DNA of 64,000 nt. Source: Planctomycetota bacterium (GTDB taxonomy: Bacteria > Planctomycetota > Planctomycetia > Gemmatales > Gemmataceae). Positions within the stretch are counted from its first letter, which is position 1. Every line of letters begins with the position of its first letter. The notes below the pieces were generated by a model. It was given only the letters and a program-made list of their open reading frames with translations, searched no databases and was not told where the DNA came from. Position numbers and translations under genes: made by a program. This document shows, piece by piece, positions 1-64,000 of this stretch. Where the stretch lies: positions 28,624 through 92,623 of the forward strand of contig JAKBCS010000003.1 in assembly GCA_021807595.1 (NCBI GenBank). The letters are read 5' to 3'.

Positions 1-1146
1 TTTCCCGATCTGTTGGTGGCATTAATTCTGGCAATGGCGGCCGCGCCGTTTATCGGCTGGCATCCCAGCGACGCGCCGCTTCATGTAGAACCTGGATTAC
101 CCGCGCCAGTGCTTCCACCGGTCTGGCGGCTCGATTGGATACGTTCGCTCGGCGGCAGCGCGATGACGATTGCCGTCCTCGGCTTGCTCGAAGCGGTAGC
201 CGTCGCCAAGTCAATCTCCGCGCGCACGCGCCAACCGCTCGACTTCAACCGCGAGTGCCTGGCCCAAGGGATCGCCAATCTGACCGGTGCTTTCTTTCAG
301 TGCATGCCCGGCTCCGGCTCGTTGACGCGCTCGAATCTCAACTATCAGGCCGGGGCCGTGAGTCGATGGGCCGGCGTCATGGCCGCTCTCGTCGTCGCCG
401 CCGCGCTGCTCGTGTTGGCTCCGCTCGCCCGCCATGTGCCCAAACCCGCTTTAGCCGCCCTCCTCATCGTCACCGGCTATCGCCTCATCGACCGCTCGCG
501 GTTTCTCTATTGCCTCCGCGCCACGCGCTTCGACGCTATCATCGCCCTCGGCACCGCCGCCGCTGCCGTGTTCCTTAGCATCGAATTGTCGATCTTAATT
601 GGCGTATGTATCTCCTTCCTGCTCTTCGTTCCGCGGGCCGCGCGCTTGCAGGTTACCGAGTTGGTCGTCGCCGCCGAGCGCGTGGTACGCGAACGGCAAC
701 CCAACGATCCCGAATGCAAGCGCTTGGCGATCTTTGGCTTGGAAGGCGAGTTGTTCTTCGGTGCCTCGCCCCTCTTGGCCGACTTTCTCGACACGCTGCG
801 GCGGCGCGTCAAAGGCGGAGCGCGCATCCTGATACTCCGCCTCAAGCGCACGCGCAATCCGGACATGGTGTGTCTGGAAATGTTGCAACAATTCCTCGAA
901 GAAATGCAGGATCGCCGCGTACCCGTCCTCTTATGCGGCATCCGTCCCGATTTCGAGCAAGCGCTGCGCAACTTGCGCTTCCACCATTGGCTGCCGCGCG
1001 AATCGGTCTTCCTCGAAGACGCCGCGGCAGGCTCCTCGACCCTCCGAGCCGTTCGCCGCGCCTACGAAATCCTGGGTAGCGATCGATGCGACACCTGCCC
1101 ACGCCTCAAGGAAGAACACAAACAGGATTGGTATTATATGATTTAA
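1..1146 (+). CDS. SulP-family anion permease with C-terminal STAS domain, 5' truncated by window edge
   Basis: Reading frame open from base 1; hydrophobic helices with FNRECLAQGIANLTGAFFQCMPGSGSLTRSNLN, followed by a STAS-like region (LAIFGLEGELFFGASPLLADFLDTL). Confidence 0.88.
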   Translation, partial: FPDLLVALILAMAAAPFIGWHPSDAPLHVEPGLPAPVLPPVWRLDWIRSLGGSAMTIAVLGLLEAVAVAKSISARTRQPLDFNRECLAQGIANLTGAFFQCMPGSGSLTRSNLNYQAGAVSRWAGVMAALVVAAALLVLAPLARHVPKPALAALLIVTGYRLIDRSRFLYCLRATRFDAIIALGTAAAAVFLSIELSILIGVCISFLLFVPRAARLQVTELVVAAERVVRERQPNDPECKRLAIFGLEGELFFGASPLLADFLDTLRRRVKGGARILILRLKRTRNPDMVCLEMLQQFLEEMQDRRVPVLLCGIRPDFEQALRNLRFHHWLPRESVFLEDAAAGSSTLRAVRRAYEILGSDRCDTCPRLKEEHKQDWYYMI

Positions 1147-1321
1147 GATGCGTCCAGACACTTGCTCGAAACCTGCGAACCGAAGAATCATACCGCAAAT
1201 CCGCCGTCGTTTCTTGGCCGCAATTGGAATCGGATGCCTCATTTCGCCCCCGTTTCCGAACGATCGCGGTGCCGATAATCGCCCATGAGGGACAGGCTCG
1301 GAACTTTCCGAAAGGGTACAG

Positions 1322-1367
1322 ACGAAAGCAGCCGATTCGCCCGCAAGCGCGAATCGGCTGCTTTCGT
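1322..1367. terminator. Perfect 19-bp inverted repeat (8-nt loop), bidirectional terminator between convergent genes
   Basis: acgaaagcagccgattcgc / ccgcaagc / gcgaatcggctgctttcgt, followed by T-rich sequence on +; lies between the SulP stop and the stop of the minus-strand gene at 1401. Confidence 0.8.
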
Positions 1368-1400
1368 TTTCAGTTGAATTGCTCGGCTTCCAAGAGACGG

Positions 1401-1934
1401 TTAGTTCCCCCAGTACGACGGTGCGGCCATCATTTGCGGCTGCATGCGAACTGGAGCGGGGGTGTTGGCAGCGGGGGTGTAGCCGACCGAACGGAACGTC
1501 GCATTTTGAATGTTCCGATTGCCGACCGCCTTTGAGGTCGGGATGGCCGGCATCGGTTCGGGGGAGACGATCGGGTTGGCGTTGGTTGTGGCCGGAGCGT
1601 TCGGAGCCGGCTCGCTCGGCGGCAACGAGCCGAGGCAAGAGCCGTCCCCACAACCGAGATTACCCATGAACGGCACGCCGCACGCGCCGTTGGCGCAGCC
1701 GCCGTTGCCGCCGTAGCCGCATCCACTCGGCCCGAACGGGCAACAGCCATCGCAGAAGACGGTTCCGGAGCAAACCGGGCTGAAGGCGTTGTATTGGCGG
1801 ACGCAGAACTTCGCGCCGCAGTTGCAACAGCCGTGATGATAGAAGAGGCCGAAGGTGTGTCCGGCAAACGACGTTGCCGAGACGAAGGCGGAGACGACCA
1901 AGGCCAAAGCGGCGGACGGAAGCAATTTTTTCAT
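1401..1934 (-). CDS. Secreted cysteine/glycine-rich protein of unknown function
   Basis: Signal peptide MKKLLPSAALALVVSAFVSATSFA, then HHGCCNCGAKFC...CDGCCPFGPSGCGYGGNGGCANGACG and a Pro/Ala-rich C-terminus. Start set at ATG complement of 1932-1934. Confidence 0.7.
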   Translation of the reverse strand: MKKLLPSAALALVVSAFVSATSFAGHTFGLFYHHGCCNCGAKFCVRQYNAFSPVCSGTVFCDGCCPFGPSGCGYGGNGGCANGACGVPFMGNLGCGDGSCLGSLPPSEPAPNAPATTNANPIVSPEPMPAIPTSKAVGNRNIQNATFRSVGYTPAANTPAPVRMQPQMMAAPSYWGN

Positions 1935-2172
1935 GGTGGTGGGTCCGTGAGTGTGCCACGGGAGGAGCCGGACAACATCCCTGATGGAGGGCATCCTCCC
2001 TGATTCCGCCCAAATATAGCCGCGCCGGAGCGGCCGCGCCGGAAATGCAAGGCTTTTTTGCACTCCATCCCGTGAGCCGTTCGCCGCGCCACGGGCACAT
2101 CGCAAGCAATCGCCACGATCCGCCCAATCGTGGGGTGGAATCGCTCAAAGCGCGAAATTCGGCGAGAAAAAC

Positions 2173-3201
2173 TCAAGTTGCCGGTGAGGGGGTCCACGAC
2201 GGGACGGCGTCGAGAGCGAGTGAGGCCCATTCGTTCCGCCGCCATTTCTCCACAGCGACGGCAGCCATCGCCGCATTGTCGGTGCAGAGCGACAGCGGCG
2301 GGATGAATAGTTCGGCTCCTTCGTCGCGCGCCATCGCCTCGAGCGCGCTGCGCAAGCAACCGTTGGCGGCTACCCCGCCACCGACGGCGAGTCGCTTCAG
2401 TCCCGTTCGCCGTAACGCCTGGCTCGATTTGGCGACGAGAACATCGACGACGGCTTTTTGAAAACTGGCGGCCAGATCGGCGCGTCGCTGACTTGGAGGC
2501 GGCGGTTCGGGGCGCGGCTGGCTCTGTCCCGCCAGGGCATACAGCACCGCCGTCTTCAACCCGCTGAAACTGAAATCGAGCCGTTCGTCGTGCAAGAAAG
2601 AGCGCGGCAGCTTCACGGCATCCGCCTGGCCGCCCGCCGCCTCACGCTCCACGGCTGGCCCGCCCGGAAAACCCAGACCGAGCAGACTGGCCACTTTATC
2701 GAACGCCTCACCGGCCGCATCGTCGAGCGTCCCGCCGAGGAGGTCAAACCGCAACGCGTCGCGGCAATGAAACAGAACCGTATGGCCCCCGCTGACCACC
2801 AGGCCGACACACGGGAAAATGTCGCGCTCCGCCGCCAGCCGCGCCGCATAGATGTGGCTCTCGATGTGATTGACCGCGATCAGCGGCACATCCAGCACCA
2901 GCGCCAGCACCTTGGCCGCGCTGACGCCGACCAACAATGCTCCCACCAAACCCGGTGTGTTGTGTACGGCGATGCAGCCAATGTCTTCGAGCCGGAGATT
3001 CGCTCGCGCCAACGCCTCGTCCACGATGGGCAAGAGTCGTTGCAAATGGGCGCGCGCGGCCACCTCCGGCACCACTCCTCCGAAGCGCGCGTGCAACTCG
3101 GTCTGCGAGGCGACGACGTTGGAAAGAATCCTCGGCTCGTCCGTGAAAACGGCGGCCGCGGTCTCATCGCAAGAAGTTTCGATAGCGAGAATATTCGGCA
3201 C
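2173..3201 (-). CDS. tsaD: tRNA N6-adenosine threonylcarbamoyltransferase
   Basis: MPNILAIETSCDETAAAV, NHIESHIYA metal motif, LVVSGGHT and GGGVAANGCLR: TsaD/Kae1 hallmarks. Confidence 0.96.
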   Translation of the reverse strand: MPNILAIETSCDETAAAVFTDEPRILSNVVASQTELHARFGGVVPEVAARAHLQRLLPIVDEALARANLRLEDIGCIAVHNTPGLVGALLVGVSAAKVLALVLDVPLIAVNHIESHIYAARLAAERDIFPCVGLVVSGGHTVLFHCRDALRFDLLGGTLDDAAGEAFDKVASLLGLGFPGGPAVEREAAGGQADAVKLPRSFLHDERLDFSFSGLKTAVLYALAGQSQPRPEPPPPSQRRADLAASFQKAVVDVLVAKSSQALRRTGLKRLAVGGGVAANGCLRSALEAMARDEGAELFIPPLSLCTDNAAMAAVAVEKWRRNEWASLALDAVPSWTPSPAT

Positions 3202-3643
3202 GAAGAGTATCCCATCGACTCGAGGCCGCTACTTTCGAGCGCGGCGAAACAAACAATTCAATTTACGACAGGGTGGTTATGTGAAAACGTCGCGCGGTGC
3301 CACGGTCGATTCTCCCGCATTCGGCGGACTTGATTTCGAGCTTCCAGGGCTTGTCGGCTTTATTCGATCTGCTTTGGGATCAATGTCGCCGTTGCTCTCA
3401 GCGGGAAGGGAGAGCAAATCGACTGGCTTTGCTCCGTTTCCGCTTCGAGTCTGGGCCAAGCACCACAGTATCCAATCTCTTTTTGCGTTCCTCGATCGCT
3501 ACTTCCAAGGTCAACTCATCTCCCCACTCGACTGGATGGTCGGTTGAGGCGAGGCCAAGGACGGTTGGGGAGGAGAAGTCATTCGAGGAATCTACTCTCC
3601 GAGAAGCCTACACTAACAAGGATAACAAACGAATGCCGAACCC

Positions 3644-4579
3644 TCAATTCGTAATTCCCTTCGTAATTCCCATGAACACGTCCTCGAGATCGATCTCCTC
3701 TTCCTTGAACATCTTCAATCGCAAGCCATTTTGCAGCAGCAATTCCGGAATAAAACTGCCGTCGTGTACGCTGTCGCTGAGCGTGACGCGCAGGCATTCC
3801 TCTTCCTCGCGCGCCTCGACCTTGAGGATGTCGAGATGGGCTTCGAGAAGTTCTCGGGCGGCGGCGTTCTTGCCTTCGCCGACCGTCACGAGATAAACCG
3901 TGTGCTGACGCACCTTACGGATGGCCGTCTGTACGTCGCCATCGAACTCCAGTTTGCCGCGCTCGATGATGCCGATTTTGTTGCAGATGTCGGCCAACTC
4001 CGGCAGGATGTGGCTGGAGACGAGGATCGTTTTGCCCATGTTGCGCAGCTCTTTGAGCAGGCCGCGCATCTCGATGCGGGCGCGCGGATCGAGACCGCTG
4101 GCCGGTTCGTCGAGCAACAACACCTGCGGTTCGTGCAACAGCACGCGGGCCAACCCGAGTCGTTGCGTCATGCCGCGCGAGAGACTCGTCACAAGGGCGT
4201 CGCGCTTGTAGCCGAGATCGACCAGATCTAACACCTGATCGACCTTGCGCCGTCGCTCAGGTCCTTGAATGCGATAGGCGGCGGCGAAAAACTCGAGATA
4301 TTCCGTCACCTTCATGTCGTCGTAGACGCCGAAGAAGTCGGGCATGTAACCCATGAGGCGGCGGATTTCTTGGGCGTTGTTGTAAATCGAGTAGCCGCAC
4401 ACCGTCGCCTCGCCCCAGGTGGGGTTCAGCAACGTGGCCAGGATGCGCATGGTCGTCGTCTTGCCCGCCCCGTTGGGACCGATGAAGCCGTACACGTCGC
4501 CTCTTTCCAGCTTCAAAGTCAGCCGATTGAGGGCGTACAGATCGCCATACATTTTCGTGAGATCGCGAGTTTCAATCAT
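3644..4579 (-). CDS. ABC transporter ATP-binding protein
   Basis: Walker A GPNGAGKTT, signature LSRGMTQRLGLAR, Walker B VLLLDEPASGLDP. Start MIETRDLTKMYGDLYALN. Confidence 0.93.
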   Translation of the reverse strand: MIETRDLTKMYGDLYALNRLTLKLERGDVYGFIGPNGAGKTTTMRILATLLNPTWGEATVCGYSIYNNAQEIRRLMGYMPDFFGVYDDMKVTEYLEFFAAAYRIQGPERRRKVDQVLDLVDLGYKRDALVTSLSRGMTQRLGLARVLLHEPQVLLLDEPASGLDPRARIEMRGLLKELRNMGKTILVSSHILPELADICNKIGIIERGKLEFDGDVQTAIRKVRQHTVYLVTVGEGKNAAARELLEAHLDILKVEAREEEECLRVTLSDSVHDGSFIPELLLQNGLRLKMFKEEEIDLEDVFMGITKGITN

Positions 4580-4581
4580 AG

Positions 4582-4696
4582 TAGTCAGTAGTCGGTAGTC
4601 AGTAGTCGGTAGTCGGTAGTCAGAATGCTGAAGGAAGTAGCAAGGAGCTAAATCATACATTTTCTCCGTTGATTTCTACTGGCTACTGACTACTGG
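4582..4696. repeat. Heptamer tandem repeat array (TAGTCAG/TAGTCGG x6) with an inverted short array (4677-4696) flanking a ~53-nt spacer
   Basis: TAGTCAG TAGTCGG TAGTCAG TAGTCGG TAGTCGG TAGTCAG at 4582-4623; ctactggctactgactactgg at 4677 is the same heptamer in reverse orientation. Confidence 0.85.
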
Positions 4697-7129
4697 AATA
4701 TAAATCCGCACATAGGTTTCTTGTTGCACATAGCCCGATAACGGCGGGCGCTGAGTTTGCGTTTCGGGCAGTTCGTCGAGCCAGAGTCGCGTTGGGCTGA
4801 CGCCGTCTTGGGAGATCGTCTCGGCGCGGTCGTGGCGCGGCGGGGTGCGAGCGACCAGAATCGCCTCGGCCCGGTAGCGCCGCTGCGGTCCTTCGCCGTG
4901 GGCTTGGATGCGCCAGCCGGCATCGAGAAAGCGTAATCCAAAGTTTGATCGCTGTCCTCCTCCGGCGACGCCATGAAACAGAGCGGCACGCATGGTTTCG
5001 TGAGAAGCCAGCGACGGAGACGCGCCGCCCGACGCCGAGGGTATCTTGGCCGCGCGCGGCTGCCATATTTTCGAGGCGAACCAGTCGGCCAGCAAGTTCG
5101 GCTTCACGTCGCGCTCAAACAACGGCCCTACCTCGCGCGTCTCGCCGGGCGCGAGATCGCCGACGGCGTACCACTGTCCCTGAAAGAACAGAGCCGTTCC
5201 ATGCAGTTCGCAGGGCAGCTGGTTTACCAGCGCGCCGCTCAGCGCCTTGCCGTCGCGGCTGAGGCGCAACTCCGCTTGGAAGGGCGCAGGGCGATCCTTC
5301 GATTTCCGATCCTTGAATGGGGCGCGCCACGAGGATGCGAACGCGCGCGTCGCCCATATGGGAATGGGCAACCGACGAAGTCCCCCCGCATCGGCGGTGT
5401 AATCGTAGGGCTGGCGAAAGAGGCTCTGCGACACGCTGCCAAGACTCGCTTCGGGACCGTCTGACGCGGCCAACTCCACCGGCGGTATCGGCGCGTCGGG
5501 ATCGCCCACTTCCCAAGGGCCGCCCCACTCCGGCGCGACCGGCTCCAGCCCGATCGTGTAGTTCTCGATGCGCGGGCTAAACAGCGTGAACCAGGTCCGC
5601 CCGTATATTTGCCCCGACGCGCGCGCTTCGTTTTCTGCTAAATCGATCTTGTTTATAGGCAATTCGATTTCTACTAGGTCGATCTTATTTATGCGCAATT
5701 CGTCGCCCTTAACCGAATAGGCCGTCGCATAAGCGGCCACGCTGACAATCACCACCAGTGCGGGAAAGGTGATCCACGTCCATTCCAACCGCTTGAACAC
5801 TTTTTTGAGCAACAGGTAGTCGAGCGGGCCTACAAGAACGATGTAAAACAGGACGAACAGCGCGACCCAGCCGAACGAGATGACCGGCACTTCGGGAAAT
5901 GTCTCCAAGTTGCGCTTCAGATCGCCGGCCAATCCGCCTCCCGGCTCGTCGATGGGATTGGGATTGGGATTGGCGAGCGGCGCGCGGGGAGCGATCTCCT
6001 CGTGCAGTTTCTTCCAAAACGCGCTCTGGCCGTCCCAGTCGGAGAATGGCGGTGCATCCAGATCGAAGGGAACGAGTACCACGCGCCCCAGGCCGCAACT
6101 CGATTGCAGCACGACGGGCCTGATCTCACGATCGTTGTCGGTTGGATCTTCGTGGACTAGACCGAGCATTTTCGGGCCGGATTGCACGGCAACGAGGTCG
6201 ATCGCGCCAATCGGCTTCCGGCGGGGATCGGCTCCGATCCACTGTTGTAAACTCGGCAGCGCGGGGCGAGTGACTTTGCTTTCCAGCACGCCGTCCACCA
6301 AAGGTACTCGTTCCAGAAACTTGGCCGCGCTCGCTTGGTTCCGCCCCACCGAAAAGACCAATCGGCCTCCGCGGCGCACCCAATCGAACAGGGCATCTCG
6401 CCGCGCCTGATCCATGTCGAGCAGACCTTGGGCGAACGCATCGCCGCTCGTGGTCAGTACGAGAACGTCCACCGCTTCGTAGCCGAACCAGCGATCCGGT
6501 AGGTCGGCGATTTTCTGAATCGATGCGAAGCCGGGAATTGGCTCGTTGTCGTCTTCCTCCGGGTTCTCCTTCTTGGCCGGTTCGGGTTTGACGGCGGCCT
6601 TCAGGCGAGGAAGCGGCGAACCCACGGTCAAGTACAACAACTCGCGCGGTTCGAGTATTTCTTGGTTCGCGGGATTGCGCGTCAGTTGGGAGATGGTCTG
6701 GGCGACGGAGCCGTCCGTCGTTTGTAAGGTCAGAGTGAACGTCGCTCCCGCGCTGCCGGGCCGGACGTAGGCGAAGATCACCCGTTCGCCGTTGGCCGCC
6801 ATCGCCGGCACGGGCACGCGATAGCGATACGGCGTCGCTTCGCCGTCGAGGGATTCGACGACGACGAGATAGCGCTCGCCCAGTATATCGTCGGCCCCAG
6901 CCTTGAGTGGAATTTTTACCGGCGTCCACACGCCGTCGCGCGACCGTGCGACATTCGGACCATCGGGCAGTCCGATGCGCACTCCCTCTCGGTCGATGTG
7001 CGGCGGAGCGGAGGATAGTGCGATTGAGGGCAATAATCCCATCAGCAGAAGATAACCGAACGGACGAGCGGAGGGCGCAAACTCCCCGATACGTTTTCCT
7101 TTGGTGGGTTGAAACTCACCCCTCGCCAT
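4676..7129 (-). CDS. Large membrane protein of unknown function, with C-proximal TM helices, upstream of the ABC ATPase
   Basis: Long ORF; secretion-like N-terminus (YLLLMGLLPSIALSS), glutamine-amidotransferase-like fold segment (RRGGRLVFSVGRNQ), TM segments WVALFVLFYIVLVGPLDYLLL and FPALVVIVSVAAYATAYSV. Start inferred at MARGEFQ to avoid overlap with the MazG-like gene. Confidence 0.7.
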   Translation of the reverse strand: MARGEFQPTKGKRIGEFAPSARPFGYLLLMGLLPSIALSSAPPHIDREGVRIGLPDGPNVARSRDGVWTPVKIPLKAGADDILGERYLVVVESLDGEATPYRYRVPVPAMAANGERVIFAYVRPGSAGATFTLTLQTTDGSVAQTISQLTRNPANQEILEPRELLYLTVGSPLPRLKAAVKPEPAKKENPEEDDNEPIPGFASIQKIADLPDRWFGYEAVDVLVLTTSGDAFAQGLLDMDQARRDALFDWVRRGGRLVFSVGRNQASAAKFLERVPLVDGVLESKVTRPALPSLQQWIGADPRRKPIGAIDLVAVQSGPKMLGLVHEDPTDNDREIRPVVLQSSCGLGRVVLVPFDLDAPPFSDWDGQSAFWKKLHEEIAPRAPLANPNPNPIDEPGGGLAGDLKRNLETFPEVPVISFGWVALFVLFYIVLVGPLDYLLLKKVFKRLEWTWITFPALVVIVSVAAYATAYSVKGDELRINKIDLVEIELPINKIDLAENEARASGQIYGRTWFTLFSPRIENYTIGLEPVAPEWGGPWEVGDPDAPIPPVELAASDGPEASLGSVSQSLFRQPYDYTADAGGLRRLPIPIWATRAFASSWRAPFKDRKSKDRPAPFQAELRLSRDGKALSGALVNQLPCELHGTALFFQGQWYAVGDLAPGETREVGPLFERDVKPNLLADWFASKIWQPRAAKIPSASGGASPSLASHETMRAALFHGVAGGGQRSNFGLRFLDAGWRIQAHGEGPQRRYRAEAILVARTPPRHDRAETISQDGVSPTRLWLDELPETQTQRPPLSGYVQQETYVRIYIPVVSSQ

Positions 7130-7146
7130 TGTCCCATCGGTTGCCT

Positions 7147-7446
7147 TCACGGTTTCTCCATCCGATCGCAGGCACAGGGACTGTGACGGCATCCGGGGCA
7201 GCCCTCCCCGTACTTCGCCTGCACCGCTGACGCAAGATCGACACCGGCGATATTGGCCAACGTGGCCAGCCAAGCCAACACATCGGCGAATTCGGCGGCA
7301 CGCTCCTCGTCGCTGCCACTCCGCAACGCCGCCGACAACTCGCCCACTTCCTCCATGAACCACATGAACGTACCCTCGACGCCGCGCCGGCGATCCTTGG
7401 CGTCATAGGTATTACGGATGATGTCCTGCAATTGTTGGATGTTCAC
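7147..7446 (-). CDS. MazG-like nucleotide pyrophosphohydrolase domain protein
   Basis: VNIQQLQDIIRNTYDAKDRRRGVEGTFMWFMEEVGELSAALR...EFADVLAWLATLANIAGVD: MazG EExxE...EfaDvlaw pattern; GTG start. Confidence 0.85.
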   Translation of the reverse strand: MNIQQLQDIIRNTYDAKDRRRGVEGTFMWFMEEVGELSAALRSGSDEERAAEFADVLAWLATLANIAGVDLASAVQAKYGEGCPGCRHSPCACDRMEKP

Positions 7447-7846
7447 GATTTTTTTGCTGGATTCGAGGAGTGGGAATCCCGAGCCGCCGTGTTCAGTGTA
7501 GGACACGAGCGCCGCGCTCGACAAGAGGAGGCCGACTCACAAAGTTGCAATAAGGGCTTGGCACGGATCGACTTTCCGAATGCGGAGTCTGGAGCGAGGC
7601 CCTCCACGGCGGGCCTGCGAAGTATCCGAAGAACCCATTGCAATTCTTATCCAGGGCGTCGAGGAAGCGGTACGTGCTTTCGCCGTTCGAGTGTAGCCTG
7701 CTGGGATTGAACGCGATCGAGCGATCCTCGACGGGGCGAGTATCGATCGGTCCCTGATCGATGCGGAGGCGGGCGAATAGATTAGCTTGAGGTTTCAGGG
7801 TGCCATCGGAGTACCCGCAATATCCCAACTTTGCCAAGAGGTCTTC

Positions 7847-8932
7847 ATGTATAAGCGAATCACCTTCCTTCTGATCGCGGCTCTCACAGGCTCCGTCTTG
7901 TTGGCCGCTCCAGTGCGCAAGTACGACGACAAAGGAACCCCACCCTTCAAAGTACTGAAAGAGGGTGAGCATCCACCGCTGGATGCCTACGACAATTTCG
8001 TCATCGGGCCGAAGTATGTGCCTGCGCCGGAGCGCAAAGTGGTCGAGGACGTTCCTAAAGGGAAGGTGGAGCAGTTCACCATCGACTCGAAGGAAACCAA
8101 GCTCTTCAATCCCGGCATTGCTCGCAAGCAGTTCGGCAAGGTGGACCCGGACAACCCGAAGACGCTGATCGTCGAGACCCACAAGATCGACTACAAGCGC
8201 AGGGTCGGAGTGTACATTCCCGCGCAATACAAGGAAGGTACCGAAGCGCCGTTCATGGTGGTCCACGACGGCCCCGGCTTGGGGATGAAGACCATCCTCG
8301 ACAACCTGATCGCCCAGAAGCGGATTCCTCCCCTCATCGTCATTTCCATTGCCAACGGCGGCGGCGACGCCCAGGGGCACGAGCGCGGCAAAGAATACGA
8401 CAACATGAACGGCGACTACGCCGAGTACATCGAAACGGAAGTGTTGCCGCGCGTGGAGAAAAACTACAAGGTGAAGCTGACGAAAGACCCCGATGGCCGC
8501 GCGGCGATGGGCATCAGTTCCGGCGGTTCGGCGGCGCTCATCATGGCCTGGTTTCGCAACGATCTCTATCACCGCGTGCTGACCATATCGGGCACATTCG
8601 TGAATCAAGCGTGGCCGTTCGATCCGAAGTATCCCGACGGCGCATGGGGCTTCCACGAAACGCTCATTCCCAACAACCCGAAGAAGCCTCTCCGCATTTT
8701 CCTCTCCGTGGGCGATTCGGACTTGCTCAACCCCAACGTCATGCGCGACGGCATGCACGACTGGGTGGAGGCCAATCATCGCATGGCCAAGGTGCTGAAG
8801 GCCAAAGGTTACGAATATCAGTATCTGTTTTGTCGCGGTGCCGGTCACGGCGTCGGCAACGCCCAGTCGCAGTTTCTCCCGCACGCCATCGAATGGGTCT
8901 GGAAAGGCTACACGGCGAAGGAAGGCAAGTAG
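7847..8932 (+). CDS. Secreted alpha/beta-hydrolase esterase (enterochelin-esterase/Esterase-D-like)
   Basis: Signal peptide; nucleophile elbow AAMGISSGGSAAL; C-terminal GAGHGVGNAQ histidine. Confidence 0.82.
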   Translation: MYKRITFLLIAALTGSVLLAAPVRKYDDKGTPPFKVLKEGEHPPLDAYDNFVIGPKYVPAPERKVVEDVPKGKVEQFTIDSKETKLFNPGIARKQFGKVDPDNPKTLIVETHKIDYKRRVGVYIPAQYKEGTEAPFMVVHDGPGLGMKTILDNLIAQKRIPPLIVISIANGGGDAQGHERGKEYDNMNGDYAEYIETEVLPRVEKNYKVKLTKDPDGRAAMGISSGGSAALIMAWFRNDLYHRVLTISGTFVNQAWPFDPKYPDGAWGFHETLIPNNPKKPLRIFLSVGDSDLLNPNVMRDGMHDWVEANHRMAKVLKAKGYEYQYLFCRGAGHGVGNAQSQFLPHAIEWVWKGYTAKEGK

Positions 8933-8998
8933 CCTTCAGCGGCTCGGTTCCACGCTCGCCCACCTTCTCGCCCCCTGGCCGAACCCTCGCGGTTGGAG

Positions 8999-10882
8999 TC
9001 AGTGTTCTTGGGAGACGATTTGTCGCAATTCGATCTGATAGCAACTCGTCGTGCCGTTGCCGGTGAAGAGCGAGCGCGAGTCGGGGGCGAAGGATAGTGC
9101 CTTGATTTGCGTGTCCAGTTCCATCCAGCCGCGCGAATCGCCGGTGTAGGCATCCCACAGACGCAGGGCGCGGTCGTCGCCGCCGGAAGCGAGCCAGCGT
9201 CCGTCGGGACTGTAGGCGACACAGGTAACGGCGTCGAGAGGTCCGGTCAGCTCAGCCGCCTGTTGCTGAGAGTCCACGTCCCAAACGATGACGCTTTGCG
9301 TCAGAGTGGCCGCGGCGAGGTGTTGGCCGGACGGATGGAACGAGAGGCTGCTCGTTCCGCCGGGAAGAATGGCGAGCGGCTGGCGTGCATGGAGATCCCA
9401 GAGGACGACGCGGCCTTCGGGACCGCGCGGAGCCAGCCAGTTGATGCCGCCGATAGCCAACAACCGCCCTTGGGGGTGAAAGGCCAACGCCTCGACGCTG
9501 CACCCGGAAACGGCGTCGGGAATCAAAAACGGTTCGCCGTCCGGCACGGTCCACAACCAGACATCGCTGCAGCGCACTCCCGCCGAGGCCAAGAGATTGG
9601 AATCCGGATGAAACGCCAGAACAGTGATCGGCGCGGCTTGGCCGACGAAGCAGCGTTCGCGTCGTCCGTCGTCAGCTTGCCACAGCCATAGTGTCTCGCG
9701 GTCGGCCTCCGGGCCTTCCGGCGATGCCAGGCTCCCAGCGTACCAGCGTCCGTCCGCGCTCGCGGTGAAGGCGCGCAACGGCTCGTTGCCTTCCAACTCG
9801 ATGATCTGCTCGGTTGTGGCCGTACTCCAAACCCGCAACGGCGAACCGGCGGCAAGACCCGCCAACCGTTTGCCGTCACCACTCACCGTAACGCAGGTTC
9901 GCGCCAACAGCGGATCGATGGCCGGGGGGAGCAGCGTATCGCTGGCGGAATCCCAAACGTGGATGACGCATCCCGCACCGGCCGAGGCCAACGATTGACC
10001 GTCGAGGCTAAACGCCAGGCAGCGAATCTCACGAGCATGATCGCGGCGCACGGTAAGGGTTTGATAGCTTTGCGTATCCCACAGATGAACGCTGGGGGAG
10101 GAATCGGCGCAGGCGAGTAGGCGTCCGTGCGACGCGAAGGCCAGCGCCTGTAGCTGTCCTTCGTGGCTGTTGAGCAAAATGAGAGGTACGGCGGCCTGCG
10201 TATCCCACACGCGGGCGGTGGCGTCCCATCCTGCGGAAACGAGGCGTCGTCCGTCGGGATGCCAGGCCATCGCCGGGATGCGGTCGGTATGTCCGAGCAG
10301 GCAGCCGAGCATCTCGCTCGTGACGACATCCCACAGGTAGATGCTGCGATCCTCGGTGGCGACGGCAATTTTTCTGCCGTCCAGGCTGAAGGCCAGTGCG
10401 CTGACGGCCGATGGAGGAGCGGCGTTCGAGGGAGAGATTGGTCCGTGCAGTTCGTAGGCCAAGCGTCCGCCGACGTAATCCCACAAACGGACGATGCCGT
10501 CGTCGTGACCACTGGCCAAAAGCAAGCCGCTCGACTGAAACGCCAATGCCGTCACCCACGAGCGTTGCGGCCAACACGCCGTCAGTTCGCCGTTGTGCGT
10601 CTCCCAAAGGCAAACCTCATCGCTGCCGGCGGCGAGATAGTGGGCCGAACTGCTGAAGCACCATACCGAGGCCGGGTCGGCCAACTCGTGCCAGCCGATC
10701 TGTCGCCGAGTGTCCAAATCCCAATGCCGCAGCACGCCCGGTTCCTCGACCGACCACAAACTGCCGTCCGGCGCGAAGCGCAGCGCCAACAGTTCGCCGT
10801 CGGTATGGAACGGACGCGCGCCGAAGATACGATGAGGTAAGGAGGAACCCAACGGAGCGGAAGAATCGGTCAACGCAATCAT
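8999..10882 (-). CDS. WD40-repeat protein
   Basis: Many WD motifs (VRLWDYVGG, IYLWDVVTSE, ARVWDTQAA, LRLWDAYTGD). Confidence 0.9.
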   Translation of the reverse strand: MIALTDSSAPLGSSLPHRIFGARPFHTDGELLALRFAPDGSLWSVEEPGVLRHWDLDTRRQIGWHELADPASVWCFSSSAHYLAAGSDEVCLWETHNGELTACWPQRSWVTALAFQSSGLLLASGHDDGIVRLWDYVGGRLAYELHGPISPSNAAPPSAVSALAFSLDGRKIAVATEDRSIYLWDVVTSEMLGCLLGHTDRIPAMAWHPDGRRLVSAGWDATARVWDTQAAVPLILLNSHEGQLQALAFASHGRLLACADSSPSVHLWDTQSYQTLTVRRDHAREIRCLAFSLDGQSLASAGAGCVIHVWDSASDTLLPPAIDPLLARTCVTVSGDGKRLAGLAAGSPLRVWSTATTEQIIELEGNEPLRAFTASADGRWYAGSLASPEGPEADRETLWLWQADDGRRERCFVGQAAPITVLAFHPDSNLLASAGVRCSDVWLWTVPDGEPFLIPDAVSGCSVEALAFHPQGRLLAIGGINWLAPRGPEGRVVLWDLHARQPLAILPGGTSSLSFHPSGQHLAAATLTQSVIVWDVDSQQQAAELTGPLDAVTCVAYSPDGRWLASGGDDRALRLWDAYTGDSRGWMELDTQIKALSFAPDSRSLFTGNGTTSCYQIELRQIVSQEH

Positions 10883-11018
10883 GTCCTAACTTTACACCAA
10901 ATTTTACTGGCGTGTCGTACAAAGTACGAAGTACAAATGAAGGAACGCCCCAACGGACAAGGATGACGGCCATCCTTAAGCCGCTGCGCGTTTATTTCTT
11001 CGGGATGGAACGATAGGG

Positions 11019-11954
11019 ATGGGCGAATTCGCCTTTATCGACTGGCTGCGCCAACGAACGCCTTCCGCCGAGCGCGTTCTGTTGGGGCCGGGGGACGACA
11101 CCGCCGTCTTACGCTGGCCGAGCGGAGCGGATTGTCTGGTCACGACGGATATGCTGCTGGAAGGCAGTTGTTTTCGGCTCGCCGAGACGCATCCCGGTTC
11201 CGCGGGAGCGGGTACGGCCCGGCAGATCGGGCGCAAAGCGCTAGCTGTCAATCTGAGCGACATCGCCGCCATGGCTGGCATTCCGCGAGCCGCCGTCGTC
11301 AGCGTCGGTCTGCCGCGCCGAGGCGGACGATCGTTGGCCGAACAGCTATACTTAGGGATGCGCGAGATGGCCGATGCCTACGACACGGCCATTGTGGGCG
11401 GCGATACCAACAGTTGGGATGGCCCCCTCGTCATCAACGTCGCGCTCCTGGGCGAGACGACGCCCCGAGGCGCGGTCAGTCGCAAGGGCGCGCGGCCCGG
11501 CGACGCACTGATTGTGACGGGGCCGTTGGGCGGGAGCATCCTGGGTAAGCACTTAGACTTCACGCCGCGCGTCCAAGAAGCGTTGGCTCTGCACGCCGCC
11601 GTCGATTTGCACGCCGCCATCGACATCAGCGATGGTCTCGCCGCCGATGTCGCCCACCTGTGCCAAGAGAGCGGCTGCGGCATCGCCCTCCGCGCCGAAT
11701 CCATCCCCATCGCCGACGCCGCTCGTGCGATGCCGGATAAACGCACGGCTTTGGAACACGCTCTTGGCGATGGCGAAGACTTTGAGCTGGTCTTCGCTGT
11801 TTCACCCGCCGACGCCGCAACGCTGTTACGCTCTCCACCGATTCCTGGATTGACCGTCATCGGAGAGTGCCTCGCCGAACCGGGGCTATGGCTGGAAAAG
11901 GACGGCCAACGCCTACCCCTGCCTACGCTGGGATATGTACACGAGCTGGAATAA
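11019..11954 (+). CDS. thiL: Thiamine-monophosphate kinase
   Basis: MGEFAFIDWLRQ...LLGPGDDTAVL, VNLSDIAAMAG, GGDTN, AIDISDGLAADVAHL: ThiL/AIR-synthase-like signatures. Confidence 0.95.
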   Translation: MGEFAFIDWLRQRTPSAERVLLGPGDDTAVLRWPSGADCLVTTDMLLEGSCFRLAETHPGSAGAGTARQIGRKALAVNLSDIAAMAGIPRAAVVSVGLPRRGGRSLAEQLYLGMREMADAYDTAIVGGDTNSWDGPLVINVALLGETTPRGAVSRKGARPGDALIVTGPLGGSILGKHLDFTPRVQEALALHAAVDLHAAIDISDGLAADVAHLCQESGCGIALRAESIPIADAARAMPDKRTALEHALGDGEDFELVFAVSPADAATLLRSPPIPGLTVIGECLAEPGLWLEKDGQRLPLPTLGYVHELE

Positions 11955-11960
11955 ATTGGG

Positions 11961-12007
11961 TTAGCCTCGAGGCGGACGGTTCGCGCTCCGCTTCGCGTCG
12001 CGGCTAA
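11961..12007. repeat. Imperfect intergenic palindrome (ttagcc...ggctaa with cgaggcgga/tccgcttcg stem)
   Basis: Directly downstream of thiL; shares a GCGCTCCGC core with palindromes at 28768 and 45045. Confidence 0.6.
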
Positions 12008-12037
12008 TCGCACCCATGTTGCTACCCAATCTTAGGA

Positions 12038-13306
12038 GTGAATCGAATGCGTCTTCCAATTCTCACGTTGACTGCTCTCGCATGGTTTGGCGGCCTCGTT
12101 CGTGCCGATAACTGGCCCGGCTGGCGCGGACCAAACGGGGATGGTCTCTCCCACGAGAAGAACCTCCCGCGAACGTGGAGCGAGAAAGAGAACGTCCGTT
12201 GGAAGACGCCCATTCCCGGCAAGGGACATTCCTCGCCCATCGTGTGGGGAGATCGAGTCTTTGTGACCACCTGCCTCGAAGAGAAGGGCGAGCGCGTGCT
12301 GATCTGTCTCGATCGCCGCGATGGTTCCATTGTCTGGCAGCGCGTCGTGCTGACCGCCAAACTCGAAAAGAAGCATCCGCTCAACAGCTTCGCCAGCGCC
12401 ACGCCCGTCACCGACGGCGAACACGTCTGGGCCGCCTTCCTCGCTTATCCCGAAATGCAGGTGGCCTGCTACGACTTCAAGGGCAATAAAGTCTGGGCAC
12501 GCTCGCCCGGCAAACTACTCTCAGTCCACGGCTTTTGTAGTTCGCCGATCTTGCACAAAGGTCTCGTCATCCTCAATGGCGATCAAGACGCCAAGGCGTA
12601 TCTGGTCGCATTAGACAAAAAAACCGGCGAAGAACGCTGGCGCGTCGACCGGCCCAATCGCACGCGCTCCTACTGCACGCCCATCCTCATCCACGCCAAG
12701 AAGAGACCGGAGGTGACGCAACTCGTTCTCAGCGGCAGCAAATCGGTCACCGCCTACGACGCCGACAACGGTAAGCCGCTGTGGATTCTCGACGGTCCCA
12801 CGGAACAGTATGTGGCGAGTCTGGTGTATCTCGACGACATTCTTTTCCTGACGACGGGCTTTCCCGAATACCACCTGATGGGTCTCAGCCCCGAAGGCGA
12901 GGGGAACATCACGAAAAGCAGATACGTCCGCTGGCACATTCCACACAAGATCAATGGCCGCGACGGTGCGTCCTACGTCCCTTCACCGATTGCCGCCGGA
13001 GGCCATTTCTACGTCGCCTCGGATACCGGGTTTCTGAGTTGTTTGGAGCCACAGAATGGGAACCGGCTGTGGAAAAAGAAACTGGCGCGGCACATCAGCG
13101 CCTCGCCCGTGTTGGCGGATGGATACCTTTATTTTGTGGACGACGACGGTATCGCTTACGTTCTGAAGGCGAACGCCGAGTTCGACGTGATTCACAAAAA
13201 TAAGCTGAACGACGAGTGCTACGCCTCCCCTGCCATCTCGGAGGGACAGATTTTCCTTCGCGGTTTACACAATCTGTATTGCATCGGCGCGCATTCGGGC
13301 AAATGA
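12038..13306 (+). CDS. Secreted PQQ-like beta-propeller protein
   Basis: NWPGWRGPNGDGLSHEKNLPRTWSEKENVRWKTPIPGKGHSSPIVWGDRVFV and repeated blades (LVALDKKTGEERW). Confidence 0.88.
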   Translation: MNRMRLPILTLTALAWFGGLVRADNWPGWRGPNGDGLSHEKNLPRTWSEKENVRWKTPIPGKGHSSPIVWGDRVFVTTCLEEKGERVLICLDRRDGSIVWQRVVLTAKLEKKHPLNSFASATPVTDGEHVWAAFLAYPEMQVACYDFKGNKVWARSPGKLLSVHGFCSSPILHKGLVILNGDQDAKAYLVALDKKTGEERWRVDRPNRTRSYCTPILIHAKKRPEVTQLVLSGSKSVTAYDADNGKPLWILDGPTEQYVASLVYLDDILFLTTGFPEYHLMGLSPEGEGNITKSRYVRWHIPHKINGRDGASYVPSPIAAGGHFYVASDTGFLSCLEPQNGNRLWKKKLARHISASPVLADGYLYFVDDDGIAYVLKANAEFDVIHKNKLNDECYASPAISEGQIFLRGLHNLYCIGAHSGK

Positions 13307-13373
13307 ACCTCCTGCGCTCTCGATCCGCATTTCCTTCCCTCTCGGCGATTCGCCCTCGTCGCCTGGACGGTTC

Positions 13374-13400
13374 GTCTCGCATGGCGTGGCCATGCGAGAC
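13374..13400. terminator. 12-bp perfect hairpin between convergent genes
   Basis: gtctcgcatggc gtg gccatgcgagac. Confidence 0.65.
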
Positions 13401-13414
13401 CGTTGGATGAGAGA

Positions 13415-14626
13415 TTACCTCAACCAGCGCCAGAGTCGAACGGTGCCGTCTTTTCCCGCGGTCAAACACTGCCGGCCATCGGGAAGCACTACGACATTCA
13501 GCAATCCCCCGTCCGCTCGTTCGGACACGCCCAGCAATTTGCCGGACGACACATCCCAAAGATGGACGTGGGGATCGGTCTCATCGCCGCAGGCCACGAT
13601 GCGCCGGCCGTCGGGAGTGAAGGCCGCACACTCGACGCGATTCATCGACCCTTGAAAGCGCTTCACCTCTTTGCCATCGGCCACGTTCCACAAACGCACC
13701 GTCTTGTCGAAACTGCTGGAGAGCAGCGTTTTCCCATCTTTGGAAAAGGAAAGATTCGTCACCTCCATATTGTGCCCCGGCAAAGAGCGAATCTCCGTTC
13801 CTTTGTCCACGTCCCAAATCCGTATCGTTCCCGGAGTCGCCTCCGCCGTGAAGTGACCGGCCGCCAGTAACTTGCCGTCCGGCGACACGGCCAAGCAGCG
13901 CACCATTCCACGCACGTTCTTGAAGGATCGCATTGATTTTCCGGTCGCTGTATCCCAAACACGGATCGACTGATCCCAGGCTCCGCTGATCGCGCGTTTG
14001 CCGTCCGCCATCAAGAGCGTTCCCCATACCGTCTGCTCGTGCCCCGTCATGGCGTGGACGATATTGCCCGTCTTCAAGTCGAAGAGATAGACTTTATCCC
14101 CGCCTGCAATCACCTGCCGCCCGTCCGCGGAGAAGGCCAGCGACCAGTAGCCATTGTGATGTTCTCCGAACAAGCGAATCTGTTTTCCAGCGGCTAGATC
14201 CCAATACCGAATGCCGTCTCCACCGGCCGTAATGGCACATTTACCGTCGGGAGACAAGGCGACGCGCCGCACCCATCGCATACTCGGCTCGTTGTTGAGG
14301 TTCGTATGCTCGCCCAGAACGCGGACCATCTCGATATTGACGGCAGAAATAGCGTAGGAAGCCCGCGCTGCGCGCAGCCGCACATCGGGATCGACGGTCA
14401 AGTCGGACGCCGTTCTCTCTAACGTCGTACTCGCCACGGAACCCAGAGCCACGAGGCGTCGCACGGCCTCCTCGCGCTCCTGAAAGGTTTTTCCATCTAG
14501 CTGAGCGATGAGCTTTTCGAGCGCCTTGCTCTCGGTCGAGGATTGGTCCTTTTCCGACTTCGCCTCTCTACCCAACGCGGTCGAGAGAATACTGGCAATG
14601 AGGATGGGACACAGAACGAATCGCAT
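13415..14626 (-). CDS. Secreted WD40-repeat protein
   Basis: Signal peptide MRFVLCPILIASILSTALG; HEAT-like N-terminal segment; IRVWDTATGK, IRIWDVDKGT, VRLWNVADGK repeats. Confidence 0.88.
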   Translation of the reverse strand: MRFVLCPILIASILSTALGREAKSEKDQSSTESKALEKLIAQLDGKTFQEREEAVRRLVALGSVASTTLERTASDLTVDPDVRLRAARASYAISAVNIEMVRVLGEHTNLNNEPSMRWVRRVALSPDGKCAITAGGDGIRYWDLAAGKQIRLFGEHHNGYWSLAFSADGRQVIAGGDKVYLFDLKTGNIVHAMTGHEQTVWGTLLMADGKRAISGAWDQSIRVWDTATGKSMRSFKNVRGMVRCLAVSPDGKLLAAGHFTAEATPGTIRIWDVDKGTEIRSLPGHNMEVTNLSFSKDGKTLLSSSFDKTVRLWNVADGKEVKRFQGSMNRVECAAFTPDGRRIVACGDETDPHVHLWDVSSGKLLGVSERADGGLLNVVVLPDGRQCLTAGKDGTVRLWRWLR

Positions 14627-14794
14627 GACTTGAACGCCTCTCGGTTTCTGGGGCAAACGGAGTTCGCTTCAAATAGTATATGCGCGTTGGCTCGTTGGAC
14701 ACAGTGTCGCCCCTCAATTCTGGCCGAACGATGACCCGTCCGTCGGATTCCGCAAAACGGAGCGCCTCGAGCTTGCCGCGCGGATACATTAACC

Positions 14795-16318
14795 GTGCCG
14801 CGCGACTCTCGGAAAGCGGAGCGGCGGAAGTCGTGGTTCGCCAGCCGAGTCTCCCCTCCTGCCCGTGTGAGTGCGGAAATGCTTACGGTTCATGTCCGCG
14901 TTGTGGATGCCGTGGGAAAGCCGACCCCGGTGCGTCTGCGGTTGACCGACGCCGCCGGCGTCGGTCACATGCCGTTTGGACGAACGGCGACGACGGCCCT
15001 CGATTCCAAGGCAAGGGTAGGGGGACAAGTGCGCCTTGGCGATGTCGATTACGCCCATATCGACGGCACCTGCGAAGTGCAACTTCCGCCCGGCCCCATT
15101 CGCATGGAAGCCCATAAGGGACCGGAATATGAGGTAATCCTTCGCGAGGTACTCCTGGGGCCGGGGAAAATCGCTCTGAGATCGACCATCGAACGCGCGT
15201 TCGATTGGCGTTCGCGCGGCTGGTACTCGGGAGACGGCCGAGCGCACGAACTGTCGCCGCACGCGGCTCGCTTGGAGGGTGCGGCCGAGGGATTAGACGT
15301 CGTGAATCTGTTGGCTACCGATTACGTCGCGCTGTTGGCATTCAGCGGATCACAACCGGCGCTGGAAGGGGTGCCTTATGTTGTCGTCAATACGATGAAT
15401 AGCCACCCCACATTGGGGACCGTGGCGCTGTTGAATTGTCACCGCGCGGTCTATCCGCTACGTTTCGGGACGCCGGATGCGCGCGACGATTGGTCCGTCG
15501 TCGATTGGTGCGATCAATGCCATCGCAAGAAAGGTCTCGTTGTGTCGCCGGATCTGCCGCGTTGGACGCAAGAGCATCCGCAGGGAGAAGCATTGGCGGC
15601 TCTATTGCTCGGTAAGATCGACGCCTTCGAGATTTGCCATTTAGGCGATCCACAAGGGGAGAAAAGCCTCGCCGACTGGTATCGACTGCTCGCCTGTGGG
15701 GTTCGGAAGCCGTTGATGGGTTCCAGCGGCAAGATGAGTAATGCCACAGTCCTCGGAGCGGTTCGTACCTACGCTCGTCTGGAACCGGGATGTGATTTCA
15801 GGTACGGTTCCTGGATCGAGGCGGTGCGCGCCGGCCGAACCTTCATCACCGAGGGACCATTGTTGTCCCTGACGGTGAACGGGCTTGAACCCGGCGCGTT
15901 CGTGTCGCCACCCGACGACAAGCAACTGGCGCGCGTGGCAATCGAGGCGTGCAGCGTGACGCCGTTCGATCGTTTGGAATTGTTGTATAACGGCGAAGTC
16001 GTGGCACGATGCGAGGCGAGCGCGGATAAACGCCTGGAAAAACTGGAAGTCGAAGTGCCTCTCGGCGCGAGTGGCTGGCTGGCGGCGCGCTGTCTGAAAG
16101 GCGAAACCGTCCGCGCTCACACCTCACCGGTCTATGTGCGGATCGAGGGCCGCCCCGTGTCCGCGCATGCGGATACCCTCGCTCCGTTCCTTGCCGTGCT
16201 GGAGCGCACACTGGCATGGGTGCGAAACGAGGCGCGATGCGACAAGAAAAGCCGGCGCGAACAACTGGTGCAGACGTTGGAATCCGCACGGCAGGTGTTG
16301 ACTCGCCGTACTTCTTGA
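14795..16318 (+). CDS. CehA/McbA-like (PHP-fold) metallohydrolase-related protein
   Basis: RGWYSGDGRAHELSPHAARLEGAAEGLDVVNLLATD resembles the CehA/McbA family pattern; C-terminal domain with TFITEGPLLSLTVNG. Confidence 0.68.
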   Translation: MPRDSRKAERRKSWFASRVSPPARVSAEMLTVHVRVVDAVGKPTPVRLRLTDAAGVGHMPFGRTATTALDSKARVGGQVRLGDVDYAHIDGTCEVQLPPGPIRMEAHKGPEYEVILREVLLGPGKIALRSTIERAFDWRSRGWYSGDGRAHELSPHAARLEGAAEGLDVVNLLATDYVALLAFSGSQPALEGVPYVVVNTMNSHPTLGTVALLNCHRAVYPLRFGTPDARDDWSVVDWCDQCHRKKGLVVSPDLPRWTQEHPQGEALAALLLGKIDAFEICHLGDPQGEKSLADWYRLLACGVRKPLMGSSGKMSNATVLGAVRTYARLEPGCDFRYGSWIEAVRAGRTFITEGPLLSLTVNGLEPGAFVSPPDDKQLARVAIEACSVTPFDRLELLYNGEVVARCEASADKRLEKLEVEVPLGASGWLAARCLKGETVRAHTSPVYVRIEGRPVSAHADTLAPFLAVLERTLAWVRNEARCDKKSRREQLVQTLESARQVLTRRTS

Positions 16319-16391
16319 CGGTCCAGCGCTCCTCGACTCCGCCCTCTACTCGGAGGCGAGGGGAGGAGCGAACTCACGGGAGAGTAAAACG

Positions 16392-17390
16392 GTGCCGCGC
16401 CGATACCTCGTATTGCTACTCATTCCCGTCGTCCTCATCTTGGCCGGCACGTTGGGCTACTACTTGATTGAGCCGAGCTATTCGCTGTTCGACGCCCTGT
16501 ACATGACCGTCATTACCCTGACGACGGTGGGGTACGAGGAAGTACATCATCCGTTGTCGCGGCACGGTCGCGTGTTCACGATGGCACTTCTGCTCATCGG
16601 CGTATTCGTGTTCTTCTACACCATCACCGAGCTATTGCGCTCGGTCGTAAGCGGCGAAGTAAGGCAATTGTTGGGGAGGCAGCGCATGGAGCGGAGTTTG
16701 GCGGGACTTAAGAACCATATGATAATCTGCGGCTATGGGCGCATGGGTCGGCGCGTCTGCGAAGAGTTCTCGCGCCAGGGGCTGCCGTTCGTTCTCATCG
16801 ACCGGCGCGCCGAGCTGTTGCAAGATTTCGAGGTGCCTCACGGCATCGCGCTGCCCGGCGATGCCACCTCGGACGAGGTACTCAAACATGCCGGAGTCGA
16901 GCGTGCCCGCGCCCTGGTGACGGTCGCCGCTTCCGACGCCGACAATCTGTTCATCACCCTTAGCGCGCGATTGCTCAACGACAAGCTGTTCATCGTGGCG
17001 CGCGCCGAAGGCGAGTTGGCCGAGGAAAAACTGCTCCGCGCAGGAGCCAATCGGGTGGTTGCGCCCTATGTCATCGGCGGCACCAAGGTAGCGATGGCGG
17101 TGCTGCGTCCCGCCGTGGTCGATTTCATCGAATTGGCCACGCGCACGGAGCATCTCGATCTGCAGATCGAAGAGACGTTGATCCAATCCGGCAGCAAGTT
17201 GGACGGTGCCACCCTGCACTCCAGCGGCTTACGGCAAGAGCTTGGAGTTATCGTCGTGGCCATCAAAAAGGCCGACGGGCATCTCGTTGCCAACCCTCCC
17301 GGCGACGCAAGAATGGTGCCCGGCGACACGCTGATCGCCCTCGGACCTCGCAAGGGGTTGGATCGCGTCGATGTCTTGGCGAGCAAGTAG
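16392..17390 (+). CDS. Two-TM potassium channel with RCK (TrkA-N and TrkA-C) domains
   Basis: Pore loop MTVITLTTVGYEEV, NAD-binding HMIICGYGRMGRRVCEEF, C-terminal VVAIKKADGHLVANPPGDARMVPGDTLIALG. Confidence 0.92.
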   Translation: MPRRYLVLLLIPVVLILAGTLGYYLIEPSYSLFDALYMTVITLTTVGYEEVHHPLSRHGRVFTMALLLIGVFVFFYTITELLRSVVSGEVRQLLGRQRMERSLAGLKNHMIICGYGRMGRRVCEEFSRQGLPFVLIDRRAELLQDFEVPHGIALPGDATSDEVLKHAGVERARALVTVAASDADNLFITLSARLLNDKLFIVARAEGELAEEKLLRAGANRVVAPYVIGGTKVAMAVLRPAVVDFIELATRTEHLDLQIEETLIQSGSKLDGATLHSSGLRQELGVIVVAIKKADGHLVANPPGDARMVPGDTLIALGPRKGLDRVDVLASK

Positions 17391-18170
17391 CAAATCGGCG
17401 ACTCGACTCGACCGAATTGTGAAGATGCTCTTGACAGCGAGCAACACCTTTTGTATTAGCCCCACCCTCGCACTTAACGCATGGACTTGTCTGGGCGACG
17501 CCGATCTCGGCCAAGCGTCTTTCCCTTTTGGGGACGATCGCTTGCCGAGGAAGGATACCGTCGTCAATCGTGGGGCGATCCGCGCGAAGGGGTTCGCGCG
17601 GAGTTCGTGCAAATGCGAGACGTGGCCGTTGGGTGGCACGGGGGGCGAACGCGCAATCCGCGCGCACGGAGCGCTCGCGCCGAACGGCAACGACGAAGGG
17701 ATCGACGTACAAAAACGTGATTTTCTCTTCAGGGAACCACGGCGAGTCGTCGATAGAGGATTAGCTAACGGCCCCTTTTGGGCCGTCACGGACGGGGGTT
17801 TGGCAAGAGGGGGTTCGGTGCCCGCGAGGGCGAGCAGAGAATGCGACGAGCCGCAAACCGCTCCGACGACGGGGGAGTCGCGGAGTGGACCACGATACGG
17901 CTTCGCAAGCTCCAGAACGACTGTGAAACCAGGGGACGCCGGCTCGGCGTTGCCAACCGATTGAGGCGAAACGCGGCGGTTGGAATAACGGAAGACGCAT
18001 CGCGAGCAACCGGCTCGCAACGAACGCTTCCCAGGTATCGACAGTCCGACTTTCTTTCCCAATTGTCTCCGCTCGGAGTGCGAGCGTCGAAAGCGACGCC
18101 GTCCGCTCTGCGCACGGGGAACGATTGGGTGGGACCGAATGACCACTTGCCTTACAGCAGGGAGGAGTCC

Positions 18171-18947
18171 ATGGCGACACATGTGGACGTGGATATTCAG
18201 CAAGTTTGGCGCGAGTATCGAGCGCATCCGAGCATCGAGTTGCGCAATCAACTCGTCGAACGCTATTTGCCGCTCGTCAAATACAATGCCGAGCGTATTT
18301 GGGCGCGATTACCCGATGGCGTCGATCTCGACGACCTCATCAGCGCGGGAGTCTTTGGCCTGATGGATGCCATCGACGCCTTCGATCTCGAACGCGGCGT
18401 GAAGTTCGAGACCTATTGCGTGCCGCGTATCCGAGGTGCCATGCTCGACGAGCTACGCACCATGGATTGGGTGCCGCGGCTGGTTCGCAGCAAGGCGACG
18501 AAGATGGAAGAAGCGCGCAAAACGCTCGAAGCCGCGCTCGGTCGCCCGCCGCGCCCCGATGAAATGGCCCTACGACTCGATGTCAGCATCGACGAGTACA
18601 ACAAAATGGTCGGCGATGCCACTGCCGTTAGCCAAGTCAGTCTCAACAAAAAATGGTACGAGACCGACAGCTACAAAGACGTGCGCGAGATCGACATTCT
18701 CGAAGACAAGAAGGCCGAAGATCCCACGCACCGTCTGCAAAACCGCGATCTGATGCGGCTCGTCACACGCGGCCTAAACCGCAACGAGCGGCTCATCATC
18801 ATTCTTTACTATTACGAAGACATGACGATGAAAGAGATTGGCGCGACGCTCGATCTCAGCGAGTCTCGCGTCAGTCAGATGCATTCGAGCATCGTTGCCC
18901 GTTTGCAAACGCAGCTGGCGCAGCGGCGTCCCGAGTTCAGCAATTAA
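18171..18947 (+). CDS. FliA/WhiG-type RNA polymerase sigma factor (sigma-28 family)
   Basis: YLPLVKYNAERIWARLPDGVDLDDLISAGVFGLMDAIDAFDLERGVKFETYCVPRIRGAMLDELR...NRNERLIIILYYYEDMTMKEIGATLDLSESRVSQMHSSIVARL. Confidence 0.94.
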   Translation: MATHVDVDIQQVWREYRAHPSIELRNQLVERYLPLVKYNAERIWARLPDGVDLDDLISAGVFGLMDAIDAFDLERGVKFETYCVPRIRGAMLDELRTMDWVPRLVRSKATKMEEARKTLEAALGRPPRPDEMALRLDVSIDEYNKMVGDATAVSQVSLNKKWYETDSYKDVREIDILEDKKAEDPTHRLQNRDLMRLVTRGLNRNERLIIILYYYEDMTMKEIGATLDLSESRVSQMHSSIVARLQTQLAQRRPEFSN

Positions 18948-18973
18948 ACGCTCGATACCAAGGTCGGTGCCAG

Positions 18974-19007
18974 AGTTGCCGGGTGGATACATCACCGCCC
19001 GGCAACT
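18974..19007. terminator. Hairpin between convergent sigma factor and NUDIX genes
   Basis: agttgccgggtgg ... ccgcccggcaact, 13-bp arms with one G:T-compatible mismatch. Confidence 0.65.
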
Positions 19008-19422
19008 AGCGCTGCCGGTTCGCCGAGCAGAAGGGCATCGCCTCGCGGATCAATTCGCGCAAACCGGCGTCGTCGATACGTTGGATGGCTTCCTCGGGGA
19101 CGAGCCAACAGCGTTGGCGAAGGTCGCGTTCCGGCCAGCGTTCGGCCACGTCCGTCACATTCATTACGAAAATCGTGACGTGACAAGTAAAGCCCGACTT
19201 CTCGTAGAGATAAGTGCCGATGGGATCGGACTGTAGCACGCCGACCAAGCCGGCCTCCTCCCATGCCTCTTGCAAGGCGATCTCCGCGGACGACTTACCC
19301 GGTTCCAAACAGCCCTTGGGCACTACCCAGCGTTTGCCGCCGCGCGAAGACACGACACAAATACGATCGCCATCGATCGGAATGACGCCGGCTTGACGAA
19401 TCACACTTGAAGAGCTTGGCAT
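19006..19422 (-). CDS. NUDIX hydrolase
   Basis: Nudix box GCLEPGKSSAEIALQEAWEEAGLVG. Confidence 0.93.
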   Translation of the reverse strand: MPSSSSVIRQAGVIPIDGDRICVVSSRGGKRWVVPKGCLEPGKSSAEIALQEAWEEAGLVGVLQSDPIGTYLYEKSGFTCHVTIFVMNVTDVAERWPERDLRQRCWLVPEEAIQRIDDAGLRELIREAMPFCSANRQR

Positions 19423-19566
19423 GTCGATCCCCGCGCAACCAAGAAATCTCGCCTCTGTATAAAATGTCCTAAAAGGCACTGCCGGGTCAAGAAGGGTTCG
19501 CGCATTTTCGCGCAATCTACTTGTCTTTCTGAAGAAATGGGATGTGTGCCAAGATGTATCGCCCGA

Positions 19567-20229
19567 TCATTGCGGCGCGCCCTCGCGGAATGTGTCGGGA
19601 GGAGGTTGCCGATCGTCTTCGGGACGAATGCGGTCGTCTTCGGATGTCGGCCGCTGGCTTGGGGTGTGGCGGGAGTCGTTCCAGCTCTCGCGCGCCAAGT
19701 CGTCGAGCCGTTCCGGCGCGACGTGCCATTCGTCCTGATAGGCGTTCACAAACTCTTGAGCCACCCCGACGAGCGTCATGTCCCGATCGGTGATCTCCCT
19801 GGCCCGAATGGAGTTGAACTGCACCACGACGGCGAGAATCACCCAAAGGATTAACATCACCACGGAGCCGACGCACAAGAGTCCTCCCAAATCGTCGCCC
19901 CTGGCATTGTTGTCGAGCGACACGGCCCAAGTGACTCCGCCAAGCAAAAGGATGCCGAACAGGCTGCCGACCACCAAAAGCTGTCGTGCGAGCCAATGGT
20001 TTTTATGCGCCTCGCACAGCGGGGCCTCGACCGTTCGCCGTTTGGTAGTGACGGCCGCGACGATCGCGAAGGGGACCAGCCCGCAGACAAAGAGTAGAAT
20101 CCACACCCAAGATGGAAACCAAGAGAATCGCTTGCGCTTAAAAAGCGCCGCGGGTTCGCCGCATTGCATGCACAGATCCGGCAACGCGGTCACTCGCTCG
20201 TCGCCAGAGTACAATCGTAGATCTGCCAT
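19567..20229 (-). CDS. Membrane protein with N-terminal CxxC motif, unknown function
   Basis: MADLRLYSGDERVTALPDLCMQCGEPAALFKRKRFSWFPSWVWILLFVCGLVPFAIVAAV and further TM segments. Confidence 0.65.
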   Translation of the reverse strand: MADLRLYSGDERVTALPDLCMQCGEPAALFKRKRFSWFPSWVWILLFVCGLVPFAIVAAVTTKRRTVEAPLCEAHKNHWLARQLLVVGSLFGILLLGGVTWAVSLDNNARGDDLGGLLCVGSVVMLILWVILAVVVQFNSIRAREITDRDMTLVGVAQEFVNAYQDEWHVAPERLDDLARESWNDSRHTPSQRPTSEDDRIRPEDDRQPPPDTFREGAPQ

Positions 20230-20320
20230 AACCAGTTCTCCGAGGTTGCCCAACGCGGTTGGTAAAGCGATAGTAGGCGGTTGCATTTATTTGGTCAAGT
20301 AACGTAGCGAGACATTTTCC

Positions 20321-21397
20321 ATGAGCGCATCGATCTTCGATCCTTTGACCCTGCCGCCCTTGTGGACGGCGGATCTGCCCGGCATCGGCGGACGTATCAA
20401 GGTGCGACTCGACGATTTCGAGGTCGAAGAGATTCCGGCCTATCCACCCTCTGGCGCGGGCGATTATTTGTACCTCTGGATCGAAAAGCGCGACATGGGG
20501 GCCGAGTTTTTCGCGCGGCAAGTGGCGCGTCGATTGGGCGTGGATGCGGCGGAGGTCGGCACTGCGGGGTTAAAGGATCGCCGCGCGGTGACACGGCAAA
20601 TGGTATCGGTGCCCGCCGTCGTCGAACCGCGCCTGAACGAGTTGGAAGGGGACGGCATACGTCTGTTGAGCGTCAACCGCCATACCAACAAGTTGAAGCC
20701 GGGCCATCTGCACGGCAATCGATTCCGCATCGTGGTGCGCGAAGCCCACGCCGATGCCGTTCGCCGGTTGCCGCCTTTGTTGGAGCGCGTGCGCCGCGAT
20801 GGCTTGGCCAATTTCTACGGCGAACAACGCTTCGGACGCGAAGGCGAAACGGTCCTCCTCGGCTTATCGATGTTGCGGAGAGAGCCGCCGCCGGAGGGGG
20901 CGGGCGCGAGCATCCGTAAGCCATTTCTACGCAAGTTAGCGCTGTCGGCGGCGCAATCGGCCCTGTTCAATCACTATCTGGCCGCACGCATGAAAGAGGG
21001 GCTTCTGCGAACCGTGCTTCGCGGTGATGCCATGGCGCGTTGGCCCTTCGGTGGGATGTTCGTGGCCGAAAATGTCGTGCGCGAACAAGAACGCTTGGAG
21101 GCGCGCGAGATCGTCGGTGCAGGACCAATGTTTGGACGGAAGATGTTTCGGGCCGCCGAAACTGCCGCCGAGCGCGAGGCAACGACACTGGCCGATTCCG
21201 GATTGACACCGATGGCCTTCCACGACTTCGGCAAACTTCTCTCCGGCACGCGGCGGCACAATCTCGTTTATGTGGATGATCTTCAGGCCGAAGTGGAAGC
21301 GGAAGGCGTTCGATTGTCCTTCAGCCTCCCAGCGGGCAGCTACGCCACCGTCCTGTTGCGCGAACTCACCAAGAGCGACCTGTCCAGCAACGATTAG
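20321..21397 (+). CDS. truD: tRNA pseudouridine(13) synthase TruD
   Basis: TAGLKDRRAVTRQMVSVP catalytic motif, HTNKLKPGHLHGNRFRIVVR, NFYGEQRFGREGE, YLAARM. Confidence 0.95.
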   Translation: MSASIFDPLTLPPLWTADLPGIGGRIKVRLDDFEVEEIPAYPPSGAGDYLYLWIEKRDMGAEFFARQVARRLGVDAAEVGTAGLKDRRAVTRQMVSVPAVVEPRLNELEGDGIRLLSVNRHTNKLKPGHLHGNRFRIVVREAHADAVRRLPPLLERVRRDGLANFYGEQRFGREGETVLLGLSMLRREPPPEGAGASIRKPFLRKLALSAAQSALFNHYLAARMKEGLLRTVLRGDAMARWPFGGMFVAENVVREQERLEAREIVGAGPMFGRKMFRAAETAAEREATTLADSGLTPMAFHDFGKLLSGTRRHNLVYVDDLQAEVEAEGVRLSFSLPAGSYATVLLRELTKSDLSSND

Positions 21398-21411
21398 CCT
21401 CGACGAAGACA

Positions 21412-21449
21412 AGCCGGAGGGGAAGGGCAACCAACGCCTCCCTCCGGCT
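21412..21449. terminator. 10-bp hairpin between convergent truD and the Tyr/Asn/Pro-rich gene
   Basis: agccggaggg ... ccctccggct. Confidence 0.6.
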
Positions 21450-21482
21450 CGCGAAATCGAGCGATGTTCGTTCTCCGTCGGG

Positions 21483-21953
21483 TCAACGCAGGCCGAACCC
21501 GAAAGCGGAGAAATAGGGATTGTAGGTAACGATATTGTAAGGGTTGTAGTTGTACGGATTGTAGTAGGGTATGCCCGTCGTCACATACGGATTGTACGTT
21601 GGATAAAAATAGGGGTTAAAGGGGTTGTAGAGGGCATTGTACAGCTGTGTCTGAATCCGCAAGGTGTTCAGAGCCGCGACTTGGTTGAGGTTCAAACCCA
21701 GCGGCGTGTAAGTGAACGAGTTGGCATAGGGTATGATGGGCGGCGGGGTGGCCACGAACGCGCGCGGCGGGATGTACGGAACCACCGGCGGAACGTAAGG
21801 CCGAACCATGGGAACGAAGGGCCGAACCGGAGCATAGGGCCGGATCGGTCCATAGGGTGGACGAAACTGAGCCTGGATCGAAGCCTGCGACAACGCGAGG
21901 CCGACTAGTCCCAGCAGCGATACCAAACCGAAGAAACGCCAAGAACGGTTCAT
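21483..21953 (-). CDS. Secreted Tyr/Asn/Pro-rich low-complexity protein
   Basis: Signal peptide MNRSWRFFGLVSLLGLVGLALSQASIQA; FRPPYGPIRPYAPVRPFVP...YNPFNPYFYPTYNPYVTTGIPYYNPYNYNPYNIVTYNPY. Confidence 0.65.
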   Translation of the reverse strand: MNRSWRFFGLVSLLGLVGLALSQASIQAQFRPPYGPIRPYAPVRPFVPMVRPYVPPVVPYIPPRAFVATPPPIIPYANSFTYTPLGLNLNQVAALNTLRIQTQLYNALYNPFNPYFYPTYNPYVTTGIPYYNPYNYNPYNIVTYNPYFSAFGFGLR

Positions 21954-22245
21954 GGGAGATTCCTCTCTGCGATTAGGGCCGGCAAATGCACCACCGTCTG
22001 CCCACTCGACTCTTCCGCATAGTCTCATTATGAGCGATTGTCGTACCGAACACGAGCCTTTTTTTGACATTGGCACGACGTTGGACATAACCGTATTCAA
22101 ATCATTAGGTTGCATCAAATGCCCTCGCTCGGTATTTGCCGACGAATCTCTAAGTGTCGCGGAAAGACACAACGGAATGTGTCAAGATGACACGGTTTAT
22201 CCAAGCGAGGACATGCGGAGCGCGTCCAAATCGGATCGTGCCTTC

Positions 22246-23307
22246 TCACTTCAAAATGGGCAGGTCTATCGTGCGTTTCGCTTGCAAGGCCGGGTCGAAC
22301 AGTTGGCGCGTGGCTTCGGAGTCAAGGTTGTCTTTGGTGACAACGTATTCGCCGGTACCGAGATTCATGCCTCCGCCGGAGACATCGACGCCTTCGAGAT
22401 GCTTCACCAGCGTCCATACGCCGAGGTAGCCCATGCGATAGGGATCTTGCACGATCGTGCCGTCGATGTCGCCTTCGCGGATCGCCTGTAACAGGGGTTC
22501 AGAGGAATCGAAGGCCACGAATCGTACTTTGCCGTTAAGCCCCTGACTGCGCAGCGCGTTGAGCATTCCGGAGGAACTGGACTCGTTCACCACGAATAAG
22601 CCATCCAGTTGGTCCCTGAATCGCAGCAGCAGCGGCCCGGCGTTTTTCTCGGCCTCGTTCACGGTCGCGCCGGCATACTGATCGGACGACAGCAAGGTAA
22701 ACGACTTTCCGGATTTCTTTTGTTCGTCAAGATAGTCGAGGAATCCCTGCTCGCGCTGTTCGGTGCTTTCGGAGCCTACGGCGTAGCGAAGCAGGGCGAT
22801 GTGGGGATTGCTTTTGCCGTCTTTGTCCAGCACTTCGAGAAGGCGTTTCGCGGCCAGACGGCCACCGTTGTGGTTGTCGGTGGCGACGTACTTGACGATC
22901 AGATTGGGGCGATCCTTCAATCGTTCCGCGTCGAGCCCCGAGTCGATGATGACAACGGGAACGCCCTTTTCCACCACATCGGCGACACAATCGAACGTGC
23001 GTTTGCTGTCCTGCGGCGCGAGTACCAGGCCATTAATTCCCGAACCGACCTTGAGATTGACGAGATTGATTTGCTCGCGTCCCTCGTTCTCCTTTTGCGG
23101 CCCGTCCCAATCGATGGCCACGGAAACGCCTTGGGCGCTGAGGTCGGACGCCGCCCGCTCCGCGCCGCGATGGATCGACTGCCAGAATTCGTGCGTCAAT
23201 CCTTTCGGAATCACGGCGATGCGGTATTTGACATCGGCGCGGGGCGGGCCGCACCCGGAGAGCAGCGCCGCAACGGCGGCCACGAACAAATAAGCCTTTC
23301 GAGGCAT
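22246..23307 (-). CDS. Lipoprotein sugar-type periplasmic binding protein (RbsB-like)
   Basis: Lipobox LSGCGPP; YRIAVIPKGLTHEFWQSIHRGAERAASDL...INGLVLAPQDS...VPVVIIDSGLDAERL...DGLFVVNESSSSGMLNAL. Confidence 0.9.
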   Translation of the reverse strand: MPRKAYLFVAAVAALLSGCGPPRADVKYRIAVIPKGLTHEFWQSIHRGAERAASDLSAQGVSVAIDWDGPQKENEGREQINLVNLKVGSGINGLVLAPQDSKRTFDCVADVVEKGVPVVIIDSGLDAERLKDRPNLIVKYVATDNHNGGRLAAKRLLEVLDKDGKSNPHIALLRYAVGSESTEQREQGFLDYLDEQKKSGKSFTLLSSDQYAGATVNEAEKNAGPLLLRFRDQLDGLFVVNESSSSGMLNALRSQGLNGKVRFVAFDSSEPLLQAIREGDIDGTIVQDPYRMGYLGVWTLVKHLEGVDVSGGGMNLGTGEYVVTKDNLDSEATRQLFDPALQAKRTIDLPILK

Positions 23308-23637
23308 GGTTTCCCCTTCCTCACGATGCGGCACGGTATTTCGGCGGTGTCTTTAAGGTAGTGGCTGTGTCCAAAGGGGTCAAGCCGATGGTGGGAAAGG
23401 ATCGCCGCGATGCACGGAGGAGGTTGAGGGGCAAGCCATATGTGTAGCTCTTCTTGCCCAGAGTGCCGAGGGAAACAGGCTTTCACAAGGGTTCTTTACC
23501 CGTTGCCGCGTCCTCGAATGAGTCTCCTCGTTGACGAGGCCGTGTCCATGAGGCTATAATTGGGAGAATTTGTATTCGGCCCATAATGCCTCGACGGCAA
23601 AGTTTCGTTTCGCGGAACTCTTTTCTTGGGAGTGCCA

Positions 23638-26600
23638 TGTCCTCGGAATCCGCCGCAAAAGGGCCGCGCCGGAACATCCGGATCGGCAAATATGAAGTCC
23701 TCTCGCACATCGCCACGGGGGGCATGGGAGCCGTCTACAAAGCGCGCGATACCGAGAGCGGCGAAGACGTTGCCTTGAAGGTGTTGTCGCCGGAGATGGC
23801 GGCCAAACCGGTGATGGTCGAACGCTTTCGCCGCGAGGCCAAACACGCCGCCAAACTGCGCCACGAAAATATTGTCACCCTCCACGAGTTCGGCGAAGCC
23901 AATCGAACTTACTATCTCGTCATGGAGTTCGTGGACGGGATCGATCTGCACGAGTTCAGCAATAAGCAAGGCCCGCTCGACCCCAAGGAGGCACTGGAGA
24001 TCGTTCTACAAGCGTGCCGCGCGCTCGATCACGCCTATCGCCAAAACGTCGTGCATCGAGACATTAAACCGTCGAATTTTCTGTTGACGGAGCAAAACGG
24101 CAAGCGCGTGGTCAAACTGACCGATCTCGGTCTGGCGCGCGAGGCGAATAACGAAGAGTTTCGCGTTACCCGCGCCGGCACGACCGTCGGCACGCTGGAC
24201 TATATGTCGCCGGAACAGGCGCGCGACAGCGGTTTGGCCGACATTCGCAGCGATCTCTATTCCCTCGGCGGCACTTGGTATCATTTGCTGTCCGGGCACG
24301 CGCCGTTCCCCAAGGGCGGACTCGGCGAGCGTCTACACCGCATTCTCAACGAGATTCCGCTGGACATCCGCGCCTGTAATCCCCACGTCTCCGAAGACAT
24401 GGCCGCCGTCGTGCATCGCCTATTGGCCAAGCGCCCTTCGCAGCGCTATCAAACGCCTGCGGAGTTGCTGCGCGATTTGGAAGCCTTGCAACGCGGCGAA
24501 GTACTGTTGTCCCCGCGCCAAGCCTTAGAACACCTCGCGCAACAGGAAGAAACCCCGCCCAAACCGCCGAAGAATAAGAAGGCTTCTCGCTCCGCCGACG
24601 GTCGCCGTACTCCGCGCTCCGTGTCCAATCGCGTCCGCGTCGATGGCAAATCCAGTAAATCGACGATGGAAGTTCCCATTCCCGAGGACGAAAGGACGAA
24701 GTCGCCCTATCTCTGGTATGGTATCGGTGGTGCCGCTGCGATTGTTGCGCTGGTGGCTGGGATACTCGTCCTTTCGCTGCGACACGGACGTGAGGACGAG
24801 CTTCGAGTCGAGCAGACGCCGAATTTCGAACCGGTGCCGCAACCGCCGAGCCAGGTTCCAGTGTTCGTGCCGCCCAATCCCAAGCCCGATCTGGTTCCGG
24901 GGACCGTCCTCAAGACGGGCGAGAATCCTCCGGTTGCGGCTCCGCCGAAGAAATCGACTTGGCCGTCTCTCTATCGACGAACGGAGAAGATCGATGTCGC
25001 AGCCCTACGAAAGGAGATCGAAGCGCCGTGGACCGCGCCGACGGTGAGCGGACCATCGGTACGGCTTGTGGTCGGTCGATTGCCTTCCGATCCCTCCGGT
25101 AAGACGTTCATTTCGCTCGCCGCCGCTTGCAAGGAAATCCCCCCCGGCGCGACGGGGATTGTCGAATTGCGAGACAATGGCCCTTTCTACGACCTTCCGG
25201 CCGCGCTGGACGGTCGCAGTCTGGTGATTCGCGCGGCCAAGGGGTATCATCCGTTGTTGGTGTGGGATGTGCCGCGCATGTTGGACGAACAACGCCTCGC
25301 CCGACGCAAGCCGGAGGAAACCTTTCCTTCGCCGGTGTTTCTCGACATCAGCCGAGGCGACCTTACGCTACAGGGCATTCAGCTGGCGTTCCAATGGCCC
25401 GATTCCCCCTCTCAAGGCGCGACTGTGTTGCGCGTGCGGGACGGCGATTTGAACCTCGAAGACTGTACGTTTTCCGTGGGCGGCAAGCCGCGCGACGGAG
25501 CGACCATCGCCCAATTCCTGGAATCGCCCGATCCCGCGACGCCTCCGGCGAAGAGAAACGATATTCACGCTCGCAAATGTCGCTTTAGCCGTTGCTATCT
25601 CCGCGGTGCGAGGATGTCAGTTCTCGATGTGAAGGCTCCCGGCTCCCACATTCTGTTCGACCATTGCTTGCTCGTCGGCGACGAAATGCCGCTACTGCGC
25701 ATCGGAGCGGCGCACAACCGCGCCGTTCATCTGCACGCCGCCCGCTCGACCATGATTTGCGGCAAGACGTTCCTCGAACTGCACCCAGTAGACATGCTGG
25801 ATCGCACGCCGGCCCTCGATTGGCTGGGCTGGGATCTGTTACTGACGCGCAAGAATCCCGAAGTCGGCGGCGAATTGGTGCGCCTGAGTGACGGCATCGA
25901 AACGAGCCGCATGACTTGGCGCGCCGTCAACTGCTTGTATGGAGGTTGGAGCTATCTGTTGGCAGGTAGCACCACCGTGGCGGCGACGGACCTATCGGGC
26001 TGGCATCGACTGTGGAACCAAGGCGAAGGCGATGCCGTGCAGAGCGATCGTTGGCCGACCGCCGTTTTTCCCGAACTCGCCGAGGTTCCAGCCAATACTT
26101 ATCGCAACGCCGACACTCCGGTCGCCTTCGCCGCCAGTACCAGCGACGAACAACTGCTCGGCTGCGACCTGTCGCGTTTGCCGCCAGCCCGCGACAATTG
26201 GCTCTCTCTCACCTTCGACCGCTATCCGTTTCTCGTTCCCGAAGCGCCCGAAGAATCTGCGCCGCCCGAGATTCTTCCGAACGGCGATGGCATGTATCAC
26301 GGCGAGCGTTTGATACTCGACGATAAATCGGATCTCGGTGTCTATCTGGCCAAGATGCGAACCTCCGCGCGCTTCGCACCGGAAATTGTCCTCCATCTGG
26401 GCGGCAGCGGGAACATCCTGACGACACCCATTCGGCTCAAAGGCTGCCATCTTACCCTCTATTTCGAGCCGCCCGAAGGCAAGAAGGAGCCGCTCGCACT
26501 CGTACCCGCCGGTCGTGCCGTCGCCGAGGGGCTATTTGACGTGGAAGATGGGAATCTCACCATCATCAATGGCAACCTTCGTTTCACCAACGCGGCGGAG

Positions 26601-27407
26601 GCGCGCGTGGTACCGTGGCTGATTCACATGCGCGGCGGCGATCTTCGACTGTTCCGAACGCACTTGTTGGTACCGCCGCTCGAAAGCGGAGCAGCGTTCC
26701 GCGGCCTCATCGCCATCGACGGCTCCGGCGATGCCGAACGCGCGCGCTCCTGTTTGGTCAACGAAAGTTTACTGCTCTCGGCTGCCGACGCCGTCTCGGT
26801 CGAGGGCATCGGCGCGCGCGTCCTGTTCAAACAGACGTTGTGCATCGCAAAAGGCAGCGCGCTGCGCTTGAAGCTCGATCCCGGTTTCTCCCGTTTGGCG
26901 AAAGATTTGCCGTTCGGCGGCAAGGCAAACGTCCAATGCCTCTTCGATCGCTCCACCGTTTCGGCCAACGGCTCGGTGTTGAATCTGTCCGACGTGGCCG
27001 CGCTAGGCCCGCCCGCCGATCCGATCGTTTTCCATTCTCACGATAGCGGCTTCGTCAATCTATTCGGAAATACGTCGCGTCCTTGTATGATACGCTACGA
27101 TGGCGAAGCGTTGGCGCGAGGATTGCTTCTGTGGCAGAGCGAGAATGATGCCTTCGATCGCCGGCTTTGGTTTGGAGGCTCGGGAGGCACGAACGAATTG
27201 CCCAAGAGCGCTCAACCGCGCGCATCCTGGACCGCTTTCTTGGGATCGCCGGTGATGCGCCAAGCCAAGGATATCGTCGTGCCCGTCGGCCACCATTTGG
27301 ACGGCGATCGCTGGTCGTTGGACCGCCTTCTTGGTTGGAAAGCTCCTGGGGCCAATTTAGAGAAATTGCGGCTGCCGGAGAAAGCGCCGATCAAGCTGCC
27401 TCGCTGA
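23638..27407 (+). CDS. Transmembrane Ser/Thr protein kinase with large C-terminal beta-helix-like ectodomain
   Basis: IATGGMGAVYKARD, HRDIKPSNFLL, DLGLAREA, GTLDYMSPEQA; TM helix WYGIGGAAAIVALVAGILVLSL; ~850-aa ectodomain with short beta-helix-like strands. Start could instead be upstream at 23586. Confidence 0.9.
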
Positions 27408-27558
27408 GCGCCGGAGGATCTACCCCGGAAGGGTAGTTCTGTCAGAGCTGCGACAGTGTTGGGGCGGTTTTTCGAGCCGGTTCGTCTCCGCTCCCTGGCG
27501 GTCGCGGCTCGGATATTACCCTTTCGGTTTGCATATTGCCTAGTGATCGGATGTGAGC

Positions 27559-28746
27559 ATGCGTTTCGCGCTTCTGGGAGATCATCCCGATGGAATCGAC
27601 ATGGCCCTCGCCTTGGCGCAAACCGGACGACATCAAATCCTTGCCTTTACGACGACGCTTTCCGACGAAGTCCAACGCGGTCTCGGCTCGACAGCGCGGC
27701 GAATCGGCGATGTGGAGGAAGTGTTAGCGGATCCGGCCGTTGAGGCCGTCCTCGTCGCATCGCGGGCCGACCAACGCCCGGCGCACCTCCGCCGCGCCCT
27801 ACAATCCGAGCGACACGTTCTCTGCGTTCATCCCCCCGATCAATCGCCGGAGGTGGCCTACGAGGCGGCCATGCTCCGCAACGATACCGGCTGCGTCCTC
27901 TTGCCGCTGCTGCCCGAAGCGACCCATCCCGCTATCCGCCGCTTGGCCGAGTTCGTCCGCCGCAAAGAAGGCGACCGTTCGCCCGTCGGCGCGTTCCGTC
28001 TGCTCGATATTGAGCGCGGCGTCTCGGAGGAAGTCCTCGACGGCTTTGGGTTGCCCGGCCACAAACCGGCCTTTCCGGGTTGGGACATCCTCCGCACGAT
28101 CGGCGGAGAGATTCAAGAGGTATCGGCATTTGCCGAGGCGGAGGAGTTGCGCGAGGGCGAGCCGGTGTTGCTTGCCGGTCGATTCCAGGAGGGAGGTCTG
28201 TTTCAGGTTTCCCTCGTGCCGTGCCAGCAACAGCCGCGATGGCGCTTGAGTGTCCTCGGCAGTATGGGCCGAGTCGAATTATGTTTTCCTCAAGGCTGGA
28301 ACGGCCCGGCCATTCTCGACTGGCGCGACGCCGACGGCGAGCCGCGCGAGGAATACTGGCAACACGGGGATCCGTGGCCCGTCCTTATCGAGGCGTTCGA
28401 GCAGACAGTATCCCCATCGCCTTCCGAAGCGGGGGAGGGCAGCGAGCGGGGAGCCTTTCGCCTTTCTTGGCAAGACGCCATTCGAGCCTTGGAGTTGGAC
28501 GACGCGGCCCGGCGGGGCGTCGAGAAACGACGGTCCACGCTCCTCGAATATCCCGAAGCCACCGAGGAGGTCGGTTTCAAGGGCACGATGACGCTGCTCG
28601 GATGTTCGCTGCTGTGGGGTGTCCTTTTACTTCTCATCCTCTCTGTTTGGTGGCCTATATTCGGTTTTCTTATCGTGCCATTAATCGTGGTATTCCTCGG
28701 TTTGCAATTGCTGCGCTACCTCCTGCCGCCCCAGCGCGAGAAGTAA
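27559..28746 (+). CDS. Gfo/Idh/MocA-like oxidoreductase with C-terminal membrane segment
   Basis: MRFALLGDHPDGIDMALALAQTGRHQILAF (Rossmann-like), VLADPAVEAVLVASRADQRPAHLRRALQSERHVLCVHPP; C-terminal hydrophobic MTLLGCSLLWGVLLLLILSVWWPIFGFLIVPLIVVFLGLQLLRYLL. Confidence 0.72.
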   Translation: MRFALLGDHPDGIDMALALAQTGRHQILAFTTTLSDEVQRGLGSTARRIGDVEEVLADPAVEAVLVASRADQRPAHLRRALQSERHVLCVHPPDQSPEVAYEAAMLRNDTGCVLLPLLPEATHPAIRRLAEFVRRKEGDRSPVGAFRLLDIERGVSEEVLDGFGLPGHKPAFPGWDILRTIGGEIQEVSAFAEAEELREGEPVLLAGRFQEGGLFQVSLVPCQQQPRWRLSVLGSMGRVELCFPQGWNGPAILDWRDADGEPREEYWQHGDPWPVLIEAFEQTVSPSPSEAGEGSERGAFRLSWQDAIRALELDDAARRGVEKRRSTLLEYPEATEEVGFKGTMTLLGCSLLWGVLLLLILSVWWPIFGFLIVPLIVVFLGLQLLRYLLPPQREK

Positions 28747-28767
28747 TTCCTCTCCCCCCCAGCGAAT

Positions 28768-28838
28768 CCGGTCGTCGGTTGGCCGCGATGCGGAGCGCGA
28801 GGGCCTAGCGCTCCGCATCGCGGCCAACCGACGACCGG
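28768..28838. repeat. Perfect 31-bp inverted repeat with 9-nt loop
   Basis: ccggtcgtcggttggccgcgatgcggagcgc / gagggccta / gcgctccgcatcgcggccaaccgacgaccgg. Confidence 0.95.
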
Positions 28839-28923
28839 TGGACATTCTTGTACCCCTCTGGTAGTTTTATCTCGATGGGCCGATGCGGCTGGGATAACGA
28901 GAACCTGGAAAAAAATCTCTCTC

Positions 28924-29772
28924 ATGGCGAACGCAATATCCGACCTGATTCGCTTCCTCCATCGTCCCGCGCTCCGCGACGCCACGTTGGTGCTTGCCTT
29001 CGATGGTTGGATGGACGGTGGCGACGTGTCCACCGGCACGGTCCAGCGTCTGGTCGATCTGTTGCAAGCAAAGCCGGTCGTGGAGATCGATCCCGATTCG
29101 TTCTACATTTACAATTTCCCCGGCACGATGGAATTGGCCGCTCTCTTTCGTCCCAGCATCGAGATCGAAGACGGACTCATTAAAGCCATCGACCTTCCCA
29201 CGGCAAAATTCTTTTGTCACGAAACGGCCAATCTCCTGCTCTTTCTCGGCAAAGAACCGAATCTGCGCTGGCCCACCTTCGCCGAGTGTATGTTGGCCGT
29301 CATCGACGTTTTCCAGGTGCGACGCATCCTTTTTGTCGGTTCGTTCGGCGGGACGGTTCCTCACACGCGCGAGCCGCGCCTGCACGTCACCTGCTCCGAC
29401 GCGGAGATGCTGCCGGAGATGGAACCGTATGCTTCGCGGCGAACCGCCTACGAAGGACCGGGTTCCTTCGCCAGTTATCTGATGACGCGAGTCTGCGAAA
29501 CCGGCGCGCGCATGGCCACGCTGGCCGCCGAGATACCCGGCTACTTGCAAGGCCCGAATCCCGTGTGCATTGAGGCCGTCACGCGCCGCCTGGCCAAGAT
29601 TCTTCAATTGCCGCTCGACCTTGCGCCGCTGCGCGCGGCCAGCACCGAATGGGAACTGGCCGTGACGGCGACTATCGAGAAGGACGAAGACACGAGCGGC
29701 AAAGTGCGCGAGATGGAAGAGGCATACGATAACGAATTGTTGCGTAGCGGCGAAAGTGAAGAAGCCGTTTAG
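28924..29772 (+). CDS. PAC2 (proteasome assembly chaperone 2) family protein
   Basis: LVLAFDGWMDGGDVSTGTVQRLVD, FVGSFGGTVPHTREPRLHVTCSD, YEGPGSFASYLMTRV: bacterial PAC2-family patterns. Confidence 0.85.
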   Translation: MANAISDLIRFLHRPALRDATLVLAFDGWMDGGDVSTGTVQRLVDLLQAKPVVEIDPDSFYIYNFPGTMELAALFRPSIEIEDGLIKAIDLPTAKFFCHETANLLLFLGKEPNLRWPTFAECMLAVIDVFQVRRILFVGSFGGTVPHTREPRLHVTCSDAEMLPEMEPYASRRTAYEGPGSFASYLMTRVCETGARMATLAAEIPGYLQGPNPVCIEAVTRRLAKILQLPLDLAPLRAASTEWELAVTATIEKDEDTSGKVREMEEAYDNELLRSGESEEAV

Positions 29773-29825
29773 CCGCAAACCGAGAAGTATCCCTCTGTTC
29801 TCAGGAGGAGAGGGGGGCTTTGCGG
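29773..29825. terminator. Bipartite hairpin between convergent genes
   Basis: ccgcaaa ... ccctct ... agaggg ... tttgcgg nested stems. Confidence 0.5.
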
Positions 29826-29908
29826 ATAGTCTTTTTGCCGCGAACCGATGGACATTGCAGTGGTCTGCCCTGCCATCGAATCGCGGCCAGAGGATACGAC
29901 TTATCGCA

Positions 29909-32035
29909 CTACTTGTTCTCGCCGTTCAACTCGATGCGGCAAGTGTAGCCCAATTGCGGATCGCCTCGTTCGAGCAGCGATTCGCACAGCGTTCGCAAGC
30001 TCGGTTCCACCTTCAGCGACTTTTCCTTACCGTCGAGGAAAACCCGCACCGCTTTGCCGAAGTCGAGGTTCCTGCCATCGAGATTAAGACACAATGCGTT
30101 TACTTTGTGTGTCTTTAGGTCGATGCGATTGTCTCGAATAACGGCGTCGATGCTGCCTCCCTTGGCCGGATGGGAGACCGCCAGCCAATAGAAATGGTCC
30201 ACGACCGCATCGGTCAAATCCCAGGTGAGATGGCGCGGCGCGGCCTTGCGCGCGAAGGGGTACATCTCTTTGATCTTGTCGCGGTCGGGCAGTCCGCCGT
30301 GGCCAAACCCTTTCTTAAGCTCCATTTCAACGGGATAGTCTCCCTTATTCTCGCCTTTCAATTTCTCGATTTGCTTGTTGAACGCCTCGCAGCGTTCGCG
30401 GCGTCCGTAGGCGTTGTCGTTCTCGCCGATCATAAAGGTGAAGCGTGTATTACGCAGCGTTCGCGGCGAGATAGCCCCGTCGGTGGGAGCGGCGGCGCTG
30501 CTGTGAACGGCGGCAAAGCGATCGGGAATTTTCGGTCCCAGGAAGAACGCGCCGTACCCGCCGTGCGAGTAGCCCATGAGGTATACTTTGTCCGCATCCA
30601 CGTCGCCGAAAAGCAAAAACTGTCGGATCAAGTTGGCGAGCAATGGCGGGACGTAATCGTCGTAGAATCCATTCCAGGTATCGTTGGGCGCACGCAGCGC
30701 GAGATATTGATAGCCGCCGACGCTCGGTTGATCGCGGTAATAATTTTGCATGATACGCCACTGGCTGTCGTTGACTTGCTTGGGCGCTCCGCCGCCGCCG
30801 TGCATGGCGATGAACAAAGGCCAACCGTTGGCCGGTCTTTTGCCCACTTTGCGGATCGTGTAAGCACTGGTGTATTTGTCGAAACGCACTTGGTTCTGCG
30901 CGAAATCATTCTTGACCCTCTCGTGCTGCGGAGCTTCTCGATACGATTTCCAAACCACTCGGCGCACCGCCTCCTCGTGCCGCGCCAGCAAGCGATCGAA
31001 CGACACGTCGAAACCCCACTTCCTCCGTTCCTCCGCGCCGGCGGCGAAGTACGCCTTCACTGCTTTTTCGATGCGCTCGGTCTGCTCTTGCGTTAGCGCC
31101 GCCTTGCCTTCCTCCTTGGGCTTAGCGGTTTCGGCGCGGGCATAGCGATCGGTGACGTTCTCGGCAAACACTTCTTTTTGATCGGGTGCCCACACCAGGG
31201 GAAAGAGAACCTCGGTACGCCGAAAACTGGAAGCATAAATGGCATGTCGGGGCGAATCCTTTTGTGCTTTGGCGGCAATGCCGGTGAACCAACCGCGATC
31301 CAGTCCCTTCGAGTCCGGCTCGGCCGCGCCGGCGAAGTGCCAACCGTCGTCCCAGATTTCGACCCAGGTATGATTGCCGCTCTTGTCCGCCCACAACGGC
31401 GTCCCCGCCAAACGCGCCGGCACGCCCACGCTTCGGCAAGCATCGCTCAACAGGATCGACAAGCCGGTACACGTCGCCCTGCCCTGGGCAATCGTTTCCT
31501 TGGGACTTTGATGCGGCTGCTTGCGTTCGCGGGAATAGCGAACCTTCAGCTTGGGGAAGATCGTCTCGTTGAGCCGTCGTGCCGCTTGGCCGGAAGTCTT
31601 GCAGTCTTTCACGAGCGGCGCGCACAACTCGTACAACTCCTTCCGCCACGAATCGCGCGCCTCATCCACGTTGGCATAAGCGAGGACATCGTTGAGGAAA
31701 ATGTCTTCTGGAATCTTTGCCCCCCAAGGAGACTCCTTGCGTACCTTGTACGCCAACTCGACGTTGGACAGCAAAAAGTCACAACGGAGAGAACGCAAAT
31801 CGCGCGGCGGCATGTTGGCAATCAGAAAAGTCATCCCCTTGCTCTGCTCGCCCGGAACCGTCTTCAGCGCTTTCTCCAACTCGACGCGATTGTCTCCGGC
31901 TCGTCGCAGCGCCTTTTCGATTTCTTCCGGCCAACGCTTCGCCTTCTCCTCACCCGCTCGCGGGGGAGACGAAATCGAAGAGGCAGCCAGCAAAGCCAAT
32001 CCAAGGGACACTCGAACGATCGCGTTAGTCTTCAT
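29909..32035 (-). CDS. Secreted transglutaminase-like and alpha/beta-hydrolase fusion protein
   Basis: Transglutaminase core QGRATCTGLSILLSDACRSVGVPARLAG...GNHTWVEIWDDGWHFAGAAEPD; hydrolase YLMGYSHGGYGAFFLG and KGFGHGGLPD. Confidence 0.85.
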   Translation of the reverse strand: MKTNAIVRVSLGLALLAASSISSPPRAGEEKAKRWPEEIEKALRRAGDNRVELEKALKTVPGEQSKGMTFLIANMPPRDLRSLRCDFLLSNVELAYKVRKESPWGAKIPEDIFLNDVLAYANVDEARDSWRKELYELCAPLVKDCKTSGQAARRLNETIFPKLKVRYSRERKQPHQSPKETIAQGRATCTGLSILLSDACRSVGVPARLAGTPLWADKSGNHTWVEIWDDGWHFAGAAEPDSKGLDRGWFTGIAAKAQKDSPRHAIYASSFRRTEVLFPLVWAPDQKEVFAENVTDRYARAETAKPKEEGKAALTQEQTERIEKAVKAYFAAGAEERRKWGFDVSFDRLLARHEEAVRRVVWKSYREAPQHERVKNDFAQNQVRFDKYTSAYTIRKVGKRPANGWPLFIAMHGGGGAPKQVNDSQWRIMQNYYRDQPSVGGYQYLALRAPNDTWNGFYDDYVPPLLANLIRQFLLFGDVDADKVYLMGYSHGGYGAFFLGPKIPDRFAAVHSSAAAPTDGAISPRTLRNTRFTFMIGENDNAYGRRERCEAFNKQIEKLKGENKGDYPVEMELKKGFGHGGLPDRDKIKEMYPFARKAAPRHLTWDLTDAVVDHFYWLAVSHPAKGGSIDAVIRDNRIDLKTHKVNALCLNLDGRNLDFGKAVRVFLDGKEKSLKVEPSLRTLCESLLERGDPQLGYTCRIELNGENK

Positions 32036-32381
32036 CGCCATCTCCAAGGGAGACCGGAAAGCAGCCCGAAAATACCCCAGTGCGTTTTACGACTCCAACG
32101 CGGTGAAGGCACATCGGTGCGCGAAACACGAACGATTCGAGGTCGTCCTCCGGTTTTCGTTGTGTCTTGTGAAATGTTGCAATCGAATTCGTTCCGTAGC
32201 CAGCGCGTCGAACGGTAAAATAGGAATTGTCATTCCGCCGACGAGTCGATATGAGGATTTGGCGAGAGACTGCGGAAGGTCTATCGCAAGACGCGGCGGA
32301 GAAGCGTAAGATAGAGGTAGAGAAGCGTTTCTCCGGTTCGCACTGGAGCAGCGGGATACTCCTCCGAGGAGGAAACGAGGT

Positions 32382-33491
32382 ATGCCGACGGAAAATAAAA
32401 TCTTCGGGAGCGAGGGGGTGGCCCTGCTCGCTCCCGAAGTACGCAGCGGCCGGGAAACACTGCCCGCGGAACGCTGCTTAGAAATCCACCGGATCATGGT
32501 TCGCAGCCGCGTCATGGAAGAGCGGACGATTAAGATGAGCAAGTCGGGACAGGGGTATTTCTGGATCGGTGGGCCGGGTGAGGAAGCATTCAACACCTGT
32601 CTCGGATTGCAAGTCAAAAAAGGCCGCGGCCCCTCCTACGATTATCTCCACCTTCACTATCGCAACAGCGCCACCCTCGTCGCTCTGGGTATGCCGGTCG
32701 CGGACGGCATTCGCCAAATGGCTATGACCGCCACCGACCCGCACTCGATGGGGCGCAATTTCATCGGCCACTTCGCTTGCCGCGACTGGAATGTCTTGCC
32801 GGTCACCTCGGTCATCGAAGTGCAGCACGTCATGGCTCCGGGCACGGCGATGGTGCAGAAACGATTCGGCGGCGATGGCATCACCATCGTCACCGGCGGT
32901 GATGCCGGCAGCGCGGAGGGCGATTTCGCCTCCTGTCTGGTCTGGTGCAGCCGGCCGGGCAAGGAATTGCCGGTGTTGATTGTCGTCACCAACAACGGTT
33001 GGGGCATCTCCACATCGGCGAGCAGTCAGCACGGCGAAAGAAATATCTGCGATCGCGGCAAGGCGTTCGGCATTCGCGGCGAAGTCGTCGATGGCAACGA
33101 TGTCGTGGCCAGCTGGCACGCAGTTCGCCGAGGGATGGACTATTGCCGTCGAGAACGACGGCCTTACTTGCTTGAGGCGAAAGTCTCGCGACTCTACGGG
33201 CATTCGTCTTCTAGTGGAGCGCAGCGCGTGGCCCACGAAGACGATCCCATCGAACTATTCGAGCGCAAACTGCTCGATACAGGTCTCGTCGATAGTCTAA
33301 CTCTCGATCAAGCGCACGAGGAAGCCGATGCGGAAGTCGAAGCGGCGGTCGAGCAGGTCTTGAACGAGCCGATGCCCACTGCCGCCGATGTGGAGCGATA
33401 CACCTACGCGCCCAGCACGGTCGATGCGGTTTATCCAGAAGATTACACGGGACTGCCGGGATATGAATTGTCGGTACTCCGGAAGCCTTAG
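32382..33491 (+). CDS. 2-oxoacid dehydrogenase E1 component, alpha subunit (thiamine-dependent)
   Basis: RVMEERTIKMSKSGQGYFWIGGPGEEA, GGDAGSAEGDFASCLVW...LIVVTNNGWGIST: TPP-binding E1-alpha. Confidence 0.92.
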   Translation: MPTENKIFGSEGVALLAPEVRSGRETLPAERCLEIHRIMVRSRVMEERTIKMSKSGQGYFWIGGPGEEAFNTCLGLQVKKGRGPSYDYLHLHYRNSATLVALGMPVADGIRQMAMTATDPHSMGRNFIGHFACRDWNVLPVTSVIEVQHVMAPGTAMVQKRFGGDGITIVTGGDAGSAEGDFASCLVWCSRPGKELPVLIVVTNNGWGISTSASSQHGERNICDRGKAFGIRGEVVDGNDVVASWHAVRRGMDYCRRERRPYLLEAKVSRLYGHSSSSGAQRVAHEDDPIELFERKLLDTGLVDSLTLDQAHEEADAEVEAAVEQVLNEPMPTAADVERYTYAPSTVDAVYPEDYTGLPGYELSVLRKP

Positions 33492-33520
33492 CCGCCGATT
33501 CGTCTCCATAGAGGACTTTC

Positions 33521-34579
33521 ATGGCCACGTTGGTACAAGCCGTTCGTTTGGCGCTGCGCTACGGTGAAGAACATCTCGGCGTCACGGATGTTTTCGGCGA
33601 AGATGTCGGGCCGCCTTTGGGCGGGGTGTTCACGGCCACGCAGGGACTGAAAACGGCTTGGAATTCGCCCCTCGATGAGCGCGGCATCATCGGGGCGGCC
33701 ATGGGCATCGCCTATGCCGGCGGACGGCCCGTCGCCGAGATCCAATTCTGCGATTATGGCTTTAATACCATCGACCTGCTCAAGGTGGCGGGCAATCAGC
33801 GCTGGGCGGGCGCGGGCAATTACGAGTTGCCGATGGTGGTGATGACGCCCAGCGGTTCCGGCATTCGCGGCAGTCTCTACCATTCGCATTCCTTCGAGAG
33901 TTGGGCGAGTCGATTGGCCGGGTGGAAGATCGTTATGCCCAGCAATCCGCTCGACGCCTACGGCCTGATGCTGTCGGCCATCGTCGATCCCAATCCGGTG
34001 CTGGTGCTGTTGCCCAAGGCGTTGTTGCGAGTGCGCGGCGACAAGAAGATACCCGGTGAACCGGACGGCGAGGACGAATTGAAATCGCGCATCGACGCAC
34101 CCGTAGGGGATCGGGGCAATTGGCAGCCGCGTTGGCCGGAACTGAAGCCGTATTTTGTCCCGCTCGGCTCGGCGTCGCTAGTCCGCGAAGGCGTCGATGC
34201 CACGGTCGTCAGCTATGGCCGAACTCTACCCCTATGCGTGCAGGCGGCGGACAAGTTGGCCGAAGAGACGGGCAAACAATGCGACATTCTCGATCTGCGC
34301 AGTATTTTCCCCTACGATTGGAAAGCGATCTCCGATAGCGTCCGTAAGACGGGGCGCGTGCTGATCGTCAACGAGGATACCGAGGTGACGAACTTTGGCG
34401 AACACCTGTTGCGCCGAATCATCGACGAGCATTTCTACGATTTGTTGGTCCGTCCGCGCCTGCTCGCCGGTAAGCATGTACCGGGGATCGGCCTCAATCA
34501 AGTGTACGAACAAAATACCGTGCCGCAGCTGCCGGGCATCCGCGAAACCCTGCGGTCGGTCCTTACGGAAGAGGCTTAG
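33521..34579 (+). CDS. 2-oxoacid dehydrogenase E1 component, beta subunit
   Basis: VFGEDVGPPLGGVFTATQGL, IGAAMGIAYAGGRPVAEIQFCDYGFNTIDLL, VVSYGRTLPLCVQAADKL, LRSIFPYDWKAI. Confidence 0.93.
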   Translation: MATLVQAVRLALRYGEEHLGVTDVFGEDVGPPLGGVFTATQGLKTAWNSPLDERGIIGAAMGIAYAGGRPVAEIQFCDYGFNTIDLLKVAGNQRWAGAGNYELPMVVMTPSGSGIRGSLYHSHSFESWASRLAGWKIVMPSNPLDAYGLMLSAIVDPNPVLVLLPKALLRVRGDKKIPGEPDGEDELKSRIDAPVGDRGNWQPRWPELKPYFVPLGSASLVREGVDATVVSYGRTLPLCVQAADKLAEETGKQCDILDLRSIFPYDWKAISDSVRKTGRVLIVNEDTEVTNFGEHLLRRIIDEHFYDLLVRPRLLAGKHVPGIGLNQVYEQNTVPQLPGIRETLRSVLTEEA

Positions 34580-34628
34580 ACGACTCGGCGTCGGAAGCCG
34601 CCGAGTATCAATTTCGGTGAGGATCATC

Positions 34629-35870
34629 ATGGACTTTGCGCTGCCGGAAATCGGCGAGGGCGTCTACGAAGCCGAGTTGATTCGCTGGCTGATCGAGCCG
34701 GGCGCTGCCGTCAAGCGCGGCCAAGCGCTCGCCGAAGTGATGACTGACAAGGCGACCATGGAAGTCCCCGCGCCGTTTTTGGGTACTGTTGTCGCGCTGC
34801 GCGCTCAGCCCGGCCAACCGATCAAAGTTGGTGAGGTTCTGCTCAGCTACGAAGAATTGGGCGAGAAAGGGAGAGGAGGGAAAGAGGCGAAGCAGCGAGG
34901 AGGAGAAACGGAGAACGGAAAGCAGGGAGACGGAGAGATGGATGCGCTGCCGATCCCGAAATCCGCTTCTCCTCTTCTTTCCTCCCTTTCCGTCAAGGCA
35001 GCTCCGTCGGTGCGGCAATTGGCTCGAAAGCTGGGCATCGATCTGCGCACCTTGACGGGAAGCGGTCCAGAGGGGCGCATTCTGATTGAGGATCTTGCGC
35101 CGAGGCTTCAGAAACCGACGGCTCCGATGACGCGCATCGAGGCAGTGCCCGATTATGGGAAACCCGGCACGCGCATCAAAATGCAAGGATTGCGGCGTAC
35201 GATTGCCCAACGCATGGTGTTATCCAAGCGGACGATTCCGCATTACAGCTACGTCGATGAATGCGACGTGACCGATCTCGTTCGTCTGCGCGAGCGCTTG
35301 CGCGACGTTTATGCCCGCGCCGGCATCAAGTTGACTTACTTGCCATTTTTCGTGAAGGCGGTGGTAGCCGCCCTCAAGGAAGTGCCGATCGTTAATGCCA
35401 GCTTCGACGAAGAAGAAAACGAGATTGTCCTGCACGATCGCTATCACGTCGGCATCGCCGCCGCCACGCCCGCCGGGCTGATGGTTCCGGTCGTCCACGA
35501 CGCCGATCGCAAGGACATCGGCACGATTGCCCGCGAAATTGAGCGCTTGAGCGGAGCGGCCCGCGTCGGCAAGTCGAACCGCGAGGATCTGCGCGGCAGC
35601 ACGTTTACGATTACCTCGGTAGGCAGCCACGGCGGACTCATCGCCACGCCGGTTCTGAATCCACCGGAGGTCGGCATCCTGGCCTTGGGTAAGATCTTTC
35701 GCCGACCGGTCTACGACGACGCCGGACGGATTCGCCCCGCCGACATCATCTATCTTTCGCTGTCGTTCGATCATCGCATCGTCGATGGGGCCGTCGGCGC
35801 GGTGTTCGCCAACGCCATCTTGCGCCAACTTCAAAATCCCGCCGCTCTGTTGCTGCCGGCGCAGCTGTAA
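34629..35870 (+). CDS. 2-oxoacid dehydrogenase E2 component (dihydrolipoamide acyltransferase)
   Basis: Lipoyl domain EVMTDKATMEVPAP; peripheral subunit binding APSVRQLARKLGIDLRTLTGSGPEGRILIEDL; catalytic SLSFDHRIVDGAVGAVF. Confidence 0.95.
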   Translation: MDFALPEIGEGVYEAELIRWLIEPGAAVKRGQALAEVMTDKATMEVPAPFLGTVVALRAQPGQPIKVGEVLLSYEELGEKGRGGKEAKQRGGETENGKQGDGEMDALPIPKSASPLLSSLSVKAAPSVRQLARKLGIDLRTLTGSGPEGRILIEDLAPRLQKPTAPMTRIEAVPDYGKPGTRIKMQGLRRTIAQRMVLSKRTIPHYSYVDECDVTDLVRLRERLRDVYARAGIKLTYLPFFVKAVVAALKEVPIVNASFDEEENEIVLHDRYHVGIAAATPAGLMVPVVHDADRKDIGTIAREIERLSGAARVGKSNREDLRGSTFTITSVGSHGGLIATPVLNPPEVGILALGKIFRRPVYDDAGRIRPADIIYLSLSFDHRIVDGAVGAVFANAILRQLQNPAALLLPAQL

Positions 35871-35970
35871 TACCTTCCGTTTGCCGGGTCTACTCATGCC
35901 ACGGAAGATGGGCGACAGCGGCGGTTTTCTCGCGGGAGGCCGCCAACGATTGGCCGTCGATCGATTTCGC

Positions 35971-38900
35971 CTATCCGCCGGTGTGCCAATCGTCCCCGTT
36001 CTCTCGGATGCGCTGGGGTCGCCGATCGTTGAACCATTGGATGACGTAGTAGAACACCGGCGTGAGGAAGATGCCGAACAGCGTGACGCCGAGCATACCG
36101 GAGAACACCGCCGTCCCCAGGGTTCGCCGCATCTCGGCTCCCGCGCCCTCCGACACCATCAACGGAACCACGCCGAGAATGAAGGCGAACGAAGTCATGA
36201 TGATGGGCCGCAAGCGCAGTTCGCAGGCGGCCAGCGTCGAGGCTCGGCGGTCCAGGCCCGCTTCGCGCTGCGCCTTGGCAAACTCGACAATCAAGATCGC
36301 ATTTTTGCAAGCCAGGCCGACCAACACCAAGAAGCCGATCTGCGTGAAAATGTTAATGTCCATCGACGCCGCGACCACGCCCGCGATGGCGCACAGCAAG
36401 CACATGGGTACGACGAGAATGACGGCCAACGGCAGCGACCAGCTTTCGTACTGCGCCGCCAACACCAAGAAGACCAATACGACGGCCAGTACGAATACCC
36501 ACATCGCCGTATCGCCGGTTTTCAGTTGCATCAGCGCCAACTCGGTCCACTCGGTGCGCATCGAACGCAGCAGTTGTTCGTCGGCCGACTGTTGCAGTAG
36601 TTCGATGGCTTGGCCGGAACTGGTGTCCGGGCCGGCGTCGGCGTGGACGGCGGCGGAAAGATACATATTGTAACGCATCACCATGACGGGACCGCTGACG
36701 TAGCGTATGGTGGCGAAATCGGCCAACGGCACCGCATCCCCACGGTTGTTGCGCACCTTTAACTGCTTAATATCTTCAACACTTTGACGATAGGTATAGT
36801 ACGCTTGGACGTTAACCTGCCAGGTGCGACCGAAGAGATTGAAGTCGTTGATGTAATACGGTCCGATCGTCGATTCCAATTGCGTGCGGATGTCGTCGAT
36901 GGACACGCCGCGATCCTTGGCCTGCGTCCGGTCGATAATGAGTTCCAACCAAGGAGTATCGGCGCGGAAGCTGGTGAACACCCCCTGCAAATGAGGTTCC
37001 TTCGTTCCTGCGGCGACGACCCGGTCGGTGATGCGTTGCAATTGTCCGAAACTGCCGTTGCCTATGTCTTGTACCACGATCTTGAAACCGCCCGCCGTGC
37101 CCAACCCTTCCACCGGCGGCGCGCCGAAGATGTTGACGACGGCTTCCGGTATCTCGTTCGACAGCCTTTCTTGGAGCGCCGCGGCAATGGCCTCGCCGGA
37201 CAACTCTGGACGCGCGCGGTCGTCGAAGGAGTCGAGCATCAGATAGAGCGCGCCGAAGTTCGAGGCGTTGGCGTTCAACAAGATCGACTGCCCGGAAAGA
37301 GCGACGGTGTGCTTGATGCCCGGCGTTTTCAGGGCGATGTCTTCGATGCGGCGAACAACGTCTTCGGTGCGTTTGACGGAGGCGGCGTCGGGGAGTTGCA
37401 CGTTGACGAGCAGATACCCTTTGTCCTGCTGTGGAATAAAACCCGTCGGCGTCCGCGTAAATCCCCACCACGTCAACGCCAGCAGCCCGCCGTAAACCAA
37501 GAGCATCAACAGGCTGACGCGCAACAAGCCGGACACGGCGCGGGTGTAGAGGGTGGTCGAGAGGTCGAAGCCGCGATTGAACTGGCGGAACGTCCATCCG
37601 AGCAGATAGTTTAAGGGCCGACCCAACGTCAGACCCACCAACAACCCTACGAACCCTCCAGCCCACTTTGGTCCCCAAGATCGCAAGAGGTCCCAATCCA
37701 GTTCCGACAATTCCAGAGCGGCGAGTTGGGCCACGAGTTGTTCGACCAAGTGCCGCCCAATCAGCTTATGGCCGAGCCAGGCTCCTATGGGGATAAAAGC
37801 AAACCAGGGCAATGCCTCGAAGTGTCCCTTCTCGCGCCGTTTGAGCAATAGCGCGGACAGCGCCGGACTCAGCGTCAGCGAATTAAATGCCGAGATGACC
37901 GTGGACACGGCTATGGTCAAGGCAAACTGGCGGAAGAATTGTCCGATGATGCCGGTGATGAACGCGCACGGCACGAACACGGCGCTGAGGACGAGACCGA
38001 TGGCGATGACCGGGCCGGACACCTGCTCCATCGCCTTCAGCGTCGCTTCTTTGGGGGCGAGACCGTGTTCGATGTGGTGTTCGACGGCCTCGACGACGAC
38101 GATGGCGTCATCGACGACGATGCCGATGGCCAACACCAGGCCGAAGAGGGTGAGGTTGTTCAGCGAAAAGCCCATCGCGGCCATGACGGCGAACGTCCCG
38201 ATAACGGCCACGGGCACGGCCACCAGCGGAATCAACGCCGAACGCCAGTTTTGCAAGAACAACAACACGACGACCGCCACCAACACTACGGCGTCAAACA
38301 GGGTTTCGCCGACCTCGGAGATCGACTCCTTGATGAACGGCGTGGTGTCGTACACAATGTCGTAGTCGATGCCCGGTGGAAAGCCGCGTTTCAGCTGTTT
38401 CATGCGATCCTTGACGCGCTTGGCCACGTCCAGGGCATTGGAACCGGGAAGTTGATACACCGAGAGGGCTACCGAAGGTTGACCGTCCAGCGTGCAAGTC
38501 TGATCGTAGGATTGCGCGCCCAACTCGATATTGGCCACATCTTTCAGATAAACCAGCGAACTACCGTTGTTCTTGACGACGATGCGCTCGAACTGTTCAG
38601 TGTTCTCGAGCCGGCCGAGGGTGGTGATGATGTACTGCGACACTTGACCGCTGGGCGTCGGCGGTTGACCGATTTGACCGGCGGCAACTTGGATGTTCTG
38701 CGCTTGAACCGCCATCACGATGTCTTGCGCGTTGAGGTTGTACGTCGCCAGCTTCTGCGGATCGAGCCAGATACGCATGCTATAATCGCGCTGTCCGAGA
38801 TAGGTAATGTCTCCCACTCCGGGCAAACGCGAAAGCTCGTCGCGGATCTGAATGGTGGCATAATTGCTTAAGGCCAGGCTCTCGCGGCTCCCATCGCGAG

Positions 38901-39333
38901 AGACGAGGTTGACGATCATAAGAGTGTTCGACGATTTCTTCTTGACCGAGATACCGCGCCGTTTGACGAGATCGGGCAAAATCGGCTCGGCTAACGATTC
39001 GCGATTCTGCACCAGAACCTGCGAGATATTCAGATCGGTGCCCGGTTCAAAGGTGACGGTAAGCGTGTACTTGCCGTCGTTGGTGCATTGGGACGACATA
39101 TACATCATGTTTTCAACGCCGTTGACCTGTTGTTCGATGGGCGCGGCCACGGTGTCGGCGACAACTTGGGCATTGGCACCGGGATAGTAAGCGGAGACCT
39201 CCACCGTCGGCGGCGCGATTTCCGGATACTGGGCGATCGGCAGTGTGAACAGCGCAATGGTGCCGCCCAGAACGATGACGATCGACAGTACGGAGGCGAA
39301 GATGGGTCGATTGATGAAGAAGCGTGAAAACAC
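35971..39333 (-). CDS. RND-family efflux transporter, AcrB/HAE1-type (pump 1)
   Basis: FINRPIFASVLSIVIVLGGTIALFTLPIAQYP, GIVVDDAIVVVEAVEHH, VGLACKNAILIVEFAK. GTG start at VFSRFFINRP preferred. Confidence 0.95.
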   Translation of the reverse strand: MFSRFFINRPIFASVLSIVIVLGGTIALFTLPIAQYPEIAPPTVEVSAYYPGANAQVVADTVAAPIEQQVNGVENMMYMSSQCTNDGKYTLTVTFEPGTDLNISQVLVQNRESLAEPILPDLVKRRGISVKKKSSNTLMIVNLVSRDGSRESLALSNYATIQIRDELSRLPGVGDITYLGQRDYSMRIWLDPQKLATYNLNAQDIVMAVQAQNIQVAAGQIGQPPTPSGQVSQYIITTLGRLENTEQFERIVVKNNGSSLVYLKDVANIELGAQSYDQTCTLDGQPSVALSVYQLPGSNALDVAKRVKDRMKQLKRGFPPGIDYDIVYDTTPFIKESISEVGETLFDAVVLVAVVVLLFLQNWRSALIPLVAVPVAVIGTFAVMAAMGFSLNNLTLFGLVLAIGIVVDDAIVVVEAVEHHIEHGLAPKEATLKAMEQVSGPVIAIGLVLSAVFVPCAFITGIIGQFFRQFALTIAVSTVISAFNSLTLSPALSALLLKRREKGHFEALPWFAFIPIGAWLGHKLIGRHLVEQLVAQLAALELSELDWDLLRSWGPKWAGGFVGLLVGLTLGRPLNYLLGWTFRQFNRGFDLSTTLYTRAVSGLLRVSLLMLLVYGGLLALTWWGFTRTPTGFIPQQDKGYLLVNVQLPDAASVKRTEDVVRRIEDIALKTPGIKHTVALSGQSILLNANASNFGALYLMLDSFDDRARPELSGEAIAAALQERLSNEIPEAVVNIFGAPPVEGLGTAGGFKIVVQDIGNGSFGQLQRITDRVVAAGTKEPHLQGVFTSFRADTPWLELIIDRTQAKDRGVSIDDIRTQLESTIGPYYINDFNLFGRTWQVNVQAYYTYRQSVEDIKQLKVRNNRGDAVPLADFATIRYVSGPVMVMRYNMYLSAAVHADAGPDTSSGQAIELLQQSADEQLLRSMRTEWTELALMQLKTGDTAMWVFVLAVVLVFLVLAAQYESWSLPLAVILVVPMCLLCAIAGVVAASMDINIFTQIGFLVLVGLACKNAILIVEFAKAQREAGLDRRASTLAACELRLRPIIMTSFAFILGVVPLMVSEGAGAEMRRTLGTAVFSGMLGVTLFGIFLTPVFYYVIQWFNDRRPQRIRENGDDWHTGG

Positions 39334-39408
39334 GTTGTTACCTCTTAGCCACAAGCCTGCGTGCGAACGGTGTTCGCCGTCAGGATACGCTTGCCTTCAC
39401 TCGGTAGG

Positions 39409-42400
39409 TCAGCTGGTCGGTTTGCCGGTTCGCGCTTTTTCCTGCGCATTGGGTTTCACCGCATGTCCGTTGCCGTGAACGATCGCTCCGTTTTCACTGA
39501 GGCGGAACGGCTTGTTCGATGGCGGCGCGGCGCGATCTCGCCGAATCATGCCCACCATTGCCATCAGTAGCCAGGGAATGCCGAGCGTTGCGCAGTTGGC
39601 CGCATAAATGAAACCTCTGCCGATCAACCGCACGCGCGCTTCGGCGAACAAAGGGGATTCGGCGAACCCCTCGATGACATAGAAGAACACCGGCGTCAGG
39701 AAGATGCCGAACAGGGTTACCCCCAACATGCCGCTGAAGACGGCGACGCCTAGCGTCCGTCTCATCTCGGACCCTGCCCCGTGACTGAGCAACAGTGGCA
39801 ACACGCCGAGAATGAAGGCCAACGAAGTCATCAGAATGGGCCGCAAGCGCAAGCGGCACGCTTCCAAGGTGGCCTCGCGCCGAGAGAGACCGCCTTCTTC
39901 GTGCTTGTGCTTGGCAAACTCGACAATAAGAATCGCATTCTTGCTGGCCAACCCGACCAGCACGACGAAGCCGATCTGCGTGAAAATGTTGATGTCGTCG
40001 CCGGCGATGGCCACGCCGGTCAGCGAACCGAGAATGCACATGGGCACGACGAGGATGACGGCCAACGGCAGTGCCCAGCTTTCGTACTGCGCCGCCAACA
40101 CCAGAAAGACGAACACCACCGCCAAGGGGAAAATCAAATTGTTCCAGATGTTCTTCGAGGCGTCGATCTGCATGTAGTTGATTTCGGTCCACTCGAAGGC
40201 CATGCCAGGCTGCAACACGTCGTTGCAGAGTCGTTCCAATTCCTCAATGCCTTCTCCGGAGGCCACTCCGGGTTTGGTCGCGCCCAGAATGGCGGCAGCG
40301 GGATACATATTGTAGCGGCCTATGTTGATGGGGCCGCCGATTTCGCGCACATTGACGACCGAACCGAGCGGCACCATCTCTCCGGTGGCGTTGCGCACTT
40401 GTAGAAGGCGAACCTTGCGGAGATGATCCCGGTATTCGCCGGAGGCTTGGGCGACTACTTGCCAGGTGCGGCCGAAGCGATTGAAGTCGTTGATGTACTG
40501 CGAACCGAGATAGATTTGCAACGTGGTAAACACGTCGAGGGGATTGACCCCCATCGCCTGGCATTTGTCGCGCTCGATGTCCATAAACAGCTGCGGCACA
40601 TTGGCACGGAAGATGCAAAAGAGATTCTCCACCTTACTACTCTTTTTTGAGGCGTCGATAAGCGATTTGATCTGCTTTTCCAAAGTCTCCAGTCCGAGAT
40701 TACTGCGATCCTCAATGATAATCTTGAAGCCGCTGGCCGAGCCGAGGCCGGATACGGGCGGCGGCGTGAAGATCGAGACCAACGCGCCGGGAATTTCTTT
40801 GTCCAACAGTGCCCTCACGCGGTCGGTTATGGCCGTCGCGGTCAAAGAGGGATCGCGGCGCTCATCGAACGGCGAGAAGCCGACGAAAAACTGACCGAAA
40901 TTCGAGCCGTTGGCGTTGAGCGTGAACGATTGACCGGCGATTTCCGTGACGTAGACGACGCCGGCCAATTCTTGGACCTTGCGTTGAATGCGGTCGACGA
41001 CGTCTTGAGTTCGTTCCAGGGAAGCGGCGTCGGGCAATTGCACCGAGATGTAAAAGCGGCCCTGATCCTGATTGGGAATGTAGCCGACCGGCAAGCCGTT
41101 GGCCGGATCGAACGAACCCAATTTCCACGAAAGTCGCTCGGTAAAGTCGTTTTTCGGCAAGCGGCTGAGAACGAAATTGTAGCCGGGAACGCCGGTGAAA
41201 CCGACGCCGGTGAGACAAACGAGGCCGAGGTACAGCAACAGTACCACGGCGCTGTAGCGCACCATGCGTCCGACCAAACCCGTGTAGCCACGAGTCATCT
41301 GCCGGAAGCTGAAGTTGAACAGGCGGAAAAACCAGCCCAACACGAAATGGAGCGTGCGGCCGATGGGATCGCGCTTCGCCCCGTGCGGTTGCAACAGGAT
41401 GGCCGCCAGCGCCGGACTCAACGTCAGCGAATTGAACGCCGAGATGACGGTCGAGACGGCGATGGTGAGGGCGAATTGGCGGAAGAATTGCCCAGTGATG
41501 CCGCTGATGAACGCGCACGGCACGAACACAGCGCACAGCACCAAGGCCACCGCGATGACTGGCCCCGATACTTCGTCCATCGCCTTGTGTGCGGCGAGGC
41601 GCGGACTCAGACCGCGCTCGATGTGCTGCTCCACCGCTTCGACGACGACGATGGCGTCATCGACGACGATGCCGATGGCCAAGACTAAGCCGAACAGCGT
41701 TAGATTGTTGAGGGAGAATCCGATGACCGCCATGACTGCGAAGGTGCCGATCACGGCCACGGGAACCGCAACCAACGGAATCAAGGCAGACCGCCAATTC
41801 TGCAAGAAGATCAGTACCACGGCGGCGACGAGAACAATGGCCTCGACGAGCGTTCGCACCACCTCGTTAATCGACTCTTGGATGAAGGGGGTCATGTCCA
41901 ACGAGACGGCATAATCGATATCCGCCGGAAAGCTCTTTTTTAACTCGTTCATTTTGTCGATGACGCGCTTCGCCGTGGCAATCGAGTTGGCATCGGGCAG
42001 GGCGAAGATGGCAATGCTTCCATTGGGCATGCCGTTGAGCTTACTGGTCGAATCCTTGTTCTTCGCGTCCAAGGTCGCATGGCCCACATCCTTGAGCCGC
42101 ACCGTGCGTCCCTCTCCATCGACCCGCAGTACGATTTCATCGAACTCTTCCGGTTCGGACAATCGACCCAGCATCGTGATGGTCAATTCAAATGGCTTGT
42201 CTTTGGCCGTCGGTTGTTGACCGATGTGCCCCGCCGCCACCTGCCGATTTTGCTCGCGGATAGCGTTGGCCACATCGTTGGCCGTCATATTCAGCGATGC
42301 CAACTTCTCCGGGTCGAGCCAGATTCTCATGCTGTAGTCTTGCTGACCGAAAATGGTCACATCGCCCACGCCGGACACACGCTTCAGCTCGTCGGCAATG

Positions 42401-42885
42401 GTGATGGTGGCAAAATTGCTCAGATACAGCTGATCGTAACGGCCCTTCGGGGAATAGACCGCGATGACTTGCAGGATGTCCGGATTGCGCTTGCGGGTGG
42501 TGACGCCGGTTTGCTTGACCACGTCGGGAAGCAGAGGCAACGCCAGATTGACTCGGTTTTGCACCAGCACCTGCGCGAAATTGAGATTGACGCCGGGCTT
42601 GAACGTGACGGTCAGTGTGTAAGATCCATCGTTGTTCGACTGCGACACCATGTACATCATGTCTTCGACGCCGTTGACCTGTTGCTCGATGGGAGCGGCC
42701 ACCGAGTCGGCCACGACTTGGGCGTTGGCACCGGGATAGGTACACATCACCATGATGCTTGGCGGCGTGATCGGCGGATACTGTGCCAACGGCAGATGGA
42801 ACAGCGCCACGGCTCCGGCCAACGTAATGACGATGGACAAAACCGAGGCGAAAATCGGCCGTTGGATAAAAAAATGCGAGAACAT
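39409..42885 (-). CDS. RND-family efflux transporter, AcrB/HAE1-type (pump 2)
   Basis: MFSHFFIQRPIFASVLSIVITLAGAVALFHLPLAQYP, GIVVDDAIVVVEAVEQH, VGLASKNAILIVEFAK. Confidence 0.96.
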   Translation of the reverse strand: MFSHFFIQRPIFASVLSIVITLAGAVALFHLPLAQYPPITPPSIMVMCTYPGANAQVVADSVAAPIEQQVNGVEDMMYMVSQSNNDGSYTLTVTFKPGVNLNFAQVLVQNRVNLALPLLPDVVKQTGVTTRKRNPDILQVIAVYSPKGRYDQLYLSNFATITIADELKRVSGVGDVTIFGQQDYSMRIWLDPEKLASLNMTANDVANAIREQNRQVAAGHIGQQPTAKDKPFELTITMLGRLSEPEEFDEIVLRVDGEGRTVRLKDVGHATLDAKNKDSTSKLNGMPNGSIAIFALPDANSIATAKRVIDKMNELKKSFPADIDYAVSLDMTPFIQESINEVVRTLVEAIVLVAAVVLIFLQNWRSALIPLVAVPVAVIGTFAVMAVIGFSLNNLTLFGLVLAIGIVVDDAIVVVEAVEQHIERGLSPRLAAHKAMDEVSGPVIAVALVLCAVFVPCAFISGITGQFFRQFALTIAVSTVISAFNSLTLSPALAAILLQPHGAKRDPIGRTLHFVLGWFFRLFNFSFRQMTRGYTGLVGRMVRYSAVVLLLYLGLVCLTGVGFTGVPGYNFVLSRLPKNDFTERLSWKLGSFDPANGLPVGYIPNQDQGRFYISVQLPDAASLERTQDVVDRIQRKVQELAGVVYVTEIAGQSFTLNANGSNFGQFFVGFSPFDERRDPSLTATAITDRVRALLDKEIPGALVSIFTPPPVSGLGSASGFKIIIEDRSNLGLETLEKQIKSLIDASKKSSKVENLFCIFRANVPQLFMDIERDKCQAMGVNPLDVFTTLQIYLGSQYINDFNRFGRTWQVVAQASGEYRDHLRKVRLLQVRNATGEMVPLGSVVNVREIGGPINIGRYNMYPAAAILGATKPGVASGEGIEELERLCNDVLQPGMAFEWTEINYMQIDASKNIWNNLIFPLAVVFVFLVLAAQYESWALPLAVILVVPMCILGSLTGVAIAGDDINIFTQIGFVVLVGLASKNAILIVEFAKHKHEEGGLSRREATLEACRLRLRPILMTSLAFILGVLPLLLSHGAGSEMRRTLGVAVFSGMLGVTLFGIFLTPVFFYVIEGFAESPLFAEARVRLIGRGFIYAANCATLGIPWLLMAMVGMIRRDRAAPPSNKPFRLSENGAIVHGNGHAVKPNAQEKARTGKPTS

Positions 42886-42967
42886 TACCGCTCCTCAAGG
42901 TAGCACACTAGCTCGACGAGTGCTTGCCGAATCGCCCAGCGCTCTGGACGCGGGCATCTTTCACAAC

Positions 42968-44353
42968 TCAGTTTTTACCTCCCTTGGCGCGCCCCTTGGT
43001 TTGGGAGGGTAGGGACTTCATGTCATCGAGAGCGGAAACGGGTTTCTTCTCCTTGCCTTTCGCCCCATCCTCGGTGGTAGACGATTGGGGAGCGGTTCGG
43101 TCGCTTTGAAGCTGTTGGATGAGCGGCGATTGCGGGGGCTTCGACGATTTGCCCATTTCGATCTCAACCTCAGAGTTATCGTGTACTTTCTGTAATCCGC
43201 TGACGATTACAAGCTCGTCTTTCTTCAATCCTTCCTTGATTGCGCGATAATTGCCCAACGATTGTCCCAAGAACACGTTGCGATATTTCACCACATTCAC
43301 CTCTTCGCCCTTGGCATTCTTCCCCTTTTCGACGACGTAGATGTGTTTTCGCCCCTGATCGCTCAACACGGCTTCATCGGGGACGATCAACGCCTTATAC
43401 GGTTTGGCGATGGGGAGGCGGATACGGACGAACAGACCGGACTTCAACAACTCTTTGGGATTGTCGAACCACCCGCGCATTCGCACGGTTCCAGTATTGG
43501 CGTTCAGGCGGTTGTCGAGGAAGTTGACGTACCCCTTGTGCGCAAATTCTTCTTCGTTGGCCAGTCGCATCATCACGGGGAATTTCCGGGAGGAAAACGA
43601 AGAATCGGTTCTGCGGTCGGCGAGAGTCGCCAGTTCGAGATAGGTGCGTTCGTCCACATCGAAGTAGGCGTACATGCGATCGACGCTCACGAGGGTGGTA
43701 AGGATGGTTTGATCGGCATTGACAAGATTGCCTGGGTCCACTTGGCGGCGGCTAATTCGACCGACCAACGGTTTGCCGTCGTCGTCAACCAACGGCGGAG
43801 CGGTCACGCGAGTGAAGTCGAGGAACAGCTTGGCGCGATCGCGCGTCGCCTTCATGGCCGACACGGTGGCCTTGGCCTTGTCACGGGCGGCGACGAGTTG
43901 ATCGTAGTCTTCAGGTCCGATGGCCCCCGAACCGCTGTTGATGAGACGTATACCGCGTTCGGCGCGCTTGGTCTGAAGCACCAACTCGGCCTCGGCCTGC
44001 TTGAGGTTGGCCTCGGCCAAATCCAAATCATCCTGATACGTTCGCGGATCGATTTGAAACAGCAACGCGCCTTCTCCGACCAAGTCGCCTTCGGTGAACG
44101 GCGCTTGGGTGATGTACCCCGAAACGCGGGGGCGGATGTCCACCGTCTTCAAGGCGTCGATGCGTCCGGTAAAGTCCTGGTAGTCGACGATTTCCTCGTA
44201 TTCTGGAAGCGCGACGACGACCTTGGGCAATTTGGCTTCTTTGGGCGGCTGATGTTTGCAACCGGCGGCGAGAATCATCGCGCTCAAAACGAGGACACCG
44301 AACCCATGGCGTCGCGTGGGACTGCAAACGGCTGAGGAGGTAAGAAAGGTCAT
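42968..44353 (-). CDS. RND efflux periplasmic adaptor lipoprotein (membrane fusion protein)
   Basis: Lipobox LAAGCKHQ; VDIRPRVSGYITQAPFTEGDLVGEGALLFQIDPRTYQ; LIVPDEAVLSDQGRKHIYVVEKGKNAKGEEV. Confidence 0.95.
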   Translation of the reverse strand: MTFLTSSAVCSPTRRHGFGVLVLSAMILAAGCKHQPPKEAKLPKVVVALPEYEEIVDYQDFTGRIDALKTVDIRPRVSGYITQAPFTEGDLVGEGALLFQIDPRTYQDDLDLAEANLKQAEAELVLQTKRAERGIRLINSGSGAIGPEDYDQLVAARDKAKATVSAMKATRDRAKLFLDFTRVTAPPLVDDDGKPLVGRISRRQVDPGNLVNADQTILTTLVSVDRMYAYFDVDERTYLELATLADRRTDSSFSSRKFPVMMRLANEEEFAHKGYVNFLDNRLNANTGTVRMRGWFDNPKELLKSGLFVRIRLPIAKPYKALIVPDEAVLSDQGRKHIYVVEKGKNAKGEEVNVVKYRNVFLGQSLGNYRAIKEGLKKDELVIVSGLQKVHDNSEVEIEMGKSSKPPQSPLIQQLQSDRTAPQSSTTEDGAKGKEKKPVSALDDMKSLPSQTKGRAKGGKN

Positions 44354-45044
44354 CGTCGATCTCCAAAGGGTTGCATACCGAGGCAGGATGGCAAGACGTT
44401 TACAAGATTTAGTCTTATGAATCTCGACGCTGGCTCGGTCTGGGAAAGTCTATCGCAGAGGCGTGTGTACCGCCGTTTCGGCCACGGACTGACCAGTCAG
44501 TTCTATCGATATATTAACGGTATACACAGATAAGTCAACCAAAAAATGTTCGAGTTTGTCTCAACTTCTACTCGGATGTGGTCTCGATCGGCACGGTTCC
44601 ATCCTGATGGGCCCAGAGTGTTGGAATTCGATCGTCTGCCTCACAGGCCGCAAGAAAAGGGCAAGCGACTCGATTTCACGCTGCAAGGGCGGCGACAGAC
44701 GGGCAGTCGATGAACTTGGAGGGAGCCTTGCAAATCGGGCAAGACGTTCCAAGGCGAGTAGCGTCCCCTATTTTTCGCGGCGCAAGAGAGGTTGTTCCGG
44801 TTGCCAGTCGCCCGCGGTGAAGCATCTCCGTAAGCAGTCCCCCGAAGAGACGCGAACCCGATTCGGAGAGAGTGCTGTCGTGAGGGAAGACGAATGGTAC
44901 AAAACAAATGAAAATCCCGCTCCCGTCAGAATCCTGTTCCGTAGCAGCTGTGGTGTACGAACCTCAAGTCCCTTAGACTCCTATCGTTTCCTCTTTCGTA
45001 TTTCCCCTGCGATCTTTGCGGTCTCTGCAGTGTGATATTTGGGT

Positions 45045-45076
45045 TAAGCGGAGCGTGGGGCTTCGCGCTCCGCTTA
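45045..45076. repeat. Perfect 11-bp hairpin overlapping the stop codon of the minus-strand gene at 45074
   Basis: taagcggagcg / tggggcttcg / cgctccgctta. Confidence 0.8.
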
Positions 45077-45376
45077 GCGGCGATAGCGCGATTCGGGAGG
45101 GTGCCAGTGTTGGTCCGTCTCAATCTCGGCGGCGCGTTGGCGGAGTTGCTCCTCTTCGCGCTCGCCGGACGTCTCTTGGGAAAAGGCGCGGCCCCACAAA
45201 AGGTAATGAAACGCACCGAGCATCAGGATGCCGCCGCCGAACAGTACGACGTAGAGGAAAAAGCCGCCGCTGAGGAAGATCAACACCAGCAAGCCGATAC
45301 CCAAAGCCAAGAGAGTGAGAAATACGGACAGAAAGGCATGGCGCTGTTGCTGCCCCGACGAATAATCGCGTGTCAT
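45074..45376 (-). CDS. Small membrane protein, unknown function
   Basis: MTRDYSSGQQQRHAFLSVFLTLLALGIGLLVLIFLSGGFFLYVVLFGGGILMLGAFHYLLWGRAF; two TM segments. Confidence 0.6.
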   Translation of the reverse strand: MTRDYSSGQQQRHAFLSVFLTLLALGIGLLVLIFLSGGFFLYVVLFGGGILMLGAFHYLLWGRAFSQETSGEREEEQLRQRAAEIETDQHWHPPESRYRR

Positions 45377-45543
45377 GGCATCCTCCGGCACGAACTTTAG
45401 GCGAGCTTCCTCCCTTTCATTATAGGAGCAATCGAGCCGTGCCGCGTCTGGCCCCGGCAGCCGGTCTCGGCGCGCCCTCTTGACAGCAGCCACATGAGGG
45501 TGCTACACATCGACAATTGCCCGATGCTGGAAGGAGCGGAACG

Positions 45544-45951
45544 ATGGCGGAATGGGAAAACCGGGAGAGTCGGCCAAAGGTTCCGTGGCGCGGACTTGGC
45601 TGGTGTTTGTGTGTCGCGCTGTGGACCGTTGCATTGCTGACCACAACATCAATGCGCGCGGGCGAAGCCATCACGCCGACCGCCCTGCACTTTCCCGCCG
45701 CCAAAACGCTGCACGTCTGCGTCTACGCTTTTCTGATGGCCTACACCGCCTGGCTGCCGGTGGGTCGTTGGCGCTGGCTGCTGGCTGCCTTTTTGTCGCT
45801 TCACGCCGGCGGGACCGAGTTTTTTCAACAGTATGTGCCTGGACGACACGGCGCGATTCAAGACGTGCTGATCGATCACGCCGGTTTGCTTCTGGGTCTG
45901 GCATTAACCTGGAAGCGTTGGGCGCAGCGTTCCAGCGGCGTCTTCGTATAG
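45544..45951 (+). CDS. VanZ-like family membrane protein
   Basis: KTLHVCVYAFLMAYTAWL...GGTEFFQQYVPGRHGAIQDVLIDHAGLLLGL: VanZ-like motif E-x-x-Q-...-R-x-x-x-x-x-D. Confidence 0.8.
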   Translation: MAEWENRESRPKVPWRGLGWCLCVALWTVALLTTTSMRAGEAITPTALHFPAAKTLHVCVYAFLMAYTAWLPVGRWRWLLAAFLSLHAGGTEFFQQYVPGRHGAIQDVLIDHAGLLLGLALTWKRWAQRSSGVFV

Positions 45952-45960
45952 CCGCGATCT

Positions 45961-47256
45961 TCACGCGATCTCCTTCGAGTCGTGCCCAACCATCGGGGCA
46001 AACGCTTGCAGATAGATCCACAGAGCGATGCCGGCTACGACGAGGAAAACACTCGTATAACTCTCCAATCCCTGCGGGCGCGGATCGTCGCGTAGGAGTT
46101 CGTTGAGAAAGCGGTGGACGCCGTAGCTGGCCATCAACACGGCCATCACCTGCCCCAGACGGCGGCGCAGCGGATAGTACGCCGTTAGTAACAAGAACAA
46201 GAGTGCCATGCTGACGACTTCATACAGCTGCGTCGGATGCAGGCCGAGTGTTCGCGGCGCGATGGTCGGCAAGTCGAGTTCCTTGCCCTCGCGGCGAACG
46301 GTCAGGCTCAAGTCGTTCGCCCCGCGCGGCCAATTGTTAACGAGTCGGTAGGTCAGATCGTCCGGCGTGGAGACGGTTTTGCCGTTGACGCCGACGATCC
46401 GATCGCCGGCGTGCAGGCCCGCTTCCAGATAGGCCGATGACCTCGGATCGACTCGATCCACGAGAACCCCGTCGTTGTCCCTCGATTGGAATCGCGCCAC
46501 GGTGAAGCCGGCCGGCGTTTGATAGCCTTGCTCGACCAACCCCTCGCGTGCCGCCGCCGACAGCGGGAAGTGAACGGCGTACACCGGACAGGTGGGACAA
46601 GCGACTTGACCGTAGCAGCAGCCGTTCAGGAAGCAGCCAAAACGACCCAGACAGATCCCCAACGCGATCGACGGGGCGAGGATGTCGGCGAGTTTCAACG
46701 TGGACAGACCGTATTTGCGGAAGATGAACCAGTAAGCGAATGCGTAGCCCACTAAACCGCCCAAAACCGATCCGTACAGCACGATGCCGCCGTCCCAGAT
46801 GCGATAGAACTCGGTCAGCATCTCATCGAAGGCCATGTGGCGCTCGGCTCGCAAGTAGACAATGCGCGCGCCGATCAGTCCACCGATGAACAGCCACATC
46901 GCCACGTCCTGAATGTGTTCCCGTGCCACTCCCTCGGCCTCGGCCCGCCGTCCGGCCAGCCAAGTGCAAAGGATGAAGGCGAGAAACAGCATCATGCCGA
47001 AGCCGTAGATGGGCAAGCCCTGTAGCAACCTCGGCGCGGCGAAATAGACGACGAACGCCGACAAGACGCCGAAACCCATCAACCACGATGCTGCTCCGCG
47101 TAGCCCCTCCTTGATCGCCTTGTCCCGGACGCGCCCGCCGAGCAACCAGACGATCCCCGCTAGGCTGAGACCGGCTACAAACAGAAAAACGTACAACGGC
47201 AGATTCGCCGGCAGCCAGTCGGCTTTGAGTGGGATGTGAAACAGAACCTGACGCAT
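45961..47256 (-). CDS. lgt: Prolipoprotein diacylglyceryl transferase with inserted PDZ-like domain
   Basis: YRIWDGGIVLYGSVLGGLVGYAFAYWF, LGICLGRFGCFLNGCCYG, LHPTQLYEVVSMALL; between VHFP and LHPTQLYE lies GVLVDRVDPRSSAYLEAGLHAGDRIVGVNGKTVSTPDDLTYRL. Confidence 0.88.
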   Translation of the reverse strand: MRQVLFHIPLKADWLPANLPLYVFLFVAGLSLAGIVWLLGGRVRDKAIKEGLRGAASWLMGFGVLSAFVVYFAAPRLLQGLPIYGFGMMLFLAFILCTWLAGRRAEAEGVAREHIQDVAMWLFIGGLIGARIVYLRAERHMAFDEMLTEFYRIWDGGIVLYGSVLGGLVGYAFAYWFIFRKYGLSTLKLADILAPSIALGICLGRFGCFLNGCCYGQVACPTCPVYAVHFPLSAAAREGLVEQGYQTPAGFTVARFQSRDNDGVLVDRVDPRSSAYLEAGLHAGDRIVGVNGKTVSTPDDLTYRLVNNWPRGANDLSLTVRREGKELDLPTIAPRTLGLHPTQLYEVVSMALLFLLLTAYYPLRRRLGQVMAVLMASYGVHRFLNELLRDDPRPQGLESYTSVFLVVAGIALWIYLQAFAPMVGHDSKEIA

Positions 47257-47298
47257 GGATGAATGCCAACCTTTCGACTATCGGCAGCATAAAGTTCT

Positions 47299-47429
47299 CC
47301 CCTCTCCCCTGAGTACAGGGGAGAGGGGTGTGGAGATTCGTCCCCCTCACCCCCAGCCCCTCTCCCCTGAGTACAGGGGAGAGGGGTGTGGAGATTCGTC
47401 CCCTCTCTCCTGAGTACAGGGGAGAGGGG
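47299..47429. repeat. Three tandem copies of a palindromic repeat (CCCCTCTCCCCTG-AGTA-CAGGGGAGAGGGG)
   Basis: Hairpins at 47299-47328, 47357-47386 and 47400-47429 (third has one arm mismatch); first two share the following tgtggagattcgtcccc. Confidence 0.93.
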
Positions 47430-47447
47430 AGAAAGAGAATCGCCGTT

Positions 47448-47529
47448 CGGCTATCGGCTATCCTACGAGTCAGATAGCCGATAGCCGATAGCTGTAAGCC
47501 GATAGCCGATAGCCGTCACAAGATAGCCG
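47448..47529. repeat. GATAGCC heptamer array in both orientations, including a perfect 15-bp inverted repeat
   Basis: cggctatcggctatc / ctacgagtca / gatagccgatagccg, then further GATAGCC copies. Confidence 0.92.
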
Positions 47530-47608
47530 ATTGCGACGGAAGACGGTATATCAATCAGGACTTTGAATCCCTCGACATTCTCCCGCCCGCGGTTGCGAGT
47601 ACCTCGCC

Positions 47609-49012
47609 ATGCACCTGAGCGACGACCCCTCGATTTCCTCCAAGCCCGCTTTTGATTCCGACAACCGACCGTGGTGGCGATTGCTCAATCGCTATCACTG
47701 GTTTGTATTCACCGTGGCCGCGCTCGGCTGGTTGTTCGATACGATGGATCAACAATTGTTCAACATCGCACGCGCCCCGGCGATCCGTTCCGTCCTCTCC
47801 CACGATCTCGGACGGTCTCCCACCGATGGCGAAGTGCAAGAGTACGGCGGCTATGCCACCTCGATCTTCCTCCTCGGTTGGGGAACGGGAGGGCTAATTT
47901 TTGGGATGTTGGGCGATCTGCTGGGCCGTGTCCGCTCCCTAATGCTGACGATCTTGTTGTATTCGTTCTTCACCGGATTGAGCGCGATCTCCAGCACGGT
48001 GTTCGACTTCTCGGTCTATCGGTTTCTGACCGGCTTGGGAGTAGGAGGCGAATTCGCGGTCGGTGTCTCACTGGTGGCGGAGGTCATGCCCGATCGCGCG
48101 CGGCCGTTTGCGTTGGGGTTGCTGCAAGCCCTTTCGGCGGTTGGTAACATCACCGCCGCCCTCGTGGGTATGTTTCAGGGCTATCTGACGCAGCACGGCA
48201 TCTTGAAAGGCGACTACGGCTGGCGAGGCATGTTCCTCTTCGGCACCCTGCCCGCCTTGCTGACACTGCTCATCATGCGGCGATTGAAAGAGCCGGAACG
48301 CTGGCAAGCGCTGGCCTCCGCCAGCAGCGCCGGCGAACGGCTCCGCGCCTATTTCGGCGAACTGTTCGGCAATCCTCGCTGGACACGCAACGCCGTCTTC
48401 GGTCTATTGTTGGCCTCGTCCGGCATCATCGGTTTGTGGGGCATCGGCTTTTTCAGCATCGACTTGCAACGTCACGTTTTTCGCCAGGCCTTTGAGGAGC
48501 GCGGACTACCCAAAGAGCAAATTGATGGCCTGGTCGGTTTTTGGGCCGGAGTAACCTCGCTGACTTTTAACATCGGTGCCTTCTTTGGAGTGTACGGCTT
48601 CAGCGTCGTCACGCACCATCTCGGCCGGCGCAAGACGTTCGCCATTTCGTTCGTGCTGGCGATGTTCAGTACCGCCTTCGTCTTCTGGAATTTCCGCACC
48701 ATCGCCGACGTGTTCTGGATGATCCCGATTATGGGCTTCTGCCAACTCGCGCTCTTCGGCGGCTATGCAATCTATTTCCCGGAGTTGTTCCCGACGCGCC
48801 TGCGCAGCACGGGAACTTCGTTCTGTTACAATGGCGCGCGCTTCGTGGCGGCACTGGGTCCGACGATGCTGGGATTGTTGACCAACCGCGTTTTCAAGGA
48901 TTATCACGAGCCAATGCGCCTCGCAGGCGTGTGCATGTGCGCGGTCTTTCTGATCGGCCTCGTCGTCCTGCCCTTCGCTCCGGAGACGAAGGGACAACCG
49001 CTGCCAGAGTAA
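47609..49012 (+). CDS. Major facilitator superfamily transporter
   Basis: 12-TM-like pattern; GWGTGGLIFGMLGDLLGRVRSLMLTILLYSFFTGLSA, YRFLTGLGVGGEFAVGVSLVAEVMPDRARP. Confidence 0.92.
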   Translation: MHLSDDPSISSKPAFDSDNRPWWRLLNRYHWFVFTVAALGWLFDTMDQQLFNIARAPAIRSVLSHDLGRSPTDGEVQEYGGYATSIFLLGWGTGGLIFGMLGDLLGRVRSLMLTILLYSFFTGLSAISSTVFDFSVYRFLTGLGVGGEFAVGVSLVAEVMPDRARPFALGLLQALSAVGNITAALVGMFQGYLTQHGILKGDYGWRGMFLFGTLPALLTLLIMRRLKEPERWQALASASSAGERLRAYFGELFGNPRWTRNAVFGLLLASSGIIGLWGIGFFSIDLQRHVFRQAFEERGLPKEQIDGLVGFWAGVTSLTFNIGAFFGVYGFSVVTHHLGRRKTFAISFVLAMFSTAFVFWNFRTIADVFWMIPIMGFCQLALFGGYAIYFPELFPTRLRSTGTSFCYNGARFVAALGPTMLGLLTNRVFKDYHEPMRLAGVCMCAVFLIGLVVLPFAPETKGQPLPE

Positions 49013-49042
49013 CCAGATAACAACGGATAAAGAGAACAGAAT

Positions 49043-49300
49043 ATGACAACAACCACCCCCGATTGGCTGACGCGGCGCGGAGTGAAGTTGCAAGCGAGCA
49101 AAGACGATCTGTCTTGGCTGGTCTATCTCGGCAAGGAGCCGCATTATTTGCTCATGGCCGTGCCAGTGAAGGGACAATACGGCTGCCGCATCACCCAAAC
49201 CATCAACGGCCGACGCCTCGACGGCGGTTCGACGTTTGCAAGCGTTGAAGCGGCGTTGCAAGGCGGACTCGAAGAATTGCGCAAAGCACTCGGCTGGTAG
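49043..49300 (+). CDS. Small conserved-looking protein, unknown function
   Basis: 85-aa ORF directly downstream of the MFS gene; clean ATG start and protein-like composition. Confidence 0.6.
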   Translation: MTTTTPDWLTRRGVKLQASKDDLSWLVYLGKEPHYLLMAVPVKGQYGCRITQTINGRRLDGGSTFASVEAALQGGLEELRKALGW

Positions 49301-49462
49301 TCGAAAAGAATGAACGTGGAGGGGATGGCTGCGACCTTTCAAAAGCATCGAGATTTGTCTCGGACATGAGAAAGTCTCTACCGCGCCGCGAACGGCATCG
49401 GATGCTTCGAGGGCGACGAGACTGAAGGTCCGCCCTCTCCAGTTCACAAGGAATCAACATCT

Positions 49463-51103
49463 ATGGATTCGCGCGAACGTATCCCCGATGGGACATTTTC
49501 TCAATCGCATTCGTCTCGGTTTCGAGTCGAACCGCTGACGGATTTCAGCCGGGCCGAGGCGCGGCGGGATATGGATGCCGCACTCGCGGAAGTGGCATCG
49601 CAACTCGGACGAACGTATTGGCCGATTGTCTCTGGAAAAAGCGTTCCCACCGCAGCTACTTTTGCTTCGGTCGATCCCTCTTACAAGGCGCGGATTGTCG
49701 GCGTCTGCGGGCGTGCCGGCGTGGCACAAGCGAACGAAGCCGTCGCCGTCGCCAAAGCGGCATTTCCCGCATGGCGCGACACCGAGGCGGCGACGCGGGC
49801 CGAGTATCTGTTTCGCGCCGCCGAGGCGATGCGTCGGCGTCGTTTCGAGTATGCGGCCTGGCAGGTCTACGAGTGCGGCAAGCCGCGCCGCGAAGCCGAT
49901 GCCGACGTGGCCGAGAGCATCGACTATTGCGAGTTCTACGGCCGCGAGATGCTGCGGCTGGCCCAGCCGAGGCGGCGCGATGTCGCCGGGGAAGAGAACG
50001 TCTATTTCTACGAGCCTCGCGGCGTTACCGTCGTGATCGCGCCGTGGAACTTTCCCATGGCCATCCTGTGCGGGATGACCGTCGCCGCGCTCGTGACCGG
50101 CAACACGGTCGTAATGAAACCCGCCGAACAATCGAGCGTAGTCGCGGCCAAGCTGATGGAGGTGTTTCAGCAAGTCGGGTTGCCTCCTGGCGTTATCGCT
50201 TATCTGCCGGGCGTCGGCGAAGAGATCGGACCGGTCCTCGTCGAACATCCCGACGTGGCCACGATCGCCTTCACCGGCTCGCGCGCCGTGGGACTGGCAA
50301 TCGCGCGCGGTGCCGCCGAGGTGCGGCCCGGACAGCAACACATCAAGCGTGCGATTGCCGAGTTGGGCGGAAAAAATGCCATTGTGGTGGACGATGACGC
50401 CGACATGGACGAAGCGGTACACGGCGTCGTGGCCAGCGCCTTTGGCTATGCGGGTCAGAAGTGTTCGGCGTGCAGTCGGGTCATTGTGCCTGAGTCGCTC
50501 CACGATGCGTTTGTCGTCCGTCTTGTGGAAGCAATCCGAAGTCTGAAAATCGCACCCGCCGACGATCCCGGCTGTAGCATCGGCCCGGTGATCGACGGCG
50601 AAGCGCAACGGCGCATCTTGGCCGTCATCGAAAAGGGCAAAAGCGAAGGACGACTCGTCTTCGTCGGCGAAGTCGGGGCGTTCCAAGACGACGGCTACTA
50701 CGTCCCTCCGCATGTCTTCGCCGACGTTGCCCCGTCGGCAAGCATCGCCCAGGAAGAAATCTTCGGGCCGGTCTTGGCCGTGTTGAAGGCGCGCGATCTC
50801 GACCACGCTTTGGAAATCGCCAACGGCACGGCATACGCGCTGACAGGCGGATTCTTCTCGCGCAGCCCCCAACACATCGCGCGCGTCAAGCGGGAGTTTC
50901 GCCTCGGCAATCTCTATATCAATCGCAAGATCACCGGCGCGTTCGCGGATCGTCAGCCGTTTGGAGGATTCAAAATGTCGGGCATCGGTTCGAAGGCCGG
51001 CGGTCCCGATTATTTGTTGCAATTCGTGCTGCCTCGTACAATTACTGAGAACACGCTGCGGCGCGGCTTCGCACCCGATGTCGAAGCGACCGAATTGAGT
51101 TAA
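49463..51103 (+). CDS. rocA: 1-pyrroline-5-carboxylate (L-glutamate gamma-semialdehyde) dehydrogenase
   Basis: VTVVIAPWNFPMAILCGMTVAALVTGNTVVMKPAEQS, AIAELGGKNAIVVDDDADMDEAV, SAFGYAGQKCSACSRVIV, GGFKMSGIGSKAGGPDYLLQF. Confidence 0.9.
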   Translation: MDSRERIPDGTFSQSHSSRFRVEPLTDFSRAEARRDMDAALAEVASQLGRTYWPIVSGKSVPTAATFASVDPSYKARIVGVCGRAGVAQANEAVAVAKAAFPAWRDTEAATRAEYLFRAAEAMRRRRFEYAAWQVYECGKPRREADADVAESIDYCEFYGREMLRLAQPRRRDVAGEENVYFYEPRGVTVVIAPWNFPMAILCGMTVAALVTGNTVVMKPAEQSSVVAAKLMEVFQQVGLPPGVIAYLPGVGEEIGPVLVEHPDVATIAFTGSRAVGLAIARGAAEVRPGQQHIKRAIAELGGKNAIVVDDDADMDEAVHGVVASAFGYAGQKCSACSRVIVPESLHDAFVVRLVEAIRSLKIAPADDPGCSIGPVIDGEAQRRILAVIEKGKSEGRLVFVGEVGAFQDDGYYVPPHVFADVAPSASIAQEEIFGPVLAVLKARDLDHALEIANGTAYALTGGFFSRSPQHIARVKREFRLGNLYINRKITGAFADRQPFGGFKMSGIGSKAGGPDYLLQFVLPRTITENTLRRGFAPDVEATELS

Positions 51104-51206
51104 CCAAATGGGTTCGTTTCGCCGTCACGGCGACAAACCAGCGCCAGAGTTTCTAGCGCTCTCATCCTGCCGTGCCGAATCGACCTTCGATGGAGAGCCA
51201 CTCGTC

Positions 51207-52172
51207 ATGAAGCGATGCCTACTCACCTTTGCACTCGTCCTCGTCCTCGGCCTCCCTCTGATGGCCGATGATTCCAGGGAATTGAAGGGGCACGACGTCC
51301 TGGTTTACAGCGTTGCCTTCAGCCCCGATGGCAAGGTTTTGGCCACGGCCGGTTTTGACAACACGATCAAGCTGTGGGACTTTCCTGCCGGCAAGGAGAT
51401 ACGAACGCTGACCGGCCATGCGGGGCCGGTCTATTGCGTCGTCTTCAGCAAGGACGGTAAAATGTTAGCGTCCTCCAGCCACGACAAAACCATCCGGCTT
51501 TGGAACCCCGCCGACGGTAAACTCATCCGCGAGTTGAAAGGTCACACCGAGATTGTAGACAGCATCGCCTTTCATCCCGATGGCAAATTGCTGGCGTCCG
51601 GCAGTTCCGATAAGAGCGTTCGCTTGTGGAACCCCGCCGACGGCAAGGAAATCAAGAACCTGGGCGCGCACGGAAATAACGTCTACAGTGTCGCCTTTAG
51701 CCCCGACGGTAAGACGCTCGCTTCGAGCGGCGCGGATGCCGTCATCAAACTCTGGGATGTGCCCGGACAAAAAGAGATCAAGACTATCAAAATGCCCGAT
51801 AGCCCGATCCTCAGCGGCGTCATGGGGGTTGCCTTCACGCCGGACGGCCAGCAACTCGTTACCATCGGCCAAGATCGCTTCGTTCGCGTGTGGGACGTAA
51901 AAGCCGGCAAACAACTGAAAGAGATGGGGCCGACCGAAGACGACCTCTACGGCATGGCTTTTTCGCCGGACGGCAAGAGATTGGCGACGAGCGGCTATAA
52001 GGGCACGATTACGCTCTGGGATGTCGCCGCCAGCAAGAAAGTCCTGGCGAAGAGACTAAAGGCGTTCGGCGCGTATTGCATCGCCTTCACGCCGGACGGC
52101 AAATCGGTGGTCACCGGCCACGACCAAAAAAGCAAGCACACCTGTTTGATTACACCTTTGAATAACCCCTGA
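51207..52172 (+). CDS. Secreted WD40-repeat protein
   Basis: Signal peptide MKRCLLTFALVLVLGLPLMA; repeats VYSVAFSPDGKVLATAGFDNTIKLWD etc. Confidence 0.92.
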   Translation: MKRCLLTFALVLVLGLPLMADDSRELKGHDVLVYSVAFSPDGKVLATAGFDNTIKLWDFPAGKEIRTLTGHAGPVYCVVFSKDGKMLASSSHDKTIRLWNPADGKLIRELKGHTEIVDSIAFHPDGKLLASGSSDKSVRLWNPADGKEIKNLGAHGNNVYSVAFSPDGKTLASSGADAVIKLWDVPGQKEIKTIKMPDSPILSGVMGVAFTPDGQQLVTIGQDRFVRVWDVKAGKQLKEMGPTEDDLYGMAFSPDGKRLATSGYKGTITLWDVAASKKVLAKRLKAFGAYCIAFTPDGKSVVTGHDQKSKHTCLITPLNNP

Positions 52173-52190
52173 TGTCCACTCTTTTTGCAA

Positions 52191-52216
52191 GGCGCGTCGA
52201 CAGCACTCGACGCGCC
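52191..52216. terminator. Perfect 10-bp hairpin between convergent genes
   Basis: ggcgcgtcga cagcac tcgacgcgcc. Confidence 0.65.
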
Positions 52217-52402
52217 ACTTCCCGCAGGGCGGAGACCCATCGGTTCTCGTCGAGCGCCAACCTCTGGCGGCAAATCGGCGCGACGGCTGGAACGCGAGCT
52301 TTGACTCCCAGACTTTCCGCTTTACGAATCGACTGAAGGAGTTCGGATTGTTCTAGGAATGACGGTTTTTCCTCTTCCTTCGCTTGAAGTCGAGAACGAA
52401 AA

Positions 52403-55400
52403 TCACTCGAACACCGCGAGCGCTCCGTCCTCCTTGGGCTGGAACGTGCCGTAGGAGGATGGCCACACGAGATAGTCTTGCACGTCGGTACCCGGTACGT
52501 CGTTGTCGCACAGCATCAGCCCCAGCCAGAACGTCGCGCCCCTCCTCACAGGAAATAGAGACTCTTCGGAGCCTCGATAGGTCATTTTATCGATCGGCAG
52601 TTTGAACTCGGTTGCGATAACCTTGCAATCTGACATATCGACTCCATACACGGCCTCGATCAGTTTGCGCTCGTCGACGCTCTGGGCATTGTCGAGTACG
52701 CGAACGGAGCGAGGGGCATGCTCGGCCGGAGTGCGGTCTTCGAGTTTGCCGTAAAAGAATCGTCGCCGCACCATCCCCGGCGTTTCGTCGGTGTAATTGG
52801 AGACGCTCCACTGAAAACCGTCGAAGAAACCGTTCACCATAATCTCGAATGTATCCTGCAGGTGCGACTTGGACACCGGCTGGTGGAAGGTGACGACATC
52901 GTCGAAGCGCAGCACCTGGACGTAGAGGTTATTCCCTTCGTAGGCGAGCCTTACGATGGCGCTGGCGTCTTTCGGGCCGTCGATGGAACCCGAGGCGGTG
53001 ACGGGAAGCATAAGGACTTGCGGCGTGATGCCGGCCGCGCGCCATTTGTTCAAGTCTCCGTCCATTTTCATCGGCCCATTCAGACGGCGAATCAGAACCT
53101 TGGGGGCGGCGGCCTTGCCGAGTCGATCGAACGCTTTCACCGGGCGAAATGCCAAGGCCCGAGACGAAGCGGCATCGAGCGTAAACGGGAAGCGGGCCGA
53201 GAGGAAATCGTCGTTATGGTCGAGAGTGAGCCAATGCGTGCCGTTAATCATGTAGTCGCCCACCAGGACTTGAACTTTGCCGTCGTTGCCCTCGAAGGTC
53301 AAGTATTGGCCGGGATGATCGACCCACATCCCCGTCCATTGTGCCTCGGCGGGGAAGCCGAGGCGGCCGAGACCCAGACCGTTTTCGTCGAGTCCAATCC
53401 ATTCGGCTTGATGTCCCCAACTCGTGAGGAACGCCTTCTTCCCCATGCGTTTGATCCCTTGGATGGGCGCGTATTCGTTGAGCGGGCGCAGCCAGCGCAT
53501 GTGGCCTTCGCGGTCGAAGAGGGCGAGATCGCTTCCGCCGCTATTGCTCAGGCTGTTGAGCGGGCTATGGCGAAACTGGAACGTCGCCAACAATCGTCCG
53601 TCTTTCGCCATTCGCGACTCGGATTGATTGCGGACATCTTCGATCTTGGAAAAGTCGTAAGGGGAGGCAATGGCCGGTCGTTGGGCGCGCAGCAGCGATT
53701 CGGGCGGAAATTCGTAAATCGGCACGCCGGAGGCATCGAGTCCCTTCCGCTTCCAAAGGAACCCGATGCCGTCGAGGCCGATGCCGACGGTGGTGCGGAA
53801 GTCCCCGCCGCCGTCCGGTTCGGCGAACATCCAGCGCGCCACCAGGGGCCAACGCACCGGCTTGCCATTCGTGTCCAGCACCGGATCTCCCGAACCGTCT
53901 TTATCGTCGATGGACCCATCGTGATTGGCATCGCGCCGTACCACCCATTGACCGTCTTTGGCGGGCGTGTACAGCAGCACGGGCTGGCCGAGGTGCTTCT
54001 CGAACCGGACGATGAGGAGCGCTCCTTGGGCGTTCTTTTGCCCCGGTTCGCGCCACTCGCCGCGCACGATGCCGAACTTCTTTCCGCCAGCGGAGAAATA
54101 GCCGACGATGCAATCCCCTTGAGCGGTCTGAGGAGGAAGCCCCCAGTAGGCGTCGGGTTGCCAGCGGCCCGCCTTGGCGTCGATCCACCATGAGAATCGA
54201 CCGCGATGATCGAAGAGGCGCGGGCGCGCGTCGTCGTCGAACAGGGCCAAGGTCGGTTGATTGCCGAACTGCGAGATACTGGCGTACTCGGCTTCCCCGG
54301 ACGCCGTCAGGACGACGACGCGCCCGGAAGCATCTCGTAAGGCGATACGTTCCTTCTCATCGAGTGCCAACGAAACCTGGCGCGACTCGCTGTAGAGTCC
54401 GGTCTGAAAGTGGAAGCGATCCGGCAGAAGCGGTCCAAAAGGGCCATCGCCTCGACCCACAGTGCGGATGGGTCGCAACTGTTTCGGATTGGAACAATCG
54501 AAAAGGTGAATTTTACCCGTAGCAGCCGAGGCAACGGCGAGGCGATCGCCGTTGAGAGCCAAGCCGACTGGAACGCGAACGCCGGTAAACTCGGAGAGGC
54601 GCTCCCCTTTCGGCGACAGCGCAATGAGCTTTTCCATGCCGCTCACGACCCAGAGGACTTTCCGCGCGCGGTCGGCTGCCGGTTGCGAGGGGGAAGGACA
54701 GGGTATCGACTCCGTGAACTGCGGTTTGTCGCTCGCCGTTCGATAGATCTTGTTGTTCTTCGTGTCCGCCAGATAGAGCGAGCCGTCCATCTCATCCATG
54801 CCGTTGAGTTGGGCGTCGGTCGGCGTTTGCAAGCCGTGCTTGGGGTCGCTCCAAGGCATCAGCTTGCCGTCGCGCGCATCGAGTCGAGAGAGAATATAGG
54901 TATCCTTTGCCCCCTGTGGACGAAGGAAATAGACGATCTCTCCTCGGACGCACAATCCTACCGGCTCGGCGTTTCCTTGAAACACCCACTGAGCGAGTCC
55001 GGTCTGTAAATTGCGACTGCGCAGATTTTCGTTGCGCTCATTCCAACCGTTGGCCATCAACAATGTGCCATTGGCAGCAAAGCGAACGAGCCGAGCGTGG
55101 CTTTGATCGGTGTTGTAACGCCCACTATCAACACCCGTGTTGCCGGTGAGTTGGCGATACTTCCAACGCAAGCGGCTCTCGACCACGCGAACTTCGTATG
55201 CCCCCGCCGAAATGGCCTCGCCTAGCTGAGTTCGACTCGGCAAGACGAATCCATGCGTTCCCTTCTTGAGCGGCAGATCGTGAAAGAGATACCGCACGAG
55301 CGTTCCATCCGGACGGAAAATGCCCGCGCTTTTCGTCCCTTCCTTCTGAGAGATGATGAATTCGGCATCCGGTTTGGGAGCGGGGAGGGGAGGAGCTTCG

Positions 55401-56338
55401 TAAGCGCCCAAATCGACGGCACCGATGCGCGGAAGGCCGTCGATGTCCGCGACGGGAGCTTTCTCATCGGCGAACTCCTCCGTTCCCCAATCGGAGGTCG
55501 TCGCGCGCCACGGTGCCCACTCCAGGACGGATACGGGTCGATAATCTCCAGCTTCCGCGTTGGCGAAATGGACGCGCAGAGCTACCGAATGGGCGTCCAG
55601 ACCGTTCGTCAGATCGCGCCATTGTGGCACGGTCGATCGGGTGACTTGTCCGTCCGTTTTCCCGGCGACGAGACAGCGGTACAAATTGTAATCGACGGCC
55701 AACCCGTTGTGCTTGCCATTGACGACGATGCCCGTGCCGGCATTTGCCACGAGATTGTTGAACGCACGGACATTCTGCGTCTCGCTGAGACTGAGACCGA
55801 CCGAGGCATTGCCGGCAAACGTGCAATTGACGACGACGGCGGCGCGCACGCGATTGAACGACAGGCCCACGAGCGAATCGGCCACGATGCAGTTTTCAAC
55901 GCGCCCGCCTTCGACCTTCGTCCATTGAATTCCCAATGCCCCTCCTTGAATGCGGACGCGGCAAATGGCGATATTCCGCGCATCTTCGACCACAAGAGCG
56001 GCGGTCCCTTTGGTTTGAACGGTCAGGTCCTCAATGCGACAATTCTCCGTTTTTCCTAGGGCGATGGCTGCCGGAGCCGTGCCGGCGTCGAGAATAGTTT
56101 TCGCATATCCCGCCCCGCGCAGGCTCACGCCGGGCGGGAGCTTGTTCGCGCCGGCGAAGGTGCCTGCCGGCAACACGATTGTCGTGCCTGGTTTTGCCTT
56201 CGCGATGACGGCTGCGAGCGATTTCGTCCCCGGTGGTATCTCGATTTGCTCGGCTCGACCGTTCGAGAGCCATGCGGCCCACACCAAGAAACAGCCGCGC
56301 CAACTCCACCGAGTCAACCGCCCTCGTCGCGTCGCCAT
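52403..56338 (-). CDS. Large secreted protein: N-terminal right-handed beta-helix, central propeller-like region, C-terminal CBM9/DOMON-like domain
   Basis: AEQIEIPPGTKSLAAVIAKAKPGTTIVLPAGTF...NCRIEDLTVQTKG; C-term IRRLNGPMKMDGDLNKWRAAG...VRLAYEGNNLYVQVLRFDDVV...LQDTFEIMVNGFFDG. Confidence 0.82.
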   Translation of the reverse strand: MATRRGRLTRWSWRGCFLVWAAWLSNGRAEQIEIPPGTKSLAAVIAKAKPGTTIVLPAGTFAGANKLPPGVSLRGAGYAKTILDAGTAPAAIALGKTENCRIEDLTVQTKGTAALVVEDARNIAICRVRIQGGALGIQWTKVEGGRVENCIVADSLVGLSFNRVRAAVVVNCTFAGNASVGLSLSETQNVRAFNNLVANAGTGIVVNGKHNGLAVDYNLYRCLVAGKTDGQVTRSTVPQWRDLTNGLDAHSVALRVHFANAEAGDYRPVSVLEWAPWRATTSDWGTEEFADEKAPVADIDGLPRIGAVDLGAYEAPPLPAPKPDAEFIISQKEGTKSAGIFRPDGTLVRYLFHDLPLKKGTHGFVLPSRTQLGEAISAGAYEVRVVESRLRWKYRQLTGNTGVDSGRYNTDQSHARLVRFAANGTLLMANGWNERNENLRSRNLQTGLAQWVFQGNAEPVGLCVRGEIVYFLRPQGAKDTYILSRLDARDGKLMPWSDPKHGLQTPTDAQLNGMDEMDGSLYLADTKNNKIYRTASDKPQFTESIPCPSPSQPAADRARKVLWVVSGMEKLIALSPKGERLSEFTGVRVPVGLALNGDRLAVASAATGKIHLFDCSNPKQLRPIRTVGRGDGPFGPLLPDRFHFQTGLYSESRQVSLALDEKERIALRDASGRVVVLTASGEAEYASISQFGNQPTLALFDDDARPRLFDHRGRFSWWIDAKAGRWQPDAYWGLPPQTAQGDCIVGYFSAGGKKFGIVRGEWREPGQKNAQGALLIVRFEKHLGQPVLLYTPAKDGQWVVRRDANHDGSIDDKDGSGDPVLDTNGKPVRWPLVARWMFAEPDGGGDFRTTVGIGLDGIGFLWKRKGLDASGVPIYEFPPESLLRAQRPAIASPYDFSKIEDVRNQSESRMAKDGRLLATFQFRHSPLNSLSNSGGSDLALFDREGHMRWLRPLNEYAPIQGIKRMGKKAFLTSWGHQAEWIGLDENGLGLGRLGFPAEAQWTGMWVDHPGQYLTFEGNDGKVQVLVGDYMINGTHWLTLDHNDDFLSARFPFTLDAASSRALAFRPVKAFDRLGKAAAPKVLIRRLNGPMKMDGDLNKWRAAGITPQVLMLPVTASGSIDGPKDASAIVRLAYEGNNLYVQVLRFDDVVTFHQPVSKSHLQDTFEIMVNGFFDGFQWSVSNYTDETPGMVRRRFFYGKLEDRTPAEHAPRSVRVLDNAQSVDERKLIEAVYGVDMSDCKVIATEFKLPIDKMTYRGSEESLFPVRRGATFWLGLMLCDNDVPGTDVQDYLVWPSSYGTFQPKEDGALAVFE

Positions 56339-56607
56339 GTCTATCTCCGGAGCATCGAATGAATGGGGTGAAAAACGCCTGGGACCATTCCAAGGAAAAT
56401 CTCGACGGAACCGCTAGTCTGGCTGGAAGGAGCGATCGCGCGCCACGGCTGCCGACCACTTCTATGAGGACATCGTACAAGGACGGCCCCGCGAGTCGAT
56501 CCCTGGATCGTACGAGACAGCGGCGGGGGCTTGATAGCGGAGCATCATTCTCCCAACATGATAGAGGAAAGATTCGGCAAGGCGGAACTCCTGGGAGCGA
56601 TTTGGGT

Positions 56608-57219
56608 ATGTCATCTTTCGTCAACCTCGTGGCCGATCTCGCGCCCGGAAGGCCGCTGATCGACAATAGCAACGTCTTTTACTCCATCGTCGGCGGAGCG
56701 ATGCTGTTGTTATTGCTGCTGATTCTGTTCTTGCGGCGCGGTCGTCGGCCGTCGGTGGATGCCGAGGCAGGGCTTGTCGAAAAGCTGGTCGATTATCCGC
56801 CGGCGGGTCCGGGACCGTCGCGCTTATTCCTGCACGGGCAGCCCGTGCGTTTACGATTGGTGGTGATGGCACCGATGGGCAAACGGCCCTTGCCGTCCGA
56901 CATTGCAGTCGAACCGGCGCTCGAGCGCGTCGTGCGCGGCTTGGGAGGCATCGTGCGGCAAGATCGGCCTCGCGTGCGCGCTTGGCCGGCACAACTCAGC
57001 CAACACGGCTTCGCACCCACATTCTTTCGGCTGAGCCAGCGCCCGGAACCGGCCGGCAAGCCTTCGCCCTGGCTCTTCGCCGCCGGACCCGTTCGCGCCG
57101 ACGGCCAGCAATTCCTCCTCGGTCTCGTCCTGTTCGCCGATGTCTCGACTGCCGACAACAACTTGATCTTGGATGCGACTCAGTGGAGCGAATGGTTCCG
57201 CGTCGGTCCCAGGGCCTGA
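56608..57219 (+). CDS. Single-TM protein of unknown function
   Basis: MSSFVNLVADLAPGRPLIDNSNVFYSIVGGAMLLLLLLILFLRRGRRPSVD followed by a cytosolic domain; directly upstream of the RNA ligase-like gene. Confidence 0.65.
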   Translation: MSSFVNLVADLAPGRPLIDNSNVFYSIVGGAMLLLLLLILFLRRGRRPSVDAEAGLVEKLVDYPPAGPGPSRLFLHGQPVRLRLVVMAPMGKRPLPSDIAVEPALERVVRGLGGIVRQDRPRVRAWPAQLSQHGFAPTFFRLSQRPEPAGKPSPWLFAAGPVRADGQQFLLGLVLFADVSTADNNLILDATQWSEWFRVGPRA

Positions 57220-57318
57220 GCCGACGCGAAGGTCGCGAACCTGCCGCGATGTCGCCGTGTCCTCTCCACGACAAATGCCGAGGACGGCTTCGCCGATTCG
57301 TCTGGAAGGCCCGATCTC

Positions 57319-58572
57319 ATGGAATTGCGTCTCGATCTCTTGTTGCAGAAGTTGCGCGACCGTCCCGCTGCCGTGCTCGACGCCATCGACCGCGATCCGC
57401 TTTTGCTGAAGCGCGAGAGCGGATCGCTGGTGTTGGCCAATGCCAGTCAGGTCTTGTACACCCCGCAAGAAGAACATCAACTCTACGCCAAGGGCATCGT
57501 CTATCGCCGCCATCCCTACCGTCTGGTGTCGCTGCCGCTAGTCAAGATTTACAATCTCGGCGAGCGCGAGGTGACGGTGGCCGATTTGATCGCGCTGATG
57601 GGCGAGCCAAACGTCTCGTTGCGCTTTCCGCGAAAAATCGACGGCTCGTTGATCCAGGTGTTTCGGCACGAGGGGCGCGTCTGGTTTACGACGCGCGGAG
57701 CCATTGAAGGAGCGACGTGGCGCTCCGACCGTGAAACGGGCGACGAGTTCGATTATCTCGGCGCGGCCCGCCGTCTCGCCGTCGAGCGCTATCCGCGCCT
57801 GCTCGACGACGATGCCTTGCCCGAAGGCCGCACGTTGATTTTCGAGCTGATTCATCCGTTGGCGAAGAAGATAACGGACTACGGCGAGCGAGCGGACTTG
57901 ATCTTGTTGGCTTGCTTCGACGTTCGCCGATGGGCCTACGCCCGCTATGAGGAAGTCGTGGACCTTGCCGCGCGTCTTCAGCTTGTCGCGGTGGATGCCT
58001 ATTCCCCACGCGGGGCGACGCTGAGCGAACAGATCGAGGATCTTCTGCAATCGCTGGCCGGTTCCGATCAGGAAGGCAGCGTCCTCCAATTTGAGAACCG
58101 AGTCGAGGCGATCTATCGGGTCAAGGTAAAGTCGCCGGACTATCTCCGCCTGCTGCGCGCGATGTCCCAATGCACTTACGAGAATCTCGTCGCCCTCGTA
58201 GACAACAATTCCGATCTGAAAAGTTGGCAAGACGTGGAAGCCTACTTTCATTCGCTGGGAAGGGAGACGATGCCCGAAGAGATCTTGCAAATGTATCGTC
58301 CGCATTTCGATCGATTCCTGGCTTATCTCGCCGCTTGCGAGCGGCTGCGCCAATGGGCGCTGGCGACTTCTGCCGACCTGGCGCGCCGTCTTGGGGACGA
58401 GAAAGACACCCGAATCCAGCGCAAGGGGTTTGCTGCCGTGGCGTCGCGCTTCCCTCGCTCCAATCTGCTCTTCGCCGCGTTCGACAACCGCCTCGACGCC
58501 GACCGGATGCGTCGTCTCATCCGCGATCCCGACGAAGCCCGGCAAGCGCTCGCCGATCTCGACTTGGTTTAG
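57319..58572 (+). CDS. T4 Rnl1-like RNA ligase family protein (putative)
   Basis: KIYNLGERE, motif I PRKIDGSLI (Lys106), VWFTTRG, TLIFELIHPLAKKITDYGERADLILLACFD, motif IV QEGSVLQFEN, motif V YRVKVKSPDYL. Confidence 0.85.
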   Translation: MELRLDLLLQKLRDRPAAVLDAIDRDPLLLKRESGSLVLANASQVLYTPQEEHQLYAKGIVYRRHPYRLVSLPLVKIYNLGEREVTVADLIALMGEPNVSLRFPRKIDGSLIQVFRHEGRVWFTTRGAIEGATWRSDRETGDEFDYLGAARRLAVERYPRLLDDDALPEGRTLIFELIHPLAKKITDYGERADLILLACFDVRRWAYARYEEVVDLAARLQLVAVDAYSPRGATLSEQIEDLLQSLAGSDQEGSVLQFENRVEAIYRVKVKSPDYLRLLRAMSQCTYENLVALVDNNSDLKSWQDVEAYFHSLGRETMPEEILQMYRPHFDRFLAYLAACERLRQWALATSADLARRLGDEKDTRIQRKGFAAVASRFPRSNLLFAAFDNRLDADRMRRLIRDPDEARQALADLDLV

Positions 58573-58818
58573 GCGTCCCCTTGGATTCGTTCGCTCGACT
58601 TCGTCCGCCATGTTCCGCCGTTCGACGCGACGGCAATGCGGGAAGTCGAGGGGCAAGGAGAATTGCGACAATCGTTATCATTCGACCGCGATGATCCTCC
58701 CCGTCTCGCCCAAACGGCAATCGCGTTCGCTCTCGCTTGGCAGAACGCGAAAGACGGGTAAAATGAATTGTTGGGATTCGATGAGAGCATCGCGCCGCTT
58801 CCGCGCAACCGCGTCCGA

Positions 58819-60258
58819 ATGGGATCAGCCATGGATTCGATGGATGTCAATGTCTTCAGGCAAATGATTCTCAAACTCGGACTTGCCACCGAAGCCCAAA
58901 TGGCGGAAGTGCGCGACGAGATGGGCGATGGAGTGGACTTGATCCAATTTCGCAGCGCGATGGAACGCAAGAGTTTTCTGACGCCCTGGCAGAGCGGCAA
59001 AGTGCTGAAGGGCGACCTCGATGGCTTTTACCTGGGCGGCTATCGCATTCTCTACAAGATATCGTCGGGGAGCTTTGGCCGGGTATTCCGCGCCGACGAT
59101 CCGCGCAGCGGCCGCGTCGTCGCCGTCAAGGTGCTGCGCCGGCGTTGGAGCGAAGATCAGGCGCGCATCGACCTGTTCATCCGCGAAGGCAAAGTCGGAC
59201 TGACGCTGAAACACCCCAACATCGTCGAGGTGTTGGCCATCAGCCGCGACAATTCCTCCGGCCAATACTATCTCGTCATGGAGTTCGTTGAAGGCGGCAA
59301 CCTCCGCGAGATTTTGCAAATCCGCAAGAAATTAAATGTCGCCGAGTCGCTGCGCATCGTCTCCGACGCCGCCAGCGGACTCGCTTACGCCTACAGCCGA
59401 GGCATGGGGCACCGCGACATCAAACTGACGAACCTGCTCATCTCCAGCACGGGCGAGGCGAAGCTGGTGGACTTCGGTTTGGCTCAATTCTTTTCGACGC
59501 TGGCCAAAAAGGAAGAAGAGAAGGTCGATCGCACCGTCGATTATGCCGGTCTGGAGCGCGCCACTGGTGTGAAATCCGGCGATGTGCGCAGCGATATTTA
59601 TTTCCTGGGTTGCGTTCTGTACGAGTGCATGACGGGGCGCTCGCCGATCACCATGACGCGCGACAAGAACTCGCGCATGCGGAAAGAGCGGTTCGAGGAA
59701 GTCAAACCGATCAACCCCCACGAAATCGACGGGCCGCCCAGCGTCCTCTCGTTGGTGGAAACCATGATGGCGCTCGACCCCAAACAGCGCTACCAAACGC
59801 CGACGCAGCTGGTCGATGCCATCAAGACCGTGCGCCGCGATGTCGAGGGCAAGGCGGGCAAGGGCGATGGACGCGCGCCGTCGCGCTCGGTCTTCGTCGC
59901 CGAACGCGACGAGCATTTGCAAGACGTATTGCGCGACGGCCTTAAGGATCAGGGGTATCGCGTATTCATGGCCAGCGACCCGTTACGGGCATTGGACCGC
60001 TACCGGCAGCAGCCCTACGACGCCTTGATTGTGGACGCGCGGACCACCGGCGAAGACGGCTTTCGCGTCTTCGAGCATATCGTGGAGGAAGCGGCGCGAA
60101 AACGGCTGACTTGCGCCGCCGTTCTGCTCTTGGGGCAAGATCAAGCCAGTTGGGCAGGTCGATTGCACGAAGCGCCGCACGTCGGTGTCTTGGTGCAAAA
60201 CATCACGCTAAAAAGTGTTGCCCGCAAACTCAAGGAACTGATCGAGGCGGCACATTGA
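58819..60258 (+). CDS. Ser/Thr protein kinase with C-terminal response-regulator receiver-like domain
   Basis: ISSGSFGRVFRADD, HRDIKLTNLLIS, DFGLAQFF; C-term SVFVAERDEHLQDVLRDGLKDQGYRVFMASDPLRALDRYRQQPYDALIVDARTTGEDGFRVFEHI. Confidence 0.88.
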   Translation: MGSAMDSMDVNVFRQMILKLGLATEAQMAEVRDEMGDGVDLIQFRSAMERKSFLTPWQSGKVLKGDLDGFYLGGYRILYKISSGSFGRVFRADDPRSGRVVAVKVLRRRWSEDQARIDLFIREGKVGLTLKHPNIVEVLAISRDNSSGQYYLVMEFVEGGNLREILQIRKKLNVAESLRIVSDAASGLAYAYSRGMGHRDIKLTNLLISSTGEAKLVDFGLAQFFSTLAKKEEEKVDRTVDYAGLERATGVKSGDVRSDIYFLGCVLYECMTGRSPITMTRDKNSRMRKERFEEVKPINPHEIDGPPSVLSLVETMMALDPKQRYQTPTQLVDAIKTVRRDVEGKAGKGDGRAPSRSVFVAERDEHLQDVLRDGLKDQGYRVFMASDPLRALDRYRQQPYDALIVDARTTGEDGFRVFEHIVEEAARKRLTCAAVLLLGQDQASWAGRLHEAPHVGVLVQNITLKSVARKLKELIEAAH

Positions 60259-60272
60259 CCGTCTCGCCGACC

Positions 60273-61067
60273 TCAACGACCGGGAATCGGCCGACCCATG
60301 CGCTCCAAGAGTTGCTTCATATCTTCCCACACCTCCTTCTTTTTCTGCGGGCTGCGTCCGGGTAGCAAATAGGCGGGATGATAAGTACACATCACGGGGA
60401 TGCCTTTGAAGTCGTGGAAGCGTCCGCGCAGTCTGCCAATGCCTTCGGTCGTGCCCAGAAGATTCTGAGCGGCGCAGGCTCCCAGCGCGCAGAGGAACCG
60501 AGGACGCACCAGTTCCAGTTGTCGTTCGAGGAATTCGCGGCAGTTACCGGCTTCCTGCGTTGTTGGCACACGATTGCCCGGAGGTCGGCATTTACAAATG
60601 TTGCAGATGTACACCTCCTCGCGCTTCATCCCACACGCCGCGATGATGCGATCGAGCAATTGCCCCGCCTCGCCCACGAACGGTTCGCCGCGTTGATCTT
60701 CGGTCGCTCCCGGCGCTTCGCCAACGAAACACAACTCCGGATCGAGAGGTCCGACGCCGAAGACGGTGCGCGAACGACTCACCACCAATTCGGTACAGCG
60801 CTGGCAGGACGCGATTTGCTCGGCCAATACGAGCAATTCGCTCCGTCGATTTACGACGCCGTTGGACGACACCGGCTCGCCGACGGCGGAGGCGGACGGG
60901 GATTGCGTCGGCGTCTCGGCGACCGTTGCCGACTCCACCGCCAGAGGTTGAGACGGCAGCCACGTCACCCCGGCGGCGCGGAGACTGTCTAAATGTTGCC
61001 GAACTTGACGGGCAGCATCCGCAGGCGTCGCGTCCGATTGTTCCGGGATGGCTTCGCGCTGGTTCAT
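60273..61067 (-). CDS. Family 4 (type-4, Fe-S) uracil-DNA glycosylase
   Basis: CQRCTELVVSRSRTVFGVGPLDPELCFVGEAPGATEDQRGEPFVGEAGQLLDRII, CNICKCRPPGNRVPTTQEAGNC, CTYHPAYLLPG. Confidence 0.94.
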   Translation of the reverse strand: MNQREAIPEQSDATPADAARQVRQHLDSLRAAGVTWLPSQPLAVESATVAETPTQSPSASAVGEPVSSNGVVNRRSELLVLAEQIASCQRCTELVVSRSRTVFGVGPLDPELCFVGEAPGATEDQRGEPFVGEAGQLLDRIIAACGMKREEVYICNICKCRPPGNRVPTTQEAGNCREFLERQLELVRPRFLCALGACAAQNLLGTTEGIGRLRGRFHDFKGIPVMCTYHPAYLLPGRSPQKKKEVWEDMKQLLERMGRPIPGR

Positions 61068-61200
61068 TTCTTAACCCTCGGACAGATGAAATGCTACGCT
61101 ATCGAAAACGGTTTCGTTTGGGGAGACGCTTTCAGCACGACCGCTTCGCTACTTCGCTACTGGATCATCCAACTCGAATCCCAACCGTGGAAGCAATCGT

Positions 61201-61438
61201 CTAATCCGCGATGTGAGGATGAATCGTGTAGTCGGCGAAGCGTTCCACGTCGCGGACGGCGTCTTCCCAACTGAAACGATCGCTGCCGAAGTGCCACAGA
61301 CGTATCGTCGAGTCCGACACGACGCGAAAGCCGCACGGCGTCGCCGCGCCGCGCCAATTCGCGCAGGGACAGCCTCGCAACCGGGTTCGGGAGCCCTACC
61401 CAGGGCACGAGGACGACACAGCGCGAAACGGGAGGCAT
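61201..61438 (-). pseudogene. Remnant of a glycosyltransferase-like/hypothetical gene: N-terminus joined out of frame to C-terminus
   Basis: Frame A: MPPVSRCVVLVPWVG...LRELARRGDAVR; another frame: GFRVVSDSTIRLWHFGSDRFSWEDAVRDVERFADYTIHPHIAD followed by TAG. Confidence 0.5.
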
Positions 61439-61465
61439 GAGACTCCAAGTCGAGGGACAAACGAG

Positions 61466-62761
61466 TCAATCTTTAACGGCAATCGGTACTTCCACTGTCT
61501 TGCCCGCGCGAAGTAGCGTGAAAGTGATCGTTGGACCACCCTCGGCCAATTTTCCGCACAGAACCTTGCGGAATCTCTCATTCGTGCGGACTTCGATTTT
61601 ATCGACTGCGATAATCACATCCTCGACGCGCAGGCCGGCGGCGAAGGGCGAGTCCTTGCGCACTTCGTTGATCCGGACACCGTCGCCAGTAATGGGATTC
61701 CCCTTTATATCCACTATCGTATTGCCTCGATAGTGTTGTCCGACGGTGAGTCCCACCGTTTCTGGAACGAAAAACTTTACGGGGGATCGGTCTGCCTTGA
61801 TCGTGAGGATTGCGCTAGAATAAATCTTGGCACCTTTCGGAATCGAGACGGAACGTCCAGCGACAATGGTGCAATCCCTGACGAGAGTCGAACATCTCAC
61901 TTCCCCGTTGGCAACGATCAAACAATGGTCGAGAGGTCCCCCCTTTTTCGTGCAATCGCACATGAAGTCGCCAGCGCAGAAAATAATCGTGTTCTGAGCC
62001 TGGAGGACTTCGACGTTTCCATTGGCAAAGATTACGCCACAAAACACGCCTGGGAGGCGGACATCGCCGGAGGCAAGATAAATAGTTCCGACCGCCGCTC
62101 TTTGTATGTTTTCCTCCACGATATTCTTACCGCGAACCTCTTTATATTTCGTCTGTACCTCGGCGATATCCTCGACGGAAGGTGGCTCTCGTAATTCTCT
62201 TAATTCGCTTTCCGAGTATTTCTTACGCTGGGAGCGCGACTTAAAGCGCGGGCCGCCCAACTTAAATCCCTGATAAAAAGCCTCCAGATTAAAGAAATGA
62301 CGATGTTCCCATTCAAACGCTCGCGCCGTCAGTTCGGCAATGGCTTTGCCTCTTTCTTTCTCCCGATCGAATTCATTCCACAAGGCCAGCCGTTCGACCA
62401 TCTCCTCGACGCGCCCTTCCTTGGCTAAAGCTACGGCCTTTGCCAAGCCCCGCCGCGCTCGTTTGGGGACATAGGACTTCAAAATGCGGTCCACGCGCCT
62501 CCGCACCTCAAGGTCGGGAGACTTGAGAATCTCTCTCAAACCAATCGGTTCGTCTTCCAACGCCTCGAGGGCTCGGGTAGCCGCTTCGCGAGTCTCAAAT
62601 TGATCGCTTCCCAAATCTTTGAGCAGGCGTTCCAGGTTTATCGCAGCCGGTCCTTCCGCCGCATTTCCGCTCGGCTCTGTCGCGCCGGGAGACACCAACA
62701 AGCCGAGGGAAACGCCCAAAAGGAGCAGTAAAGCCATTGCTGCCAGCATGGATCGCGTCAT
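61466..62761 (-). CDS. Secreted/membrane-anchored protein with HEAT-like N-terminus and C-terminal PDZ domain
   Basis: MTRSMLAAMALLLLLGVSLGLL; LKDLGSDQFETREAATRALEAL; C-term GDGVRINEVRKDSPFAAGLRVEDVIIAVDKIEVRTNERFRKVLCGK. Confidence 0.8.
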   Translation of the reverse strand: MTRSMLAAMALLLLLGVSLGLLVSPGATEPSGNAAEGPAAINLERLLKDLGSDQFETREAATRALEALEDEPIGLREILKSPDLEVRRRVDRILKSYVPKRARRGLAKAVALAKEGRVEEMVERLALWNEFDREKERGKAIAELTARAFEWEHRHFFNLEAFYQGFKLGGPRFKSRSQRKKYSESELRELREPPSVEDIAEVQTKYKEVRGKNIVEENIQRAAVGTIYLASGDVRLPGVFCGVIFANGNVEVLQAQNTIIFCAGDFMCDCTKKGGPLDHCLIVANGEVRCSTLVRDCTIVAGRSVSIPKGAKIYSSAILTIKADRSPVKFFVPETVGLTVGQHYRGNTIVDIKGNPITGDGVRINEVRKDSPFAAGLRVEDVIIAVDKIEVRTNERFRKVLCGKLAEGGPTITFTLLRAGKTVEVPIAVKD

Positions 62762-62943
62762 GACCGAAACTCCCAAGGCTTCTTCGGATACGGGCTAATG
62801 TATCTCAGAGAGGCCAAGGTGAAGCCAAAGTACCTACGAGGGCTAGGAAGGAGGGCGGGCCAGCAACATTGCTCCCCCGCCTTCCTGGCATCAGGGTCCT
62901 TGCACGGGCTTACCGCCGGGATCGTCGTTGTCGGTCAGTCCGA

Positions 62944-64000
62944 TTATGGTACTGTGACGCCCACCAACAACACTGTTCCGGCACTGTATATCCCACCGCC
63001 AAAACGGGTGGCAGAATTGAGAAAGCCAGGGGCACCGATGGTACCACCGTACATGTTGAAGTCCCCGCCGGTACCTACAGCGACCCCACCGCCGTTACAA
63101 TTAAGCCCCCCGGGTGCGGCAGCTTGATTGAAGTAGATCGGCGGACTGCCTATCGTGGGGAGCGTGAAACAGGTGATCGTACCGACGTTTCCCACGAATT
63201 TATCAGTGTACAGACCGCCGCCGCTGAAAGCTTCGTTGGAATGAATCGAGCAATTGCCGCAGATGATGACGTTTCCACCAAAATTGCCCAACCCTCCACC
63301 AACAGCACTCGCAGCGTTTTCGACAAGTTCAACATTGATTAGAGATAGTGCCGGTGGGTCAACAGTATCAGCATTGTATACGCCTCCGCCATTGGTCGCA
63401 CGGTTATCTTCGATCACATCGCTCCCCAGCGTTAGATTTCCGTTGTTGTCAACGCCTCCTCCATTAACTGCATATCCGTCCATGATCGTCAGATTGTCGA
63501 TTTCCGCAGTGACATTAGAAGCAACGCTGAAGATGCTATAAAGATTCTGCGCCGTGGCAGACCCCTGCACCGTGACTTGACTGCTCGACGGTACAATGAT
63601 AGTTGTATTTTCGCCGATGGTCGGAAGAGGGAAAGCACCGATTTTAATGGTCCAGTCAACATTATTTTGAAACTCGATAATCGCACCAATATTCACCTGT
63701 TTGGCCGCCTGCGTCATGCAGTAGCGCAGATCGCCAGCATAGCCCGTACCCACCCCGGTATCCGTATTGGCACTTACGGTAAAGATCACCGGAGGCCCTT
63801 GAATAAGCCCAGCGAATTGGTTGGCCGACCCGCCCGGTGCCAATGCGAAAACGGGAGACAAACCGAGGGCATTGATGTTGCTATTGATACCGTTCGTGGC
63901 AACGTTCTCTTGCGTAGCCGTTTCGCCGTTGGGGAGGATGACCTGGATTCTGTACGGAGTGGGTTGAGAAAGTGAGAAGTTGAACGAGTAGTTACCATAC
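62944..64000 (-). CDS. Surface protein with SdrD B/Cna_B-like segment and right-handed beta-helix repeats; N-terminus beyond window
   Basis: Frame open to the window edge: YGNYSFNFSLSQPTPYRIQVILPNGETATQENVATNGINSNINALGLSPVFALAPGGSANQ, then GGGVDNNGNLTLGSDVIEDNRATNGGGVYN repeats. Confidence 0.75.
   Translation of the reverse strand, partial: YGNYSFNFSLSQPTPYRIQVILPNGETATQENVATNGINSNINALGLSPVFALAPGGSANQFAGLIQGPPVIFTVSANTDTGVGTGYAGDLRYCMTQAAKQVNIGAIIEFQNNVDWTIKIGAFPLPTIGENTTIIVPSSSQVTVQGSATAQNLYSIFSVASNVTAEIDNLTIMDGYAVNGGGVDNNGNLTLGSDVIEDNRATNGGGVYNADTVDPPALSLINVELVENAASAVGGGLGNFGGNVIICGNCSIHSNEAFSGGGLYTDKFVGNVGTITCFTLPTIGSPPIYFNQAAAPGGLNCNGGGVAVGTGGDFNMYGGTIGAPGFLNSATRFGGGIYSAGTVLLVGVTVP

Follow-up and report, generated by a model that had tools for sequence, protein, structure and literature searches.

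The window, i.e., the whole 64,000-nucleotide stretch of planctomycete DNA analyzed here, encodes an Rnl1-like ATP-dependent RNA ligase of 417 amino acids. Genomes that carry this ligase nearly always encode end-healing enzymes too, and it therefore probably performs the sealing in an RNA-repair kit whose parts are dispersed over the chromosome. Computational comparison assigns it to its family, finds its active site intact, traces a largely vertical inheritance, and reveals its co-occurrence with repair genes. A role downstream of the kinase-phosphatase Pnkp in RNA repair is on balance the favored explanation; catalysis, a tRNA substrate, and the partnership with Pnkp are deduced from co-occurrence and comparison with related systems.

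Family assignment

The ligase gene lies exactly where the first-pass annotation of this DNA had placed it (Table 1), and its proposed identity withstands comparison with HMM profiles. The protein passes the Pfam cut-offs of PF09511 (RNA_lig_T4_1; 1.6e-11, 44.9 bits vs. a cut-off of 28.3) and PF09414 (RNA_ligase; 3.9e-6, 27.5 bits vs. 27), and its residues 54-368 match the T4 Rnl1 family of phages, annotated “RNA ligase and tail fiber protein attachment catalyst” (phrog_562), at 1.5e-30. Mismatches to a 91%-identical ortholog fall mostly at third codon positions (26/14/59 for the three positions), and the ORF is under purifying selection. The upstream ORF encoding a single-TM protein behaves in the same way (12/7/30, no internal indels); because of this third-position bias both are real genes, as had been supposed for the TM ORF.

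Placement in the T4 Rnl1 branch, also proposed earlier, holds in part: T4 Rnl1 accounts for the top three PDB fold matches, but the score against TIGR02308 (T4 RnlA equivalog) is 21.4 bits, far below the cut-off of 242. PDB sequences gave no direct match to the ligase, and a Pfam scan of the protein gave none to PF16542, the Pnkp ligase domain used as the criterion for Pnkp1-Rnl-Hen1. These comparisons support membership in the nucleotidyltransferase RNA-ligase superfamily, closest to the Rnl1 branch. As both the curated cut-off and the C-terminal domain (see below) set the protein apart from T4 RnlA, it is not filed as an equivalog and constitutes a divergent Rnl1-like clade. We infer that it is likely an active RNA ligase.

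Table 1. Features of the ligase gene, its neighbors, and related Pnkp genes (amino acid numbering of the window ligase; positions in the window unless another locus is named)
Feature	Position	Strand	Evidence
Rnl1-like ATP-dependent RNA ligase gene, 417 aa	57319-58572	+	PF09511/PF09414, phrog_562, T4 Rnl1 fold match, 21 full-length orthologs aligned
K76-I-Y-N, counterpart of T4 Rnl1 K75-F-F-N, upstream of motif I	57544-57555	+	hhalign; K76, I77, N79 invariant in 21 orthologs
Motif I K106-I-D-G-S, predicted AMP-accepting lysine	57634-57648	+	aligned with T4 K99-E-D-G-S; K106, D108, G109 invariant
TTRG, R126 where T4 has K119	57688-57699	+	hhalign; T125, R126, G127 invariant
E176 of FELIHP, opposite T4 E159	57844-57846	+	hhalign and ortholog alignment
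Motif IV E252-G253	58072-58077	+	hhalign and ortholog alignment
Motif V K269-V-K271-S	58123-58134	+	hhalign and ortholog alignment
All-helical C-terminal domain, residues 271-417, eight helices, mean pLDDT 92.6	58129-58569	+	AlphaFold model
Single-TM protein, no conserved unit with ligase	56608-57219	+	codon-position bias; adjoins ligase only in one 91%-identical relative
Ser/Thr kinase-receiver fusion, no conserved unit with ligase	58819-60258 (at widest 58768-60258)	+	Pfam; adjoins ligase only in one close relative
Healing-only Pnkp genes	L090 (G028) 5491-6792; L091 (G487) 5438-6793; also L092-L098

Active site

The essential residues of T4 Rnl1, which we take to be R54, K75, F77, K99, G102, K119, E159, E227, G228, K240, and K242, all have counterparts in the window ligase. 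An hhalign alignment of the 21 orthologs with T4 Rnl1 pairs them (window/T4) as K58/R54, K76/K75, Y78/F77, K106/K99, G109/G102, R126/K119, E176/E159, E252/E227, G253/G228, K269/K240, and K271/K242; eight of the 11 positions are identical and three are conservative replacements. With the exception of Y78, every paired residue from K76 through K271 is invariant in the family, and the strictly conserved set in the 21 aligned orthologs includes K106, D108, G109, E176, E252, G253, K269, and K271. The motif positions read from the sequence earlier were accurate (codon 106 at 57634-57636 for the KIDG lysine, residues 252-253 for EG, and 269-272 for KVKS). The first-pass annotation had made its proposal depend on retention of the KxDG lysine, which is kept in 21 of 21 orthologs.

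Predicted structure and C-terminal domain

An AlphaFold model was built from nine orthologs (mean pLDDT 83.8). Behind T4 Rnl1, its PDB matches are led by fungal Trl1 and archaeal ligases, and Rnl2, the Naegleria ligase, and DNA ligases are matched more weakly; the T4 Rnl1 match exceeds that of Rnl2 by several orders of magnitude. TM-scores to the PDB matches are modest (0.41-0.45; about 0.43 for T4 Rnl1 over the full length, with a high rmsd), so the relative domain placement in the model is not to be trusted.

In T4 Rnl1, the C-terminal helical domain is Rnl1-specific and involved in tRNA specificity. The model of the isolated C-terminal domain of the window ligase found no similar solved structure in the PDB, T4 Rnl1 being absent among the matches, and a BFVD search returned only a chance-level match to a split RnlA (E = 4). 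A profile of the domain weakly matches Streptomyces phage ligases in the corresponding region (E of 3e-7 and 1.5e-6 within a set of about eleven sequences). As modeled, the protein thus resembles Rnl1 in its catalytic half, and no recognizable likeness to T4 extends to the C-terminal half.

Gene neighborhood

The surroundings of the ligase differ between genomes. The TM gene, the kinase, and a large upstream gene stand beside it in the 91%-identical relative only, a Planctomycetota metagenome assembly that was the sole match in a contig scan with one query sequence. Because this adjacency is shared with a single close relative, the TM protein and the kinase are not considered partners of the ligase: the link to the TM protein, which headed the first-pass annotation, is not borne out, nor is conservation of the neighborhood formed with 56608-57219 and 58819-60258. 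The reading of the latter as a kinase-receiver fusion is confirmed by Pfam. A local operon of the three genes was accordingly rejected. The kinase matches 36 PADLOC models, among them the PD-T4-6 model PDLC04055 at 7.2e-174; it probably belongs to a planctomycete kinase family that falls inside the PD-T4-6 model and is not evidence of defense. A defense island was discarded as well, as the ligase has no PADLOC match and the kinase hits many PD-T4-6 models in the manner of a generic kinase.

At five loci in two genera, a TerB-like gene of 125 amino acids lies head-to-head with the ligase (L022 9403-9780, L023 about 1858-2232, L065, L068, and L071). A link between the two genes is possible but would be minor.

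Distribution and descent

Of 97 genomes of the window's planctomycete family, 22, i.e., about one fifth, have a full-length ortholog. A PF09511 search of the family genomes, which applies a lossy initial filter, missed the clade even in the window's own genome, and its negative outcome carries no weight. Across a 394-genome sample of the phylum, the own genome alone gave a full-length match, and two others gave distant partial ones. In the phylogenetic tree, a single clade with full support, set on a long stem, unites the orthologs, and members of the same genus cluster together, which fits largely vertical inheritance with repeated loss. G477 (5.9 Mb, nearly complete) keeps a ligase remnant in a gene context seen in G485: the start MNLRLDHL runs directly into the C-terminal part, and a frameshift follows. 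This genome is devoid of Pnkp, Hen1, and RlaP, which speaks for a tie between the ligase and these genes. Recent origin from a phage or plasmid was dismissed, as matches among the phage and plasmid sequences searched reach only 22-31% identity.

Co-occurrence with RNA-repair genes

No kinase, phosphatase, or nuclease partner had been noticed in the window, and a stand-alone ligase had been suggested. The absence is an artifact of the window, since the repair genes lie on other contigs of the same genome: C23 carries a Hen1-Pnkp operon (Pnkp TIGR04075, 1356 bits; Hen1 TIGR04074, 691 bits), C18 carries RtcB, and C59 an adjacent pair of RlaP genes.

Co-occurrence was assessed in the 97 family genomes (22 with and 75 without the ligase). 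Presence was called per gene from the listed matches by an E-value or coverage threshold, and Pnkp was counted where both kinase and phosphatase were intact. Two controls were applied singly, within genome-size quintiles and within genus, and catalase served as a neutral patchy control gene. Hen1 is found in 20 of 22 ligase carriers and 15 of 75 non-carriers (Fisher 1.8e-9; size quintiles P = 0.0001; genus P = 0.0009). The corresponding counts are 20/22 and 19/75 for Pnkp (Fisher 3.4e-8; size P = 0.00025; genus P = 0.035) and 21/22 and 29/75 for RlaP (Fisher 1.1e-6; size P = 0.004; genus P = 0.0008). RtcB, encoded by 21 of 22 carriers and 57 of 75 non-carriers, shows no association (P = 0.69 within genus, 0.38 within size), and its candidacy as a partner was dropped on the grounds of both controls over the 97 genomes. 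Catalase (12/22 vs. 14/75) is associated in the raw comparison (P = 0.002) and slightly within genus (0.03), not after size stratification (0.26); part of the co-occurrence signal is therefore due to genome size.

A genomic partner combining 5'-kinase and 3'-phosphatase, as heal-and-seal repair demands, is thus intact in 20 of the 22 carriers and degenerate in the remaining two (a 106-residue match in G002 and broken frames in G474). At the loci examined, the ligase shares no operon with any repair gene and is never adjacent to Pnkp. Ten genomes encode Pnkp, Hen1, and RlaP in the absence of the ligase.

Two further observations concern the repair genes themselves. Hen1, two adjacent RlaP genes, and Pnkp stand in a row in G002:C214, G001:C344, and G013:C33, an apparent four-gene repair cluster; in G002 its Pnkp is only a remnant, and the own genome has its RlaP pair on a separate contig. 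RtcB frames of about 1020-1034 amino acids (G038:C384, G040:C55, G007:C83, and G479:C41) are interrupted near profile position 50 by about 500 additional residues, which might be an intein.

Healing-only Pnkp

The two ligase carriers that lack Hen1, G028 and G487, encode as their sole Pnkp a protein of 433 and 451 amino acids, respectively, which ends after the phosphatase domain and has no ligase domain. Both retain the P-loop and phosphatase motifs, and in neither does a contig end account for the missing part. In an ordinary Pnkp, sealing by the ligase domain requires Hen1, and the T4 system combines Pnkp with Rnl1 (PMC4411300). The window-type ligase is therefore the obvious sealing candidate in these two genomes. 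Tentatively, this Rnl1-type ligase with its own C-terminal domain might constitute a second, Hen1-independent sealing arm for Pnkp, which would have taken over sealing in G028 and G487 upon loss of the Pnkp ligase domain and Hen1, rebuilding the T4 arrangement of Pnkp and Rnl1 from bacterial parts. That Pnkp can be naturally shortened to an enzyme that only heals is a useful lead in itself. Pnkp proteins of about 430-520 amino acids with kinase and phosphatase motifs and no ligase domain occur at loci L090-L098, either as the sole Pnkp or besides another copy. Speaking against a sealing role of the window-type ligase here, at least four genomes (G012, G009, G481, and G033) have a healing-only Pnkp without it.

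Proposed role and alternative explanations

As a member of the Rnl1/Trl1 branch, the ligase would be adenylated at K106 with ATP and pass the AMP to a 5'-phosphate RNA end, which would then be joined to a 3'-OH. Transesterifying ribotoxins do not directly leave 5'-PO4/3'-OH ends, and a healing enzyme must therefore supply them. The Pnkp kinase-phosphatase encoded elsewhere in the genome might heal RNAs after breakage (most probably tRNAs), RlaP might replace any nucleotides that have been lost, and the window ligase might seal the ends in trans. The protein could thereby act like the sealing half of the T4 Pnkp/Rnl1 pair and, not relying on Hen1, provide another means of sealing than the Pnkp ligase domain.

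The ligase might instead act on a house-keeping or regulatory RNA (e.g., in RNA circularization or processing), its co-occurrence with repair genes reflecting no more than the tendency of large genomes with many genes to retain every gene of this sort. The lack of operon linkage, the ten genomes holding the repair set without the ligase, and the raw association of catalase fit such a role, which is nevertheless rather unlikely: the associations of Hen1, Pnkp, and RlaP survive size stratification where that of catalase does not, most family genomes dispense with the gene, unlike a house-keeping gene, and the Pnkp of both Hen1-less carriers is without a ligase domain. A repair ligase for ready-made 5'-PO4/3'-OH ends, such as those left by metal-dependent nucleases, would need no healing partner. 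The gene does stand alone and has been inherited vertically while its neighbors changed; an association with a healing enzyme, however, is not what this explanation predicts, and it is judged improbable.

That the protein is a DNA ligase or a nick-sealing RNA ligase of the Rnl2/Rnl5 type is very unlikely, given the lead of T4 Rnl1 over Rnl2 in the fold search and the best family matches to PF09511 and phrog_562; the nucleotidyltransferase motifs common to all these enzymes and the weaker fold matches to T4 Rnl2, the Naegleria ligase, and DNA ligases speak for it. Least credible is a local defense unit of ligase, TM protein, and kinase. The strong PDLC04055 match of the kinase speaks for it, but is one of many expected from a generic Ser/Thr kinase, the ligase matches no PADLOC model, and the lack of conservation of both neighbors beyond the 91%-identical relative largely refutes it.

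Sealing of Pnkp-healed ends thus remains the preferred explanation, and it bears on how bacterial RNA repair is understood. The characterized systems are described mainly as RtcB, Pnkp-Hen1, or Pnkp1-Rnl-Hen1. An Rnl1-type ligase that is retained on the chromosome and whose distribution follows that of Pnkp, Hen1, and RlaP, although its gene is unlinked to theirs, suggests a common use of repair components in trans and a possible coexistence of methylating and non-methylating sealing. G028 and G487, with a healing-only Pnkp and the ligase, and the own genome, with everything, are concrete test genomes.

Comparison with known systems

A literature search that did not include the main RNA-repair survey (Burroughs and Aravind 2016) found nothing on planctomycete RNA ligases of this type. 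The closest structural relative is T4 Rnl1 (RnlA/gp63), with which the window ligase shares the nucleotidyltransferase domain, the aligned catalytic residues, and the best PDB fold match. Phage T4 Rnl1 mends cut tRNAs. The window ligase differs from it in residues ~1-50, which are unaligned, in a C-terminal domain not recognizably T4's, and in being chromosomal with no adjacent PNK. The fungal Trl1 adenylyltransferase domain, next in the fold search, is eukaryotic and fused with a kinase and a cyclic phosphodiesterase. RNA ligases of Streptomyces phages (Belfort, Faust, and LukeCage) are Rnl1-like, with 23-25% identity and a weakly similar C-terminal domain, but are shorter, phage-borne, and on long branches away from the window ligase; a polynucleotide kinase is encoded a few genes from them.

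The best sequence matches outside planctomycetes are stand-alone Rnl1-like ligases, JMA_43430 from a Jeotgalibacillus plasmid and a Rhizobium ligase beside rtcR. They share ~26-31% identity, confined to the catalytic domain, and sit on long, uncertain branches. RtcR is an RNA-repair activator responsive to damaged tRNA. On the Rhizobium plasmid (L135 2902-5928), the superfamily RNA ligase neighbors rtcR, and RtcB is not listed in the stretch shown. In another planctomycete, a T4-PNK-like HAD phosphatase-kinase gene overlaps an Rnl1-like ligase gene (L014 428-1354 and 1351-2472), and a pair of this type is present in two near-identical copies in G035. Further planctomycetes encode fusions of ~745 amino acids in which an Rnl1-type ligase domain follows kinase and metallophosphatase domains (L010 253-2496 and L011 1156-3384), by their domain composition putative one-protein heal-and-seal enzymes with a ligase domain unlike that of Pnkp.

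Bacterial Pnkp-Hen1 and Pnkp1-Rnl-Hen1 (PMC4411300) likewise perform heal-and-seal repair with an ATP-dependent ligase, and Pnkp-Hen1 is encoded in the own genome as well; those systems use PNKP_ligase-type enzymes that act together with Hen1, whereas the window ligase is Rnl1-type and unlinked. In a survey of jumbo phages, the occurrence of end-healing enzymes and of RlaP was reported to follow that of ATP-dependent RNA ligases (PMC7824862). The contexts of the distant relatives point the same way, in agreement with a heal-and-seal role.
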